NCBI RefSeq assembly: GCF_000612805.1
Contig: NZ_HG964403.1
Location: forward strand, 806,001-870,000
Direction: 5' to 3'
DNA from: Bacillus ndiopicus
Lineage (GTDB): Bacteria; Bacillota; Bacilli; Bacillales_A; Planococcaceae
Length of the DNA stretch: 64,000 bases
Position numbers and translations under genes: made by a program
Shown here: one piece after another, positions 1 to 64,000 of the stretch
Position numbering within the stretch: the stretch's first letter is position 1
How the letters are laid out: each line of letters begins with the position of its first letter
The notes under the pieces: model-generated
The model's database searches: none
Seen by the model: the letters and a program-made list of their open reading frames with translations, nothing else
What the model was told of the DNA's origin: nothing

Positions 1-818
1 CGTGCAAAAAAGACGCGGTCAAGGAGTGCACCAAGCGTTGGATAGGTAGCGATTTGTCCTTCTAAATGTGTTAAGTGGCTTGGTGAAAAGGCTGCTTTAC
101 CATCCGTTTCTACATAAGTAGGGTTAGTAGCGTTCGTCAAGTCCTGTAAAAATTGTTGGAATGCTGCTGGTCCATGCTGCTCTAAACGTGTTAGCAATTC
201 CTGTGCATGTAACGGCGAGAAGCCTGCAAAATGTGTGACAACTTCTTTTGCGTTTATCGGTTCACTAAAAAAGCTTCTCACTTCTTCATCAGTCACTGTA
301 TATGGATTTACTTTATGTTGGGCAGGTGGTGCGATATAAGGCTGACCTGGCAAAACAGTACGATAGCTATTTAATGAAGGGGGTAAATGCTTCAAGCTAT
401 CGAGTATTTTGTCATTATCTGCATCAATTAATAAACAATTGCTGTGTCTGCCCATTATTTCAATAACCAGTTTGCGCATAATTGGGTCACCAATTTCATT
501 TTTACTTTCAATGACCAAATGTAAAATACGCTCTGTACCATCCTGAGTAACGGCATGAATAAAGCCCCCCTCTAAATGCTTGCGCAATAGCATGCAAAAC
601 ATTGGTGGTTCTGCGGGATTATCAATCGTTTGCTCTGTTAAATGTACCCGTGCATATGAAGGGTGGATTGAAATAATAAGTTTATGATTTGCACCATTTG
701 CCCTGATATGAAGCATTACCTCCATTGCATTTGGCTGGTGAATTTTTGTAATACGTCCTGTTACTAGTTGCTGTAATTCCTGCGCCATTGCGCGTGTAAA
801 TAATCCATCAAAAGCCAT
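1..818 (-). CDS. rqcH: Rqc2-type ribosome quality control protein RqcH (NFACT family), 3' part missing
   Basis: The first 272 residues are present; the C-terminal part lies beyond the left edge of the window. The protein begins MAFDGLFTRAMAQEL, the usual start of the NFACT-N domain, and has an AAGAGGAAT ribosome binding site just upstream on the minus strand. Family members bind stalled 60S/50S subunits carrying peptidyl-tRNA and recruit tRNA-Ala to add alanine tails that mark the nascent chain for degradation. Older annotations call it a fibronectin-binding protein (FbpA/YloA). It is divergent from yicC, as yloA neighbours yloC in B. subtilis. Identification is by recall of the family and by synteny; the HhH, coiled-coil and NFACT-R parts cannot be checked here. 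Confidence 0.9.
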   Translation of the reverse strand, partial: MAFDGLFTRAMAQELQQLVTGRITKIHQPNAMEVMLHIRANGANHKLIISIHPSYARVHLTEQTIDNPAEPPMFCMLLRKHLEGGFIHAVTQDGTERILHLVIESKNEIGDPIMRKLVIEIMGRHSNCLLIDADNDKILDSLKHLPPSLNSYRTVLPGQPYIAPPAQHKVNPYTVTDEEVRSFFSEPINAKEVVTHFAGFSPLHAQELLTRLEQHGPAAFQQFLQDLTNATNPTYVETDGKAAFSPSHLTHLEGQIATYPTLGALLDRVFFA

Positions 819-927
819 ATTAATTCCTCTTTCGTTCATTACTTGATTCTCTTATCATAGCATTTTTCTTCTGTAATGCTCTAGTTGAATGTTTTTCTTC
901 AAAATGTACGAAAAAACATCCAATCCT

Positions 928-962
928 ATGTTATAATGGTGTGCAGTATTTTAAAGGAAGGT
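928..962 (+). promoter_or_regulatory. Extended -10 promoter and ribosome binding site for yicC
   Basis: TATAAT at 932-937 is preceded by TG one base upstream (TGTTATAAT), an extended -10 element. No good -35 is seen 16-18 bases upstream. AAGGAAGG at about 955-962 is the ribosome binding site. It probably drives the long yicC-to-spoVM run. Confidence 0.6.
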
Positions 963-972
963 GTGACGGACC

Positions 973-1848
973 TTGGTGCGTAGTATGACAGGCTTTGGCA
1001 GGGGTGTCACAACGACGAAATCGTATCAATTAACGGTTGAAGTTCGTGCTGTGAATCATCGTTTTTTAGAAATAAGTGCAAAATTTCCGAAAGAATGGAT
1101 GGAAGCGGAAGTACTAGCGAAGAAAATGCTTTCCACTGCCATTTCGCGTGGGAAATTAGATGTATTAATTGTAATGAAAGAACTTCAAGCAGAAGAACAG
1201 CATATACAAATTAATTGGCCTCTACTAGAAGCATACATAAATGCAAAAGAAGCGTTGTCACAAAAAATTGCGATGCAGGAAAAATGGTCGATGCAGGAAA
1301 TTGCGATGCTTGATCAAGTGCTTGTAGTAGAAAAGCAGGATGCAGTGCAAGATGACTTATTGGCTTCTGTAGAGCGAGCGATGCAAGAAGCAATTGAAAA
1401 TTTAGTGCAAATGCGTGAGCGTGAAGGGCAAGAGTTGAAGCTAGTTATGTTACAATATAAAGAACAATTGCAACAGCAAATAGCAGAGATTCGCGGCACG
1501 TCTTCGGACGCGGTGAGAAAATATCGTGAGCGGTTAAAAACGCGCATTGAAGAAATTGCTAGTGGACAGCTACTAGAGGAACGTTTGTTAATGGAAGTGG
1601 CATTATTCGCAGAGCGTGTAGATATTACGGAGGAGCTGGACCGTCTTGATAGTCATTTTGGACAGCTAGAAGAAACATTGAAAGAGCAAGGTGCTATTGG
1701 GCGTAAGCTGGATTTCTTGATGCAGGAAATGCACCGCGAAATTAATACAATTGGCTCAAAAAATCAATCCTCAGAAAGCTCGATAGCGGTCGTACAAGCG
1801 AAGGCCATTTTAGAGAAAATGCGTGAGCAAGTTCAAAATATTGAATAG
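973..1848 (+). CDS. yicC: YicC/YloC family endoribonuclease
   Basis: The product is a 291-residue YicC-family protein with the characteristic N-terminal RSMTGFGR motif and the conserved C-terminal block around LDFLMQEMHREINTIGSK (residues about 251-268) that ends the DUF1732 domain. Family members are hexameric endoribonucleases acting on structured RNA, with a role in stationary phase reported in E. coli. Three start codons are possible: TTG at 973, GTG at 976 and ATG at 985. TTG is taken because it gives MVRSMTGFG with the best spacing (10 bases) from AAGGAAGG. The next gene is gmk after only 22 bases. In B. subtilis remA sits in this gap, and here it does not. Confidence 0.92.
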   Translation: MVRSMTGFGRGVTTTKSYQLTVEVRAVNHRFLEISAKFPKEWMEAEVLAKKMLSTAISRGKLDVLIVMKELQAEEQHIQINWPLLEAYINAKEALSQKIAMQEKWSMQEIAMLDQVLVVEKQDAVQDDLLASVERAMQEAIENLVQMREREGQELKLVMLQYKEQLQQQIAEIRGTSSDAVRKYRERLKTRIEEIASGQLLEERLLMEVALFAERVDITEELDRLDSHFGQLEETLKEQGAIGRKLDFLMQEMHREINTIGSKNQSSESSIAVVQAKAILEKMREQVQNIE

Positions 1849-1867
1849 CTAAAGGGAGATTTAATAA

Positions 1868-2488
<621 letters not shown>

Positions 2489-2491
2489 TCT

Positions 2492-2716
2492 ATGTTATAC
2501 CCATCAGTAGATACATTAAAAAAAGAAATCGATTCAAAATATTCACTTGTGAGCTTAGCTTCTAAGCGTGCTCGTCAAATGCAAGAGCAAGGTGGCGAAA
2601 AGCTTGGTAAGTACGTATCGTATAAGCCAGTAGGACGTGCTTTAGAGGAAGTAGCGGCAGGCGTTTTACGCAAAGAGGCACAAGATGCTTCGACTGTTTA
2701 CGAGGATGAAATTTAA
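2492..2716 (+). CDS. rpoZ: RNA polymerase omega subunit
   Basis: A 74-residue small subunit that helps beta-prime folding and assembly of RNA polymerase. It begins MLYPSVDTLKKEIDSKYSLV and contains the AxKRARQ stretch typical of omega (SLASKRARQM, residues about 21-30), and a C-terminal KPVGRALEEV block. It follows gmk by three bases with GAGAGGAG at the gmk end acting as ribosome binding site. A hairpin follows before coaC. Confidence 0.97.
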   Translation: MLYPSVDTLKKEIDSKYSLVSLASKRARQMQEQGGEKLGKYVSYKPVGRALEEVAAGVLRKEAQDASTVYEDEI

Positions 2717-2737
2717 ACGACTTAAAGACTGATGAAT

Positions 2738-2768
2738 TAGCTCCCGAGGAAATATTCTTTGGGAGCTT
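2738..2768 (+). terminator. Hairpin between rpoZ and coaC, possible attenuator
   Basis: AGCTCCC (2739-2745) pairs with GGGAGCT (2761-2767) across a 15-base loop. There is no T run after the stem, so it is at most a weak terminator, an mRNA processing site or a stabilising hairpin inside the operon. Confidence 0.4.
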
Positions 2769-2792
2769 ATCGTTTGAAAGGGTGATAAATCA

Positions 2793-3359
2793 ATGAGCAA
2801 AAAGAATATTTTATTATGTGTGACAGGTGGAATTGCTGTTTATAAAGCTGTGGCACTCGTAAGTAAGCTATCGCAGGCGGGGATGAATGTAAAAGTAATC
2901 ATGACCACATCTGCAAGACAGTTTGTTAATCCATTAAGTTTCCAAGTAATGTCTAAAAATGATGTTTTTTTTGATACATTTGATGAAAAGGATTCAAGTG
3001 TTATTGCCCATATTGATTTGGCAGATTGGGCAGATCTTGTTATTGTCGCTCCTGCAACTGCAAATGTTATTGGCAAGCTAGCGAACGGCATTGCCGATAA
3101 TATGGTTACAACAACGCTGCTAGCAACAACGGCTCCCGTGTGGATTGCACCAGCAATGAATGTCCATATGTATGATCATCCAGCTGTTAAACGAAATATT
3201 CAGCAACTACATGAAGATGGCTGTCATTTTATTGAGCCTTCAGAAGGGTTTTTAGCGTGTGGCTATATTGGTAAAGGGCGCTTAGAGGAGCCAGAAAAAA
3301 TAACGGCGCTTGTGCTTGAGCATTTTGCTAAGCAAAAGGAAAGAGAAGAGCAGCAATGA
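2793..3359 (+). CDS. coaC: Phosphopantothenoylcysteine decarboxylase, stand-alone CoaC
   Basis: An HFCD-family flavoprotein that decarboxylates 4'-phosphopantothenoylcysteine in coenzyme A synthesis. FMN-binding TGGI near the N-terminus, the catalytic His (AHIDLA, H73), the PAMNVHMY motif (about 117-124) and the substrate-clamp ACGYIGKGRL with Cys about 156 are all visible. The protein stops at 188 residues, whereas B. subtilis CoaBC is about 400 and continues into a CoaB synthetase domain. The stop codon overlaps the priA start (ATGA), and no CoaB sequence follows in any frame, so this is not a recent frameshift. CoaB must be encoded elsewhere. Confidence 0.93.
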   Translation: MSKKNILLCVTGGIAVYKAVALVSKLSQAGMNVKVIMTTSARQFVNPLSFQVMSKNDVFFDTFDEKDSSVIAHIDLADWADLVIVAPATANVIGKLANGIADNMVTTTLLATTAPVWIAPAMNVHMYDHPAVKRNIQQLHEDGCHFIEPSEGFLACGYIGKGRLEEPEKITALVLEHFAKQKEREEQQ

Positions 3360-5770
3360 CACGCATCGCGAAAGTAATTGTAGATGTGGCGGCATACCCT
3401 GTTGATCGTCCGTTCGACTACATTGTGCCAGCTGATTGGCATGATTTAATTGAATGCGGCTGTCGTGTCAAGGTGCCATTTGGGCCGCGTAATGTGCTAG
3501 GTTTCGTCGTAGAGCTTGCGAGTGAAACAGATGTACCACTTGATAAAATAAAGCCGATTGCACAAGTTTTAGATATGGAGCCTGTATTAACAGAAGAAAT
3601 GCTTACATTAGCACAATGGCTAAAAAAAGAGACAATTTGTTATGAAATTGATGCACTGCAAGTAATGTTGCCCTCCGCTTTACGAGCAAAGTATGAAAAA
3701 ATGGTGTATTTACAAGTGGCATTAGAGGAGCTAGAGCCATCAATAGCCGCTGTTTTTCAAAAGTCAAAAAAAGCAAATTTCAAGCAATTCGAAAAGCTGG
3801 AGCTATTAAAGGAGCTTAAGAAAGCAATCATCCAACAGCATGTCTACATTGAAAACGAAGTGAAGCAGCAAGGCAATATTAAAGAGGTTCGTAAAGTGCA
3901 AATTCATGCAGATGCCACTTATTTAGCTACGATTGAACAGCAGCTATCAAAGCGAGCAAAGAAGCAAATTCAATTGGCACAGTGGATGCAAGCACATAGT
4001 GGTGAAATTTATTCACCTGATGCTATTTATGAACAAGTAGGTGTGACAGCAAGCGTTTTACAGGCACTTATTGAAAGTGGTGCGGCACAATTTATTCAAG
4101 AGGAAGTGTACCGAGACCCTTTTACAAAGGATGTAGAGCTAACAACAGCGCTACATTTAACAGATGAACAACAGTACGCATTAAGCGCCATAACGAACGC
4201 TATGGAGGCTCTTCGCAATGAAACTTTTCTATTACATGGTGTAACAGGTAGTGGTAAAACCGAGGTTTATTTGCAGGCGATTCAGCATGCGCTAGGAGAA
4301 GGGAAAGAGGCGATTATGCTTGTACCTGAAATCTCCCTTACACCCCAAATGACGGAGCGCTTTCGCTCACGTTTTGGTGAGCTAGTAGCAGTACTACATA
4401 GCGGTTTGTCTGTCGGTGAGAAATATGATGAATGGCGTAAAATTCAGCAAGGGAAAGTGAAGGTTGTCGTAGGTGCACGTTCTGCGATTTTTGCTCCGTT
4501 CCAAAATGTTGGATTAATTATTTTGGATGAAGAGCACGAATCAACGTACAAGCAGGAAGATACACCTCGCTATCATGCTCGCGATGTAGCAATTTGGCGC
4601 AGTGCATTTCATCATTGCCCTGTTATTTTAGGGAGTGCTACACCAGCGCTTGAATCCTTTGCGCGTGCGAAAAAAAATGTTTACACATTGTTAACGCTTA
4701 AGCAGCGCGCCAAGCAGCAAACCTTACCAAGCGTTGAAGTTGTTGATATGCGCGAGGAGCTTAAATTGGGAAATCGCTCCATGTTTTCGACAAGCTTAAT
4801 TGAGGCGATGCGTGATAGGTTAACTCGCCAGGAACAAATCGTTTTATTTTTAAACCGTCGCGGCTATTCGAGCTTCGTTTTATGTCGAGATTGCGGAACC
4901 GTTGTACAATGTCCAAACTGTGATATTTCCTTAACATATCACCGCTATAATGAAAAATTAAAATGTCATTATTGCGGCTATGATGAATATGTGCCGCAAA
5001 GCTGTCCACAGTGTCAAAGTGAGCATATTCGCTTTTTCGGAACAGGAACGCAAAAAGTAGAAGAGGAAATTTATAAGCTCTTTCCAGAGGCGAAAATTGT
5101 ACGTATGGATGTTGATACAACATCGCATAAAGGAGCACATGAGCAACTGTTAGAAGTGTTTGGAAGCGGGCAGGCAAATATTTTACTCGGTACACAAATG
5201 ATTGCAAAGGGGCTGGATTTCCCGAATATAACACTAGTTGGTGTATTAAGTGCGGACACGTCCTTGCATTTACCTGATTATCGAGCGAGTGAGCGCACAT
5301 TCCAGCTATTAACGCAAGTAAGCGGGCGAGCTGGCCGTCATCATTTGCCTGGTGAAGTCATTGTCCAAACGTACACACCTGAGCATTATGCAATTGAGCT
5401 GGCAAAGGAACAACAATATGAGCCGTTTTATACACGTGAAATGCATGCGAGGCATCAAGCAGGCTACCCGCCATACTATTATTTGGCGCTCGTCCAAGTA
5501 TCACATGAGGATGTTATCATGGCGGCAGAGTATGCTGGACGCGTAGCGGATTATTTGCGCTCCAATTTATCATTTAATGTGGACATTATTGGCCCTACAA
5601 CTGCTAGTATTAGCCGCCTCCATAATAGATATCGCTATCAATGTTTGATAAAATACAAAATAGAACCGAACTTGATTGATACATTATTGCAATTGATTAA
5701 AATATATCGTACAGACTGGAGCAAGAAGGGGATACAGCTTATTGTAGACCTTGATCCATCTGTCATCTAG
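3356..5770 (+). CDS. priA: Primosomal protein N', replication restart helicase
   Basis: A 804-residue 3'-to-5' DNA helicase that recognises abandoned forks and reloads the replisome. The N-terminal DNA-binding domain begins with VIVDVAAYPVDRPFDY. The Walker A motif GVTGSGKT begins at residue 295 and the DEEH box at 391. The zinc-binding insertion has paired Cys motifs (CRDC, CPNC, CHYC, CPQC) between about 510 and 550, and SGRAGR is helicase motif VI. The start overlaps the coaC stop by four bases, implying translational coupling. The def gene follows after 18 bases. Confidence 0.98.
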   Translation: MTRIAKVIVDVAAYPVDRPFDYIVPADWHDLIECGCRVKVPFGPRNVLGFVVELASETDVPLDKIKPIAQVLDMEPVLTEEMLTLAQWLKKETICYEIDALQVMLPSALRAKYEKMVYLQVALEELEPSIAAVFQKSKKANFKQFEKLELLKELKKAIIQQHVYIENEVKQQGNIKEVRKVQIHADATYLATIEQQLSKRAKKQIQLAQWMQAHSGEIYSPDAIYEQVGVTASVLQALIESGAAQFIQEEVYRDPFTKDVELTTALHLTDEQQYALSAITNAMEALRNETFLLHGVTGSGKTEVYLQAIQHALGEGKEAIMLVPEISLTPQMTERFRSRFGELVAVLHSGLSVGEKYDEWRKIQQGKVKVVVGARSAIFAPFQNVGLIILDEEHESTYKQEDTPRYHARDVAIWRSAFHHCPVILGSATPALESFARAKKNVYTLLTLKQRAKQQTLPSVEVVDMREELKLGNRSMFSTSLIEAMRDRLTRQEQIVLFLNRRGYSSFVLCRDCGTVVQCPNCDISLTYHRYNEKLKCHYCGYDEYVPQSCPQCQSEHIRFFGTGTQKVEEEIYKLFPEAKIVRMDVDTTSHKGAHEQLLEVFGSGQANILLGTQMIAKGLDFPNITLVGVLSADTSLHLPDYRASERTFQLLTQVSGRAGRHHLPGEVIVQTYTPEHYAIELAKEQQYEPFYTREMHARHQAGYPPYYYLALVQVSHEDVIMAAEYAGRVADYLRSNLSFNVDIIGPTTASISRLHNRYRYQCLIKYKIEPNLIDTLLQLIKIYRTDWSKKGIQLIVDLDPSVI

Positions 5771-5788
5771 AAAGAAGGAATTAAACTT

Positions 5789-6283
5789 ATGGCTATAAAA
5801 GAAGTAGTAAAAAGCCCAGCAGCAATTTTAACGACTCCAACAAAGGAAGTCGATGTAATTAACGAAGAAATCATCGAGCTGCTAGATGATTTATATGACA
5901 CGATGGTGGAATATGATGGCGTTGGTATTGCCGCACCGCAAATTAATGTTGGCTTACGTGTAGCTATCGTTGAATTAGGCGAAGATATTTTAGAAATGAT
6001 TAACCCAATTGTTTTAGAAACGAAAGGGGAAGAGGAAGATGTGGAAGGCTGCTTAAGTTTCCCCCAATTATTCGGTATGGTGAAGCGTCCTACCTATGTA
6101 AAAATTGAAGCTGCTGACCGTGAAGGACGCATTTATGAGCTAGAGGCAGAGGATTTTGAGGCGCGCGCTATTTTACATGAGATTGACCATTTAGATGGCA
6201 TTTTATTTGATTCGAAAATTACGCGTATATTAACAGAGGAAGAATTGGAAGAAATGTACGCAGAAGAGGACGAGGAGGAATAA
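5789..6283 (+). CDS. def: Peptide deformylase
   Basis: Removes the formyl group from nascent N-terminal formylmethionine using a metal ion, usually Fe2+. The three signature motifs are present: GVGIAAPQ (44-51), EGCLS (86-90, Cys88 a metal ligand) and HEIDH (130-134, two His ligands and the catalytic Glu131). At 164 residues it is the short type 1 form, with a strongly acidic Glu-rich tail. It precedes fmt by one base, pairing the deformylase with the enzyme that adds the formyl group. Confidence 0.97.
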
Positions 6284-6284
6284 C

Positions 6285-7226
6285 ATGACATCAATTGTTT
6301 TTATGGGGACACCTGCCTTTTCTGTACCGATTTTGCGTATGCTACATGAAGAAGGCCATAATATACTAGCTGTTGTTACACAGCCTGATCGTCCAGTTGG
6401 TCGTAAAAAAGTGTTAACGCCACCCCCTGTGAAAGAAGAGGCGCTGCGCTTAGGCTTACCAATTATTCAGCCAGAAAGGCTACGTGGCTCACAGGAGTTA
6501 GAGCAAATTTTAGCCTTAGAACCAGATCTAGTTGTAACGGCTGCATTCGGTCAAATTTTACCGAAAGTACTGCTTGATGCACCGCAACTAGGCTGCATTA
6601 ATGTACATGCTTCATTGTTACCTGCATATCGCGGTGGAGCGCCTATTCATCAAGCGATTATTGATGGACAAAAGTTTGCTGGTGTAACGATTATGTATAT
6701 GGTTGAAAAGCTTGATGCGGGCGATATGATTAGTCAACAGTCGATTCCGATTGAGGAAACTGACCATACAGGAAGCTTATTTGACAAACTAAGTATTGTT
6801 GGGCGTGATTTACTTAAGGAAACATTGCCTTCAATTATTGACGGTACAAATAGTCGTACAGCTCAAGATGAAACAAAGGTGACATATGCGCATAATATTA
6901 GCCGTGAGCAAGAACGTATCGATTGGCAGCAAAACGCTCGTACGATTTACAACCAAGTGCGCGGCTTACATCCGTGGCCAGTTGCCTACACAACGTTTGA
7001 AGATAGCAATGTGAAAATTTGGTGGGCACAAATGGGCGCTACAAAACATAATTCGGCACCAGGTGAGGTTGTGCATATAGCAAAGGATTACTTTGAGATT
7101 GCAACTGGTGAGGGTGAATCTATCGCAATTTATGATTTGCAGCCTGCGGGCAAAAAACGATTAAGTGCAGAGGAATATTTGCGTGGTACAGGGGCGAAAT
7201 TGCAGATTGGAGATCGTTTTGAATGA
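6285..7226 (+). CDS. fmt: Methionyl-tRNA formyltransferase
   Basis: Formylates initiator Met-tRNA with 10-formyltetrahydrofolate. The 313 residues have the usual two-domain size. The catalytic core [14 protein letters not shown] begins at His108 and is preceded by NV (Asn106), matching the E. coli numbering of the active site. The C-terminal OB-like domain starts around residue 205. The stop overlaps the rsmB start by four bases. Confidence 0.97.
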
Positions 7227-8581
7227 CGAAGAAAAAGCAGCAAATTTGGAATGGTAATGTAAGGGATGCAGCATTAAGTATTTTATTAGCGGTCGATAAA
7301 AACCAAGCTTATAGTAACCTATTACTACATCAAACAATTGAGAAATATAAAATAGAAGCCAAGGACCGCGCGTTATTAACTGAGATTACGTATGGTACTT
7401 TACAGCATAAATTAACATTGGATTATTATTTAACACCGTTTTTGCGTGGGAAAGTGGATGCATGGGTGCAATGGCTGCTTCGATTATCACTATTCCAAAT
7501 CCACTATTTAACGCGTATTCCACCACATGCGGCAGTTAATGAGGCGGTAGAAATTGCAAAGAAGCGTGGACATAAAGGGATTGCCTCAATGGTTAATGGC
7601 GTTCTACGTTCTATTTTACGTCAAGGCGTGCGTTCCACAGATGATATAAAAGATGAGACGGAACGTTTAGCAATTGCAACAAGTCATCCACAGTGGCTAG
7701 TAGAGCGCTATGTGACAACATATGGTATGGAAAAAACAGCAGAGATGCTAGCATATAATAACTTACCAGCAAAGCAAACGGTGCGTGTCAATACGCTTAA
7801 GGCTACACTCGCAGAAGCTATTACTGCATTAGAGCAAGAAGGAATGACAGTGCAGCAAAGCTCGTTTTTACCTGAATGTTTGACAATTACAGGTGGGCAA
7901 GCAGCGCGTACAACTGCTTTCAAACAAGGGCTTATTACAATTCAAGATGAAAGTTCCATGCTACCAGCAAATGTCTTGAATCCACAGCCAGGTATGCGCG
8001 TATTAGATATGTGTGCAGCACCAGGTGGTAAAACGACGCATTTAGCAGAAAAAATGCAAAATGAAGGGACAATCCTTGCCTTAGATTTGCATCCACATAA
8101 GCTAGAGCTTATCGATGAAAATACAGGGCGTCTTGGTATTGATATTGTGCAAACAGCACCGTTAGATGGACGCAAAGCTGCGAATACTTTACAAAAGGAA
8201 AGCTTCGATGCAATTTTAGTCGATGCACCATGCTCAGGGCTAGGGGTTATGCGCCGCAAGCCAGATATTAAATATACAAAAAGCATTGAGGATTTCGCTA
8301 ATTTACAAACGATACAGCTCGCAATTTTAGCGAATGCTGTAGAGCTTTTAAAGCCGAACGGGCGATTAGTTTATAGCACATGTACAATTAACAAAGAAGA
8401 AAATGAAGGAACAGTACAAGCATTTTTAAAAGAGCATCTGAATATGGAAGCTGTTACACTAGAAAATTTACCAAAACAGCTTAGCTCAGAGCAGCATAAT
8501 GGAATGCTTCAAGTATTCCCACAACATATGGACAGTGACGGCTTCTTCGTCGCTGCATTCGTAAAAAAGGAGACAAAATAA
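7223..8581 (+). CDS. rsmB: 16S rRNA (cytosine-967-C5) methyltransferase RsmB
   Basis: A 452-residue m5C rRNA methyltransferase. The N-terminal NusB-like RNA-binding domain spans about 10-140. The SAM-binding motif [10 protein letters not shown] begins at residue 262. The two catalytic cysteines are in DAPCSGLG (Cys337) and [10 protein letters not shown] (Cys387). It overlaps fmt by four bases and precedes rlmN by five, in the fmt-rsmB-rlmN order of B. subtilis. Confidence 0.96.
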
Positions 8582-8586
8582 ATTTT

Positions 8587-9726
8587 ATGGACCAAAATAA
8601 ATTCGATGAACGTATTTTAGACTTAGTCGAGGAAGCAGAAGATAAACCCGTACGCCGTGAGAAAAAAGAGAAGCCACAATTAAAAGAATCGATTTATTCA
8701 TTACGACCTGATGAATTGCAAAACTGGTTAGTGGAAAATGGCGAAAAAGCATTTCGTGCAGGACAAATTTTTGATTGGTTATACCATAAGCGTGTGAAAA
8801 CTTTCGAGGAAATGTCGAACTTGTCAAAAGCATTACGTGAGAAATTAAGTGCCCATTTTGCATTAACGACACTATCGACAATTATTCAGCAAGAATCCAA
8901 AGATGGAACAATCAAATTTTTATTCCAACTGCAAGATGGTTATTCTATTGAAACGGTATTAATGCGTCACGAGTATGGTAATTCTGTTTGTGTAACTACA
9001 CAAGTGGGCTGTCGCATCGGTTGTACATTCTGTGCCTCTACTCTAGGTGGATTAAAACGCCATCTGCTTGCAGGAGAAATTGTGGAGCAAGTTGTTAAAG
9101 TACAACAGGCCTTGGATGAGGTAGATGAGCGTGTTAGCCATATTGTTATTATGGGAATCGGCGAGCCGTTTGATAATTATGATGCAATGATGAACTTCTT
9201 AAAAGTGATTAATGATGAAAAAGGATTGAATATTGGGGCTCGCCATATTACTGTATCAACTTCAGGTATCGTACCAAAAATTTATGATTTTGCGGATGAG
9301 CAGCTACAAATCAATTTCGCACTTTCTCTACATGCACCGAATCAAGAGTTGCGTCAAAAGCTGATGCCAATTGCGCGTGCCTACAAGCTGGAACAATTAA
9401 TGGAGTCAATTCGTTATTATACGAAGAAAACGGGACGTCGTGTTAGCTTTGAGTACGGCTTATTTGGTGGAGAAAACGATTCAGTTGAACATGCAGAGGA
9501 GCTTGCAAAATTAATTAAAGGGATCAAATGTCATGTCAATTTAATCCCGGTAAACTATGTCCCAGAGCGAAATTATGTAAGAACGCCACGCAATCAAATT
9601 TTTGAATTTGAAAAAACATTAAAAAAGCATGGAATCAATGTGACAATTCGTCGCGAACATGGCTCGGATATTGATGCGGCATGTGGACAGCTGCGAGCAA
9701 AGGAGCGAGCACAAGAAACAAAGTAG
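8587..9726 (+). CDS. rlmN: Dual-specificity 23S rRNA/tRNA adenine-C2 methyltransferase RlmN
   Basis: A radical-SAM enzyme that methylates A2503 of 23S rRNA and A37 of some tRNAs. The CxxxCxxC cluster motif is at Cys142, Cys146 and Cys149 (CRIGCTFC). The mechanistic Cys that forms the methyl-protein intermediate is in AACGQL near the C-terminus. At 379 residues it has an N-terminal charged extension of about 35 residues before the conserved [11 protein letters not shown] block. The prpC gene begins just after its stop. Confidence 0.96.
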
Positions 9727-9735
9727 GTGGATAAT

Positions 9736-10485
9736 GTGGACTTTACAGTTGAAAGTGATGTTGGCTTAAAGCGTTCAGAAAATGAAGATCGAGTAGCTTT
9801 TTGTGAACGTCCAGACAAGTATAAGCTAGCGGTATTAGCTGACGGTATGGGCGGGCATAATGCGGGAGATATAGCGAGTGAAATGGCAATTACCGCGTTG
9901 CAGCGTGCATTTATACAGGCAGAGGCTGCTGAATTAGCGACAGAAGAGGTAAGGCAGCAGTGGCTAAGTAATGTAATATCACAAATAAACGAAGACATTT
10001 ATCATTATTCATTATCACATGAAGGCTGTAAAGGAATGGGAACGACGCTTATCGCCGTTGTGATTGATAGTGCTACTTGCACGATTGCTCATATCGGCGA
10101 TAGTCGCGTGTACCATTTCACTACAGAGGATGGCAAGCTTATTACACGTGACCATTCTTATGTCAATGTACTAGTTGATAATGGAGAAATTAGCGAGGAA
10201 GAGGCACAGCATCATCCAAAGAAAAATTTTATATTAAGAGCCTTAGGAACAGAACTAACAATTCAAGCGGATTTTTATAGTATGGAGTTGCAGGAGGATT
10301 CCTATTTACTTATTTGCTCGGATGGTTTAAGCGATAAGCTGACCTTGCATGAAATGGCGGCATTAATTACATTGCCAATGACCCTACAAGAAAAGGGGAA
10401 AAAGCTTGTACAGCTTGCAAATGAGCTAGGTGGCGAGGATAATATTTCGCTTATCCTGTTGAGGCTAAAGGATAAGGAGGTGTAA
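9736..10485 (+). CDS. prpC: PP2C-type Ser/Thr protein phosphatase
   Basis: Dephosphorylates targets of the neighbouring kinase PrkC in an Mn2+-dependent manner. PPM motifs are in order: SENED near the N-terminus, ADGMGGHNAGD, GDSRVY, CSDGLSD and GGEDNIS. All metal-binding Asp residues are present. The GTG at 9736 is preferred because AGGTGG at 9725-9730 is correctly spaced for it. A GTG at 9727, directly after the rlmN stop, would add three residues but has no ribosome binding site. It pairs with prkC three bases downstream. Confidence 0.93.
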   Translation: MDFTVESDVGLKRSENEDRVAFCERPDKYKLAVLADGMGGHNAGDIASEMAITALQRAFIQAEAAELATEEVRQQWLSNVISQINEDIYHYSLSHEGCKGMGTTLIAVVIDSATCTIAHIGDSRVYHFTTEDGKLITRDHSYVNVLVDNGEISEEEAQHHPKKNFILRALGTELTIQADFYSMELQEDSYLLICSDGLSDKLTLHEMAALITLPMTLQEKGKKLVQLANELGGEDNISLILLRLKDKEV

Positions 10486-10488
10486 GGG

Positions 10489-12459
10489 ATGATTATTGGC
10501 AAAAGAGTTAGTGACCGTTATAAAATTATAGAACTAATCGGCGGTGGTGGTATGTCCAATGTTTATTTAGCGCACGATATGATTTTAAACCGCGATGTAG
10601 CGATTAAAATTTTGCGCTATGATTTCACGAATGAAGAAGAATTACATCGCCGCTTTCAACGTGAAGCACTTTCCGCAACGAGCCTTACACACTCCAATAT
10701 CGTTAGCATTTATGATGTTGGCGAAGATGGCGATATGCATTATATCGTCATGGAATACATTAAAGGCAAAACGTTAAAGCAATACATACAGGAGTTTTCG
10801 CCTTTATCGCCTGCAAAAAGCGTTCACATTATGAAGCAGTTAACTTCAGCGATTGCCCATGCGCATGAAAATGGCATCATTCATCGCGATATTAAACCAC
10901 AAAATATTTTGATGGATTCAGAACGCAATGTAAAGATTACCGATTTTGGGATAGCGACAACTTTAAGTGCGACAAGCTATACACAGACGAATTCGGTTAT
11001 TGGTACGGTGCACTATTTATCGCCTGAGCAAGCGCGAGGTGGTATAGCAACAGAGCAGTCAGATATTTATGCGTTAGGTATTGTATTATATGAGTTATTA
11101 ACAGGAGAATTGCCGTTTTCAGGAGAGTCTGCTGTTGCTATTGCATTAAAGCATTTGCAGGCAGAAACACCATCCGTTCGTGCCTTTGATGGATCAATTC
11201 CACAAAGTGTGGAGAACGTAGTATTAAAGGCAACTGCAAAAGACCCAAAGCATCGTTATGCTAGTGCAGAGGAAATGGAAAATGATTTAAAAACATGCTT
11301 ATCTGCTGAGCGTACTCATGAACCGAAATTCACGTTGCCGATAGATGATGATGCAACAAAGATTTTACCAATTATTAAAGATGAAAAAATGCCTATTCAA
11401 GATATAACAGAAACGAAGCAAATGGAAACGGTGAAAAAAGAACCACTTAAGCAACAGCCTGCACCACCAAAAAAGAAGAAGTGGCCGATGATTATAGCAG
11501 GAATTGTGCTATTGGCAATAATAGCGATTGCTGCGATTTATTTCTTAACACCGAAAAAAATTGAAATCGAGGATGTTAGCGGAATGACGGTGGAGGAAGC
11601 AACGAGGGAATTAGAAAAGCAAGGCTTTGTTGTGAGTGGAACCGAAGAACGACATGATGAGACTGTTGATCAAGATAAAGTCATTGAGACGAATCCGAAA
11701 GCGCACACGTTGAAGGTAAAAGGTACTGAAATAAAGTTAATTGTAAGTCTTGGTGAAGAAACTTCGAAAATGTCAGATTATGTAGGTCAAATGATTTCAC
11801 AAGTACTTCCAATGCTAGAAAAAAGAGATTTTGTAAGAGTTGTTGAGGAGCCAGTATACTCAGATGAAGAGGTAGGTAGGATTATTAGACAAGAGCCAGA
11901 AGCTGGGAAGGATATTATTGTGAAAGATACAACAATTCGTTTTTTTGTAAGTCAAGGCAAAAAACATGCAAAGATGAAAAATTTCTACAATTCTCCAAAG
12001 GCTCTGCTCGATGATTTTGCTAATGAAAATAAATTAAAGGTAAATGTTGTAGAGCAAAAAACATCGGAAACAATTCCGGCTGGTAGTATCATCTCTCATA
12101 GCCCGACAGAAGGGCAGGAAATTGAGGAAGGCGGTACAATTAACGTCGTGCTTTCGAAAGGACCACCTGAAAAAAGAGTAAAATATTGGACTCGTTCGAT
12201 AGATATTCCTTATGAACCAATAGAAAATGAAGATGGCGAAGAAGGCGAAGAAGAGCCAACTGAGCAAACTATAAAGATTTATATTCAGGATAAAACGCAT
12301 ACAATACTTGATTTATACGACACAATAACAATTACTGAATCAACGAAGTATACTATTAGTCTAACAATTGAAGAAGGTAGCACAGGTGCATACCGTATTG
12401 AGCGCGACTCATTCAAAATTGCTGAGGAATCGATTCCATATGATGGAGTACCAAATTAA
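10489..12459 (+). CDS. prkC: PASTA-domain Ser/Thr protein kinase PrkC
   Basis: A membrane sensor kinase that binds muropeptide or lipid II and, in B. subtilis, triggers spore germination and regulates cell-wall metabolism and translation. The cytoplasmic kinase domain has the glycine-rich loop at 18-23, catalytic Lys40 (VAIKIL), HRDIKPQN with Asp134, DFGIA and GTVHYLSPEQ. A basic juxtamembrane stretch (KKKKW, 328-332) precedes one membrane span at about 334-355. Three PASTA repeats (about 358-565) and a final beta-rich region of about 90 residues follow outside the cell. It is 656 residues, close to the B. subtilis protein. The rsgA gene follows. Confidence 0.97.
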   Translation: MIIGKRVSDRYKIIELIGGGGMSNVYLAHDMILNRDVAIKILRYDFTNEEELHRRFQREALSATSLTHSNIVSIYDVGEDGDMHYIVMEYIKGKTLKQYIQEFSPLSPAKSVHIMKQLTSAIAHAHENGIIHRDIKPQNILMDSERNVKITDFGIATTLSATSYTQTNSVIGTVHYLSPEQARGGIATEQSDIYALGIVLYELLTGELPFSGESAVAIALKHLQAETPSVRAFDGSIPQSVENVVLKATAKDPKHRYASAEEMENDLKTCLSAERTHEPKFTLPIDDDATKILPIIKDEKMPIQDITETKQMETVKKEPLKQQPAPPKKKKWPMIIAGIVLLAIIAIAAIYFLTPKKIEIEDVSGMTVEEATRELEKQGFVVSGTEERHDETVDQDKVIETNPKAHTLKVKGTEIKLIVSLGEETSKMSDYVGQMISQVLPMLEKRDFVRVVEEPVYSDEEVGRIIRQEPEAGKDIIVKDTTIRFFVSQGKKHAKMKNFYNSPKALLDDFANENKLKVNVVEQKTSETIPAGSIISHSPTEGQEIEEGGTINVVLSKGPPEKRVKYWTRSIDIPYEPIENEDGEEGEEEPTEQTIKIYIQDKTHTILDLYDTITITESTKYTISLTIEEGSTGAYRIERDSFKIAEESIPYDGVPN

Positions 12460-12471
12460 AGGAGGTATTTG

Positions 12472-13353
12472 ATGGCGCAAGGCCAAATTCGTAAAGCATT
12501 AAGTGGCTATTACTATGTGTATCAAGGCGGGGAGCTTATCCAGTGCCGCGGTCGTGGTGTTTTTCGCAACCGCGGGGAATCTCCGCTTGTTGGAGATATT
12601 GTCGATTATACAAAAGAGGGTGAATCAGATGGCTATGTTATGAAAATTCATCCTCGTAAAAATGAGCTTGTACGACCTCCGATTGCGAATATCGACCAAG
12701 CCATTTTGGTTTTTTCTGTCAAGGAGCCAGATTTTAATACATTGCTATTAGATCGTTTTTTAGTTGTGCTAGAATCATTTTTTATTCAGCCGGTTATTTG
12801 TTTAACAAAAATGGATTTACTATCAGAGAATGATAAAAAGAAACTACAAGAAATCATTGCTGATTATGAGGCAATTGGCTATACCGTATTAACAACGTAT
12901 CAAAATGATGAAGCATTGATGGCTCGATTGAAACCATTATTAGAGGGCAAAGTTAGTGTTTTGGCGGGGCAATCAGGCGTTGGGAAATCGACGTTATTAA
13001 ATACATTACTACCCAATTTACAATTAAAAACAGGGGAAATTTCACAAAGCTTAGGGCGAGGTAAGCATACAACACGTCATGTTGAATTAATCGAAGTCGG
13101 TGATGGCTTACTAGCGGATACCCCAGGCTTTAGCTCCTTTGATTTTGATACGATTGAAAAAGAGGAATTAACTGCCTGTTTCCCAGAGTTTTTACGATTA
13201 AGTGAAGATTGTAAATTCCGTGGCTGCCTGCATATAAAGGAGCCGAAATGTGCTGTAAAGGAAGCGCTTGAAACAGGAGAAGTTCGCCCATATCGCTATG
13301 AGCACTATGAACAGTTTTTACAAGAAATTATGGAACGAAAGCCGAGGTATTAG
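12472..13353 (+). CDS. rsgA: Ribosome small-subunit biogenesis GTPase RsgA
   Basis: A circularly permuted GTPase that checks 30S maturation. The G4 motif TKMD comes before the G1 P-loop GQSGVGKS and the G3 DTPG, the hallmark of this family. An N-terminal OB fold is followed by the GTPase and a C-terminal zinc module with CRFRGCLH-type cysteines and a further Cys. The ATG at 12472 is chosen because GGAGG at 12461-12465 sits six bases upstream. In B. subtilis the homologue CpgA is a PrkC substrate, consistent with its place behind prpC-prkC. Confidence 0.96.
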   Translation: MAQGQIRKALSGYYYVYQGGELIQCRGRGVFRNRGESPLVGDIVDYTKEGESDGYVMKIHPRKNELVRPPIANIDQAILVFSVKEPDFNTLLLDRFLVVLESFFIQPVICLTKMDLLSENDKKKLQEIIADYEAIGYTVLTTYQNDEALMARLKPLLEGKVSVLAGQSGVGKSTLLNTLLPNLQLKTGEISQSLGRGKHTTRHVELIEVGDGLLADTPGFSSFDFDTIEKEELTACFPEFLRLSEDCKFRGCLHIKEPKCAVKEALETGEVRPYRYEHYEQFLQEIMERKPRY

Positions 13354-13356
13354 AAG

Positions 13357-14025
13357 ATGATTAAAATTGCACCATCTATTTTAGCTGCGAATTTCGCGAA
13401 ATTAGGACAAGAAGTAAAGGAAGTAGAAGCTGCTGGCGCAGAGCTTATTCACATCGATGTAATGGATGGACATTTTGTCCCGAATATTTCATTTGGCTCT
13501 ATCGTCTTAGATGCGATTCGCCCTTTAACATCGCTACCACTTGATGTACATTTAATGATTGAAAATCCAGACCAATATATCGAACAATTTGCGAAAGCCG
13601 GTGCAGATTATATTACGGTGCATGTAGAGGCTTGCCGCCATTTGCACCGCACAATTCAGTTAATTCGTTCATACGGTGTGAAGCCAGGTGTTGTATTAAA
13701 CCCACATACGCCGATCGAATCAATTCAACATGTTTTAGAGGATATCGATATGGTATTATTTATGACAGTAAACCCAGGCTTTGGCGGGCAAAAATTTATT
13801 TCGTCTGTTGTGCCTAAAATTGCTGCGCTATCAAAAATTATTAAGGAGCGCGGCTTAACTATCGATATCGAAATCGATGGTGGTATTACGGCAGAAACAA
13901 TTGTTCCATGTGCACAAGCAGGCGCTAATATTTTTGTGGCAGGTTCTGCTATTTATAATCAAGAGGACCGCACAGCTGCATTACAGCAAATTAAAGCAGC
14001 TGGTGAAGCGGCATATGTACGATGA
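13357..14025 (+). CDS. rpe: Ribulose-phosphate 3-epimerase
   Basis: Interconverts ribulose 5-phosphate and xylulose 5-phosphate in the pentose phosphate pathway. The 222-residue TIM barrel shows the metal-binding HIDVMDGHFVPN motif (about 32-43), DVHLMI (about 66-71), VNPGFGGQKF and the C-terminal phosphate-binding DGGI and AGSAI. It follows rsgA by three bases and overlaps thiN by four. Confidence 0.97.
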   Translation: MIKIAPSILAANFAKLGQEVKEVEAAGAELIHIDVMDGHFVPNISFGSIVLDAIRPLTSLPLDVHLMIENPDQYIEQFAKAGADYITVHVEACRHLHRTIQLIRSYGVKPGVVLNPHTPIESIQHVLEDIDMVLFMTVNPGFGGQKFISSVVPKIAALSKIIKERGLTIDIEIDGGITAETIVPCAQAGANIFVAGSAIYNQEDRTAALQQIKAAGEAAYVR

Positions 14026-14669
14026 TTGTCGTAATTTGTTCAGGTGGGCCAAGCGAGGAGCTTTGTTCATTTGAGCCTTTTATGAAGAAAGAGGATGTTA
14101 TTTTTATTGGTGCTGACCGAGGAGCCTATCGTCTATTAGAACGAGGAGTTCGACCAGCAGCAATTGTTGGAGATTTAGACTCTCTCACAGCCAGTGAGCG
14201 TCAAAAACTAGCACAAGCAAATATACCAATGGAAATGTACGCGGCTGAAAAGGATGAAACTGATACTGATTTAGCACTGTTAAAAGCTATTTCCTATAAA
14301 CCAGAGAAAGTTGTGTTAACAGGTGTTACAGGCGGTCGCTTAGATCATTACGAGGCTGTGTTACGAACGGTGTGTGGTTTACAGCAAGAGCATCCAAATA
14401 TTGTGTTCGAGATTAGAAATCGTCATAATCAAATGCGCTTTTTGATGCCAGGCACGCACAAAATTCAAGAAGATAAAAGTTACCAATACTTATCGTTTTT
14501 TGCTTACGGCGAAACAGTACGAAATATAACGCTACGTGGCGTGAAATATGAAACGACAAACGAAGAAATTAGCCTATGGTCATCGCGCTTTACAAGTAAT
14601 GAGATTATAGAACAAGCGCATATTACCTTTACATCTGGCATATGTTTAGTGATAAGAAGTGCCGATTAA
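14022..14669 (+). CDS. thiN: Thiamine pyrophosphokinase
   Basis: Transfers pyrophosphate from ATP to thiamine, giving the cofactor ThDP. The 215 residues include ADRGAYRLL, VGDLDS (metal/ATP-binding Asp residues), KDETDTDLAL and TGVTGGRLDH motifs, all diagnostic for the family. The start overlaps the rpe stop (ATGA). No TPP riboswitch is seen upstream; the gene is a late member of the prpC-prkC-rsgA-rpe run. Confidence 0.96.
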   Translation: MIVVICSGGPSEELCSFEPFMKKEDVIFIGADRGAYRLLERGVRPAAIVGDLDSLTASERQKLAQANIPMEMYAAEKDETDTDLALLKAISYKPEKVVLTGVTGGRLDHYEAVLRTVCGLQQEHPNIVFEIRNRHNQMRFLMPGTHKIQEDKSYQYLSFFAYGETVRNITLRGVKYETTNEEISLWSSRFTSNEIIEQAHITFTSGICLVIRSAD

Positions 14670-14681
14670 GGGGGAGCGACT

Positions 14682-14771
14682 GTGAAAGTATACACATTTC
14701 AATTACCAAAGTTTGTTAGCTCAATGACACGTGCATGTATAAGATTATTTAAGAGAGAGAAGAAAAATTAA
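14682..14771 (+). CDS. spoVM: Stage V sporulation peptide SpoVM-like
   Basis: A 29-residue peptide starting at GTG 14682, after a GGGGGAG ribosome binding site at 14669-14675. It reads MKVYTFQLPKF followed by a basic amphipathic stretch ending KREKKN. B. subtilis SpoVM is 26 residues with MKFYTIKLPKF; Pro9 and the LPKF core are shared, and the next GG is replaced by SS. SpoVM recognises the convex forespore membrane and anchors SpoIVA to start coat assembly. Its place between thiN and a terminator facing rpmB is exactly that of B. subtilis spoVM. Length, core and synteny make the call strong although the C-terminal half is divergent. Confidence 0.88.
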   Translation: MKVYTFQLPKFVSSMTRACIRLFKREKKN

Positions 14772-14825
14772 AGGGCTAGAGGGAAAGCAGATTTATATCT
14801 GTCTTTTCCTCTAGCCCTTTCGCAT
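14771..14825 (+). terminator. Intrinsic terminator after spoVM
   Basis: AAGGGCTAGAGG (14771-14782) pairs with CCTCTAGCCCTTT (about 14808-14820), with a further GCAGAT/ATCTGT stem inside. It closes the yicC-spoVM transcription run. Confidence 0.85.
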
Positions 14826-15023
14826 TTTATAAAGTTAAAAATAGCTAAGGAGATGAAAAAACTAAAATAAATTAAAAAACCGTAGATAATTTGTGAAATT
14901 CGCAGAAAAATTTAGATTTGTATCCGAAAGAGAATGTACGTTCTTTTAATAGTGCACATCAAATAGAATTTCTTGTTCCTTTATTTCCATATTATTAGTA
15001 TAAAAATTTCCAATCAATAAAAC

Positions 15024-15060
15024 AAAAAACATCGACCATATTAATGGTCGATGTTTTTTA
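15024..15060 (-). terminator. Bidirectional terminator downstream of rpmB
   Basis: AAAAAACATCGACCAT pairs with ATGGTCGATGTTTTTT across a short loop, giving a T run in either direction. It ends rpmB on the minus strand. Confidence 0.85.
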
Positions 15061-15066
15061 TCGCGA

Positions 15067-15255
15067 TTACACGCGCTCAATTTTACCTGATTTTAATGCA
15101 CGAGCAGAAACCCATACGCGCTTTGGCTTACCGTCAACTAAGATACGAACCTTTTGAAGGTTAGCACCCCAAGTACGTTTGTTAGCGTTCATTGCGTGTG
15201 AACGGTTGTTGCCTGTACGAGCTTTACGGCCAGTGATAACACATTGTTTTGGCAT
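15067..15255 (-). CDS. rpmB: 50S ribosomal protein L28
   Basis: A 62-residue L28 that begins [23 protein letters not shown], the usual N-terminus, and ends with [22 protein letters not shown] upstream of the start on the minus strand is the ribosome binding site. There are no CxxC zinc pairs, so this is a zinc-independent type. It stands opposite spoVM, as in B. subtilis. Confidence 0.97.
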
Positions 15256-15454
15256 GTAAATTCCCTCCCTACAGTTGAATCTGAAAGCAATATATTTCAG
15301 TTCGATATTTCACATACCATATTAATTTAACATAGACTCCAAGCGAGTGCAACAATTTTTCAACAACCTTTCAAGAAAAAAACCTTTACAGTAGTTTAAG
15401 CATAATTGAATAGGGTGTTCAATCGACTGAGCAATCAACATTGTGCCATCCTAA

Positions 15455-15528
15455 AGTGTCTATCAGATGTCACAGATTTTTAAGAAATTCCTAGCGAAGA
15501 CGCGAAAAATCTGAACTCAAGTTAATGG
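15455..15528 (+). repeat. Dispersed structured repeat family 1, copy A (degenerate)
   Basis: The core CAGATGTCACAGATTTTT matches the element near fliG (63239-63253) almost base for base. CAGATTTTT (15473-15481) pairs with AAAAATCTG (15505-15513). The outer arms are degraded. It lies just after the iclR stop, in the 274-base gap between iclR and rpmB. The rest of that gap holds ATTGAA/TTCAAT half-sites at about 15402 and the rpmB upstream region. Confidence 0.65.
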
Positions 15529-15529
15529 A

Positions 15530-16270
15530 TTAGTTTCCACGGTAACCTAGCTTCATGGAAACTTGTTGTCCTGTTGCGATTAGTTGTTTTGTTAGCAGCT
15601 CAATTCTTTCTGTAGATACATTGAAGCTGACGAAGCCAATACTGATAGCTCCAACAATTTCACCAAAACCATTAAAAATGGCTACAGCTATAGCAGAAGT
15701 TCCTACTGTACGCTCCCCATGACTTATGGCAAAGCCCTGAGCCCTAATTTGTTCAAGCTGAGCCTCAATTTGTTCTATCTCTTCACCAGAAACAAGTTGC
15801 TGTAAAATTTCTCTAGCACGATCTGGTGACATTGCGGCAAGAATGGCTTTATTTGCTGCACCGATGTTCATTGGGACACGAATACCTAATTGATCATAAA
15901 TTCGAATAGGATTGGAAGGATTATCAATTCTCTCAATAATAATTGTGTCTAAGTCGGCAGGTTTATTCAAATAAACACTTTCCCCTACTAATCGAGCTAG
16001 TTGCTCTAATTCAACTCTGATTTTGCTTATGTAATCCATTGAATCATACACTTGCAAACCAATTTCCATCCAAATTGATCCAAGATGATAATGCTTTGTT
16101 TGACTATCTTGCACGACCATACCTTGTTTAATCATTGCTTGTAAAATTCTATGTAATGTACTTAATGGTAGATCACATTTTGTGGATAGCTCCGAAATGG
16201 ATATACCATTTTCATTTGCTTTAGAAGCTAAAATTTTTGTAATAGTCATTGCTCGTTCTAATAATTGCAT
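15530..16270 (-). CDS. IclR-family transcriptional regulator
   Basis: A 246-residue regulator with an N-terminal winged helix-turn-helix (ISISELSTKCDLPLSTLHRILQ region, about 23-44) and a C-terminal effector-binding domain with the GAANKAILA and GISHGE-like (GFAISHGER) motifs. AGAGGTGA lies upstream of the ATG. It is divergent from the amidinohydrolase-permease-M20 cluster and is its most likely local regulator; the matching operator is at 16426-16451. The effector is unknown; an arginine derivative is inferred only from neighbours. Confidence 0.88.
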   Translation of the reverse strand: MQLLERAMTITKILASKANENGISISELSTKCDLPLSTLHRILQAMIKQGMVVQDSQTKHYHLGSIWMEIGLQVYDSMDYISKIRVELEQLARLVGESVYLNKPADLDTIIIERIDNPSNPIRIYDQLGIRVPMNIGAANKAILAAMSPDRAREILQQLVSGEEIEQIEAQLEQIRAQGFAISHGERTVGTSAIAVAIFNGFGEIVGAISIGFVSFNVSTERIELLTKQLIATGQQVSMKLGYRGN

Positions 16271-16373
16271 AAATGTGTCACCTCTTCTATGTCTATTCTA
16301 TTGTGATTTTGAATACGCGTCTAGTTTTAGAATAGTAGTTTTCGACAACACTCCAAAAAAATTTCTGAATATA

Positions 16374-16402
16374 TTGACATTTTGTTGTGGAACGCATATA
16401 TT
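16374..16402 (+). promoter_or_regulatory. Sigma-A-type promoter of the modified-arginine cluster
   Basis: A consensus TTGACA (16374-16379) lies 17 bases before TATATT (16397-16402). Initiation would fall near 16409, about 17 bases before the first operator half-site. Confidence 0.75.
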
Positions 16403-16425
16403 TTTTATATAAACTTTCCTGTACG

Positions 16426-16451
16426 CGGAAATCGTTTCCGTTTAACGGAAA
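16426..16451 (+). promoter_or_regulatory. Probable IclR-type operator: three alternating half-sites
   Basis: CGGAAA (16426-16431), TTTCCG (16435-16440) and CGGAAA (16446-16451) form two overlapping perfect palindromes with 3- and 5-base spacers. This resembles the GGAAA/TTTCC half-sites known for IclR. The last half-site touches the ribosome binding site AAAGGAG of the next gene. A CcpA cre site is a weaker alternative reading. Confidence 0.65.
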
Positions 16452-16464
16452 AAGGAGTGGTGTA

Positions 16465-17337
16465 ATGTATTATTGTTCATCTATGTATGCGCCATTGAAG
16501 CATGTGATTGTGAAACATCCAAAAGATGCATTTCAAAATCAAAATCATCTACACGCAGAGTGGCAAACATTTAATTATTTAGCGGAGCCAAATTATGCTG
16601 AGGCTGTTGAAGAATATGCTCATTTCATAGCTGTTTTAGAAAAGCATGTTGAGCATATTGATTATTTGCCAAAGTCTGAATCTGTTGGTTTGGATTCTCT
16701 TTATGCACATGATCCAGTAAAGTTCACGCCAAAGGGGGCAATTATTTTAAAGTCTGGTAAAAAATTAAGACAGCCAGAAGCAATCGTTTATAAAGAATTT
16801 TTAAGAGCTAAAAATATAGCGATTATTGGTGAACTAACAGGCGAAGCAGTATCGGATGGAGGGGATATCGTTTGGTTAGATGACCGCACATTAGCGGTGG
16901 GACGAGGCTATCGGACAAATGATGAGGCCATCCGTCAATTAAAGGAAATAACGGCTGATATGGTAGATGAATTTATCGTTGTACAGCTCCCACATGATTT
17001 AGGAGAAGCAGAGTGCCTGCACTTGATGTCCTTTATTAGCATGGTGGATAAAGATTTAGCAGTTGTACATTCACGGTTAATGCCAGTCTTTTTCCGCCAA
17101 TTGTTATTAGCACGAGGGATTCAATTAATTGAGGTACCAAAAGAAGAATATGATGCACTAGGTTGCAATGTGCTAGCACTAGCACCGAGGGTATGCGTCA
17201 TACCTAGTGGTAATCCAATTACAAAACAGCAATTAGTAGATGCAGGTGCAACTGTCTATGAATATAAAGGTGATGAAATTACGGTCAAAGGGACAGGGGG
17301 ACCAACATGCTTAACCTGTCCAGTAATTAGAGGATAA
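16465..17337 (+). CDS. Amidinotransferase/dimethylargininase-family enzyme, substrate unknown
   Basis: A 290-residue PF02274-type guanidine-modifying enzyme. The SDGGD acidic motif (about residue 128-134), a His in CLHLMSF, and a nucleophilic Cys near the C-terminus in GGPTCLTC are consistent with a Cys-His-acid catalytic set. The family acts on arginine-like guanidines, either hydrolysing them to ureido products or transferring the amidino group. It is more distant from characterised DDAH than the next gene and resembles B. subtilis YkgA-type proteins. AAAGGAG at 16451-16457 fixes the ATG at 16465. The C-terminus has an extra CxxC (TCLTC), so which Cys is catalytic is inferred. Confidence 0.82.
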   Translation: MYYCSSMYAPLKHVIVKHPKDAFQNQNHLHAEWQTFNYLAEPNYAEAVEEYAHFIAVLEKHVEHIDYLPKSESVGLDSLYAHDPVKFTPKGAIILKSGKKLRQPEAIVYKEFLRAKNIAIIGELTGEAVSDGGDIVWLDDRTLAVGRGYRTNDEAIRQLKEITADMVDEFIVVQLPHDLGEAECLHLMSFISMVDKDLAVVHSRLMPVFFRQLLLARGIQLIEVPKEEYDALGCNVLALAPRVCVIPSGNPITKQQLVDAGATVYEYKGDEITVKGTGGPTCLTCPVIRG

Positions 17338-17344
17338 ATTGGAG

Positions 17345-17372
17345 CTTTTACCTGCTGATGCGGGGTAAATAA
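17345..17372 (+). repeat. Short shared motif, family 3 copy 1
   Basis: CTTTTACC, then a short loop, then ATGCGGGGTAAA. The 19 bases CCTGCTGATGCGGGGTAAA match 17 of 19 at 43351-43369. The ends can pair (TTTACC with GGTAAA). It lies between the two amidinohydrolase genes and just before the AAAAGGAG ribosome binding site of the second. Confidence 0.45.
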
Positions 17373-17401
17373 CTATTGTAATAAAAAGGAGAAGAATAAT
17401 A

Positions 17402-18163
17402 ATGTTTAAAAATGTGATTGTGAAAAACCCAGGAAATAGTTTTGTTAATGGCTTAACAACGAGTGATTTAGGAAAACCGATATTAGAAAAATTATTTGAG
17501 CAGCATGCACAATATGTAGAGGCATTAAAAAAATGTGGTGTAGAAGTGACACAACTAGCGGCTGATGAGGCATTCCCAGACTCCACATTTGTTGAAGATA
17601 CGGCTGTCTTAACGTCTGAGTTTGCTATTATTTCAAATCCTGGCGCAGAGGCACGCAATCGTGAAATTGAGGCGATGGAGCCAGCAATTCAACAGTTTTA
17701 CGACAAAATTTATTATATTAAAGCCCCTGGTACACTTGATGGTGGGGATGTATTGCAAGCAGAGAAAAAGTTTTACGTAGGTATTTCGGATCGTACAAAT
17801 GAAGAAGGTGCACGCCAATTTAAAGAAATTGTTGAAAAGGTAGGCTACGAAGCAACGATTATCCCATTAAAAGAATTTTTCCATTTAAAAACTGGAATTG
17901 CCTACGTTGGGGAAAATCGTATGGTGCTTGCTGGAGAGTTTGTCGACCATCCTGCCTTTGCTTCTTATGACAAAATTATTATTCCAAAAGAGGATGAGTA
18001 CTCAGCAAACTGTATTCAAGTAAATGATTACGTTATTATCCCAGCAGGTTATCCAGAAACAAATCGTAAGTTAATAGAATTAGGTTATCAAACAATTGAA
18101 TTAAATATGTCAGAGTTTCGTAAGCATGACGGTGGTCTAAGCTGTTTATCATTACGCTTTTAA
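17402..18163 (+). CDS. N(G),N(G)-dimethylarginine dimethylaminohydrolase (DDAH)
   Basis: The 253-residue sequence parallels Pseudomonas aeruginosa DDAH along its whole length: MFK..IV..P at the start, FPDSxFVED, ISNPGAEARN, APGTLDGGD, FHLKTGIAY and the C-terminal GGLSCLSLRF. The catalytic His is in FHLKTG and the Cys nucleophile in GLSC. The acidic residue is Asp in LDGGD, as in mammalian DDAH1, where the Pseudomonas enzyme has Glu. DDAH hydrolyses mono- and dimethylarginine to citrulline plus a methylamine. AAAAGGAG precedes the ATG. The similarity is by recall, and arginine deiminase activity is an alternative. Confidence 0.88.
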   Translation: MFKNVIVKNPGNSFVNGLTTSDLGKPILEKLFEQHAQYVEALKKCGVEVTQLAADEAFPDSTFVEDTAVLTSEFAIISNPGAEARNREIEAMEPAIQQFYDKIYYIKAPGTLDGGDVLQAEKKFYVGISDRTNEEGARQFKEIVEKVGYEATIIPLKEFFHLKTGIAYVGENRMVLAGEFVDHPAFASYDKIIIPKEDEYSANCIQVNDYVIIPAGYPETNRKLIELGYQTIELNMSEFRKHDGGLSCLSLRF

Positions 18164-18232
18164 TGATATTAAGAGAAAATAGATTTTAAAATACTTTTAG
18201 AATTAATGCTGTATGGAAAGAAGGGAAGAACA

Positions 18233-19618
18233 TTGGATAACGGACAACAACAGCACGATAATACATTAAAACGTTCCATGAAAAGTCGCCATTTATTAAT
18301 GTTATCACTTGGTGGCGTTATTGGAACAGGCTTATTTTTAAATGTTGGTTATACCATTAATCAGGCTGGACCTGGTGGTGCATTAATTGGTTATTTATTT
18401 GGTGGCTTAATTTTATTTATGGTGATGAATTGTCTTGGAGAGTTAGCCGTTTATATGCCTGTAACAGGCTCTTTTCAAACATATGCTACCCGCTTTATTA
18501 GTCCAGCGGCAGGCTTTTCCTTAGGCTGGATGTATTTTGTTGGCTCCGCTGCTACGGCAGGTGTTGAATTTACTGCGGCAGGTATTTTAATGCAGCATTG
18601 GTTTCCAGACGTAGCGATATGGATATGGTGTGCTGTTTTTATGGTGCTGTTGTTTGGCTTGAATGCCTTGACAACGAGAGGCTTTGCAGAAGCAGAGTTT
18701 TGGTTTGCGGGTATTAAAGTTGTCGCAGTTATTGCCTTTATAGTGATTGGAGCAGCTGCAATTTTGGGGGTTATTCCTTTAGCGGATCGTCCAACTCCGC
18801 ACTTAACGAATTTAGCACCGTCTGGATGGTTTCCAGCAGGTGTCACGGTTATTTTTGTAACAATGATGAATGTTATCTTCTCTTATCAAGGGTCTGAGCT
18901 AGTAGGGATTGCAGCTGGAGAAACAGAACAGCCAGAAAAAAATATTCCAAAAGCAATACGCACAATTATTTTTAGAATTATTGTCTTTTATATTGCTTCT
19001 ATTATTGTATTATCTGCCATTTTCCCTGCGTCTGAGCTCGGTTTGTTAGAAAGCCCATTCGTTACTTTAATGAAAATAGCAGGTGTACCATATGCAGCAG
19101 ATATTATGAATTTTGTTATTTTAACAGCCATTTTATCAGTAGGGAACTCTTGTCTTTTTGCTTCAACTCGCTTACTTTGGTCAATGTCAAATGAAGGTAT
19201 GGCACCTAAAATGTTTGGACGTTTAACAAAAAATAAAGTCCCATTAAATGCACTAATATTTACGATGTTATTTTCATTATTATCGCTATTAACAAGTGTT
19301 ATAGAAGCGGATACAGTATTTGTTATTTTAATGTCGATAGCAGGTATTTCAGTCACAATATCTTGGATGGGTATTTGTGCATCACAATTCATGTTTCGTC
19401 GTCGTTTCATACAAGCTGGAGGCGACATCGCTGATTTAAAATTTAAAATTCCCTTTTATCCATTAATACCGTTAGTTTGTATAGCGTTTTGTGTATTAAT
19501 TCTTGTATTTTTAGCATTTGACTCAACACAGGTAATTGGTTTGTTATATGGGATTAGTTTCTTTATCGCATGTATGATTTTTTATAAAGTAAAATTAAGT
19601 AAACAACAGCATGGATAA
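18233..19618 (+). CDS. Amino acid permease (APC superfamily)
   Basis: About 461 residues with roughly 12 membrane spans and the N-terminal SLGGVIGTGLF consensus of the amino acid transporter family (LysP/RocE/GabP-like). A TTG at 18233 is preferred because the purine-rich AAGAAGGGAAG lies just before it; an ATG nine codons upstream has no ribosome binding site. It sits between DDAH and rocB, so its cargo is probably arginine or a modified arginine. Substrate cannot be read from the sequence. Confidence 0.88.
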   Translation: MDNGQQQHDNTLKRSMKSRHLLMLSLGGVIGTGLFLNVGYTINQAGPGGALIGYLFGGLILFMVMNCLGELAVYMPVTGSFQTYATRFISPAAGFSLGWMYFVGSAATAGVEFTAAGILMQHWFPDVAIWIWCAVFMVLLFGLNALTTRGFAEAEFWFAGIKVVAVIAFIVIGAAAILGVIPLADRPTPHLTNLAPSGWFPAGVTVIFVTMMNVIFSYQGSELVGIAAGETEQPEKNIPKAIRTIIFRIIVFYIASIIVLSAIFPASELGLLESPFVTLMKIAGVPYAADIMNFVILTAILSVGNSCLFASTRLLWSMSNEGMAPKMFGRLTKNKVPLNALIFTMLFSLLSLLTSVIEADTVFVILMSIAGISVTISWMGICASQFMFRRRFIQAGGDIADLKFKIPFYPLIPLVCIAFCVLILVFLAFDSTQVIGLLYGISFFIACMIFYKVKLSKQQHG

Positions 19619-19637
19619 TTATAGAGGAGAAATATTT

Positions 19638-21242
19638 ATGAATTGGAATACACCAGAAAAGCTACGCGCCTTATTATGTGAAATTGTAAGCTGGGAAAGC
19701 AGAACATTAACGAAAGGCGAAAATGAGTTTGCTTATAAAATGAAGGGTAAATTGGAAACTCTGTCATATTTTCAACAGCGACCTGAATTGATTGAATTGC
19801 ATGATGCTGGACTTGGTCGGCATGCTGTAACAGCACTTTATAAGCATCCAATGGCGACAGAAACTGTTGTATTAATCAGTCATTTTGATACAGTGCATAC
19901 AGAAGAGTATGGTGAGCTTGAACCACTTGCTTTTTATCCAGAAGAACTGACGAAAAAGTTGATGGAGCCAAAGCATTTTAAAGATTTACCCGAATCAGTG
20001 AAAATCGATTTGGAGTCAGGTAAATATTTATTTGGGCGCGGCACAATGGATATGAAAATGGGACTAGCCTTGCATATGCAGTTGATTGAAAAGGCAAGCA
20101 ATGAAGGGTGGCCAATTAACCTTTTATTAACTACTGTTCCAGATGAAGAGGTAAATTCAGCTGGAATGCGTGCAGCAGTAGCAGAGCTAGTTCGATTACG
20201 TGAGCAGCATCAGTTAACATATAAATTATTTTTAAACAGTGAGCCTTCTTTTTCACAAGAACCTACTGATATCAAAGAGTATATTTATTCTGGAACAATT
20301 GGGAAGATTATGCCTGCCGCTTTGTTTTATGGGAAAGAAACACATGTTGGTGAGCCTTTAAAAGGGATGACTGCTAATTATATTGCTTCTTATATGACGC
20401 AGCATATGGAATGGAATCCCGTTTTCCGTGAGCAGGATTTAGGAGAAAGCACGCCACTTCCAGTATCATTGCAATTAAAAGATTTGAAAATGGAGTATTC
20501 GACACAAACTCCTTATCGCGCTGCTGCGCTGTATAATGTGTTTTTAATGAAGCGAACAGCATCAGAGGTAATGGATATTTTTGAGCAAGTGGCAGTAGAA
20601 GCGATGAATGCTTGTAATACGCATTATCAAAAAATTTGTGAGCGTGAAGGTGTCAAAGGTGTAGGAGCTGTAAAGGTTATTCGTTATGAAGCACTTTTAG
20701 AGCATGCTATAGGGAAGCTAGGGGAAGAGGAGGTTGAGGAAATTAAACAGCGCGTTATCAATCATGAAGGCTGGGACGATCGGGAGAAATCCATTCGTAT
20801 TGTGGATCAGCTAATGATTCGCTGTCAGGAGTTAGCACCAGCAACCGTGCTACTTTATGCACCACCATACTATCCAGCAATTAACTCATCGAATCATCCT
20901 GTTGTCGAACAATCAACCGAATTGCTGAAAAAGATAGCGAAAACGTTTAATAATGAGGTTGAACAAATTCATTATTTTAATGGCATATGTGATTTAAGTT
21001 ATGTCAATTATTCAGATAGTGAGAACGACTGGTTAGCATTCGAAAAAAACACACCTGTCTGGGGAGAAACATACAGCATACCTTTTGATATGATGGCAGC
21101 ACTACAAGGTCCAGTGTTGAATGTAGGTCCATTCGGTAAAGATCCACATCAGAAAACAGAAAGATTACATGTCGATAGTGCCTTTATTGAAATGCCTGTG
21201 ATGATTGAGACACTTATTAAAAGTTTATCTGGAACAGATTGA
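19638..21242 (+). CDS. rocB: RocB-like M20-family metallohydrolase
   Basis: A 534-residue M20 peptidase-fold enzyme of the RocB type, named for arginine utilisation but of unknown reaction. Metal-binding motifs are intact: SHFDTVHT (His and Asp), GRGTMDMKMG, PDEEVNSAG with the catalytic Glu pair, SEPSF and a C-terminal DPHQKTERLH. M20 enzymes hydrolyse amide bonds of N-acylated or carbamoylated amino acids and small peptides. GAGGAG at 19624-19629 fixes the ATG at 19638. A hydrolase in a locus that makes citrulline may release an amino acid from a conjugate; this is inference. Confidence 0.85.
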   Translation: MNWNTPEKLRALLCEIVSWESRTLTKGENEFAYKMKGKLETLSYFQQRPELIELHDAGLGRHAVTALYKHPMATETVVLISHFDTVHTEEYGELEPLAFYPEELTKKLMEPKHFKDLPESVKIDLESGKYLFGRGTMDMKMGLALHMQLIEKASNEGWPINLLLTTVPDEEVNSAGMRAAVAELVRLREQHQLTYKLFLNSEPSFSQEPTDIKEYIYSGTIGKIMPAALFYGKETHVGEPLKGMTANYIASYMTQHMEWNPVFREQDLGESTPLPVSLQLKDLKMEYSTQTPYRAAALYNVFLMKRTASEVMDIFEQVAVEAMNACNTHYQKICEREGVKGVGAVKVIRYEALLEHAIGKLGEEEVEEIKQRVINHEGWDDREKSIRIVDQLMIRCQELAPATVLLYAPPYYPAINSSNHPVVEQSTELLKKIAKTFNNEVEQIHYFNGICDLSYVNYSDSENDWLAFEKNTPVWGETYSIPFDMMAALQGPVLNVGPFGKDPHQKTERLHVDSAFIEMPVMIETLIKSLSGTD

Positions 21243-21271
21243 AAGTAATAATTTGAACATAAGCAAAGGTA

Positions 21272-21343
21272 TTTCGCACGCAAAGAGGCCAAATTTGCAC
21301 GTTAAATTATACTTTTCGCACACAAAGAACTCCAATTTACACG
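21272..21343 (+). repeat. Two imperfect 30-base direct repeats after rocB
   Basis: TTTCGCACGCAAAGA continuing to 21301 and TTTCGCACACAAAGA continuing to 21343 are 30-base units repeated at a 42-base period. They share TTTCGCAC-CAAAGA, CCAATTT-type and CACG blocks. No reading frame covers both. They sit in the 328-base gap before yloU, which otherwise holds only a terminator and the yloU upstream region. Confidence 0.55.
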
Positions 21344-21361
21344 CAAGCCTGAATGTAGAAA

Positions 21362-21406
21362 GCGCGCATGGAATCAAGGTTTTCCACTTTGATTTCATGC
21401 GCTTTA
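21362..21406 (+). terminator. Probable terminator after rocB
   Basis: GCGCATGGAATCAA (21364-21377) pairs imperfectly with TTTGATTTCATGCGC (21388-21402), followed by TTTATTG. It closes the accessory cluster. Confidence 0.6.
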
Positions 21407-21570
21407 TTGATGTTATATCGTAGTCCTGTTTTTAAAATAACAGTTTGTGTTTGTGAGTTAATAACTATATTCCTATAAATCACTCTAGACGAATCACGGC
21501 GTTTCCTTTTATAATTATTGTTTATGTAGTACAATAAAGAGTAGTCTAAAAGTGCTTAGGGGGCGTATTT

Positions 21571-21933
21571 ATGTCAATAGAAATCCACAACGAATTCGGA
21601 CAAATTGATATTTCGAACGATGTGATCGCGCAAATTGCAGGTGGGGCAGCGGTAGAATGCTATGGTATCGTTGGTATGGCAAGCAAGCATCAAATTCGAG
21701 ATGGATTAACAGATATTTTACGTAAAGAGAACTTTACAAAAGGTGTGATAGTTCGTCAGGAAGGCGAAGATTTACATATTGATATGTACATTATCGTAAG
21801 CTACGGTACAAAAATTTCTGAAATTGCTTACCAAGTTCAATCAACAGTAAAATATACAGTAAATAAAACATTAGGTATGAGCGTGAAGTCGGTTAATATT
21901 TTCGTACAGGGCGTTCGTGTGATGAATGTGTAA
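21571..21933 (+). CDS. yloU: Asp23/YloU family envelope-stress protein
   Basis: A 120-residue Asp23-family (DUF322) protein. It starts MSIEIHNEFGQIDISNDVIAQIAGGAA, followed by the conserved ECYGIVGMAS and the later VNIFVQGVRV. Family members are small cytoplasmic or membrane-associated proteins linked to envelope stress and, beside fakA, to fatty-acid metabolism. Their exact role is not established. It lies 18 bases before fakA, the usual pair in Firmicutes. TAGGGGGCG is the ribosome binding site. Confidence 0.92.
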   Translation: MSIEIHNEFGQIDISNDVIAQIAGGAAVECYGIVGMASKHQIRDGLTDILRKENFTKGVIVRQEGEDLHIDMYIIVSYGTKISEIAYQVQSTVKYTVNKTLGMSVKSVNIFVQGVRVMNV

Positions 21934-21951
21934 GAGGAGGAAATCAATCTA

Positions 21952-23595
21952 ATGAAGTCTTTAGGCGGAATGAAACTCGCAGAAATGGTACAAATGGGTG
22001 CACATCATTTATACCAAAATGCGGCTTATGTAGATTCGTTAAACGTATTCCCAGTTCCAGATGGTGATACAGGAACGAACATGAATTTATCGATGACATC
22101 GGGTGCGAAGGAAACAGAGGTACAAGCACAGGAACATATCGGAAAAACGTCACAAGGATTAGCGAAAGGCCTATTAATGGGGGCTCGTGGAAATTCGGGT
22201 GTTATTTTATCACAATTATTCCGTGGCTTTAGTAAAGCAATCGAAAAGGAGCAGGAAATTGATGCGATTAGCTTTGCTGACGCTTTTCAAGCAGGTGTAG
22301 ATACAGCATATAAGGCAGTAATGAAGCCTGTTGAAGGAACGATTTTAACAGTCGCACGTGAAGCGGCTGCAAAGGCTGTTGAAGTAGCGCATGATGAAGA
22401 CGATATTATCGTTGTTATGGAAGCACTTGTGGCGGAAGCAAAAGCATCTCTTGCGCGTACGCCGGAGCAGCTTCCTGTATTAAAGGAAGTAGGCGTTGTG
22501 GATAGCGGTGGACAAGGTTTAGTATTTGTTTATGAGGGTTTCCTTGCATCTTTAAAAGGCGAGCCATTACCACAAAAAAATGAATCTTCTTTAGATGATT
22601 TAATTAATGCTGAGCATCATCGTGTGCAAGATTTTATGAATACAGAGGATATCGAATTCGGTTACTGTACAGAAATCATGGTACGCTTCGAGGCGGATAA
22701 AGAGCCGTTTAATGAAGAACAATTCCGTCAAGAGTTAAACCCTATGGGTGACTCATTACTTGTAATTTCAGATGATGAGATTGCTAAAGTGCATATTCAT
22801 TCAGAAACACCAGGAGCGGTACTTGCAGCAGGTCAAAAATATGGTAGCTTAATCAAAATTAAAGTAGATAATATGCGTGAGCAGCATTCTGCAATTGTGG
22901 GTGAGACACCTGTAGCGAAAGCGCCAAAAGTGGAGCAACATCCATATGCTGTTGTGACGATTGCAATGGGTGAAGGCGTAGCAAATTTACTGCGCTCAAT
23001 CGGAGCTTCTTATGTTATTGAAGGTGGTCAAACGATGAATCCTTCTACAGAAGATATTGTGAAAGCAGTAAAGGAAATCGGTGCAGAACGCGTAATCATT
23101 TTACCAAATAACAAAAATATTATTATGGCTGCAGAGCAAGCCGTTGAGTTATTAGATATTGAAGCAGCTGTTGTACCAACAAAAACAATTCCACAAGGGA
23201 TGGCAGCGATTTTAGCATTTAATCCAGAAACTTCGGTTGAAGAAAATAAATCAAGTATGACGGATAGCTTTGCTCATGTCAAAACAGGTCAAGTAACATT
23301 TGCGGTACGCGATACATCGATTGACGGTGTAGAAATTCGCAAAGATGAGTTTATGGCATTAGCAGAAGGTAAAATCGTTTTATCAACACCAACAATGATG
23401 GAGGCAGCACAAACAGTTGTAACATCACTTGTTGATGAAGATGCCGAAATTATCACGGTTATTTATGGTGAAGATGCAACAGCAGATGAAGCAGCACAAT
23501 TAGCTGCATTTATCGAAGAAAATTACCCTGATGCAGAAGTTGAAATTGTTGATGGGAAACAAGCATTATATCCGTTTATATTGTCTGTAGAGTAA
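21952..23595 (+). CDS. fakA: Fatty acid kinase catalytic subunit FakA (DAK2/YloV)
   Basis: Phosphorylates fatty acids carried by FakB (DegV) proteins to acyl phosphates for phospholipid synthesis. The 547 residues hold an N-terminal DhaL-like ATP-binding domain with PVPDGDTGTNM (about 34-44) and GARGNSGVILSQLFRG, a central region with a candidate catalytic His (VHIHSETPG), and a C-terminal FakB-binding domain. GAGGAGG upstream supports the ATG. A terminator follows directly. Confidence 0.95.
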   Translation: MKSLGGMKLAEMVQMGAHHLYQNAAYVDSLNVFPVPDGDTGTNMNLSMTSGAKETEVQAQEHIGKTSQGLAKGLLMGARGNSGVILSQLFRGFSKAIEKEQEIDAISFADAFQAGVDTAYKAVMKPVEGTILTVAREAAAKAVEVAHDEDDIIVVMEALVAEAKASLARTPEQLPVLKEVGVVDSGGQGLVFVYEGFLASLKGEPLPQKNESSLDDLINAEHHRVQDFMNTEDIEFGYCTEIMVRFEADKEPFNEEQFRQELNPMGDSLLVISDDEIAKVHIHSETPGAVLAAGQKYGSLIKIKVDNMREQHSAIVGETPVAKAPKVEQHPYAVVTIAMGEGVANLLRSIGASYVIEGGQTMNPSTEDIVKAVKEIGAERVIILPNNKNIIMAAEQAVELLDIEAAVVPTKTIPQGMAAILAFNPETSVEENKSSMTDSFAHVKTGQVTFAVRDTSIDGVEIRKDEFMALAEGKIVLSTPTMMEAAQTVVTSLVDEDAEIITVIYGEDATADEAAQLAAFIEENYPDAEVEIVDGKQALYPFILSVE

Positions 23596-23597
23596 GA

Positions 23598-23635
23598 TAA
23601 AGCTGTAGGGAAATTTGTTTCCTTGCAGCTTTTTG
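23598..23635 (+). terminator. Terminator after fakA
   Basis: AAAGCTGTAGGGAAA (23599-23613) pairs with TTTCCTTGCAGCTTT (23618-23632), followed by TTG. Confidence 0.75.
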
Positions 23636-23740
23636 TGATAATCAAAAATAATAATCCGCACAACGATATTTTGGATAAAAATAGATTGAGCAAGAAGTAA
23701 CTTTTCTTTTTATTAGAATCATATCTCTAATCCAACCTTG

Positions 23741-23807
23741 TTTTAAGGTGGAAAATCTCACCTTAAAATAAGTAAATTTTGTGTCTAAGCGATAATTCTG
23801 ATACACT
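23741..23807 (+). promoter_or_regulatory. Palindrome and promoter upstream of sdaAB
   Basis: TTTTAAGGTG (23741-23750) and CACCTTAAAA (23759-23768) are a perfect 10-base inverted repeat. Downstream, TTGTGT (23779-23784), a 17-base spacer and TACACT (23802-23807) form a plausible promoter. The palindrome lies just upstream of the -35 region, a position suited to an activator or repressor site. The regulator is not known. Confidence 0.5.
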
Positions 23808-23844
23808 ACATAGTAAATAAGAGATTTTTTTAGGAGGAACGGGT

Positions 23845-24507
23845 ATGAAATTTACTTCCGTTTTTGATATTATCGGACCTGTTATGATTGGTCCTTCATC
23901 CTCACATACGGCTGGTGCAGCACGAATAGGGCGTGTGGCAAGAGATTTATTTGGTCGTCAGCCAAAATGGGCAAAAATTTATTTATACGGTTCGTTTGCA
24001 GAAACTTATCGTGGACATGGTACAGATGTAGCAATTGTCGGCGGTTTACTTGATTACGATACGTACGATGAACGCATTAAAACAGCATTTGAGGATGCTG
24101 AAAAAGCAGATTTATCCTTTGAATTTATCCCTGAGGAGGCGCATAAGGAGCACCCAAACACAACGCGCATCGTTATGGGAGATGATGAAGGTGAAATGAG
24201 CGTTGAAGGTATTTCAATTGGTGGAGGGAAAATTGAAATCAGTGAAGTAAACGGTTTCAAACTTCGTTTAACAGGTGGTATGCCTGCAATTTTAGTTGTT
24301 CATGATGATCGTGCTGGTTGTATTGCCAACGTTGCCAATTGTTTAGCGATGCACAATGTCAACATTGGGCATATGGAAGTATCGCGTATTGAGCGCGGTT
24401 TAACAGCGTTAATGGTTATTGAAGTAGATCAAAATATCGAAGATCGTGTGCTTCAGCAAATTTCATATATCCCACATATTACTAAAGTATCGAGAATTAA
24501 CAACTAA
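23845..24507 (+). CDS. sdaAB: L-serine ammonia-lyase, iron-sulfur type, beta subunit
   Basis: Part of the heterodimeric enzyme that deaminates L-serine to pyruvate and ammonia. The 220 residues begin with the SVFDIIGPVMIGPSSSHTAGA motif region and end in an ACT domain (about 148-220: PAILVVHDDRAGCIANVAN). TAGGAGGAA upstream sets the ATG. It is followed by sdaAA after 12 bases. Confidence 0.97.
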   Translation: MKFTSVFDIIGPVMIGPSSSHTAGAARIGRVARDLFGRQPKWAKIYLYGSFAETYRGHGTDVAIVGGLLDYDTYDERIKTAFEDAEKADLSFEFIPEEAHKEHPNTTRIVMGDDEGEMSVEGISIGGGKIEISEVNGFKLRLTGGMPAILVVHDDRAGCIANVANCLAMHNVNIGHMEVSRIERGLTALMVIEVDQNIEDRVLQQISYIPHITKVSRINN

Positions 24508-24519
24508 GGAGTGAGCAAA

Positions 24520-25416
24520 ATGGACGTATTATTTCAAAATGTACGAGAATTAGTAGAGCGTGCAGAGCAAGAAGGAAAGCTCATTTCTGAAATTATGATT
24601 GAGCAGGAAATAGCAATTACAGGGCGGTCACGCGAGGAAATTATGAAACAAATGGACCGCAATTTAACGGTTATGGAAGAAGCGGTAGAGCGTGGATTAC
24701 AAGGTGTACAATCTGTAACAGGTTTAACGGGTGGCGATGCAGTGCTATTGCAAAAATACATTGCCTCTGGAAAATCATTAGCGGGCGATTTATTATTAGA
24801 TGCAGTAAGCAAAGCGGTTGCAACAAATGAAGTAAATGCTGCGATGGGTACAATTTGCGCAACGCCAACAGCTGGTTCGGCTGGGGTTGTGCCAGGTACA
24901 CTATTTGCGATTCAGCATAAATTAAATCCAACACGTGAGCAAATGATTAACTTTTTGTTCACATCAGGCGCGTTTGGCTTTGTAGTAGCAAACAATGCAT
25001 CGATTTCTGGAGCAGCGGGTGGCTGTCAGGCGGAAGTTGGTTCAGCCGCAGGTATGGCAGCAGCAGCTATCGTTGAAATGGCTGGTGGTACACCACAGCA
25101 ATGTGCGGAAGGCTTTGCCATTACATTGAAAAATATGCTTGGACTTGTTTGTGACCCTGTTGCAGGATTAGTAGAAGTACCTTGTGTAAAGCGTAATGCG
25201 ATGGGGGCATCTAACGCAATTGTTGCAGCAGACATGGCATTAGCGGGTATCACGAGCCGTATCCCTTGTGATGAAGTCATCGGCGCAATGTATCGCATCG
25301 GTGAATCAATGAACCCAGACTTAAAAGAGACAGCACGCGGTGGACTAGCTGCAACACCTACTGGTAAAGCATTAGCAGCAAAAATCTTTGGTGGTGCAGT
25401 AGTGCAAGGGCAATAA
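24520..25416 (+). CDS. sdaAA: L-serine ammonia-lyase, iron-sulfur type, alpha subunit
   Basis: The 298-residue alpha subunit carries the [4Fe-4S] cluster that binds serine. Cysteines are in TICATPTAGSAG, GGCQAEVGSA and CDPVAGLVEVPCVKRNA, matching the conserved blocks of the family. ATG 24520 is preferred over the upstream GTG 24511 because AAGGAG overlaps that GTG and is well spaced for the ATG. A terminator follows. Confidence 0.97.
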   Translation: MDVLFQNVRELVERAEQEGKLISEIMIEQEIAITGRSREEIMKQMDRNLTVMEEAVERGLQGVQSVTGLTGGDAVLLQKYIASGKSLAGDLLLDAVSKAVATNEVNAAMGTICATPTAGSAGVVPGTLFAIQHKLNPTREQMINFLFTSGAFGFVVANNASISGAAGGCQAEVGSAAGMAAAAIVEMAGGTPQQCAEGFAITLKNMLGLVCDPVAGLVEVPCVKRNAMGASNAIVAADMALAGITSRIPCDEVIGAMYRIGESMNPDLKETARGGLAATPTGKALAAKIFGGAVVQGQ

Positions 25417-25441
25417 GGAATTTTTATCTTGATTCAATAAA

Positions 25442-25492
25442 AGTTTTCGAGAAATATAGGTGATAGCCTGCTTTCTCGAAAGCTTTATTTTT
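25442..25492 (+). terminator. Terminator after sdaAA
   Basis: AGTTTTCGAGAAA (25442-25454) pairs with TTTCTCGAAAGCT (25472-25484), then TTATTTTTT. Just before it, ATCTTGATTCAAT (about 25428-25440) resembles the first arm of repeat family 1. Confidence 0.75.
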
Positions 25493-25671
25493 TATTATAT
25501 TGATAATTTTTTATTACATAATAAAAAATTAAACATATGTTTCTTTTTGTAAGGAGCGAGTATTATACGTCTACAAAAAGTTATTAATGATAAACGTACA
25601 AATAAATAAGATAACAGCGGCAAAGAGCTACGATATATCCACAGCGTTTATATGGTTTATTGCAAGTCCTT

Positions 25672-26373
25672 TTAAATGTATATGTAAAACATATTTGGGA
25701 ACTGCTTTACAATGGCAATCGTAATTGTGTCTGCCATTTGTAAGGCTTGTGCTTCAATTTTATCAAATACGTTAATACTGGATTTAAAATCACCTTGGAG
25801 CATAAATACTGCCTCCGTTTTAGTAAGTGCCAGATGCTCAAAAAACATTTTTTGAAATCCCTCTCTTGAAATAAAAGGGTTTATCCTATTTAGAAAGTGG
25901 GCTACTTCTGCTCCATTTATGTACCACCTTTTTTCAGCAGCGGTTGCAGCCTCTTGATTGCCAGCTTTTGCGGCTTTGACAAGTTCCGCAGCAATCACCA
26001 AGTGCTTCCTTATTAAATTGCTATACATTGTCGCAATTTCATTTCCATAATAAGGTTTTAATATATCACCTGAATCTTCAGCATTGCGAAGAAGACGAGC
26101 CGTAACATCGTCTATATCTGGTAAACTAAAAACTATACTAATGATTGTCATCCTAGTCCAATATACATGTTGCTCCCAAACTAAACGCATAGAATTACTT
26201 AAATTAACTTTCTGTTGCGTATAAACAAGGTTGCCGCCACCGTGACATTGGTGCCTATGGTCACACCTACAATTTTCTCCACACTGACAATAGGGATTCA
26301 AACAAGCTGGATTGGAACAATTACGTTGGTAATAAGGATAACCACCAGAATATTCTCGTTCATTTCGCCACAT
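25672..26373 (-). CDS. Cys-rich, metallothionein-like N-terminus fused to a helical domain, function unknown
   Basis: A 233-residue protein I cannot name. Residues 19-44 hold seven Cys (19, 24, 29, 31, 35, 37, 43) and three His, including CQCGENCRC, a CxCGxxCxC pattern typical of metallothioneins. Residues about 50-230 form an all-helical, soluble domain with repeated acidic and His positions (WEQHVYW, IRKHLVIAAELV, FEHLALTKTEA) and the end QFPNMF. I recall that domain as a stand-alone Bacillus family often mislabelled acetylglutamate kinase. It has no signal peptide. GGAGGG precedes the ATG. It lies in a two-gene minus-strand insertion between sdaAA and recG. A role in metal binding or storage is inference. 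Confidence 0.7.
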   Translation of the reverse strand: MWRNEREYSGGYPYYQRNCSNPACLNPYCQCGENCRCDHRHQCHGGGNLVYTQQKVNLSNSMRLVWEQHVYWTRMTIISIVFSLPDIDDVTARLLRNAEDSGDILKPYYGNEIATMYSNLIRKHLVIAAELVKAAKAGNQEAATAAEKRWYINGAEVAHFLNRINPFISREGFQKMFFEHLALTKTEAVFMLQGDFKSSINVFDKIEAQALQMADTITIAIVKQFPNMFYIYI

Positions 26374-26578
26374 CTTTTATCCCTCCGAAAAACTTTCATT
26401 TTCATAAAAACACAGGTATTTATAATCATATGTAATTCTTAACTCATTTAGAATTGCAAGAAAAAGATAAAATAGTTTTGAAAAAAACTCTAACATATTA
26501 TAGATGTCTAATATTTTTTATAATTAAGTCTTAATAATTGTCTTTTCCCCAACACCTCTTTTTTGGTTATTACTCATA

Positions 26579-27523
26579 TCAAATGGAATTGCGTAAAATT
26601 TCTAATGTTTCATTTAAAAAGCATTCTTTAGAAGTGACATTTTTAATACCGTTGTCCACTCGGTCATAACGAAATGCGCGTATGATTGCAAATAATGCAG
26701 GTATCGCCGTTTTTTCTAAAGAATTCAATGCTCTTTGCTCTTCATAAGCCTGCATAAATCGTTGAAACCTTTGTGTAGGAGACTGCTCACCTTGATAATC
26801 CACAGACCAGCATAAATAAACTCCAACTGCCACGTACTCATTAACTAAAACTTCATCGCCTGCTAAATTAAAGTCAAAAATGCCGCTAATTTGCTGTTGC
26901 TCATTAAAAAGCATATTGTAATAGCAAAAATCGCCTTGTGTCGCCGCCATTGGTAGCTCTTGCCAAACCGCAGCTAATTGCTGGCGATGCTGCATATAAA
27001 GTGAGGCGATTTCCTGCATTTGTGGCTCCTGTGCAAATGCGGTCGCAAAATCGCGGAAGCTTAGTTCATTTTCATCATAATCACCAATTGCATCACTTTG
27101 ATTGCCTCCAAACATCGACCAAGAGGTAGCTTGATTTAATGTGAAGGTATGTTCAAGTGAAAAACGGTGCATTTCACCCAGTGCTTTACCGATTTCTTCA
27201 ATATGTATATCTTTTAAATGATTAATAGCTATTCCTGAAAGAGCATGTTCAAGCGTATAGGCAATATTATGGTCTGTCACAATATAGCTACCCTCTGCTG
27301 TTTTTAAATATGTTGTAACAGGTAAAATCACAGAAAGCTGATTTGCAAAGTCACAAATTTTTTGCATATTTTCCCCGTTTTGTTGCTCCCCCTTTAGCAT
27401 ATAGTGAGTGCCATCAAACGCTGTAATTGCAGCAAGCTTTTTGTTGCCATCGCGAAGCACTTGGCATTGTGCTATTTCTATATGCCAAAAGGTTGTCGCA
27501 ATTTTTTTGAAAGTGTCGTTCAT
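26579..27523 (-). CDS. APH-fold phosphotransferase, substrate unknown
   Basis: A 314-residue kinase-like protein of the aminoglycoside/choline/homoserine phosphotransferase superfamily. The catalytic loop reads QGDFCYYN (Brenner-type HGDxxxxN with His replaced by Gln) followed by the metal-binding IFDFNLAG. A nucleotide-binding Lys is probably in YMLKGEQ. The ATG at 27523 is selected because GGAGG lies just upstream on the minus strand; an in-frame start 21 codons earlier lacks one. Relatives include CotS-like spore proteins and homoserine kinase II; neither can be chosen from this sequence. Not part of the B. subtilis order here. Confidence 0.75.
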   Translation of the reverse strand: MNDTFKKIATTFWHIEIAQCQVLRDGNKKLAAITAFDGTHYMLKGEQQNGENMQKICDFANQLSVILPVTTYLKTAEGSYIVTDHNIAYTLEHALSGIAINHLKDIHIEEIGKALGEMHRFSLEHTFTLNQATSWSMFGGNQSDAIGDYDENELSFRDFATAFAQEPQMQEIASLYMQHRQQLAAVWQELPMAATQGDFCYYNMLFNEQQQISGIFDFNLAGDEVLVNEYVAVGVYLCWSVDYQGEQSPTQRFQRFMQAYEEQRALNSLEKTAIPALFAIIRAFRYDRVDNGIKNVTSKECFLNETLEILRNSI

Positions 27524-27780
27524 TGGAAAGTCCTCCTTTATCAATGTAATATAAGGATTATATAGGAGAAAGAGACGAATGAGCATGAAAAATGTTCACC
27601 TTGAAGTTCTTAATAGCTATGATTTGCATTTACATAATATATTTGAATGTCTAATTGATGTATCTTTATGCAACAAATGAGCAATGGCTTTGACAGATTA
27701 CAAAACGAGTGCAACTATCAAAATATTTAACTGACAGTGAATGGTTATCATACATTGTGGGGGAGAAAGGAGGATACGAT

Positions 27781-29823
27781 ATGACAAGCTATACAGAGCC
27801 TGTAACGACTTTGAAGGGTATTGGGAAGGAAACAGCTGAGCATTTACAATCATTACATATTAATACAATCGGCGATTTAATTTGGACATTTCCTTATCGG
27901 CATGAAGATTTTCGCCTAAAGGATTTAGCAGAAACACCACATAATGAGCGTGTAACGATTGAAGCTACGGTCGAATCGATGCCCTCCGTTATGTTTTTAG
28001 GGAAAAATAAGCAACGTTTAACTGTGGCGGTGCGCGCAGGGCGACATTTAGTAAAGGCAGTATTTTTTAATCAAGGCTATTTACGCCAAAAACTACTACC
28101 TGGGACCATTGTAACAGTGACAGGAAAATGGGATCGAGGGCGGCAGGTAATTGTGGGCTCTTCTGTTACGTTTGGTCCGAAAACGGAGCAAATAGATTTT
28201 GAGCCAGTTTATAGCTTGCGAGGCTTAATTCAGCAAAAACGTTTCCGCAAATATATGCGACAAGCGCTTGATACAGTCGTAGATATTGAAGATATTTTAC
28301 CAGAAAAATTGCGCGAAGACTATCAACTACTGGACATTCAAGAAGCTCTAGAAGGTGTACATTTTCCAAAGGATGCAGCGCATGCAAAGCAGGCTCGTCG
28401 CCGTTTTGTGTATGAGGAGTTATTGGAGTTTCAACTGCGTATACAAGCATTGCGTAAAAACCGTAAAGAGGCGGAGCGTGGGCTTGAAATTAGCTATGAT
28501 ATTGATAAACTTCGTGCCTTTATTCAAACATTGCCATACGAGCTTACCTCGGCCCAAAAACGTGTAGTAAACGAGATATGTAAAGATTTAAAGCTGCCAC
28601 AGCGTATGAATCGTCTACTACAGGGGGATGTAGGCTCAGGGAAAACTGTTGTTGCGGCAATTGGCTTATATGCAGCAGTAACAGCAGGCTATCAAGGAGC
28701 GCTAATGGCACCGACGGAAATTTTAGCTGAGCAGCATGCGCAGTCGTTGCAGGAGTGGTTTGAGCCGATTGGTGTGCGTGTGGCGATATTATCGGGTTCC
28801 ACAAAAACGAAGGAACGTCGCAATTTACTTGAGCAACTAGCTACAGGAGAAATCGATATTTTAATTGGCACACATGCGTTAATACAGCCTGATGTCACAT
28901 TTTATAAATTAGGCTTCGTGATTACCGACGAGCAGCATCGCTTTGGTGTTGAGCAACGCCGTGTGTTGCGTGATAAAGGAGAGCATCCAGATGTGTTATT
29001 TATGACGGCGACACCAATTCCGCGTACATTAGCCATCACAGCGTTCGGTGAAATGGATGTGTCGATTATCGATGAATTGCCAGCAGGACGTAAAGAAATT
29101 GAAACGCATTGGATGAAAGAGGAACAACTAGGTTCTGTACTGCTCAAAATGCAGACAGAGCTAACGAACGGACGGCAAGCATATGTGATTTGTCCGTTGA
29201 TTGAGGAATCGGACAAGATAGATGTACAAAATGCAGTAGATGCCTACAATCACTTAACTGGGTATTTTGCAGGGCGTTTTACGGTTGGCTTAATGCATGG
29301 TCGCTTACATCCGACTGAAAAAGATGAAATTATGCGTGCGTTTAGTAATGGAGAGGTTCATGTACTTGTTTCAACAACGGTTGTAGAGGTTGGTGTAAAC
29401 GTGCCGAATGCGACATTTATGACGATTTATGATGCGGAGCGCTTCGGTTTAGCACAGCTACATCAGCTTCGTGGGCGCGTTGGACGTGGTGAACATCAAT
29501 CATATTGTGTTTTAATTGCAGATCCTAAAAGTGATGAAGGACAGGAGCGCATGCGTTCGATGACGGAAACCAATGATGGCTTTAAGTTGGCAGAAAAAGA
29601 TTTAGAGCTACGTGGACCTGGTGATTTCTTCGGTAAAAAGCAAAGCGGTTTACCTGAATTTAAAATGGCAGATCTTGTGCATGATTACCGCGCGTTAGAT
29701 GTAGCAAGGCGTGATGCGGAGAGTTTAGTCCATAGTAAGGTATTTTGGGAGGCAGAGGAGTATAAGCTATTGCGCAGCAATTTAGAAACGTCTGGTGTGC
29801 TACAAGGTGAGCGTATCGATTAA
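27781..29823 (+). CDS. recG: ATP-dependent DNA helicase RecG
   Basis: A 680-residue double-stranded DNA translocase that reverses and remodels stalled forks and branch-migrates Holliday junctions. The N-terminal wedge/OB domain precedes helicase motifs GDVGSGKT (Walker A, about residues 282-289), DEQHRFG (DExH), TATPIPRT and the C-terminal QLRGRVGRG motif VI. ATG 27781 is chosen because GAAAGGAGG lies seven bases upstream; a longer in-frame start lacks such a site and does not match the family N-terminus. Confidence 0.97.
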   Translation: MTSYTEPVTTLKGIGKETAEHLQSLHINTIGDLIWTFPYRHEDFRLKDLAETPHNERVTIEATVESMPSVMFLGKNKQRLTVAVRAGRHLVKAVFFNQGYLRQKLLPGTIVTVTGKWDRGRQVIVGSSVTFGPKTEQIDFEPVYSLRGLIQQKRFRKYMRQALDTVVDIEDILPEKLREDYQLLDIQEALEGVHFPKDAAHAKQARRRFVYEELLEFQLRIQALRKNRKEAERGLEISYDIDKLRAFIQTLPYELTSAQKRVVNEICKDLKLPQRMNRLLQGDVGSGKTVVAAIGLYAAVTAGYQGALMAPTEILAEQHAQSLQEWFEPIGVRVAILSGSTKTKERRNLLEQLATGEIDILIGTHALIQPDVTFYKLGFVITDEQHRFGVEQRRVLRDKGEHPDVLFMTATPIPRTLAITAFGEMDVSIIDELPAGRKEIETHWMKEEQLGSVLLKMQTELTNGRQAYVICPLIEESDKIDVQNAVDAYNHLTGYFAGRFTVGLMHGRLHPTEKDEIMRAFSNGEVHVLVSTTVVEVGVNVPNATFMTIYDAERFGLAQLHQLRGRVGRGEHQSYCVLIADPKSDEGQERMRSMTETNDGFKLAEKDLELRGPGDFFGKKQSGLPEFKMADLVHDYRALDVARRDAESLVHSKVFWEAEEYKLLRSNLETSGVLQGERID

Positions 29824-29840
29824 TGAAAAAAGAAAAATGG

Positions 29841-29890
29841 TTGCGTTCTTATTTTTGAAAATGTATACTGGTATTAGTACCAAGTTCTAA
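29841..29890 (+). promoter_or_regulatory. fapR promoter with FapR operator
   Basis: TTGCGT (29841-29846), 17 bases, TATACT (29864-29869). The 17-base TTAGTACCAAGTTCTAA (29874-29890) fits the remembered FapR consensus (TTAGTACC...CTAA) and would cover the start point, giving autoregulation released by malonyl-CoA. Confidence 0.8.
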
Positions 29891-29916
29891 TACTAATAGG
29901 TAGGTGACAAGTGACG

Positions 29917-30495
29917 ATGAAAAGAACGAAAAAAGAACGCCAACAATTATTAATAGAAACGATTACAGATAACCCATTCGTCACAGATGATCAGTTAGCT
30001 GCTAAGTTTAGTGTTAGCGTACAAACGATTCGGTTAGATCGTATGGAGTTGGCGATTCCAGAGCTGCGTGAGCGCATTAAAGATGTGGCAGCTAAAAACT
30101 ATGAAAACGAAGTTAAATCTTTACCGTTAGATGAAGTAATCGGTGAAATTATAGATATTGAATTAGATAAACGTGCTCTTTCCATTTTTGATGTAAGGGA
30201 GGAGCATGTCTTTCAACGCAACGGTATAGCACGAGGGCATCATTTGTTTGCACAGGCCAATTCATTAGCAGTTGCTGTTATTAATGATGAATTAGCACTT
30301 ACTGTTAAATCAAATGTTACGTTCGTTAAACCTGTAAAGTCAGGCGACCGTGTTGTTACAAAGGCAATGGTACGTGCTGAGGATAAGTTGAAAAACCGTA
30401 CATATGTCGATGTGCAGTCGACAGTAGATAATGAAATTGTATTTCTAGGTGAGTTTGAAATGTACCGTACGAAAGGTGTAGGTGAAACAACATGA
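29917..30495 (+). CDS. fapR: Fatty-acid and phospholipid biosynthesis repressor FapR
   Basis: A malonyl-CoA-sensing repressor of lipid synthesis genes. The N-terminal DeoR-like helix-turn-helix is at about 16-40 ([21 protein letters not shown]). A C-terminal hot-dog thioesterase-like domain binds malonyl-CoA. ATG 29917 gives MKRTKKERQ, which matches the usual MRRNKRERQ start better than GTG 29911. It overlaps plsX by four bases in the fapR-plsX-fabD-fabG-acpP operon, with its operator just upstream. Confidence 0.95.
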
Positions 30496-31496
30496 GATTA
30501 GCAGTAGATGGTATGGGTGGCGACCATGCACCACAGTCGATTATTGAAGGGGTATTTCTTGCTTTAGAGGATTTCCCAACAATTGAAATTCAATTGTACG
30601 GTCAGCAAGAAAAGATGGCTCCATATTTAAAGGAGCACCCACGTCTTAAAGTAATTCACTGCTCTGAAGTAGTAGAAGGAGATGATGATCCAGCACGTGC
30701 TGTACGTCGTAAAAAAGATTCTTCTATGGCAAAGATCCTTGATGCAGTTGTAGCAAACGAGGCAGATGCCTGCTTATCAGCAGGAAATACAGGTGCTTTA
30801 ATGGCTGGTGGCTTATATAAAGTTGGGCGTATTGAAGGTGTCGCTCGTCCAGCGTTAGCAACAACGTTACCTACAGTTAATGGTAATGGATTTTTAATGC
30901 TAGATTTAGGTGCCAATGCCGAGGCTAAGCCTGAGCACTTGCAACAGTATGCGATTATGGGCGACATTTACGTAAAAAAAGTACGCTCACAAAAAGCGCC
31001 ACGTGTGGGGCTGCTGAATATTGGAACAGAAGACAATAAAGGAAACGAATTAACAAAATCGACTTTCACTCTATTACAAGAAACAGAGTTAAATTTTGAA
31101 GGTAACGTCGAAGCACGTGAGCTATTGAATGGTGTGGCTGATGTTGTTGTAACGGATGGCTTTACTGGTAATATGGTGCTGAAATCCTTGGAAGGAACAG
31201 CAGGCACAATTTTTTCGATGTTAAAAGAAGCGTTAATGGCGACGACAAAATCGAAGTTTGCAGCAATGCTTGTGAAAAACGATTTGAAATCATTGAAAGA
31301 TAAAATGGACTATACAGAATACGGCGGTGCGGCACTTTTCGGCTTGCAAGCACCTGTTATAAAAGCACATGGCTCATCAAACGCGAAAGCTATTTATAGT
31401 GCGATTAGACAAGCGCATATGATGGTAGAGCATGATGTTTGTGCAACAATTAAGGAAGCAATTGCGAAACAGCAACAAGCAAAGGAGAGCAACTAA
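30492..31496 (+). CDS. plsX: Phosphate acyltransferase PlsX
   Basis: Converts acyl-ACP plus phosphate to acyl phosphate, the donor for PlsY in phosphatidic acid synthesis. The 334 residues begin [14 protein letters not shown], the family signature, and include [10 protein letters not shown] and VVTDGFTGN. The start overlaps the fapR stop and its stop overlaps the fabD start by one base, so the three genes are translationally coupled. FakA upstream supplies the same product by another route. Confidence 0.98.
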
Positions 31497-32440
31497 TGAC
31501 GAAAATCGCTTTTATTTTCCCTGGACAAGGCTCACAGCAAGTAGGCATGGGCGCACAGTTTGTTGAAACAACAAAGGCAAGTAAGGAGCTTTATGAGCGC
31601 GCAGACGAAGTGCTTGGCTTTTCTTTAACAAATTTAATGCTAAATGGTCCACAGGAGGAATTAACATTAACATATCATGCACAGCCTGCATTACTTACAA
31701 CAGGGGTGATGGTTGCTAATAAAATTATGGAAGCAGGCATTCGCCCACACTATACAGCAGGACACTCATTAGGGGAATATAGCGCATTTGTTGCTTCTGG
31801 TGTAATGACGTTTGATGAGGCAGTGGCGACAGTACATAAGCGCGGTCTTTTTATGGATGAAGCAGTACCGGCTGGACAAGGCGCGATGGCGGCGATTTTA
31901 GGCTTGGATGCTCCAGCCTTAAAGATGGTATGTGAAGCTGTATCAACAGCAGGAGATGCAGTACAGTTAGCGAACTTAAATTGTCCTGGCCAAATTGTTA
32001 TTTCAGGTACTAAAGATGGTGTTGAAAAAGCATGTGTTGCTGCAAAGGAAGCGGGAGCAAAACGCGCAATTCCGCTTGTCGTTAGCGGACCGTTCCATTC
32101 TGCTTTAATGCAGCCAGCAGCCGATAAATTAGCACAAGCGATTGAACAACTAACTATTCAACAACCAACAATTCCTGTAGTAAGCAATGTGACATCTGAG
32201 CTACTGACAGATGCGTCAGCAATTCGTCGTGAAATGGTTGAGCAAGTTGTAAGCCCAGTTCTATGGGAACAAAATGTGCGTACACTATTAGAGCAAGGTG
32301 TTACTGTGTTTGTAGAATGCGGACCTGGCAAAGTACTATCTGGTTTAGTGAAGAAAATCGACCGCTCAGCGGAAGTACATTGTGTATATGATGAAGAGTC
32401 ACTACAAGCATTGTTAGATGCATCAAAGGAGTGGGCATAA
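31496..32440 (+). CDS. fabD: Malonyl-CoA:ACP transacylase
   Basis: Loads malonyl groups onto acyl carrier protein. The 314-residue sequence has FPGQGSQ near the N-terminus, GHSLGEY with nucleophile Ser91, and the catalytic His in GPFHSALM (about 200). Its stop shares a base with the fabG start. Confidence 0.98.
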
Positions 32441-33183
32441 TGACATTACAAAATAAAACGGCTGTTGTAACAGGTGCGTCACGTGGTATTGGTCAAGCCA
32501 TTGCATTGGAACTCGCAAAGCAAGGGGCAAAAGTAGTTGTCAACTACAGCGGTAGTGAAGCACGGGCACTACAAGTAGTTGAGCAAATTCAAGCGGCTGG
32601 CGGCGAAGCAATTGCAGTACAGGCAAATGTGGCAGATGCAGAATCAGTCACTCAATTAATGAATAAAGCATTAGAAACGTTCGGCTCAATTGACATATTA
32701 GTAAACAATGCAGGTATTACACGCGATAATTTACTAATGCGTATGAAGGAAGACGAATGGGACGATGTGATGAACACGAATCTAAAGGGCGTCTTTTTAT
32801 GTACGAAAGCTGTAACGCGTCAAATGATGAAGCAACGTAGCGGTCGCATTATTAATATTTCCTCTATTGTAGGGGTATCTGGTAACGCAGGTCAGGCAAA
32901 CTATGTTGCAGCTAAAGCGGGTGTTATTGGCTTAACAAAAACGACGGCGAAAGAGCTAGCGAGCCGCAATATTTTAGTCAATGCGATTGCGCCAGGCTTT
33001 ATTACGACAGATATGACAGATGAGCTGTCAGAGGAATTGAAACAAGCAATGCTTGCGCAAATTCCTTTAGCGAAGCTTGGACAGCCAGAGGACATCGCAA
33101 AGGCTGTTGCGTTTTTCGCTTCTGATGCAAGTAGCTATATTACTGGACAAACATTGCATATTGATGGTGGTATGGTAATGTAA
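32440..33183 (+). CDS. fabG: 3-oxoacyl-[ACP] reductase
   Basis: NADPH-dependent short-chain dehydrogenase that reduces beta-ketoacyl-ACP in chain elongation. From ATG 32440 it has 247 residues with the TGASRGIG cofactor motif, NNAG, and catalytic Ser, Tyr155 and Lys159 (YVAAK). AAAGGAG in the end of fabD is the ribosome binding site. Confidence 0.98.
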
Positions 33184-33221
33184 AAAAGTATGTTATGTAT
33201 CTTTGAGGGGAGGTGACCGAT

Positions 33222-33458
33222 TTGTCTACAGTTTTAGAACGTGTAACAAAAGTAGTTGTTGATCGTTTAGGCGTTGAAGAGAGCGAAGTAAAATTAGAAG
33301 CTTCTTTCCGCGACGATTTAGGTGCAGATTCATTAGACGTAGTTGAACTTGTTATGGAATTAGAAGATGAGTTCGACATGGAAATTTCTGATGAAGACGC
33401 AGAAAAAATCGCAACAGTTGGTGATGCAATCAGCTATATCGAGAGCAAAGTTAACTAA
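33222..33458 (+). CDS. acpP: Acyl carrier protein
   Basis: A 78-residue acidic carrier with the DSL motif; Ser37 (GADSLDVVE) accepts 4'-phosphopantetheine. TTG 33222 is chosen because GGGGAGGTG lies eight bases upstream and [10 protein letters not shown] matches the family; a GTG three codons earlier overlaps that ribosome binding site. A terminator follows. Confidence 0.96.
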
Positions 33459-33466
33459 TGAATATG

Positions 33467-33515
33467 GGGCTGTCTGGAAAGTTAGATGAAAATCTGCTTT
33501 TCTGACAGCTCTTTG
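33467..33515 (+). terminator. Terminator after acpP
   Basis: GGGCTGTCTGGAAAG (33467-33481) pairs with CTTTTCTGACAGCTC (33497-33511) followed by TTTG. No gene is seen in the remaining 230 bases before rnc. Confidence 0.75.
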
Positions 33516-33745
33516 CATTTTGTGGGCCATAAAGGGGACTAAACTCGAAAACGTAGAATAAACCATGAAAGGGATGCTTTAAATAGTAGAGAATGCTAGA
33601 TTGCGATGCTGTGAAGTATAGGGCATCACTTCAGAGGATAATGGGTATTTTAAGTTGTAGGAAAATATTTATAGTTACACCTTTGAAAAAACCGCTATTC
33701 CATTGTACACTTAAAGGTAGAAACTACTAGGAAGGCAGATTGTGC

Positions 33746-34507
33746 ATGACAATTAGAAAAAAAGGAAGCCAGCACAAAGCAGGCGCATTTTCAGAAAAGA
33801 TAAAAAATCAATTTCAAGCTTTACAGCAACAACTTAATATTTCATTCAACAACACCGCACTATTGTATCAAGCATTTACCCATTCATCCTATGTGAATGA
33901 ACATCGACGCAAGTTATACACAGACAACGAACGCTTAGAATTTTTAGGAGATGCAGTATTAGAGCTTTCCGTATCTAAATATTTATTCGAAAATTATCCT
34001 CACATGAGCGAGGGTGAACTAACAAAGCTTCGTGCATCAATCGTATGCGAGCCGTCACTCGTTATTTTCGCTAACGAGCTGCAGTTTGGGCAGTTTGTTT
34101 TATTAGGAAAGGGAGAGGAGTTAACGGGGGGGCGTGAGCGTCCAGCACTTTTAGCAGATGTCTTTGAGTCGTTTGTTGGTGCACTATATTTAGATCAAGG
34201 TTTAGACAATGTTGTCGCATTTTTAGAGCGTGTCGTATTTCCTAAAATAGAAGTCGGTGCTTTTTCGCATGTGATGGATTTTAAAAGTCAACTACAAGAA
34301 ATGGTTCAACAAACAAATAATGGACCACTTCATTATGAAATTGTTGATGAGAAGGGACCAGCCCATAATCGTACTTTCATTTCTCGTGTGTTATTGAATG
34401 ACAAAGAACTAGGTGTTGGGAACGGGAAATCGAAAAAAGAGGCGGAACAGCAAGCTGCTCAAAGTGCAATGAATGCATTTAAACAGCTAGAGCAGGAGGA
34501 TGCATAA
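33746..34507 (+). CDS. rnc: Ribonuclease III
   Basis: Cleaves double-stranded RNA in rRNA processing and mRNA and toxin-RNA decay. The 253 residues include the signature [14 protein letters not shown] with catalytic acidic residues, [11 protein letters not shown], and a C-terminal double-stranded RNA-binding domain (about 178-248, [16 protein letters not shown]). ATG 33746 is better spaced from AGGAAGG than an in-frame TTG two codons earlier. It ends one base before the smc start. Confidence 0.97.
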
Positions 34508-34508
34508 A

Positions 34509-37500
34509 GTGTTTCTGAAGCGACTAGAAGTAATCGGTTTTAAATCTTTTGCCGAGCGTATAGGCGTTGATTTTGTACCAGGTGTAACGGCTGTCGTTGG
34601 TCCGAATGGAAGTGGAAAAAGTAATGTTACAGATGCAATCCGCTGGGTATTAGGTGAGCAATCTGCAAAATCGTTACGTGGTGCAAAGATGGAGGATGTT
34701 ATTTTCTCGGGGAGTGATTCCAGAAAGCCGTTGAATTTTGCAGAAGTAACATTAATTTTAGACAACCAAGATGAGCAAATTGCAGTACCATATACAGAAA
34801 TTAGTGTAACAAGACGTGTGTATCGTTCAGGTGAGAGCGAATATTTACTTAATAATCAACAATGTCGCCTGAAGGATATTACGGACTTGTTTATGGATTC
34901 TGGGTTAGGAAAAGAAGCCTTTTCAATTATTTCACAAGGGCGAGTAGATGAAATTTTAAATAGCCGTCCAGAAGACCGTCGCCTTATTTTTGAAGAAGCA
35001 GCAGGTGTGTTAAAGTACAAGCTACGTAAAAAAAAGGCTGAATATAAGCTAGTTGAAACAGATGAAAACTTACACAGAGTATTAGATATTTTACATGAAT
35101 TAAATAGTCGCTTAGAGCCTTTGCAAATGCAAGCTTCAGCAGCAAGAGACTATTTGCGTATGACTGCGGAATTAAAGGATGTAGATATTGCTCTGACAGC
35201 CCATGATTTAACGCAATGCTACAATTCATTACAAACGACAGATGCAGAATATGCAAAGTTATCGCAAACCGAGCAACAGCATGCAAATGAAATTGCAAAT
35301 AAAAATAAGCAATTACGTGATATTCGCACACAGCTAAAGCAAATTGATGAAGCGCTTGATAAGTCACAGGAGCGATTAATTGAGGCGAGCACGGAAGTCG
35401 AACGTTGGGAAGGACGCAAGGCACTTGTTAATGAAAAGCGCCAAAATGCGGAAAAGCATCTACAACAATTGCAGCTATCCTTAGCGCAGGCTACCGAGGA
35501 AGAGCAGCAGCTTATGCAGCAGGAAGTGGCAAATAAAGAGCAATTTGTGCTAAAACAGCAGCAGGTACAGCAGATTAAGCAAGCGATTAAACAGCTGGAG
35601 CAATCATTAACAAAGTCCGTAGCGGAAATTGAAGCAGATATTGAACAAGCAAAAAATCATTATATCGACTTGTTAAATGAAGAGGCGACTGTCAAAAATG
35701 AATTGAAGCATTTTGAGCAACAGCTAATACAGCATCAAGAGGCAGCTTTACGTATGACAGGACGTTCAGATGAAGCTGAAAAAGAGCTTAAGCATGTTCA
35801 GGCATTTAAGCATAGAGAAATCGAGCGATTAACGCAATTAGATACAAAATACAATGAGCATTCTGTACAACTTGATTCAGTACAAATTCAATTGAATTCA
35901 GCAACAACACAGCTAGATGAGAAGCAGGCACTACTTTATAAAGCATACCAGCATCACCAACAATTAAAAGCGCGCAAGGAAACATTAGCCGAATTAGAGG
36001 CAGATTTCTCAGGCTTTTTCCAAGGTGTTAAGGAAGTTTTATTAGCACGTGAGCGTGGTCAATTAACTGGAATTGTTGGTGCAGTTGCTGAATTAGTTCA
36101 AATAGAGGGACAGTACACAGCTGCCATTGAAACGGCATTAGGAGCTGCATCACAGCATATTGTGACAGAAAGTGAGCAACACGCACAACAAGCGATTGGT
36201 TGGCTTAAGCAACGTAGAGCAGGGCGAGCAACGTTTTTACCAAAAACGGTTTTGAAACCTCGCAAAATATATGCTGAACAGCTGCCACAAGCAGCAGAGC
36301 ATCCTGCTTTTATTGCATTCGCAGATGAGTTAGTACAATTTGATTTTTCAAACCAAATAATCATCCAAAACCTACTGGGAAATGTTATAGTAGCAAAACA
36401 TTTACAAGGCGCTAGTCAAATTGCACGTCTATGCAATTATAAATATCGAGTTGTTACGTTAGAGGGCGACATTGTCAATGCAGGTGGATCATTAACAGGT
36501 GGTGCTATGAAACAGCAGTCATCTGTATTTTCACGTAAGCTAGAGCTAGATACACTTATCGAAAAACTTACGGAGCTTGAAAAAAATATTATAACAGCTG
36601 AGCAAACTGTTGCTAAATTGAAGGAGCAAGTAGCAACATTAAATGAGCAAGCAGATAGTATTAAACTAGCCCAAAATAGTTTACAAAGTGTATTACAAGA
36701 ACATAAAACAAAAATTGTGGAGCTTGAAGTACAAGAGAAAAACTTACAACAAACTGTTGCTATATCTAGTTCAGAGCATAGTTCAGCTACAACGCGTAAA
36801 GAACAGCTAACTGAACAGCAACATCAAGCACAGGAACGTTTGCAGCAAATTACAATGGAGCTTACAACAATTAATGAACAAGTAGAGCAACTAACAGAGG
36901 CAAAAGTTTATAGTGATACACAAAAGGATGCTTTGCGTGAGCAATCAGCAGAAAAACGCTCAGAGCTAGCAGTAGCTGGTGAGCAACTAACTCAATTGCA
37001 AGCAACAGCTGCTGATATTACTTTAAAACGCTCAAAACTACAACAACACTGTGAAAATATTTCCCAAGAAATAAAATGGCTACAGTCTGAAGAAGGTACA
37101 GGACCTTCAATAGAAGAAATTGAGCAAGCAGTCGTTGATTGGACAACAAAAAAGCAAGACTTAACAAAAACGATTCAAATAGAACGTGAAGCAAGAGCAA
37201 CTTACCAACAGCAATCAACACAACTAGAGCAAAATTTACAAGAATTATCACGAATTCATAAAAGCTTTGTTGATGCATTGCGAGCATTAGAGTTAAAACG
37301 CAATCGAACACAGTACGAATTAGAAGCACTTGAACAACAATTAGAAGAACAATATGAACTGAGTTATGAAGAGGCACAAGAGCTTGCAATAACGATTGAT
37401 GACATTGAACAAATGCGTCGAACAGTTCGCTTATTAAAATTGTCTATCGAAGAGCTTGGTCCAGTTAATTTAACTGCTATTGAAGAGTATGAGCGAGTGC

Positions 37501-38081
37501 AGGAGCGTCATTCATTTTTAACGGAACAACGCAATGATTTAGTCGAAGCACAAGAAACATTACAAGAAGCTATAAAAGAGATGGATGAGGAAATGAAAGC
37601 ACGCTTTGCTAGTACATTTACAGCAATACGTGCTCAGTTCAAAGTGGTATTCCGTGAGCTCTTTGGTGGTGGGCAAGCCGACTTAATATTATTTGATGAA
37701 AATAATATTCTTGAAACGGGTATTGATATTGTTGCACAGCCACCAGGAAAAAAATTACAAACTTTAAGCCTTTTATCTGGTGGGGAGCGTGCATTAACAG
37801 CAATTGCATTGTTATTCGCCATTTTAAAAACGCGCCCAGTACCGTTTTGTATTTTGGATGAAGTAGAAGCTGCTCTTGATGAATCAAACGTTATGCGCTA
37901 TATTCAGTATTTAAAAAAGTTTAGCGAGCAAACGCAATTTATCGTTATTACACATCGCAAAGGTACGATGGAAGGGGCAGACGTATTGTATGGAATTACG
38001 ATGCAAGAGTCAGGTGTTTCGAAGCTTGTATCAGTTAAATTGGAAGAGGTTGCATTAGTAGGACAAAGGAGCGAAACATAA
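34509..38081 (+). CDS. smc: Chromosome condensation ATPase SMC
   Basis: A 1190-residue condensin core. Walker A GPNGSGKSN is at residues 31-39, followed by a long coiled coil, a hinge at about 500-670 (GFFQGVKEVL to GGSLTGG) and a second coiled coil. The C-terminal ABC half has LSGGERAL near residue 1089 and the Walker B CILDEVEAALDE. GTG 34509 is selected because it gives MFLKRLEVIGFKSF as in B. subtilis and GGAGG lies eight bases upstream; an ATG at 34500 overlaps rnc. It is followed by ftsY. Confidence 0.98.
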   Translation: MFLKRLEVIGFKSFAERIGVDFVPGVTAVVGPNGSGKSNVTDAIRWVLGEQSAKSLRGAKMEDVIFSGSDSRKPLNFAEVTLILDNQDEQIAVPYTEISVTRRVYRSGESEYLLNNQQCRLKDITDLFMDSGLGKEAFSIISQGRVDEILNSRPEDRRLIFEEAAGVLKYKLRKKKAEYKLVETDENLHRVLDILHELNSRLEPLQMQASAARDYLRMTAELKDVDIALTAHDLTQCYNSLQTTDAEYAKLSQTEQQHANEIANKNKQLRDIRTQLKQIDEALDKSQERLIEASTEVERWEGRKALVNEKRQNAEKHLQQLQLSLAQATEEEQQLMQQEVANKEQFVLKQQQVQQIKQAIKQLEQSLTKSVAEIEADIEQAKNHYIDLLNEEATVKNELKHFEQQLIQHQEAALRMTGRSDEAEKELKHVQAFKHREIERLTQLDTKYNEHSVQLDSVQIQLNSATTQLDEKQALLYKAYQHHQQLKARKETLAELEADFSGFFQGVKEVLLARERGQLTGIVGAVAELVQIEGQYTAAIETALGAASQHIVTESEQHAQQAIGWLKQRRAGRATFLPKTVLKPRKIYAEQLPQAAEHPAFIAFADELVQFDFSNQIIIQNLLGNVIVAKHLQGASQIARLCNYKYRVVTLEGDIVNAGGSLTGGAMKQQSSVFSRKLELDTLIEKLTELEKNIITAEQTVAKLKEQVATLNEQADSIKLAQNSLQSVLQEHKTKIVELEVQEKNLQQTVAISSSEHSSATTRKEQLTEQQHQAQERLQQITMELTTINEQVEQLTEAKVYSDTQKDALREQSAEKRSELAVAGEQLTQLQATAADITLKRSKLQQHCENISQEIKWLQSEEGTGPSIEEIEQAVVDWTTKKQDLTKTIQIEREARATYQQQSTQLEQNLQELSRIHKSFVDALRALELKRNRTQYELEALEQQLEEQYELSYEEAQELAITIDDIEQMRRTVRLLKLSIEELGPVNLTAIEEYERVQERHSFLTEQRNDLVEAQETLQEAIKEMDEEMKARFASTFTAIRAQFKVVFRELFGGGQADLILFDENNILETGIDIVAQPPGKKLQTLSLLSGGERALTAIALLFAILKTRPVPFCILDEVEAALDESNVMRYIQYLKKFSEQTQFIVITHRKGTMEGADVLYGITMQESGVSKLVSVKLEEVALVGQRSET

Positions 38082-38083
38082 TT

Positions 38084-39307
38084 ATGAGTTTTTTTAAACG
38101 ATTAAAGGAAAAATTAATGGGTAACGCTGAAGAGCAGATTGAAGAACACCCACAGCTTGAGGAGCAAACGGAAGAGCAGGAGCAGTCTGAAGTTAATGTG
38201 GTAGATACCAAGGAGCAACAAGAAGCAGTCGAAACAGTAGAAGAACCGATTGTAGAGCAGGAAGCACCTGAAATTGTTGAACAACAAGTAGCTGTCCTAG
38301 AGGAAAAAGAAGCGGAACAGCCTGTTGAGGAAAAAAAGCCATCTGCGTGGTCAATTACACAGAAGTTTAAAGCAGGACTTGAAAAAACACGTAATTCCTT
38401 TACTTCAAAAGTAAATGATTTAGTGGCACGCTACCGTAAAGTAGATGAGGACTTCTTTGAGGAATTAGAAGATGTGCTATTGCAGGCGGATGTTGGCTTT
38501 GAAACAGTTATGGAATTAATGGATAAGCTGCGCTTTGAAGTACAGCGTAAAAACATTAAAGATACAGCAGGTATTCAAACGATTATTTCTGAAAAACTTG
38601 TTGAAATTTATGAAGCTGGCGAAGATAACTTAACAACGATTAATATGCAGCCAAAAGGCGAGTTAACAGTTATTTTATTTGTTGGGGTAAACGGTGTTGG
38701 AAAAACAACGACAATTGGTAAGCTTGCACACCGCTTAAAAACGGAAGGAAAAACAGTTATGCTTGCAGCGGGTGATACTTTCCGTGCAGGAGCGATTGAC
38801 CAGCTACAAGTGTGGGGTGACCGCGTTGGTTGTGAAGTGATTAAACAAGCTGAAGGCTCAGACCCAGCAGCTGTTATGTACGATGCAATTCGCGCAGCGA
38901 AAAACCGCAATGCTGATGTATTAATTTGCGATACGGCGGGGCGCTTACAAAATAAAGTGAACTTAATGAATGAGCTCGAAAAAGTACACCGTGTTATTTC
39001 ACGCGAAATTCCAAACGCACCACATGAAGTATTGCTAGCACTTGATGCAACAACAGGGCAAAATGCGCTTGTGCAGGCACAAATGTTCAAGGAAGCTACA
39101 GATGTAACAGGTATCGTTTTAACGAAGTTAGATGGTACGGCAAAGGGCGGTATCGTATTAGCAATCCGCAACAAGCTGCACATCCCTGTGAAGCTAGTAG
39201 GTCTAGGTGAAAAAATGGATGACCTCCAACCATTTGACGCAGAACGCTATGTATACGGACTATTTGCAGAGGGCTTAGAAAAAGAGTTAGAACAAGTAGA
39301 AGATTAA
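38084..39307 (+). CDS. ftsY: Signal recognition particle receptor FtsY
   Basis: The GTPase that docks SRP-ribosome complexes at the membrane translocase. A Glu/Gln-rich acidic N-terminal region spans about 15-88, unusually long compared with the 329-residue B. subtilis protein. The N helical domain follows, then the G domain with GVNGVGKTTT, DTAGR and TKLDGTAKGG. It is 407 residues in all. It lies two bases after smc, and a terminator follows. Confidence 0.97.
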   Translation: MSFFKRLKEKLMGNAEEQIEEHPQLEEQTEEQEQSEVNVVDTKEQQEAVETVEEPIVEQEAPEIVEQQVAVLEEKEAEQPVEEKKPSAWSITQKFKAGLEKTRNSFTSKVNDLVARYRKVDEDFFEELEDVLLQADVGFETVMELMDKLRFEVQRKNIKDTAGIQTIISEKLVEIYEAGEDNLTTINMQPKGELTVILFVGVNGVGKTTTIGKLAHRLKTEGKTVMLAAGDTFRAGAIDQLQVWGDRVGCEVIKQAEGSDPAAVMYDAIRAAKNRNADVLICDTAGRLQNKVNLMNELEKVHRVISREIPNAPHEVLLALDATTGQNALVQAQMFKEATDVTGIVLTKLDGTAKGGIVLAIRNKLHIPVKLVGLGEKMDDLQPFDAERYVYGLFAEGLEKELEQVED

Positions 39308-39309
39308 GA

Positions 39310-39353
39310 TAAAGAGGTTGTCGGAGAAACTTCTCCTTACAACCTCTTTTTGT
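39310..39353 (+). terminator. Terminator after ftsY
   Basis: AAAGAGGTTG (39311-39320) pairs with CAACCTCTTTTT (39340-39351). Confidence 0.85.
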
Positions 39354-39454
39354 TAAAAATAACTGCATCTCTCTGGAAACATAGAATAAATCTCGAATCC
39401 ATAAGTACCGAGATAATGAATTCCACTAGAATGCGAGATATAAAGGGATTTCCC

Positions 39455-39483
39455 TTGACGGGTATCTTGAAACGTCATATGAT
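39455..39483 (+). promoter_or_regulatory. Promoter of ylxM-ffh
   Basis: TTGACG (39455-39460), 17-base spacer, TATGAT (39478-39483). Confidence 0.7.
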
Positions 39484-39515
39484 ACAAGAGAGAAATTATG
39501 AATGGAGAGAGTAAA

Positions 39516-39848
39516 ATGCTACTGGAAAAAACAACACGCATGAATTTTCTCTTCGACTTTTATCAAGCATTATTGACGGATAAACAGCGTAGCTACATGG
39601 AACTGTATTATTTAGACGATCACTCATTAGGTGAAATTGCAGAATCATATGAAGTGTCTCGTCAAGCGGTTTACGATAATATACGTCGTACTGAAGCGAT
39701 GCTTGAAGAATATGAGGATAAATTACAACTGTTGGAGAAATTTCAACAACGTCAGCAAGTGCTTAAACAGTTAACAGAGGCGCTACAGCAAGACGCAACA
39801 GTTGAATCACAACTAGCACTTATCGAACAACTGAAAGAAGTGGATTAG
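39516..39848 (+). CDS. ylxM: YlxM/p13-family SRP-associated DNA-binding-like protein
   Basis: A 110-residue protein, [20 protein letters not shown], with a sigma-70 region-4-like helix-turn-helix ([22 protein letters not shown], about 38-59). In Streptococcus the homologue modulates Ffh/FtsY GTPase activity. It lies 13 bases ahead of ffh as in B. subtilis. ATG 39516 is used since GGAGAG lies eight bases upstream and the sequence then starts as in relatives. Confidence 0.92.
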
Positions 39849-39861
39849 GGGGCAACGGCGA

Positions 39862-41220
39862 ATGGCGTTTGAAGGATTAGCGGAACGGCTCCAAGGAACG
39901 ATCCAAAAGATCACAGGTAAAGGGAAAGTAACGGAGCAAGACGTAAAAGAAATGATGCGTGAAGTCCGTATGGCATTAATTGAGGCGGACGTAAATTTAA
40001 AGGTTGTAAAAGAATTCATCAAAAAAGTAAGCGAGCGTGCAGTTGGCTCTGAAGTAATGAAAAGCTTAACACCAGGTCAGCAAGTTATTAAAATCGTACA
40101 AGATGAATTAACGGAGCTAATGGGTGGAGAGCAAAGTCCGATTAAATTTAATACGAGACCACCAACTGTTATTATGATGGTCGGCTTACAAGGTGCTGGT
40201 AAAACGACGACTACAGGTAAGCTAGCGAACGTTCTGCGCAAAAAGTATAATCGTAAGCCACTTTTAGTAGCGGCTGACGTTTATCGTCCAGCAGCTGTAC
40301 AACAGCTCCAAACATTAGGGAAACAGCTTGCATTACCAGTATTTTCTTTAGGTACAGATGTTTCACCAGTAGAAATTGCGCGTCAAGCGTTGGCTCACGC
40401 AAAAGAAGAACATTTAGATGTTGTCATTATCGATACAGCGGGACGCCTGCATATCGATGAAGAGCTAATGCAGGAGTTAAAGGACATTCGTGCATTAAAA
40501 GAGCCAGACGAAGTATTTTTAGTTGTAGATGCGATGACAGGGCAAGATGCAGTGAATGTTGCTGAAAGCTTTAACGAGGCAGTAGGTATTACAGGCGTGG
40601 TCTTAACAAAGCTTGATGGTGATACACGTGGTGGTGCAGCGTTATCGATTCGTGCTGTAACGGAAAAGCCGATAAAATTTGTTGGTATGGGCGAAAAGAT
40701 GGATGCATTAGAATCATTCCATCCTGAGCGCATGGCGAGCCGTATTTTAGGGATGGGCGACGTGCTATCATTAATTGAAAAAGCACAAGCAAACGTCGAT
40801 ATGGAAAAGGCGAAGGAGCTTGAAGAGAAGTTTTTAACGCAAAGCTTTACGTTCGACGATTTCATTGAACAAATACAGGCATTGAAAAAAATGGGACCAC
40901 TTGATGAATTGTTAAAAATGATTCCTGGCATGAACAAAATGAAAGGGATGGATAATGTTAAAGTCGATGAAAAGCAAATGGGACGCATTGAAGCAATCAT
41001 TTACTCTATGACACCGGCTGAAAAAACAAATCCTGAAATTATTAACTCAAGCCGCAAAAAGCGCATTGCACAAGGGTCTGGTACATCAATTCAAGAAGTC
41101 AATCGCTTATTAAAACAGTTTGAAGATATGAAAAAAATGATGAAGCAAATGACAGGGATGGCGTCTGGAAAAGGCAAGAAAAAGATGAAATTACCTGGCT
41201 TGGACTCATTATTTAAATAA
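39862..41220 (+). CDS. ffh: Signal recognition particle protein Ffh
   Basis: Binds signal sequences on the ribosome and 4.5S RNA. The 452 residues have an N domain, a G domain with [19 protein letters not shown] and [10 protein letters not shown], and a Met-rich M domain after about residue 300 ([22 protein letters not shown]). AGGGGGC precedes the ATG. The gene precedes rpsP, which has its own promoter. Confidence 0.98.
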
Positions 41221-41246
41221 AATTTTTAGGTGTTAAGAAAAAACAC

Positions 41247-41275
41247 TTTACAAACAACACAATCATTGATAATAT
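41247..41275 (+). promoter_or_regulatory. Promoter of rpsP
   Basis: TTTACA (41247-41252), 17 bases, TAATAT (41270-41275), leading to CGGAGGTG before the ATG. Confidence 0.65.
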
Positions 41276-41312
41276 ACTATCTTGTGTGAAACTTATTCGG
41301 AGGTGCTTTAAA

Positions 41313-41585
41313 ATGGCAGTTAAAATTCGCTTAAAACGTATGGGAGCTAAAAAATCTCCTTTCTATCGTATCGTAGTAGCAGACGCTCGTTCACCACGTG
41401 ATGGTCGTCAAATCGAAACAGTAGGTACTTACAACCCACTTACAACTCCAGCTACTGTAGCTATCGATGAAGAGAAAGCTCTTAAATGGTTAGCTGATGG
41501 TGCAAAACCATCTGATACTGTTCGTAACCTGTTCTCAGAACAAGGTATTATGGAAAAATTCCATAACCAAAAATTCAGTAAATAA
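41313..41585 (+). CDS. rpsP: 30S ribosomal protein S16
   Basis: A 90-residue S16 beginning [31 protein letters not shown], the family signature. CGGAGGTG lies about ten bases before ATG 41313; an upstream in-frame extension is not used. It opens the rpsP-khpA-rimM-trmD-rplS group. Confidence 0.98.
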
Positions 41586-41601
41586 TCTGAGGTGACACGA
41601 T

Positions 41602-41838
41602 ATGCAGCAACTGATTGAAACAATCGTTAAACCGTTAGTCGATTACCCAGAAGAAGTCCGTATTGAGACGGACGAAAATGCCAATCGAATTGTTTATAAG
41701 CTTTTTGTTCATCCAGAGGATCGAGGAAAAGTCATAGGCAAGCAAGGACGTGTCGCAAAGGCGATTCGAACAATTGTTTATTCAGCGGCGAGCAGTCACC
41801 GTAAGAAAAAGACTTACGTCGATATATTGGATGATTAA
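41602..41838 (+). CDS. khpA: KH-domain RNA-binding protein KhpA
   Basis: A 78-residue single KH domain protein with the GxxG-containing VIGKQGRVAKAIRTI loop (about 43-57). In Firmicutes it partners KhpB (Jag/EloR) in RNA binding and affects cell elongation. It follows rpsP by 16 bases. In B. subtilis ylqD would come next; here a terminator and then rimM follow. Confidence 0.94.
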   Translation: MQQLIETIVKPLVDYPEEVRIETDENANRIVYKLFVHPEDRGKVIGKQGRVAKAIRTIVYSAASSHRKKKTYVDILDD

Positions 41839-41870
41839 GGCTGACCAAGTATTTGGCTAGCCTACATAAG

Positions 41871-41910
41871 AAAGAAGGAGGGAGCTTACTAGTTCCCTCC
41901 TTCTTTTTAT
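41871..41910 (+). terminator. Terminator after khpA
   Basis: AAGAAGGAGGGA pairs with TCCCTCCTTCTTTTT, a strong stem and T run (41871-41908). Confidence 0.9.
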
Positions 41911-41952
41911 TATATAATAGGCAAAGATAGATTATATAAGAGGTGTACAAAC

Positions 41953-42468
41953 ATGGAATGGTTTAATGTAGGACGTATAGTTAATACACATGGTATTCGT
42001 GGAGAGGTTCGTGTTATTTCGACGACAGATTTCGAGGATACGCGCTTTGCAATAGGTAGTAAGCTAGCAGTGTTTAAAAAGGATGAGAAACGTCCGATTT
42101 GGGTGATAGTGGAAAGTGCTCGTCGTCATAAAAATTTTATTTTATTAACATTTGAAGGCATGAATAACATCAATTTAGTTGAGCCATTTAAGGAAGGCTT
42201 ATTAAAAGTAACGAAGGATCAACTAGCAGATGATGAGCTTGAAGAAAACGAATATTACTATTTCGAAATTAAAGATTGTGAAGTCTTTTCAGAAGAAGGC
42301 GAAAAAATAGGTGTTATTACAGATATTTTAGAAACAGGGGCAAACGATGTATGGGAAGTAAAAGGTCCTAAAAAAACGCATTATATCCCTTATATTGAGG
42401 ATGTTGTAAAAGAAATCGATGTTGACAATAAAAAAATTATTATTCATGTTATGGAAGGCTTATTATGA
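41953..42468 (+). CDS. rimM: 16S rRNA processing protein RimM
   Basis: A 30S maturation factor that binds S19. The 171 residues start with [17 protein letters not shown], the family motif. An N-terminal RimM barrel is followed by a C-terminal PRC barrel (about 95-170). Its stop overlaps the trmD start. Confidence 0.97.
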
Positions 42469-43196
42469 TGAAGATTCATGTGCTTAGTCTGTTTCCTGAG
42501 ATGTTTGAGGGTGTGTTTAATTCATCCATTTTGAAAAAAGCACAGGAAAAAGAGGCCGTTACACTTGCTGTATCAGATATTCGTGATTTTAGTGATAATC
42601 GTCATAAGCAAGTAGATGATTATCCATACGGTGGAGGAGCAGGTATGGTGCTGAAGCCTGAGCCGTTGTTCCAAGCGGTTGAGGAAATTACGGCAGGACG
42701 TAAACCGCGCGTTATTTTAATGTGTCCGCAAGGTGAACGCTTTACACAAAAGAAGGCAGAGGAGCTAGCACAGGAAGAAGAACTCGTGTTTTTATGTGGC
42801 CACTATGAGGGCTATGATGAACGTATACGTGAACATCTCGTAACCGATGAAATATCAATCGGTGATTTCGTCTTAACGGGTGGGGAACTGCCAGCAATGA
42901 CTGTAATTGATGCAACTGTTCGTTTATTGCCAGGCGTTTTAGGGAAAGCAGATTCTCACATATTAGATTCATTTTCGACAGGTTTACTAGAGCATCCTCA
43001 TTATACACGCCCAGCTGATTTTAGAGGCATGAAAGTCCCAGAAGTATTAACATCAGGTAATCATGCAAAAATTGAAGAGTGGCGTGAAGAACAATCTTTA
43101 AAGCGCACACTACTACGCCGCCCAGATTTATTAGAGGCATTAGAGCTAACACCAAAACAGCAAAAATTATTAGAAAAATTAAAGCGTGAAATGTAA
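42465..43196 (+). CDS. trmD: tRNA (guanine-37-N1) methyltransferase
   Basis: A SPOUT-family trefoil-knot enzyme making m1G37 to prevent frameshifting. The 243 residues begin with [16 protein letters not shown]; motifs include [25 protein letters not shown] and [20 protein letters not shown] 42465 or 42468 may be used; the second gives MKI as in B. subtilis. A large inverted repeat follows the stop. Confidence 0.98.
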
Positions 43197-43197
43197 A

Positions 43198-43248
43198 GTG
43201 AATGCTAACAATCAGAGGGAGTTTTCCCCGCTGATTGTTAGCATTCAC
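43198..43248 (+). repeat. Perfect 18-base inverted repeat after trmD
   Basis: GTGAATGCTAACAATCAG (43198-43215) and CTGATTGTTAGCATTCAC (43231-43248) are exact reverse complements with a 15-base loop. There is no T run, so it is not a simple terminator. It begins two bases after the trmD stop. Confidence 0.8.
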
Positions 43249-43255
43249 CAATCGG

Positions 43256-43372
43256 GCTTTTACAGGCAGTGAATCCTTGTTATTTATGGTTGGAAAGGCA
43301 AGTCCAACATGAATAGAAACCACGTTATTTTCAAGCAAAAGATATTACTGCCTGTTAATGCGGGGTAAAGTA
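43256..43372 (+). repeat. Family 3 element, full-length form
   Basis: GCTTTTACAGGCAGT at 43256-43270 and ATTACTGCCTGTTAATGCGGGGTAAA at 43344-43369 bracket an inverted repeat (ACAGGCAGT with ACTGCCTGT). The right end matches 17345-17372 in the accessory cluster, which looks like a version without the interior. Confidence 0.45.
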
Positions 43373-43399
43373 AAAATACTTGCAAGTAGAAATTATTTA

Positions 43400-43494
43400 T
43401 GATAATATTCAATCTGTGCTTTTATGTAAGCACTGAATTACGGTGTTCCGCTGTGGCCAAAAAATGAGCGTGCATGAGCATCTGTCTAAGGAGA
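43400..43494 (+). ncRNA. L19 ribosomal protein leader (autoregulatory element)
   Basis: The rplS upstream region contains GTGCTTTTATGTAAGCAC (a hairpin at about 43415-43432), then TGAATTACGGTGTTCCGC and GCATGAGCATCTGT before the AAGGAG ribosome binding site. I recall this as the Firmicutes L19 leader, through which L19 represses its own synthesis. A covariance-model search would settle it. Confidence 0.65.
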
Positions 43495-43501
43495 GAAAAC
43501 A

Positions 43502-43846
43502 ATGTCAAACATTATTACAGAAATCACAAAAGAGCAACTTCGTACAGATTTACCTTCATTCCGTCCTGGTGACACAGTTAAGGTACACGTTAAAATTATT
43601 GAAGGTACACGTGAGCGTGTTCAATTATTTGAAGGTGTAGTTATTAAACGTCGTGGTGGCGGCATTAGCGAAACTTTCACAGTTCGTAAAATCTCTTACG
43701 GAGTAGGTGTTGAGCGTACTTTCCCAGTACACACACCAAAAATCGCTAAATTAGAAGTTTCTCGTCGTGGTAAAGTACGTCGTGCGAAACTTTACTACTT
43801 ACGTGAATTACGTGGTAAAGCAGCTCGTATTAAAGAACGTCGCTAA
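43502..43846 (+). CDS. rplS: 50S ribosomal protein L19
   Basis: A 114-residue L19 with the typical [31 protein letters not shown] and C-terminal [17 protein letters not shown] blocks. AAGGAG lies upstream. It is preceded by the leader and followed by a terminator, so it is probably controlled apart from trmD. Confidence 0.98.
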
Positions 43847-43855
43847 TAATTATTT

Positions 43856-43894
43856 AAAGAAGGGGGCTTGTGATGACAAGCTCTCTTCTTTTCG
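43856..43894 (+). terminator. Terminator after rplS
   Basis: AGAAGGGGGCTTGT pairs with ACAAGCTCTCTTCTTTT across GATG. Confidence 0.8.
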
Positions 43895-43911
43895 TCAAGA
43901 GGTAGAATTTT

Positions 43912-43940
43912 TTGCTTGTCATAGCAATTTCGTATACAAT
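43912..43940 (+). promoter_or_regulatory. Promoter of the signal peptidase gene
   Basis: TTGCTT (43912-43917), 17 bases, TACAAT (43935-43940). Confidence 0.55.
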
Positions 43941-43969
43941 GAGTATGGAAGAACGAGGGGGATATTCGC

Positions 43970-44533
43970 TTGGAACAAACAAAAAAAGAAAAAAATGAGC
44001 TTTGGGAATGGACAAAGGCATTATTAATTGCGTTTGCTGTAGCCGCTGTTATTCGCTACTTTTTATTTACACCAATCGTTGTAGATGGAGAGTCAATGAT
44101 GCCAACCCTTGAAAATGGCGACCGAATGATTGTCAATAAAATAGGCTATAAAATAGGTAGCCCTGATCGCTTCGATATTGTCGTATTCCATGCTCCAGAG
44201 CAAAAAGACTATATAAAACGTGTGATTGGATTACCAGGCGATCACGTTGAATATAAGGACGATCAGCTTTATATTAATGGCGAACCAATTGATGAACCAT
44301 ACTTAGACCAGTATAAAGCGGAAATTGTAGAAGGCAATTTGACAGGAAACTTTAAACTGCAAGATATTGATCCAAATTTGGACGTTATTCCCGAGGGTTA
44401 TGTCTTTGTAATGGGCGATAACCGTCGCTTCAGTAAAGATAGCCGTCATATTGGGATCGTCAATCAAAAGGAAATTATCGGTAGTACAAACATTATCTTT
44501 TGGCCTGTGAGCGATATAAAGATAGTGAAATAA
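43970..44533 (+). CDS. lepB: Type I signal peptidase
   Basis: Cleaves signal peptides of secreted proteins. The 187 residues have one N-terminal membrane span (about 17-33), then the catalytic Ser42 in GESMMPTL and Lys83 in YIKRVIGLPGD, and the family box GDNRRFSKDSRHIG. The start is TTG 43970, preceded by CGAGGGGG. In B. subtilis no sip gene lies at this point, but many relatives have one between rplS and rbgA. Its own terminator follows. Confidence 0.95.
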   Translation: MEQTKKEKNELWEWTKALLIAFAVAAVIRYFLFTPIVVDGESMMPTLENGDRMIVNKIGYKIGSPDRFDIVVFHAPEQKDYIKRVIGLPGDHVEYKDDQLYINGEPIDEPYLDQYKAEIVEGNLTGNFKLQDIDPNLDVIPEGYVFVMGDNRRFSKDSRHIGIVNQKEIIGSTNIIFWPVSDIKIVK

Positions 44534-44539
44534 TAGGCT

Positions 44540-44580
44540 GAGGGGGCGTCCTAAAATTTTTAGACGCCCTCTTTTTTAAT
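44540..44580 (+). terminator. Terminator after lepB
   Basis: GAGGGGGCGTC (44540-44550) pairs with GACGCCCTC (44563-44571), then TTTTTT. Confidence 0.88.
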
Positions 44581-44592
44581 AGGAGGATTTTC

Positions 44593-45468
44593 ATGACAAT
44601 TCAATGGTTTCCGGGGCATATGGCAAAAGCGCGCCGCGAAGTATCCGAAAATTTAAAGCTTGTAGATATTGTTTTTGAGCTAGTTGATGCTAGGCTCCCT
44701 TTATCATCACGCAATCCGATGATTGACCAAGTCATTCATCAAAAACCACGACTATTAATTTTAAATAAGCAAGACATGGCAGATGAAGCGGAGACGCGTA
44801 AATGGCTGCAATATTTTGAGGAGCAGGGGAATAAGGCGGTAGCAATTAATTCGCTAGAAGGTAAAGGTCTGCAAGCTGTAACAAAGGCTGCACAAGCAAT
44901 TTTAGCAGATAAATGGGAACGTATGAAGGCAAAAGGCATGAAGCCACGTGCTATTCGCGCGATGATTGTCGGCATTCCAAACGTAGGAAAATCAACGCTA
45001 ATTAATCGTCTAGCTAAGAAAAACATTGCAAAAACAGGAAATACGCCAGGTGTTACAAAGGCACAACAATGGATTAAGGTCGCAAAAGAGCTAGAGCTGC
45101 TTGATACACCAGGTATTTTATGGCCTAAATTTGAGGATCAAGAAATAGGCTATAAATTGGCACTAACAGGGGCAATTAAAGATACGATTACTAACATGGA
45201 AGATTTAGCTGTGTACGGACTGCGTTTTTTAGCATTACACTACCCAGCGCGAATGGAAGAGCGCTATGGCCTATCCTTTGTGCATGAGGATTTAGTCGTA
45301 ACATTCGACCATATCGGTAAGTTGCGCCGCGTTTTCGGACAAGGTGGCGAAATCGACTATGACCAAGTAGCCGAATTAATTGTGCGCGACATTCGCAGCC
45401 AGCATTTAGGAAAGCTAACGTTTGATTTTGTGGATGAGCAATTAGAAAGAGAAGCATTAACGGAATAA
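44593..45468 (+). CDS. rbgA: Ribosome biogenesis GTPase RbgA (YlqF)
   Basis: A circularly permuted GTPase for late 50S assembly. The order is G4 (LNKQD), G5-like, then G1 GIPNVGKS (about 128-135) and G3 DTPG. The N-terminus is [14 protein letters not shown]. It has 291 residues with the C-terminal ANTAR-like RNA-binding part. TAGGAGG precedes the ATG. A hairpin with a T run follows. Confidence 0.97.
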
Positions 45469-45475
45469 AAAATAG

Positions 45476-45530
45476 GGGTTATTCGAGAAGTAGGCTGGTG
45501 CGCCACTTTTCGGATGACCTTTTGTTTTAT
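45476..45530 (+). terminator. Terminator after rbgA
   Basis: GGTTATTCGAGAAGT pairs with ACTTTTCGGATGACC across a GC-rich loop, followed by TTTTGTTTTAT. Confidence 0.7.
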
Positions 45531-45578
45531 AATAAAGAAAACAAGCCGATAAACGTAATAGAGATGAGGTTATAAAAT

Positions 45579-46334
45579 ATGCAAACGATTAAAGAAATTA
45601 CAACTGCTTTGAAAGCTGCTACACAACAAGAGCCTTGGATGGAGGCAATTCAGCAAGATGAGCGTGCAGGCGTACAAAAAGCATGGCAGCAATTTTTGAA
45701 GCGTATGGATAAACAACAGCAATTACAGCAGGAGCATGATGCGAAAATTGCATTTGATGCGAATTTTGGGCAACTAGTTGCTGGAGTAGATGAGGCCGGG
45801 CGTGGTCCATTAGCGGGACCTGTAGTTACTGCAGCAGTTATTTTGCCTGAAAATTGTCAAGCATTACTAGGCTTAAATGATTCTAAGCAATTGTCAAAAG
45901 AAGCGAGAAACCGCATGAGAGCATTAGTAATGGAGCATGCACTAAGCTACGCTATTCATTTTCAAAGTGCTCAAATGATTGATACACTAAATATATATGA
46001 GGCAACGAAACAGTCCATGGCGAGTAGTATAGAAGCACTGAAAATCAAGCCAGATTTTGTTTTAGCGGATGCGATGACTTTGCCAATTGATTTGCCACAG
46101 CAGTCGATTATTAAAGGGGATGCGCAAAGCTTAGCCATTGCGGCCGCTTCTATTTTAGCGAAAACAGCGCGTGACGACTATATGGAGAAGCTGGCACAAG
46201 AGTTTCCGCAATATGGCTTTGAGCAGCATGCTGGCTATGGTACAAAACAGCATTTAGAGGCACTTGCTAAACATGGGCCAACTATACATCATCGTACAAG
46301 CTTTGAGCCAATCAAATCTATGATGAAGGGGTAA
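45579..46334 (+). CDS. rnhB: Ribonuclease HII
   Basis: Removes ribonucleotides from RNA-DNA hybrids. The 251 residues carry VDEAGRGPLAGPV with catalytic Asp71 and Glu72, LNDSKQLS, and the later KGDAQSLAIAAASILAK with the third acidic residue. A 60-residue N-terminal extension matches B. subtilis RnhB. It is followed by the FliK-like gene after four bases. Confidence 0.97.
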   Translation: MQTIKEITTALKAATQQEPWMEAIQQDERAGVQKAWQQFLKRMDKQQQLQQEHDAKIAFDANFGQLVAGVDEAGRGPLAGPVVTAAVILPENCQALLGLNDSKQLSKEARNRMRALVMEHALSYAIHFQSAQMIDTLNIYEATKQSMASSIEALKIKPDFVLADAMTLPIDLPQQSIIKGDAQSLAIAAASILAKTARDDYMEKLAQEFPQYGFEQHAGYGTKQHLEALAKHGPTIHHRTSFEPIKSMMKG

Positions 46335-46338
46335 GAAT

Positions 46339-48225
46339 ATGACATCTACATCATTTAATCCAATAACTGCACAAACGCAAGCGTTATCGACCAATCAACC
46401 TTTAGCACTAAGGCAAGGGCAAATATTTCATGGCACAATAAAACAGCTTTATCCTGATCAAATGGCAGAAATACAAGTTGGTAATAATAAATTAATTGCC
46501 AAATTAGAAGTGCCGTTAAAGGTGGGCGATGCGCATTTCTTTCAAGTGACAAACACAGCAGGCGCACAGACGGAACTTAAAGTCGTATCGAATCCAATGT
46601 CATCTACATTAACGCCAGCACAGCAAATGGCGCAGTTGTTAGAAACGATGAATTTACCGAAAACTTCGGATATGCAGCAAGTGTTAAGCCATTTTATGAA
46701 GCAGCAAATTCCAATTTCAAAGGAACAGCTTATGCAGGCGGAATTGTGGATGAAAAACTTACAGGAGGGTGTTTCGAAGCAGGATGCTCTAACAGCAATC
46801 CAGCGCATGGTGGAATTGAAAATGCCTTTTACCAATCAGGTGTTCCAAGCATTAGTGCAAGGAGCGAAAACGGATGGTATGTCAACGGCGTTGCAAAATC
46901 TGTTGCAGCAATTAGCTAATACTGCAACAGGTAATGAACAATTAAAGGCTTCTGTTTTAGGACAATTACAAGCCATTGCGAAGCCTTTCGATACAGAGTT
47001 AGGGGGTGCAATGCTAGCGAGAGCTGTACAATTATTAAGCAATCAAACTTCTAATGTAAGTGAGCGTCTACAATCATTACAACTTTTAAAACAGGCAGGT
47101 GTCATGCCGCAAAATGCCACCCTCACAAATTGGCAAGGACAACAAGCACAAGGACAGCCGCCAGCAAATAGTGCAGGGCAATTAATTGCTCAAATTATAC
47201 AGGCAAAACCTGAGCAAAGTGCAACGATTGTTGAACAAGCACGTGCTTTTATTACAAATGACAATCTTTTAACAACAGCACAAAAAGAACAACTGCAGCA
47301 GCTTGTTACACGATTTTCACAATTACCGCAAAGCAAGCAAGTGCTGACAACGTTTGCTCAGCAGCTACAAACGGAGTTGTTAAAAGCATATGCCAATAAT
47401 ACGACAAGTCAGCAATTTACAAGCAATGAGCAAGGCTTATCAACAAAAGAGCAAATTCTTTCAATGTTAAAGCCTGAAATAACAGTGCACAATCAAGAAA
47501 TGCTATTACGTAATATAGTGCAAGAGGCAAAAAATATGCCACAGCCATCGATTCAATCGATGCTAACACAAGCTGATGCGCAGTTGCAATCGTCAATTGA
47601 TAGTAAAGCGATGGAGCAAGCAATGAAAACCGTTTTAAAAGGGCTAGGTATTAGTTATGAAGCAACTCTGCAAAATAAAGCCACAGATATGCAAGCTGTT
47701 GCAGGACAGCTAAAGCCACAACTATTGGCACTTATTCAAGATATAGCGACACCACCTGCGTTACGCGATGCTGCAGAAATGGTTATGGCACGCATGAATG
47801 GTATGCAATTGTTATCAGGAGAAAATGGGCATCAGCACCAGCTTGTTATGCAAGTACCATTAGAATTTTTTGGTAAAAGAATGGATGCAACTTTACAATG
47901 GAATGGTCGCATGAAAGAGGATGGAAAAATTGATGCCAATTTCGCGCGCGTTCTCTTTTATTTGCATATGGAGTCCTTACAGGAAACCGTTATTGATATG
48001 CAGGTGCAAAATCGTATCGTCACAGTGACGCTTTTTAATGATAACTTAGGCTTAACCGCATTAGCCGAACCATTAAAAAAATCCTTAAAGGAAGGCTTAG
48101 CAAGTAAGGAATACCAATTGTCTGGAGTCTTTATTAAGCAGTTTGAACGTGCCATGCAAGAGCGGACTGAGGGCTCCACAAAAGAGCAAGCAGAGGAACA
48201 TAGTGGGGTGGATATTCGCGTATGA
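46339..48225 (+). CDS. Gln-rich protein with FliK-like C-terminal domain (YlqG position)
   Basis: A 628-residue protein rich in Gln, Ala, Met and Leu, with low-complexity helical sequence over about 60-450. The C-terminal part (about 485-610), starting HQLVMQVPLEFFGKRMDATLQWNGR, resembles the flagellar hook-length control (FliK C) domain. It occupies the place of B. subtilis ylqG, whose function is unknown. The stop overlaps the start of an FlhB-C-like gene. Such a pair recalls the FliK-FlhB export switch, but no signal peptide or experimental role is known. The FliK similarity is by pattern and is moderate. Confidence 0.65.
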   Translation: MTSTSFNPITAQTQALSTNQPLALRQGQIFHGTIKQLYPDQMAEIQVGNNKLIAKLEVPLKVGDAHFFQVTNTAGAQTELKVVSNPMSSTLTPAQQMAQLLETMNLPKTSDMQQVLSHFMKQQIPISKEQLMQAELWMKNLQEGVSKQDALTAIQRMVELKMPFTNQVFQALVQGAKTDGMSTALQNLLQQLANTATGNEQLKASVLGQLQAIAKPFDTELGGAMLARAVQLLSNQTSNVSERLQSLQLLKQAGVMPQNATLTNWQGQQAQGQPPANSAGQLIAQIIQAKPEQSATIVEQARAFITNDNLLTTAQKEQLQQLVTRFSQLPQSKQVLTTFAQQLQTELLKAYANNTTSQQFTSNEQGLSTKEQILSMLKPEITVHNQEMLLRNIVQEAKNMPQPSIQSMLTQADAQLQSSIDSKAMEQAMKTVLKGLGISYEATLQNKATDMQAVAGQLKPQLLALIQDIATPPALRDAAEMVMARMNGMQLLSGENGHQHQLVMQVPLEFFGKRMDATLQWNGRMKEDGKIDANFARVLFYLHMESLQETVIDMQVQNRIVTVTLFNDNLGLTALAEPLKKSLKEGLASKEYQLSGVFIKQFERAMQERTEGSTKEQAEEHSGVDIRV

Positions 48226-48515
48226 GTGAAAGAAAATATGTCAGAAAAGAAGCGATTGCCCTTTCTTATAACCCTGCTGACAATACGGGTCCGAAAGTAG
48301 TAGCAAAAGGGAAAGGGAAAATCGCAGAAAATATTTTAGAGCAGGCCTCATTGCACGATGTTCCTATTCATGAAGATCCAAATCTAGTTGAACTATTAGG
48401 GCAGCTTGACTTAAACGAAACAATACCAGAGCAACTATACCAAGCTGTGGCGGAGGTATTTGCGTTTATTTATCATCTGGATCGACAGCATAATGAATTA
48501 AAACGACACAATTAG
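48222..48515 (+). CDS. FlhB C-terminal-domain homologue (YlqH)
   Basis: A 97-residue soluble protein matching only the cytoplasmic domain of the flagellar export protein FlhB: EAIALSYNPADNTGPKVVAKGKG is the region that in FlhB contains the self-cleaving NPTH. Here it reads NPAD, so Asn-Pro is kept but Thr-His is lost. The C-terminal half (HDVPIHEDPNLVELLGQLDLNETIPEQLYQAVAEV) also follows FlhB. There are no membrane spans. It overlaps the FliK-like gene by four bases. Confidence 0.85.
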   Translation: MSERKYVRKEAIALSYNPADNTGPKVVAKGKGKIAENILEQASLHDVPIHEDPNLVELLGQLDLNETIPEQLYQAVAEVFAFIYHLDRQHNELKRHN

Positions 48516-48604
48516 AGATAATTTACTGTGTTATAACAAATAATGCTATTGTTTCGAGAATAATACAGTATAATTAATTGAAAATTCCGCATTAAAGACA
48601 ATTA

Positions 48605-48633
48605 TAGACATTGTCAGAGTGTTTGTATAAAAT
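48605..48633 (+). promoter_or_regulatory. Promoter of sucCD
   Basis: TAGACA (48605-48610), 17 bases, TAAAAT (48628-48633), upstream of TAGGAGG and the sucC ATG. Confidence 0.55.
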
Positions 48634-48684
48634 AGATGATGGTAATTAAAATAATATCCAAATTGTCTGATAGGAGGATGGATT

Positions 48685-49845
48685 ATGAATATCCATGAGT
48701 ATCAAGGGAAGGAAATCTTGAGAAAGTATGGCGTTGCTGTACCGAAAGGGAAAGTAGCATTTTCTCCAGATGAAGCTGTGAAAGTAGCGAAAGAACTAGG
48801 CGCTAACGTAACAGTAGTTAAGGCACAAATCCATGCAGGTGGTCGCGGTAAGGCAGGCGGTGTAAAAATCGCTAAAAATCTTGAAGAAGTACGTACTTAC
48901 TCAAAAGAACTACTTGGTAAAATATTAGTAACGCATCAAACTGGTCCAGAAGGTAAGGAAGTAAAACGCCTATACATCGAAGAAGGGTCAGATATTCGCA
49001 AAGAATATTATTTAGGGTTAGTACTTGACCGTGCTACTTCTCGTGTAACTTTAATGGGTTCAGAAGAAGGCGGTATGGATATTGAAGAGGTGGCAGAAAA
49101 TACACCAGAAAAAATCTTCAAAGAAGTGATTGATCCTGTGACAGGCTTACAAGCATTCCAAGCACGTCGCATGGCATTCAACATGAACATTCCAGCAAAA
49201 TTAGTAAATAAAGCGGTTAAATTAATGCTAGGTTTATATCAAGCATTTGTAGAAAAAGATGCATCAATCGTTGAAATCAATCCACTAGTTGTAACTGGTG
49301 ACGATGAAGTTGTAGCACTTGATGCGAAATTCAACTTTGATGCAAACGCGTTATACCGTCACAAAGATATCGTTGAATTACGTGACTTTGATGAGGAAGA
49401 TGCAAAAGAAATCGAAGCATCAAAATATGACTTAAGCTATATCTCTTTAGATGGCAACATCGGCTGTATGGTTAACGGTGCTGGTTTAGCGATGGCAACA
49501 ATGGATACAATCAGTTATTACGGCGGTCAACCCGCAAACTTCCTTGACGTTGGGGGCGGCGCTACAGCTGAGAAAGTAACTGAAGCATTTAAAATCATCC
49601 TATCTGACGAGAATGTAAAAGGTATTTTCGTTAATATCTTTGGTGGTATTATGAAATGTGACGTTATCGCAGAGGGCGTTATTGAAGCAACGAAGCAAGT
49701 AGGATTAACAATTCCATTAGTAGTACGTTTAGAAGGTACAAACGTAGACCTTGGTAAAAAACTATTAAACGAATCTGGTTTAAATATTGTCGCAGCGGAC
49801 TCAATGGCTGATGGCGCACAAAAAATCGTAGGACTTGTAGGCTAA
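48685..49845 (+). CDS. sucC: Succinyl-CoA synthetase beta subunit
   Basis: TCA-cycle enzyme subunit that binds nucleotide and CoA/succinate. The 386 residues begin [17 protein letters not shown], have an ATP-grasp domain ([12 protein letters not shown], about 51-62), VEINPLV and [15 protein letters not shown] lies upstream. It is followed by sucD. Confidence 0.98.
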
Positions 49846-49863
49846 GGAAGGTAGGGAGAATCA

Positions 49864-50766
49864 ATGAGTGTTTATATTAATAAAGACACGAAAGTAATCG
49901 TACAAGGGATTACGGGTGAAACAGCCCTTTTCCATACGAAGCAAATGCTTGAATACGGTACAAAAATCGTAGCTGGTGTAACACCAGGTAAAGGCGGCTT
50001 AGAAGTTGAAGGAGTACCTGTATTCAACACTGTAGAAGAAGCAGTAAAAGCAACTGGCGCAAACGTATCTGTTATTTACGTGCCAGCTCCATTCGCAGCA
50101 GATGCGATTATGGAAGGTGTAGACGCTGGATTAGATATGACAATTTGTATTACAGAGCATATTCCTGTTCTTGATATGGTGAAAGTAAAACGCTATATGG
50201 AAGGCAAGAAAACACGCTTAGTAGGACCAAACTGCCCAGGTGTTATCACATCTGATGAATGTAAAATTGGTATTATGCCAGGCTACATCCATACAAAAGG
50301 TCACGTAGGTGTTGTATCACGTTCTGGTACTTTAACATATGAAGCAGTACACCAATTATCACAAGAAGGTATTGGCCAATCAACAGCAGTTGGTATCGGT
50401 GGAGACCCTGTAAATGGTACAAACTTTATCGACGTATTATCAGCTTTCAATGACGACCCAGACACATATGCGGTTGTAATGATTGGTGAAATCGGTGGTA
50501 CAGCAGAAGAAGAAGCAGCTGAATGGGTAAAAGCTAACATGACAAAACCTGTAGTAGGCTTCATTGGCGGTCAAACGGCACCTCCAGGTAAACGTATGGG
50601 ACATGCTGGTGCGATTATTTCAGGTGGTAAAGGTACAGCTGCAGAGAAAATCAAAGCGATGAATGCAGCGGGTATTGAAGTGGCAGATACGCCATCAGTT
50701 ATCGGTGAAACATTAATTCGTGTTATTAAAGAAAAAGGTCTTTACGATAAATGTAAAACACATTAA
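49864..50766 (+). CDS. sucD: Succinyl-CoA synthetase alpha subunit
   Basis: The 300-residue alpha subunit carries the phosphorylated His247 ([14 protein letters not shown]). An N-terminal CoA-binding Rossmann domain ([12 protein letters not shown]) leads. Its stop codon lies inside the first arm of repeat family 1, so the element starts within the last codons. Confidence 0.98.
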
Positions 50767-50926
50767 TCTTGAGTCAGCAATGTTGTTTCTGTTGCGAAAA
50801 AATAGCAGCAAAAATAAATATTTTCAACATGCCTTTAATTAGAGTAGTGTTGAATCAAGATTAAGCCTCTGGCGGATGTCGCAGGTTTGAAAATCTGGAA
50901 TCAATTCCACCTTAGTGGAATTGATT
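50763..50926 (+). repeat. Dispersed structured repeat family 1, copy B
   Basis: TTAATCTTGAGTCA (50763-50776, containing the sucD stop) pairs with TGAATCAAGATTAA (50851-50864, 13 of 14). The core GCCTCTGGCGGATGTC follows, then a shortened CAGGTTT/AAATCTG stem, and AATCAATTCCAC (50899-50910) pairs exactly with GTGGAATTGATT (50915-50926). Confidence 0.8.
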
Positions 50927-50934
50927 ATTGTGGA

Positions 50935-50968
50935 AAGTGTAGCACATTTTGTGCTACACTTTTTTTAA
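50935..50968 (+). terminator. Strong terminator after sucD and repeat copy B
   Basis: AAAGTGTAGCACA pairs with TGTGCTACACTTT across TTT, followed by TTTT. Confidence 0.92.
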
Positions 50969-51001
50969 TATAGCTTTATCCCCATAAGCTATATTCTATT
51001 T

Positions 51002-51054
51002 CTGCGACGAGTAATCGCAGAAGAAAAAATTGCTCCTGCGGTTACTTGTCGCAG
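51002..51054 (+). repeat. Hairpin repeat family 2, copy 1
   Basis: CTGCGACGAGTAATCGCAG (51002-51020) and CTGCGGTTACTTGTCGCAG (51036-51054) form a long imperfect inverted repeat. The first arm matches 61238-61256 in the flagellar operon at 18 of 19 bases. It fills the 336-base sucD-dprA gap with copy B and the terminator. Confidence 0.75.
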
Positions 51055-51102
51055 AAAAATTGCTATGCGGTCATATTACTTCAAATTTGAAGGAGTGATG
51101 AC

Positions 51103-51999
51103 ATGCTAAATCAAATAGAAATTCAGCAATTACTAGCGTTGCATTATGTTTATCCCCTACCATTAAATAAACTTCAGCGCCTATTATGTGAAATACACAC
51201 ATTGCAACAATTGCCAGTTATTTCAGCAAAAGAGCTTGCACAAATACTTCAAATCCAACTACAAACAGCTCAAACATTAAAAATAAATTATATGAAGGCA
51301 GTAAAAACATCATTTAAAGCGTATTATGAGCGGTGTAATATGTGTGCAATTCCTTTCACGAGTGAATATTACCCTGCAAGCTTGTTGCAGCTTAGCGACG
51401 CTCCTACAGTCATTTATGCGAAGGGACATCTTGACTTGTTGCAACAAGAACGGAAAATTGCCTGTATCGGTTCGCGTGATGCAACAAATTATTCTAAAAT
51501 TGCTTTACACTCGATATTACCACCTTTAATTGCTGAGCAATATATCATTGTTAGTGGATTAGCAAAGGGAGCGGATACATTAGCGCATCACATGACAATT
51601 GAAATGGGTGGTAAAACAATTTCGGTTATTGGACATGGCTTTGCACATATATATCCGAAGGAAAATAAAAACCTCGCTGCTAAAATAGCAAGCGAGCATT
51701 TATTGTTGACGGAGTATCCTCCGTATATGGGTCCAAAGAAATGGCATTTTCCAATGCGCAATCGAATAATTAGCGGTTTAAGTCGTGCTTTAGTAGTGAC
51801 TGAAGCAGCTGCTAAAAGTGGTACACTTATTACGACAGATCACGCGCTAGAGCATGGGAAAGATGTTTTTGTTGTGCCAGGACCTATTCATTCAGAGCAA
51901 TCAAAAGGAACCAATAATTTATTAAAAGAAGGCGCGATTCCAGTATGGAATGGACAACAAATTATTGAAGAATTACAAACGTTTCGAATGAAATATTGA
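51103..51999 (+). CDS. dprA: DNA processing protein DprA (Smf)
   Basis: Loads RecA on incoming single-stranded DNA during transformation. The 298 residues have an N-terminal helical region and a Rossmann-like DprA domain with IGSRDATNYS, SGLAKGADTLAHH, GKTISVIGHG, YPKENKNLA, FPMRNRIISGLS and KSGTLITTDHALEHGK. It lacks a C-terminal winged helix, as in the short Firmicutes form. AAGGAGTG lies upstream. Confidence 0.95.
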   Translation: MLNQIEIQQLLALHYVYPLPLNKLQRLLCEIHTLQQLPVISAKELAQILQIQLQTAQTLKINYMKAVKTSFKAYYERCNMCAIPFTSEYYPASLLQLSDAPTVIYAKGHLDLLQQERKIACIGSRDATNYSKIALHSILPPLIAEQYIIVSGLAKGADTLAHHMTIEMGGKTISVIGHGFAHIYPKENKNLAAKIASEHLLLTEYPPYMGPKKWHFPMRNRIISGLSRALVVTEAAAKSGTLITTDHALEHGKDVFVVPGPIHSEQSKGTNNLLKEGAIPVWNGQQIIEELQTFRMKY

Positions 52000-52054
52000 A
52001 AAAAAGTTGCATTCTCTCTCAATCTGTTATACATTTTGCAACAGGTATGCTTTG

Positions 52055-52176
52055 TATTTCACAAAATTTGCGAAATCAATTAAGCTTCGGTTAAACCAAG
52101 TTTAGGGATTTTCGATTGAGCCAGAAAAGCCCCTCTTTCAAATCCGTGCTATCCACCCGAGGCTATATTTCACAAA
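52055..52176 (-). repeat. Dispersed structured repeat family 1, copy E (reverse orientation)
   Basis: Read on the minus strand the segment gives AATATAGCCTCGGGTGGAT, a GGATTT/AAATCC stem, CTTGGTT/AACCGAAG and TTAATTGATT, collinear with the copy before fliG. TATTTCACAAA occurs at 52055-52065 and again at 52166-52176, flanking it. It occupies most of the dprA-topA gap. Confidence 0.7.
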
Positions 52177-52270
52177 GCAAAAATAAATTTGACGCCAATA
52201 AAAAGGTAATGGAGACACCATGGCGTATTAAATATAAAATGAGTAACCTCTCTAAGGGGGAAAGAAATGA

Positions 52271-54355
52271 ATGGCAGATTATTTAGTAATAGTGGAATCG
52301 CCTGCAAAGGCAAAAACAATTGAACGATACTTAGGAAAAAAATATAAAGTAAAGGCTTCTATAGGACATGTGCGTGATTTACCACGTAGTCAAACAGGAA
52401 TTGATACTGAAAATAACTATGCACCTAAGTACATTACCATTCGTGGTAAGGGACCTGTTTTACAGGAATTAAAAACAGCTGCAAAAAAAGTGAAGAAAAT
52501 TTATCTTGCATCTGACCCTGACCGTGAAGGGGAAGCGATTGCTTGGCATTTAGCAACAGCATTAAATATCGATATTGAATCAGATTGTCGAGTCGTTTTC
52601 AACGAAATTACAAAAGACGCTATTTTAGAATCATTTAAAAATCCGCGCCCAATCGATATGGATTTAGTAGATGCGCAACAAGCGAGACGTATTTTAGACC
52701 GTCTAGTAGGATACAATATTAGCCCGATATTATGGAAAAAAGTTAAAAAGGGCTTATCTGCTGGTCGTGTGCAATCTGTTGCACTGCGATTAATTATTGA
52801 TAGAGAGCATGAAATTACTCATTTTGTTCCAGAGGAATATTGGACAATCGAGAGCATGTTCGAAAAAAATAAAAAGCAATTTGATGCGCTTTATTACGGT
52901 AATGGAGCAGAGAAAGTTAAGTTGACAAATGAAGAGCAAGTGAAAGAGATATTAAGAAATATCAAAGGCAACTATTTCACCGTAACTGATGTTGTGAAAA
53001 AAGAACGTAAACGCAACGCGGCACCAGCCTTTACAACGTCTTCATTACAGCAAGAAGCTGCACGTAAGTTGAACTTCCGTGCTAAGAAAACAATGATGCT
53101 GGCACAGCAGCTATATGAAGGTATCGATATTGGTAAAAAAGAAGGTACGGTTGGTTTAATTACGTATATGCGTACAGATTCGACGCGCATTTCTGAAACA
53201 GCAAAGGCGGAAGCAGTGCAATATATTGACGCTAAATATGGCAAAGACTACGTTGCAAGCCAGCCAAAGCAAGCAAAAAAACAGTCGAATGCACAAGATG
53301 CGCATGAAGCGATCCGTCCTACGAGCACAATGCGTACGCCGGATGATTTAAAGGCTGTTTTAAGCCGTGATCAGCTACGCCTATATCGTTTAATTTGGGA
53401 ACGATTTATCGCTAGTCAAATGGCACCAGCTATTTTAGATACAGTTTCCGTTGATTTATTAAATGAAAATGTGAAATTTCGAGCAAATGGCTCACATGTG
53501 AAATTCCCTGGTTTTATGAAGTTATATATCGAAGGTACGGATGATCAAACTGAAGAAACGACAAAGCTTTTGCCAGAGATGGAAGTTGGCGATAAAGTAA
53601 AGTCTTTATCAATTGAACCGAAGCAGCATTTTACACAACCACCCCCTCGCTACTCAGAGGCTCGCTTAGTTAAAACTTTAGAAGAGCTAGGTATCGGACG
53701 ACCTTCCACGTATGCACCTACGTTAGATACAATTCAAAAGCGTGGTTATGTACAGCTTGATGCAAAGCGCTTTGTACCTACGGAGCTTGGAGAAATTGTT
53801 CATCAACTTGTGCTGGAGTTTTTCCCAGAGATTATTAACATTGAGTTTACGGCAAAAATGGAGCGAGATCTGGATGGAGTAGAGGAAGGCATTACAAATT
53901 GGGTACAAGTAATCGATGCTTTTTATAAAGATTTCGAAAAAAACGTGAAATATGCTGATGAAGCGATGGAAAAAATCGAAATAAAGGATGAACCAGCAGG
54001 AGAAGATTGCGAAAAATGTGGTGCTCCAATGGTTTATAAGCTTGGTCGTTATGGCAAGTTTATGGCATGCTCAAATTTCCCGGACTGCCGTAATACAAAG
54101 GCAATTATGAAGCCGATTGGTGTGAAATGTCCTACATGTAAAGAAGGCGAAATTGTTGAGCGTAAAAGTAAAACAAAGAGATTATTTTATGGCTGCAATC
54201 GCTATCCAGAATGTGAATTCGTTTCATGGGATAAGCCAATTAATCGACCATGTCCGAAATGTAGCTCATTATTAGTTGAAAAGAAACTGAAAAAAGGTGT
54301 ACAAATTCAGTGTACGAATACAGATTGTGATTATGAGGAAACACCGTCACAATAG
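52271..54355 (+). CDS. topA: DNA topoisomerase I
   Basis: Type IA enzyme relaxing negative supercoils. The 694 residues begin with the TOPRIM domain ([31 protein letters not shown]). The catalytic Tyr299 is in [10 protein letters not shown]. Three C-terminal Cys4 zinc modules follow (CEKCGAP, CPTCKEG and CPKCSSL, about 578-690). AAGGGGGAAA precedes the ATG. It leads into trmFO after 16 bases. Confidence 0.98.
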
Positions 54356-54371
54356 AAAGTTGGTAAGTGAT

Positions 54372-55685
54372 ATGTCAGATAAAATAGTAAATGTAATTGG
54401 TGCAGGACTAGCTGGTAGTGAAGCTGCATGGCAAATTGCGAAGCGCGGTGTAAAAGTACGCCTTTATGAAATGCGTCCAGTGAAGCAAACACCTGCCCAC
54501 CATACGGACAAATTTGCAGAGCTTGTATGTTCAAACTCTTTACGTGCTAATACTTTAACAAATGCAGTAGGGGTTATTAAAGAGGAAATGCGCATGCTTG
54601 ATTCTGTTATTATGAAAGCTGCAGATGGCTGTTCTGTACCAGCTGGTGGTGCACTAGCTGTAGATCGTCATGAATTTGCAGGCTATGTAACAGAGGCTGT
54701 TAAAAATCATCCGTTAGTAGAAGTGATTCATGAGGAAGTAACTGAAATCCCAGAAGGCATTACAGTAATTGCAACAGGACCTTTAACATCACAGGCATTA
54801 GCGGAAAAAATTCAAGCTTTAACTAGCGAGGATTATTTATACTTTTATGATGCAGCGGCACCAATCATCGAAAAGGATTCAATTGATATGAACAAAGTAT
54901 ATTTAAAATCACGCTATGACAAAGGTGAGGCAGCATATTTAAATTGCCCAATGACAAAAGAAGAATTTGACCGTTTCCGACAAGCCTTGATTGAAGCGGA
55001 AGTTGTGCCATTAAAGGAATTTGAAAAGGAAATTTATTTTGAAGGCTGTATGCCAATTGAGGTAATGGCGGCTCGCGGAGAGAAAACGATGTTATTTGGG
55101 CCGATGAAGCCAGTTGGATTAGAAGATCCGAAAACTGGAAAACGTCCATACGCGGTTGTTCAATTACGTCAAGATGATGCCGCTGGTACGTTATATAATA
55201 TCGTAGGTTTCCAAACGCATTTAAAATGGGGACCACAAAAAGAAGTACTACAGTTAATCCCGGGCTTGGAAAATGTTGAAATTGTACGCTATGGTGTAAT
55301 GCATCGCAATACATTTATTAATTCACCAAAAGTATTGGCGAAAACGTATCAATTAAAAGCACGACCAAATATTTTCTTCGCAGGTCAAATGACAGGTGTA
55401 GAAGGCTATGTAGAATCAGCGGGGAGCGGCTTAATTGCAGGTATTAATGCAGCCCGTTTAGCGAAAGGTGAAGAATTACTATACTTTCCGGAAGAAACAG
55501 CACTTGGCTCAATGGCTCGTTACATTACCGAAGCAGATTCGAAAAACTTCCAACCGATGAATGTAAACTTCGGTTTGTTCCCTGATTTAGGCGAACGTAT
55601 TAAATCAAAAGTAGAACGTGCGGAGCGACATGCTAATCGAGCGTTAGAAACAATTCGTAATTTTGTGAATTCGAGAACAATTTAA
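54372..55685 (+). CDS. trmFO: Methylenetetrahydrofolate-tRNA-(uracil-54-C5) methyltransferase
   Basis: A folate- and FAD-dependent enzyme that makes T54 in tRNA (formerly Gid). The 437 residues from ATG 54372 start [20 protein letters not shown], with the FAD-binding GAGLAG motif. [22 protein letters not shown] and the C-terminal [18 protein letters not shown] are characteristic. An upstream in-frame extension inside topA is not used. Confidence 0.97.
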
Positions 55686-55691
55686 TTGCAG

Positions 55692-55731
55692 AAAAGCCCT
55701 TTGAATTGTATAATTTGAAGGGCTTTTATTT
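55692..55731 (+). terminator. Terminator after trmFO
   Basis: AAAAGCCCTT (55692-55701) pairs with AAGGGCTTTT (55718-55727), followed by ATTT. Confidence 0.88.
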
Positions 55732-55788
55732 GGGTATACTGTTAAAGGCGAATAAAAATTTTTAGATATCGAATAGTTTGTCATGTGA

Positions 55789-55816
55789 TTGACAAAAACG
55801 ATTGATTTATTAAAAT
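55789..55816 (+). promoter_or_regulatory. Promoter of the xerC-hslV-hslU-codY run
   Basis: Consensus TTGACA (55789-55794), 16 bases, TAAAAT (55811-55816). Confidence 0.65.
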
Positions 55817-55900
55817 TTACACATATTTTACTTGCTAATTTTTTAGTTAAGGTATAGTGTCAGTATGTAATTAATTTGCTCCATTTGAGGGGGTTACGTT

Positions 55901-56803
55901 ATGTTTAATCATCAACAGAATGAACTGTTACATCAATTTATTCGCTATGTACAAATTGAAAAAAATTTTTCCATACACACAGTGCGAGAATATGAAACGG
56001 ATATTCAGCATTTTTTGATGTTTTTACAAACGGAAGGTATCGAAAATTTACAAGATGTTGAATATATCCATGCTAGATTGTACGTGACAAAGCTCTATGA
56101 GGAGAAAAAAGCTAGAGCGTCTATTTCAAGAAAGATATCTGCGATTCGCTCGTTTTTCCGCTTTTTACATAGAGAATTTAATTTGGATGACTCATCTTTT
56201 CGATCATTGTATCACCCGAAAAAAGAGGAAAGGCTTCCAAACTTTTTTTATGAGGAAGAGCTTACGCAATTATTTGAAGCAAATCAAGGGCAAGATTTTC
56301 AGTCACTACGTAATATCGCCTTACTTGAGCTACTTTATGCAACAGGCATTCGAGTAAGTGAATGTACCGCATTGGAGTTATCGCATATCGATTTTTATTA
56401 CTCTATTATTCGTGTTATGGGAAAAGGGCGTAAAGAGCGCATTGTACCATTTGGTGAATATGCCCATACAGCGCTACAACTCTACATCGAAGAAGCGCGG
56501 CCGCATATAATGAAAAATGCAAATCATTCTTTTGTTTTTGTCAATATGAGAGGAGGCGAACTTACTCCTCGTGGTGTACGTCACATATTAAGTGAAATGA
56601 TGAATAAAGCGAGTATGCACACAAAGCTCTATCCACATATGCTTAGGCATTCATTTGCTACACATTTATTAAATAATGGTGCAGATATGCGTACTGTGCA
56701 GGAATTATTAGGGCACGCACATCTTTCCTCGACGCAAGTGTACACACATGTGACAAAGGAGCATTTGCGCAGCACGTATATGAATACACATCCGAGAGCT
56801 TAA
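55901..56803 (+). CDS. xerC: Tyrosine recombinase XerC (CodV)
   Basis: Resolves chromosome dimers at dif with XerD. The 300 residues have an N-terminal SAM-like core-binding domain (to about 90) and a catalytic domain with Arg151 (ATGIRVSE), His246 and Arg249 (HMLRHSFATH), His272 (LGHAHLSS) and nucleophile Tyr281. It stands before hslVU-codY as codV does in B. subtilis. TGAGGGGG is the ribosome binding site. Confidence 0.97.
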   Translation: MFNHQQNELLHQFIRYVQIEKNFSIHTVREYETDIQHFLMFLQTEGIENLQDVEYIHARLYVTKLYEEKKARASISRKISAIRSFFRFLHREFNLDDSSFRSLYHPKKEERLPNFFYEEELTQLFEANQGQDFQSLRNIALLELLYATGIRVSECTALELSHIDFYYSIIRVMGKGRKERIVPFGEYAHTALQLYIEEARPHIMKNANHSFVFVNMRGGELTPRGVRHILSEMMNKASMHTKLYPHMLRHSFATHLLNNGADMRTVQELLGHAHLSSTQVYTHVTKEHLRSTYMNTHPRA

Positions 56804-56815
56804 GGAGGAATCAAA

Positions 56816-57358
56816 ATGGGGCAAATACATGCTACAACGATTTTTGCTATTCATCACAATGGCGGTTGTGCGATGGCTGGAGACGGTCAAGTGACACTAG
56901 GGAATGCTGTTGTGATGAAACATACAGCAAGAAAGGTCAGACGTCTGTTTAATGGTAAAGTACTAGCTGGCTTTGCTGGTTCAGTGGCAGACGCCTTTAC
57001 TTTGTTTGAGATGTTTGAAGGGAAGTTAAACGAATATAACGGCAATTTACAACGTGCTGCTGTAGAAGTAGCAAAACAATGGCGTGGTGATAAAATGCTT
57101 CGTCAATTAGAGGCAATGCTACTTGTGATGGATAAATCAACTTTACTTCTTGTTTCTGGAACAGGTGAAGTAATCGAGCCAGATGATGGCATTTTAGCAA
57201 TTGGCTCAGGTGGAAACTATGCATTATCTGCAGGGCGTGCTTTAAAGATGCACGCGGGTGAACATTTAACGGCACAGCAAATAGCAGAGGCGGCTTTAAC
57301 GACAGCAGCCGATATTTGCGTATTTACAAACCATAATATTATCGTGGAGGCGCTATAA
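56816..57358 (+). CDS. hslV: ATP-dependent protease subunit HslV (ClpQ)
   Basis: Proteolytic subunit of the HslUV protease. The 180 residues have [12 protein letters not shown] near the N-terminus, [27 protein letters not shown] and [16 protein letters not shown]. subtilis CodW starts MSSFHATT and is reported to use an N-terminal Ser; this protein starts MGQIHATT with no Ser, leaving the canonical Thr pair at 7-8 as the candidate nucleophile. TAAGGAGG precedes the ATG. Its stop overlaps the hslU start by one base. Confidence 0.96.
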
Positions 57359-58743
57359 TGACGACTAATTTAACGCCAAGACAAATTACAGAGCATTTAA
57401 ATCGTCACATTGTTGGGCAAAATGAAGCAAAGCGGGCAGTTGCCATTGCGTTGCGTAACCGTTATCGTCGCTCTTTATTGAACGATGAAATGAAAAATGA
57501 AATTATTCCAAAAAATATTTTAATGATTGGTCCAACTGGTGTTGGTAAAACTGAAATAGCAAGACGCATTGCTAAATTAACGAAAGCGCCATTTATTAAA
57601 GTAGAGGCAACAAAGTTTACGGAAGTAGGCTATGTTGGTCGCGATGTTGAATCGATGGTACGCGATTTAGTTGAAGCTTCATTGCGTCTTGTAAAAGAGG
57701 AAATGCTTGCTACAGTACAAGATGAGGCTGAAAAATTAGCAAATCAAGCAATTGTTAAGCTGCTTGCACCATCAAAAGTAAAAGCAAAAATGCAGCAAAA
57801 CCCGTGGGAAATGATTTTTGGGCAAAAGCAAGAACAGGCTGAGCAGGAAAATCCAACAGAAGAAGCAGAGATACGCTCTCGTCGCAGCCAAATCGCCACT
57901 GATTTAGCAGAGGGTAAACTTGAAAGCCAGTGGGTAACAATCGAAGTGACTGAACAAGCGGCGCCGTTAATCGATATGCCTGGTATGGAAATGCAAATGA
58001 GTGGCATGCAAGATATGCTAGCAAATTTAATGCCTAAGAAAACAAAGAAACGAAAAGTGCAAGTAAAGGATGCACGTCGCATTTTAGCGTTAGAAGAGGC
58101 AAATAAATTGATTGATACGGATGAATTGACATCAGAAGCAATACACCGTGCTGAGCAGACAGGAATTATTTTCATCGATGAAATTGATAAAATTGCGAGT
58201 AAGGATAGTAGTTCTTCCGCGAATGTTTCACGTGAAGGGGTGCAGCGTGATATTTTACCAATCGTCGAAGGTTCCACTGTGACAACAAAATACGGTCCTG
58301 TAAAAACGGATTATATATTATTCATAGCAGCCGGTGCCTTCCATATGTCAAAGCCGAGCGATTTAATTCCGGAATTGCAAGGTCGTTTCCCGATTAGAGT
58401 GGAGCTAGAAAAGCTGACGAAGGCTGATTTTGTACGTATTTTGCAAGAGCCTGATCAATCGCTTATTTTGCAATATAAAGCACTTTTGGAAACAGAAAAT
58501 GTAACGATTGAGTTTTCAGAAGACGCAATTGACCATATAGCTGAAATTGCAACTGAAGTCAATCAAGAAACAGATAATATTGGAGCGAGACGTCTGCATA
58601 CGATTTTAGAGCGCTTGTTAGAGGAATTATCCTTTGAGGCTTCTGAAATCGCACCAGCACACATTGAAATTACACCTGCATACGTTGAGCAAAAATTAGG
58701 AAACATCGTGAAAAATAAAGATTTATCACAATTTATTTTGTAG
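57358..58743 (+). CDS. hslU: HslU ATPase subunit (ClpY)
   Basis: AAA+ unfoldase that feeds HslV. The 461 residues have [17 protein letters not shown], Walker A GPTGVGKT (58-65), [14 protein letters not shown], an I-domain (about 140-235), Walker [12 protein letters not shown], and a C-terminal HslV-activating tail ending LSQFIL. Coupled to hslV and followed by codY. Confidence 0.98.
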
Positions 58744-58871
58744 ATAGCAAAATATTTTTCACAAATGTGTAGACCTTTACAATATTTAAAATAATAGATA
58801 ATTGCTATAAAATATAAAAACCTTTAGAATATTACGTAAATATAGAAATAGCCTTAGGAGGACTATATAAA

Positions 58872-59651
58872 ATGAACTTATTATCAAAAACAAGAAAAAT
58901 TAATGCAATGCTTCAAGCTTCTGCGGGTAAGCCGGTAAATTTTAAAGAAATGGCGGATACACTAGGCGATATTATCGACTCTAACGTCTTCATCGTTAGC
59001 CGTAAAGGGAAACTTTTAGGTTTATCAATCCATCAACAAATCGAAAATGATCGCATTAAGAAAATGTTTGCAGAACGTCAATTCCCTGAGGAATATACAC
59101 AAAACTTATTTAACATTACAGAAACATCTCCAAACTTAGATGTTAACAATGAACATACTGCATTCCCAGTTGAGAATAAAGATTTATTTGCATCTGGGTT
59201 AACGACAATTGTGCCGATCATTGGCGGTGGTGAGCGTTTAGGTACATTAATCCTTGCTCGTATTAACGACGAATTTAGCGATGATGATTTAATTTTAGCT
59301 GAGTATGGTGCAACTGTAGTTGGTATGGAAATTTTACGTGAAAAAGCAGAGGTAATTGAAGAAGAAGCTCGCTCGAAAGCAGTTGTGCAAATGGCAATTA
59401 ATTCATTATCATACTCTGAACTTGAAGCAATTGAGCATATCTTCGAGGAATTAGATGGCCATGAAGGGTTACTTGTAGCTTCAAAAATTGCTGATCGTGT
59501 AGGTATCACTCGTTCAGTTATTGTAAATGCATTGCGTAAATTAGAGTCTGCAGGAGTAATTGAGTCTCGTTCTCTTGGGATGAAAGGTACGTATATTAAA
59601 GTACTTAATGATAAATTCTTAGTAGCGTTAGCTGAAATAAAAATGAAATAA
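58872..59651 (+). CDS. codY: GTP-sensing global repressor CodY
   Basis: Represses nutrient-limitation genes while GTP and branched-chain amino acids are high. The 259 residues have an N-terminal GAF domain and a C-terminal winged helix with [27 protein letters not shown] (about 203-229). TAGGAGG precedes the ATG. In B. subtilis codY likewise ends the codV-clpQ-clpY-codY operon ahead of flgB. A terminator follows. Confidence 0.98.
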
Positions 59652-59654
59652 ATG

Positions 59655-59694
59655 GAAAAAGGTCTTGTTGATTCGTCACAAGGCCTTTTTTTAC
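59655..59694 (+). terminator. Terminator after codY
   Basis: AAAAAGGTCTTGT (59656-59668) pairs with ACAAGGCCTTTTTTT (59678-59692). Confidence 0.9.
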
Positions 59695-59752
59695 ATAGTC
59701 CTAACAGTCTGGTGTAAAAAATGGGTTTTTTGGTTTAGTTTTTTTAGCAAGT

Positions 59753-59782
59753 TTGACAATACATAACGAAGTTTTTGATAAT
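59753..59782 (+). promoter_or_regulatory. Promoter upstream of the flagellar operon
   Basis: TTGACA (59753-59758), 18 bases, GATAAT (59777-59782). Sigma-A-like. It lies about 220 bases before flgB and 77 before the small reading frame. Confidence 0.6.
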
Positions 59783-59858
59783 ATTTATTGAATCTTAATA
59801 ATAAAATATCAATTTCAAAAAAATTCCATTACAACACTTTGACAAGAAGGAGAAAAAA

Positions 59859-59909
59859 ATGGAACAAAATAGTTCTTATAGACTATCTAAAAACGATAAA
59901 AGACAATAG
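59859..59909 (+). CDS. Possible 16-residue leader peptide
   Basis: AAGAAGGAG (59844-59852) is a near-perfect ribosome binding site seven bases ahead of an ATG. The frame reads MEQNSSYRLSKNDKRQ and stops. It lies between the promoter at 59753 and flgB, with no other gene in the 349-base gap. It could be a leader peptide or a chance frame; coding is not proven. Confidence 0.4.
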   Translation: MEQNSSYRLSKNDKRQ

Positions 59910-60000
59910 ACACTATGGATTAACTTAATTACAATTAAACTAATAAAATCTATTATCGAAATGTGACGAATACCCTACATACATAAAAGAGGTGAGTGAC

Positions 60001-60393
60001 TTGAACTTATTCAGTGGAACAATTCGCAATCTAGAAAATGGACTTTCATATGCGACTTTAAAACATAAAACAATTGCCAACAACATAGCGAATGTCGATA
60101 CGCCAAATTATAAGGCGAAAGATGTAAACTTTAAAAGTATGCTAGCAGATGCAAAACAATCGACAATTGCCGCAAATAAAAATGATGTTCGTCATTACGA
60201 TTTTAAATTTAAGCAATTTGAGTCAGGTGTATTTAATTATGCAAACTTACGTGCTCGTCATAATGGAAATGGTGTAAATATGGATGCAGAACAAGCAAAA
60301 CTTGCTGAAAATACAATCTATTACAATGCACTTATTGATCGCGTAAACGGGAAATTGAATACGTTAAACACAGTAATTAAAGGTGGGAAATAA
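60001..60393 (+). CDS. flgB: Flagellar basal-body rod protein FlgB
   Basis: A proximal rod component that opens the fla/che operon. The 130 residues carry the rod-family ANNIANVDTPNYKAKDV motif (about 28-44). TTG 60001 is preferred because AGAGGTGA lies six bases upstream and MNLFSGTIRNLE matches B. subtilis; a GTG at 59992 overlaps that site. Followed by flgC after two bases. Confidence 0.95.
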   Translation: MNLFSGTIRNLENGLSYATLKHKTIANNIANVDTPNYKAKDVNFKSMLADAKQSTIAANKNDVRHYDFKFKQFESGVFNYANLRARHNGNGVNMDAEQAKLAENTIYYNALIDRVNGKLNTLNTVIKGGK

Positions 60394-60395
60394 AA

Positions 60396-60857
60396 ATGAC
60401 AATTTTTCATAGTATGAATACAACTGCCTCGGCCCTGACAGCGCAACGCTTGCGCATGGACGTTATTTCCTCAAATATGGCAAACATCGACACAACGCGT
60501 GCAAAACAAGTGAATGGGGAATGGGAGCCATATCGTCGTAAAACAGTTACTTTAACTGCAAAAGAAGGACAGTTTTCGAATTTTCTTAATGTTGCAATGG
60601 GGAAAACGGAGAAACAAGGTGTAGGAAATGGTGTAAAAGTATCGCGAATTAAAGAAGATAATGAAACACCATTTAAGCTTGTCTATGATCCGACACATAT
60701 TGATGCAGATGAAAATGGTTATGTGAGAATGTCTAATGTAGATCCGCTAAAAGAAATGGTTGACTTAATCTCTGCAACACGCTCTTATGAAGCAAATGTA
60801 ACAGTATTTAATGCTAATAAATCGATGCTGACAAAGGCTTTAGAAATCGGTAAATAA
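60396..60857 (+). CDS. flgC: Flagellar basal-body rod protein FlgC
   Basis: A rod component of 153 residues, with the N-terminal SSNMANIDTTRAKQVNGEW motif (about 29-47) and the C-terminal MVDLISATRSYEANVTVFNANKSM helix shared by rod and hook proteins. It lies between flgB and fliE. Confidence 0.97.
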   Translation: MTIFHSMNTTASALTAQRLRMDVISSNMANIDTTRAKQVNGEWEPYRRKTVTLTAKEGQFSNFLNVAMGKTEKQGVGNGVKVSRIKEDNETPFKLVYDPTHIDADENGYVRMSNVDPLKEMVDLISATRSYEANVTVFNANKSMLTKALEIGK

Positions 60858-60883
60858 CATATCGGAAGGAAAGGTGACGAAAT

Positions 60884-61189
60884 ATGGCGATTAGCTCTAT
60901 ATCGATGCTTACACCAACACAAGTTGTACAGGAGCCAAATAAACTTACAGCAACACCTTATGAGGCGCAACAAAATTTTGCTGCGACATTAAAAGAAGCC
61001 ATTGCAAAAGTGAACGCACAACAGATTCAATCAGACACAATGACAAATAAATTAATCAATGGTGGCAATGTGGACCTACATGAAGTAATGATTGCTGCAC
61101 AAAAGGCAAGTATTACGTTAAATGCAACGCTAGAAATTCGTAATAAAGCGGTTGAGGCCTACCAAGAAATTATGCGAATGAGTGTATAA
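60884..61189 (+). CDS. fliE: Flagellar hook-basal body protein FliE
   Basis: The 101-residue adapter joining the MS ring to the rod. It has FAATLKEAIAKVNAQQ, VDLHEVMIAAQKASITLNATLEIRNKAVEAYQEIMRM, matching the family over the C-terminal half. GGAAGGAAAGG lies upstream. A 343-base gap holding two repeat families separates it from fliF. Confidence 0.96.
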   Translation: MAISSISMLTPTQVVQEPNKLTATPYEAQQNFAATLKEAIAKVNAQQIQSDTMTNKLINGGNVDLHEVMIAAQKASITLNATLEIRNKAVEAYQEIMRMSV

Positions 61190-61210
61190 TGTACGGTTAC
61201 AGAGAAGCGA

Positions 61211-61500
61211 ATTTACCTTGATTCGGCAATATTTAACTGCGACGAGTACTCGCAGGAAGAAATCTTTCCTGCGACTAGTAGCCGCAGGAGAAAGGTTATT
61301 TTGCACTGAAAACGAAGTGTGAGGTGCAAAAGGTTCCAACTTCTATGGCTACGAGAATAGCGCATTTTTTATTTAATTTAACAGGTATTTAAAGCCTCGT
61401 TGAATCAAGATAAAGCCTCTGCGAATGTCGTAGATTATGAAAGGTAGTTTTATCTTTACTCAAAAGAAATCTGGACAAGGATTGGCAGAGGCGTAATTGA
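61211..61500 (+). repeat. Dispersed structured repeat family 1, copy C
   Basis: CTTGATTC (61218-61225) pairs with GAATCAAG (61402-61409). GCCTCTGC (61415-61422) pairs exactly with GCAGAGGC (61485-61492), where the fliG copy instead has GCCTTTGGCG pairing with CGCCGAGGC. It ends in GGCGTAATTGATTA. It carries a family 2 hairpin inside its first arm and lies in the fliE-fliF gap. Confidence 0.8.
61238..61287 (+). repeat. Hairpin repeat family 2, copy 2
   Basis: CTGCGACGAGTACTCGCAGG (61238-61257) and CCTGCGACTAGTAGCCGCAG (61268-61287) form a long hairpin with a short loop, related to the one at 51002-51054. Confidence 0.75.
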
Positions 61501-61532
61501 TTACAGCATTCACTATTACCGGAGGATCCATA

Positions 61533-63128
61533 ATGAATGAACGACTGACAAAAATAAAAACCGACTCGACCAATTTTTGGTCCAGTCGTACAAAAAAACA
61601 AAAGGGCGCAATGCTTGGTGCACTTGTAGCAATAATTGCGTTTGCAAGTGTACTTACATATTTTTCAACACGAACAGAAATGGTACCAATGTATACGGGT
61701 TTATCACAAGCTGAAGTTGGAAAAATTAAAGATGTTTTAGATAATGAAGGCGTTACATATGAAATCACACCAGGAGGCACTAACATTTTAGTGCCGGCGA
61801 AGCAAGCAGACTCGTTAAAAGTATCATTAGCAAATCAAGGTTTTCCACAATCAGGCGGGATTGATACGTCTTTTTTTGCTGAGAATGCAGGATTTGGGAT
61901 GACAGATAATGAATTTGAGGTTTTAAGCAATGAAGCAAGGCAAACAGCTATTGTGAATTTATTAAAGCAAGTTGAAGGTGTCAACGGTGCTGTTGTAAAT
62001 ATTACTATGCCAAAGTCAGGCGTCTTTTTACAAGATGGTCAAGGAGAAGCTACGGCAGCGGTTATGTTAAACACGGCACCTGGACAACAATTTACAGATG
62101 TTCAAATTCGAACATTATATAGTTTAGTAGCAAAAAGTGTTCCAAATTTACCGTTAGAAAACATTGAAATTTCAAATCAATATATGGAATATTACGATTT
62201 AGATGCTGCAACATCTGGAAACAGTTCTGTAGCTACTCCTGTTGGACAAATGCAATTGAAAAAAACTGTTGAACGTGACTTACAGCGTCAAGTCCAAAAT
62301 ATGCTCGGTGGATTAATGGGACAAGATAAAGTTCTTGTTTCTGTTACAACAGACATCGACTTCAAGCAGGAAAATCGTCAAGAAAATTTAGTAGAGCCTG
62401 TTGATACAGAAAATATATCAGGTATTGCGATTAGTGCCCAACGTATTACAGAAACGTATACAGGTACAGGAGCAAATGCTACAGGCACACCAGAAGCGGG
62501 GCAAGTGACAGATAATTTCACTGACTATGTAGAGGGGGCTGCTGGGAATGGCGATTATGAGCGAATGGAAGAAACAATCAACAATGATGTTAATCGCATT
62601 CGTCGTGAAATCCAAGAAAGCCCTTATAAAATCCGCGATATTGGAATTCAAGTAGCAGTAGAGCCGCCAAACCCGGAGGACCTAGCATCATTATCTGATG
62701 AAGTACGCGCAGATATTGAGCAAATTTTATCGACAATTATCCGCACATCGATAGATAAAGATGCAGCTGGTAACTTGTCTGATGAAGATATTGCTGACAA
62801 AATTGTTGTATCTGTGCAGCCATTCTTAGGGAAAGATGTTGCAGTGGATACTACAACATCCAAAATACCTTGGTGGGTTTGGGTAATTGGTGGTGTGTTA
62901 GTAGTTGCGATTGCACTGCTAGTATTCTTTATTTTACGTTCACGTAAACGTAGAGAAGAAGAGGAATTATCGGCAATTGAAGAGCAGCAAGAAAAAATCA
63001 TTGTTGACGATATTGCAGATGAAAAAGAAACAGAAGCTACAGTACGCCGTAAGCAATTAGAAAAAATGGCGAAAGATAAGCCTGATGATTTTGCTAAATT
63101 GTTGCGTAGCTGGATTGCTGAAGATTAA
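61533..63128 (+). CDS. fliF: Flagellar MS-ring protein FliF
   Basis: Forms the membrane ring on which the motor and export apparatus assemble. The 531 residues have a first membrane span (about 28-46), ring-building motifs (YTGLSQAEVGKIKDVL, the FxxNEFEVLSNEARQT region), a second span near 447-468 and a cytoplasmic FliG-binding tail ending in a DFAKLLRSWIAED motif. ATG 61533 has CGGAGGATC upstream; the longer in-frame start is not used. A 201-base gap with repeat copy D precedes fliG. Confidence 0.96.
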   Translation: MNERLTKIKTDSTNFWSSRTKKQKGAMLGALVAIIAFASVLTYFSTRTEMVPMYTGLSQAEVGKIKDVLDNEGVTYEITPGGTNILVPAKQADSLKVSLANQGFPQSGGIDTSFFAENAGFGMTDNEFEVLSNEARQTAIVNLLKQVEGVNGAVVNITMPKSGVFLQDGQGEATAAVMLNTAPGQQFTDVQIRTLYSLVAKSVPNLPLENIEISNQYMEYYDLDAATSGNSSVATPVGQMQLKKTVERDLQRQVQNMLGGLMGQDKVLVSVTTDIDFKQENRQENLVEPVDTENISGIAISAQRITETYTGTGANATGTPEAGQVTDNFTDYVEGAAGNGDYERMEETINNDVNRIRREIQESPYKIRDIGIQVAVEPPNPEDLASLSDEVRADIEQILSTIIRTSIDKDAAGNLSDEDIADKIVVSVQPFLGKDVAVDTTTSKIPWWVWVIGGVLVVAIALLVFFILRSRKRREEEELSAIEEQQEKIIVDDIADEKETEATVRRKQLEKMAKDKPDDFAKLLRSWIAED

Positions 63129-63314
63129 TTTTGATTCAGTAGATATCTATCTTAATAGATCGTGAGATGAATATATAAGTAGCATGTAATTCAGTGGGTA
63201 TCCAAAAACCCACTGAATCAAAATATAGCCTTTGGCGGATGTCACAGATTTTTGAAAAGGAGCTTTTCGAGCAAGCTCGAAAAATCTGGGCACAATTACG
63301 CCGAGGCGTAATTG
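63128..63314 (+). repeat. Dispersed structured repeat family 1, copy D (best preserved)
   Basis: ATTTTGATTCAGT (63128-63140) and ACTGAATCAAAAT (63212-63224) are a perfect 13-base inverted repeat starting in the fliF stop codon. Inside, ATTCAGTGGGT (63189-63199) pairs with ACCCACTGAAT (63208-63218). GCCTTTGGCG (63228-63237) can pair with CGCCGAGGC (63299-63307). CAGATTTTT (63245-63253) pairs with AAAAATCTG (63280-63288). CAATTACGCC (63293-63302) pairs with GGCGTAATTG (63305-63314). Confidence 0.85.
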
Positions 63315-63329
63315 ACTAGGGGGTCGGCT

Positions 63330-64000
63330 ATGTCTAAGAAAGATAAGGAATTAACAGGAAAGCAAAAAGCTGCCCTATTATTAATTTCACTAGGACCAGA
63401 AGTGTCAGCTTCGGTATATAAACATTTAAGCGAAGAGGAAATTGAGCGCCTGACATTAGAGATTTCAAGTGTTAAAAAAGTGGAATCAAATGTTAAAGAA
63501 GAGATTATTGAAGAATTCCATAATATCGCATTAGCGCAAGATTATATTACGCAAGGTGGTATTGGCTATGCCAAAACGGTACTGGAAAAAGCATTGGGGA
63601 GTGACCAAGCGCAAGCGATTTTAAATCGTTTAACATCGTCATTACAAGTAAGGCCGTTTGATTTTGCACGCAAAGCAGATCCTGCTCAAATATTTAACTT
63701 TATCCAAAATGAACATCCACAAACAATTGCCCTGATTTTATCTTATTTAGAGCCAGGGCAGGCGGGTGTAATTTTATCGTCATTGCCACAAGAAGTTCAG
63801 GCAGATATTGCGAAGCGTATTGCAGTAATGGATTCAACATCGCCAGAAGTAATTAGCGAAATTGAGTCTGTCTTAGAGCGTAAACTATCCTCTACTGTGA
63901 CGCAAGATTACACAGAAACGGGTGGCGTGGATGCTGTTGTTGAAGTGCTTAGTGGGGTAGATCGTCAAACTGAGAAAACAATTTTGGATGCACTCGAAAT
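63330..64000 (+). CDS. fliG: Flagellar motor switch protein FliG, 3' end missing
   Basis: The C-ring rotor protein that contacts the stator and FliF. The first 223 residues are present, cut by the window end. It begins MSKKDKELTGKQKAALLLISLGPEVSASVYKHL, with the middle-domain EHPQTIALILSYL at about 127-140 and ERKLSS. The C-terminal torque domain is beyond the window. GGGGG at 63319-63323 is the ribosome binding site, directly after repeat copy D. Confidence 0.95.
   Translation, partial: MSKKDKELTGKQKAALLLISLGPEVSASVYKHLSEEEIERLTLEISSVKKVESNVKEEIIEEFHNIALAQDYITQGGIGYAKTVLEKALGSDQAQAILNRLTSSLQVRPFDFARKADPAQIFNFIQNEHPQTIALILSYLEPGQAGVILSSLPQEVQADIAKRIAVMDSTSPEVISEIESVLERKLSSTVTQDYTETGGVDAVVEVLSGVDRQTEKTILDALE

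Follow-up and report, generated by a model that had tools for sequence, protein, structure and literature searches.

A probable small, modular mobile element of the Planococcaceae, with copies in the flagellar and sucD-dprA gaps of Bacillus ndiopicus

The window analysed here is a 64,000-nucleotide stretch of Bacillus ndiopicus (contig NZ_HG964403.1, positions 806,001 to 870,000). The gap between its fliF and fliG genes holds a complete copy of a non-coding element, composed of a hairpin module (H1), a linker and two further hairpins (H2 and H3). An earlier note made from the letters alone had described a dispersed multi-stem element at 63128-63314; the element is real and as described, with its ends set to 63129 and 63315/63316 by empty sites in relatives. 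The TAA of the target preceding it doubles as the fliF stop codon. The features in the window are as follows (G000 denotes this genome).

63125..63128 (+), target tetranucleotide TTAA with the element directly 3' of it, based on the empty sites in G065 and G068
63129..63315 (+), complete copy in the fliF-fliG gap; its core is covariance match G000:C1:869213-869317, E=3.7e-22
63129..63226 (+), H1 module, with outer arms TTTTGATTCAG (63129-63139) and CTGAATCAAAA (63213-63223) around a variable insert with the inner hairpin ATTCAGTGGGTATCCAAAAACCCACTGAAT (63189-63218)
63228..63243 (+), conserved linker or core, GCCTTTGGCGGATGTC; consensus across copies GCCTCCGGCGGATGTC
63241..63291 (+), H2, with base GTC-A-CAGATTTTT / AAAAATCTGGGC and apical hairpin CGAGC-AA-GCTCG at 63268-63279
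63293..63314 (+), H3, a 22-nt palindrome at the element terminus, CAATTACGCCGAGGCGTAATTG
61216..61500 (+), second copy, fliE-fliF gap, left boundary approximate; covariance match G000:C1:867400-867502, E=4e-13
50767..50924 (+), third copy, sucD-dprA gap; covariance match 856850-856926, E=1e-11
52076..52170 (-), old, decayed copy in the dprA-topA gap, found by profile HMM only (28.6 bits)
15441..15531 (+), degraded partial copy; covariance E=6e-5

The loci at about 61211 and 50763, which the earlier note had grouped with the fliF-fliG element, are clear copies. In the second copy a tandem module enlarges H1, and G018, G060 and G156 have no element in the fliE-fliF gap and represent empty sites. 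The third copy has a shortened H2 and a TTAA target at 50763-50766; it is missing in G067 and G066, where CACATTAAT is retained. The locus at 15455 is also a copy, but a degraded one, and the gap that holds it is shorter in G067. The reversed locus at 52055 was recovered by the profile HMM but is missing from the covariance list at E<=0.01; G065-G068 also have sequence related to it. A CTGCGACGAGTAATCGCAG tandem/inverted module at 51030-51095 in the sucD-dprA gap lies outside the core element and is therefore dispersed on its own.

The aligned copies have a single architecture of three hairpins around a GCCTCCGGCGGATGTCACAG core. The element has no genes and is built from nested hairpins. The consensus arms of H1 are CTTNATTCAGC and GCTGAATNAAG, with TTAA or TTAT directly before them. 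H2 has the consensus GTC-A-CAGATTTT...AAAATCTGGAC and an apical hairpin such as AATTGAGC/GCTCAATT, and H3 the consensus CAATTACGCCRAGGCGTAATTG followed by A(T). RNAalifold missed H3 and the H2 apex on alignment A2 because of MAFFT gaps, and the structure was then assigned by hand on alignment A3. Minimal complete copies are about 125-140 bp (e.g. L056 and L152) and other copies are larger. H1 frequently has a longer insert carrying more hairpins (AGAAGTCCCCCACTTC..., GGGGGTTCAAACCCC). The modules GAGGAACTCAGGCTAAG...CCAACATCCTGTTGGCC, AAGTGCCTTAATTTCTGC...GCAGAAATACGGCAAATCGAACCC and GTTAACC...GGTTAAC replace or enter the loops of H1 and H2, and a tandem unit, TGCGACGAGTAACCGCAGGAGCAAATGTTTT, is a further loop module. 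A short hairpin module, AAGGAAGGATGNAATTCAATCCTTCC, is found inside the loops of other modules (L338, L344, L059), twice in the L338 element. From the alignments, we read the larger copies as apparent hairpins nested within hairpins.

To gauge how common the element is, we used a covariance model (R1) built from 74 copies. This genome contains 98 matches at E<=0.01, about 80 of them at E<1e-4, and 42 blastn matches at E<=0.001; the copy number is far above chance. Of 261 family genomes in the covariance search, 166 carry the element; they represent 13 of 19 genera, and the other genera lack it. We infer the family to be the Planococcaceae because of the named carriers in a GTDB exact-pattern scan, where the matches listed include Sporosarcina, Solibacillus, Psychrobacillus, Lysinibacillus, Metasolibacillus and Filibacter, together with a small number of Bacillaceae, Siminovitchia and Bacillus norwichensis among them. 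Copy number is very uneven inside single genera, from 1 to at least 15, in a family-wide survey whose counts go up to at least 15 per genome; G217 has 135 copies and G156 at least 150. A class-wide covariance search sampled 300 genomes, and just two carriers fell outside the family, both belonging to one other family; a search at order level gave the first family again and nothing more. No match was found by blastn among 72,556 plasmids at E<=1e-5, nor in phage records save for one IMG/VR contig. That contig (L303, IMGVR_UViG_2791355087_000006) has an exact core match and is possibly prophage or host sequence. Several copies (L050, L059, L077, L080, L101) are also in NZ_JADHDX, labelled Arthrobacter beigongshangensis REN13; despite the actinobacterial label, loci L050 and L059 have about 41-42% G+C, and mislabelling or contamination of the record is probable.

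Comparison of orthologous gaps in relatives, which the earlier note had proposed, showed at several independent loci that sister species have the exact empty site. Between fliF and fliG, the element is present in this genome and in G066 and G067, while G065, G068, G018, G060, G156 and others have a gap of 14-18 nt. The empty alleles read GATTAA^TTAGGGG in G065 and GATTAA^TTGGAGGG in G068, the empty site also being given as GATTAA^TTAGGGGG; filled alleles read GATTAA-[TTTTGATTCAG...GTAATTGA]-C/TT.... We tallied by hand 14 separate events for which an empty allele exists. In 10 of them YTWA, mostly TTAA or TTTA, is directly 5' of the junction: fliF-fliG (twice), L217, L012, L129, the window copy at 50763, L088 (CTAA), L214 (TTTA), L153 (TTTA) and L224 (TTTA). 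The TAA within some of these targets is a stop codon. The other four junctions (L059, L141, L084, L157) have no YTWA in the empty allele, which counts against a mobile element. The empty sites compared show no target duplication of 2 bp or more; a 1-bp duplication is possible because of A/T runs at the junctions. At filled sites the target bases are at the foot of H1 and able to pair with its right arm.

In one Sporosarcina genome (G206), which has 78 exact H3 ends, copies at unrelated loci are 98.5-99.3% identical, which shows recent movement. In Psychrobacillus-type genomes (G129, G130, L067, L098) the TTAA that ends fliF is likewise followed by a copy, but one of a different shape, which either inserted independently or is old and was lost elsewhere. 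Differently shaped copies occur in two lineages at an identical TTAA (L067/L098/L166/L168 and window 63125-63128), and this site is possibly an insertion hotspot.

The pairings quoted in the earlier note are found in the sequence, and the pairing-preserving changes it had reported extend across copies. Among 46 short copies, changes on both sides of a pair were found in 149 cells, compared to a mean of 56.5 in shuffles and 14-42 in slid registers. Pairing is kept in 92% of cells (shuffles 84%, slid registers at most 46%), and the covariation score is 0.216 (shuffles 0.103, slid registers at most 0.062). Both-sided changes occur at 25 of 43 pairs, including 11 of 15 in H1 and 10 of 19 in H2. 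Because the pattern used to find many of the 46 copies fixes the 5' side of H2, too much should not be read into the invariance of GATTTT. A long-range pairing of the linker with H3, GCCTTTGGCG/CGCCGAGGC, as the earlier note had it, is possible, but no covariation for it was seen in alignments A2 and A3, where the linker is identical beside both AA and GA loops of H3. Because more copies, exact empty sites and covariation exceeding the controls all turned up, none of the outcomes that the earlier note had named against its own reading came about.

Most copies run sense to both neighbouring genes (107 ++ versus 25 -- by simple ORF calling), and they often lie shortly before a co-oriented ORF, at a median of 25 nt. 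Others are antisense or convergent, and a few seem to be intragenic. In two genomes 69% of copies are concordant with the replichore (50 of 72 and 43 of 62), assuming an origin near base 1 and a terminus at mid-contig. The replichore-discordant copies of G156 are more often antisense to both neighbours (8 -- versus 3 ++), and local gene direction alone is therefore not setting orientation.

The earlier note had left a choice between a selected RNA fold and a palindromic mobile element. A cis-acting RNA kept by the host, such as an attenuator or a processing or stability element spread before many genes, would account for the strong covariation and for the sense copies just upstream of ORFs; selection on RNA could also be a source of the sense and replichore biases, which we count against mobility. 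A host-kept RNA would, however, tolerate G.U over A.C, and the stem mismatches have no G.T excess (G.T versus A.C, 66 versus 78 in H1 and 29 versus 45 in H3, with only two tRNAs as positive control), so a host-selected fold is not supported. Symmetric decay of inserted copies would give this pattern of equal G.T and A.C; that the control had only two tRNAs counts against this reading. Sister species also differ in the presence of the element in the same operon, copies occupy non-orthologous sites in both orientations, many are decayed, and Rfam 15, at gathering score and at E<=1, returned nothing but one chance miRNA-like match. We consider the host-selected RNA very unlikely. Of the two halves of the earlier proposal, the mobile one is supported, by more copies, covariation above controls and exact empty sites, and the selected-RNA one is not. 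Strong covariation alone is thus no proof of a functional RNA, which calls for care when structured RNAs are sought in the Planococcaceae, and the stem pairing looks like a requirement of mobility.

If the element is mobile, the question is which enzyme moves it. Hairpin ends and insertion 3' of TTAA or TTTA without target duplication are as for a Y1 HUH transposase of the IS200/IS605 or RAYT type, as is the 69% replichore concordance. IS608 uses guide pairing with its target, and the target bases able to pair with the H1 arm are comparable. Against this, G000 (about 80 copies) and G156 (at least 150) encode zero Y1_Tnp, G206 with its near-identical copies has only a 61-aa Y1_Tnp fragment, and there is no association within genera (OR 1.0-1.9, p>=0.2). 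Loss of the enzyme after spread is possible because G206 is a draft and the copies in G000 and G156 are old; mobilisation by Y1 is nonetheless unlikely. Beside short IS200-like Y1 enzymes, many family genomes encode a longer and possibly RAYT-like Y1 protein, in open frames of about 200-250 aa; it is also present in genera with few or zero copies. Copying as a SINE-like retroelement by a group II intron or another reverse transcriptase is consistent with the lack of target duplication, a possible structured transcript and the orientation bias, and RVT_1 has a crude association with the element (OR 4.1, p=1e-7). Stratified by genus, this is mostly gone (OR 1.24, p=0.78 at two or more copies; OR 0.90, p=0.92 at ten or more), the signal being kept only at the cut of at least one copy (p=0.03), and we find this origin quite unlikely. 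Neither Y1_Tnp nor RVT_1 clearly tracks the element once genus is controlled, apart from that one RVT_1 value. There is only a very slight chance that we are looking at a diverged bcr1, the Bacillus cereus repeat with mobility tied to a TTTAT motif. The two are alike in size, copy number, placement between genes and the TTTA(T)/TTAA motif (PMC6542083), but B. cereus plasmids carry bcr1 and the 72,556 plasmids have no match to our element (bcr1 itself being compared by description), and the class-wide search found carriers outside the family in only one other family.

Very probably, then, the Planococcaceae carry a small, non-autonomous and modular mobile element that inserts 3' of YTWA without duplication and would be moved by an enzyme acting in trans. 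Insertion is directly 3' of TTAA, TTTA or CTAA, with no detectable target duplication, and the YTWA would pair with the foot of H1. The trans-acting enzyme would recognize the folded ends, so that selection on mobility would keep the pairing in master copies while single copies decay neutrally; effects on neighbouring genes would be by-products. Neither a mobilising enzyme nor an autonomous relative was found, which counts against a mobile element: upstream of 32 exact H3 ends at 30 loci in G166, G206 and G217 were only non-coding variants or the flanking gene. With no enzyme tracking the element and no autonomous version, the mechanism is therefore inferred. One tentative and rather doubtful version is that an enzyme of an undescribed kind moves a folded single strand, that pairing of the H1 foot with YTWA picks the site without duplication, and that further hairpin modules insert into the loops of those already present. 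The way in which small repeats such as BOX, ERIC and bcr move has long been a gap in knowledge. With its hundreds of copies, exact empty sites, defined target and very recent copies in G206, this element allows a direct search for the moving enzyme.

The earlier note knew of no named family for the element, which holds within the libraries searched. No named Lysinibacillus or Planococcaceae repeat was found in the open literature, subscription papers being mostly outside the search and an earlier description being possible. Canonical MITEs are defined by terminal inverted repeats and target site duplications. Like a MITE, the element is mobile, non-coding and many-copy; unlike one, its ends as read from the alignments are unrelated hairpins, H1 (CTTNATTCAG...) and H3 (CAATTACGCC...), and its empty sites have no duplication of 2 bp or more. 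It resembles the REP/BIME repeats of RAYT (Y1 HUH) systems in being palindromic, intergenic and present in many copies, but is much longer with three hairpins, and two heavily loaded genomes have no Y1 enzyme. With miniature elements derived from IS200/IS605 it shares hairpin ends, a tetranucleotide 5' of the insertion and the absence of target duplication, but a parental IS sharing its ends was not found. BOX elements of Streptococcus (boxA-boxBn-boxC) are modular, hairpin-rich, intergenic and transcribable, 67-637 bp long; they have terminal inverted repeats and target duplications, and an IS partner has been proposed for them (PMC3049150). Our element is likewise intergenic, hairpin-rich and modular, with variable internal modules, but has no clear terminal inverted repeat or target duplication, BOX being compared by description and not sequence. 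The repeats bcr1-bcr18 of the B. cereus group are mobile, 100-400 bp long and present in up to 130 copies with a TTTAT motif; they are described as restricted to that group, with bcr1 copies also on its plasmids (PMC6542083). In contrast, and again by description, our element is in the Planococcaceae and matches no plasmid record. We file it as a small non-autonomous repeat that matches no described repeat found and is set apart from BOX and bcr by their descriptions; these two are also the closest kinds, BOX in build and the bcr repeats in size, copy number and TTTAT motif.
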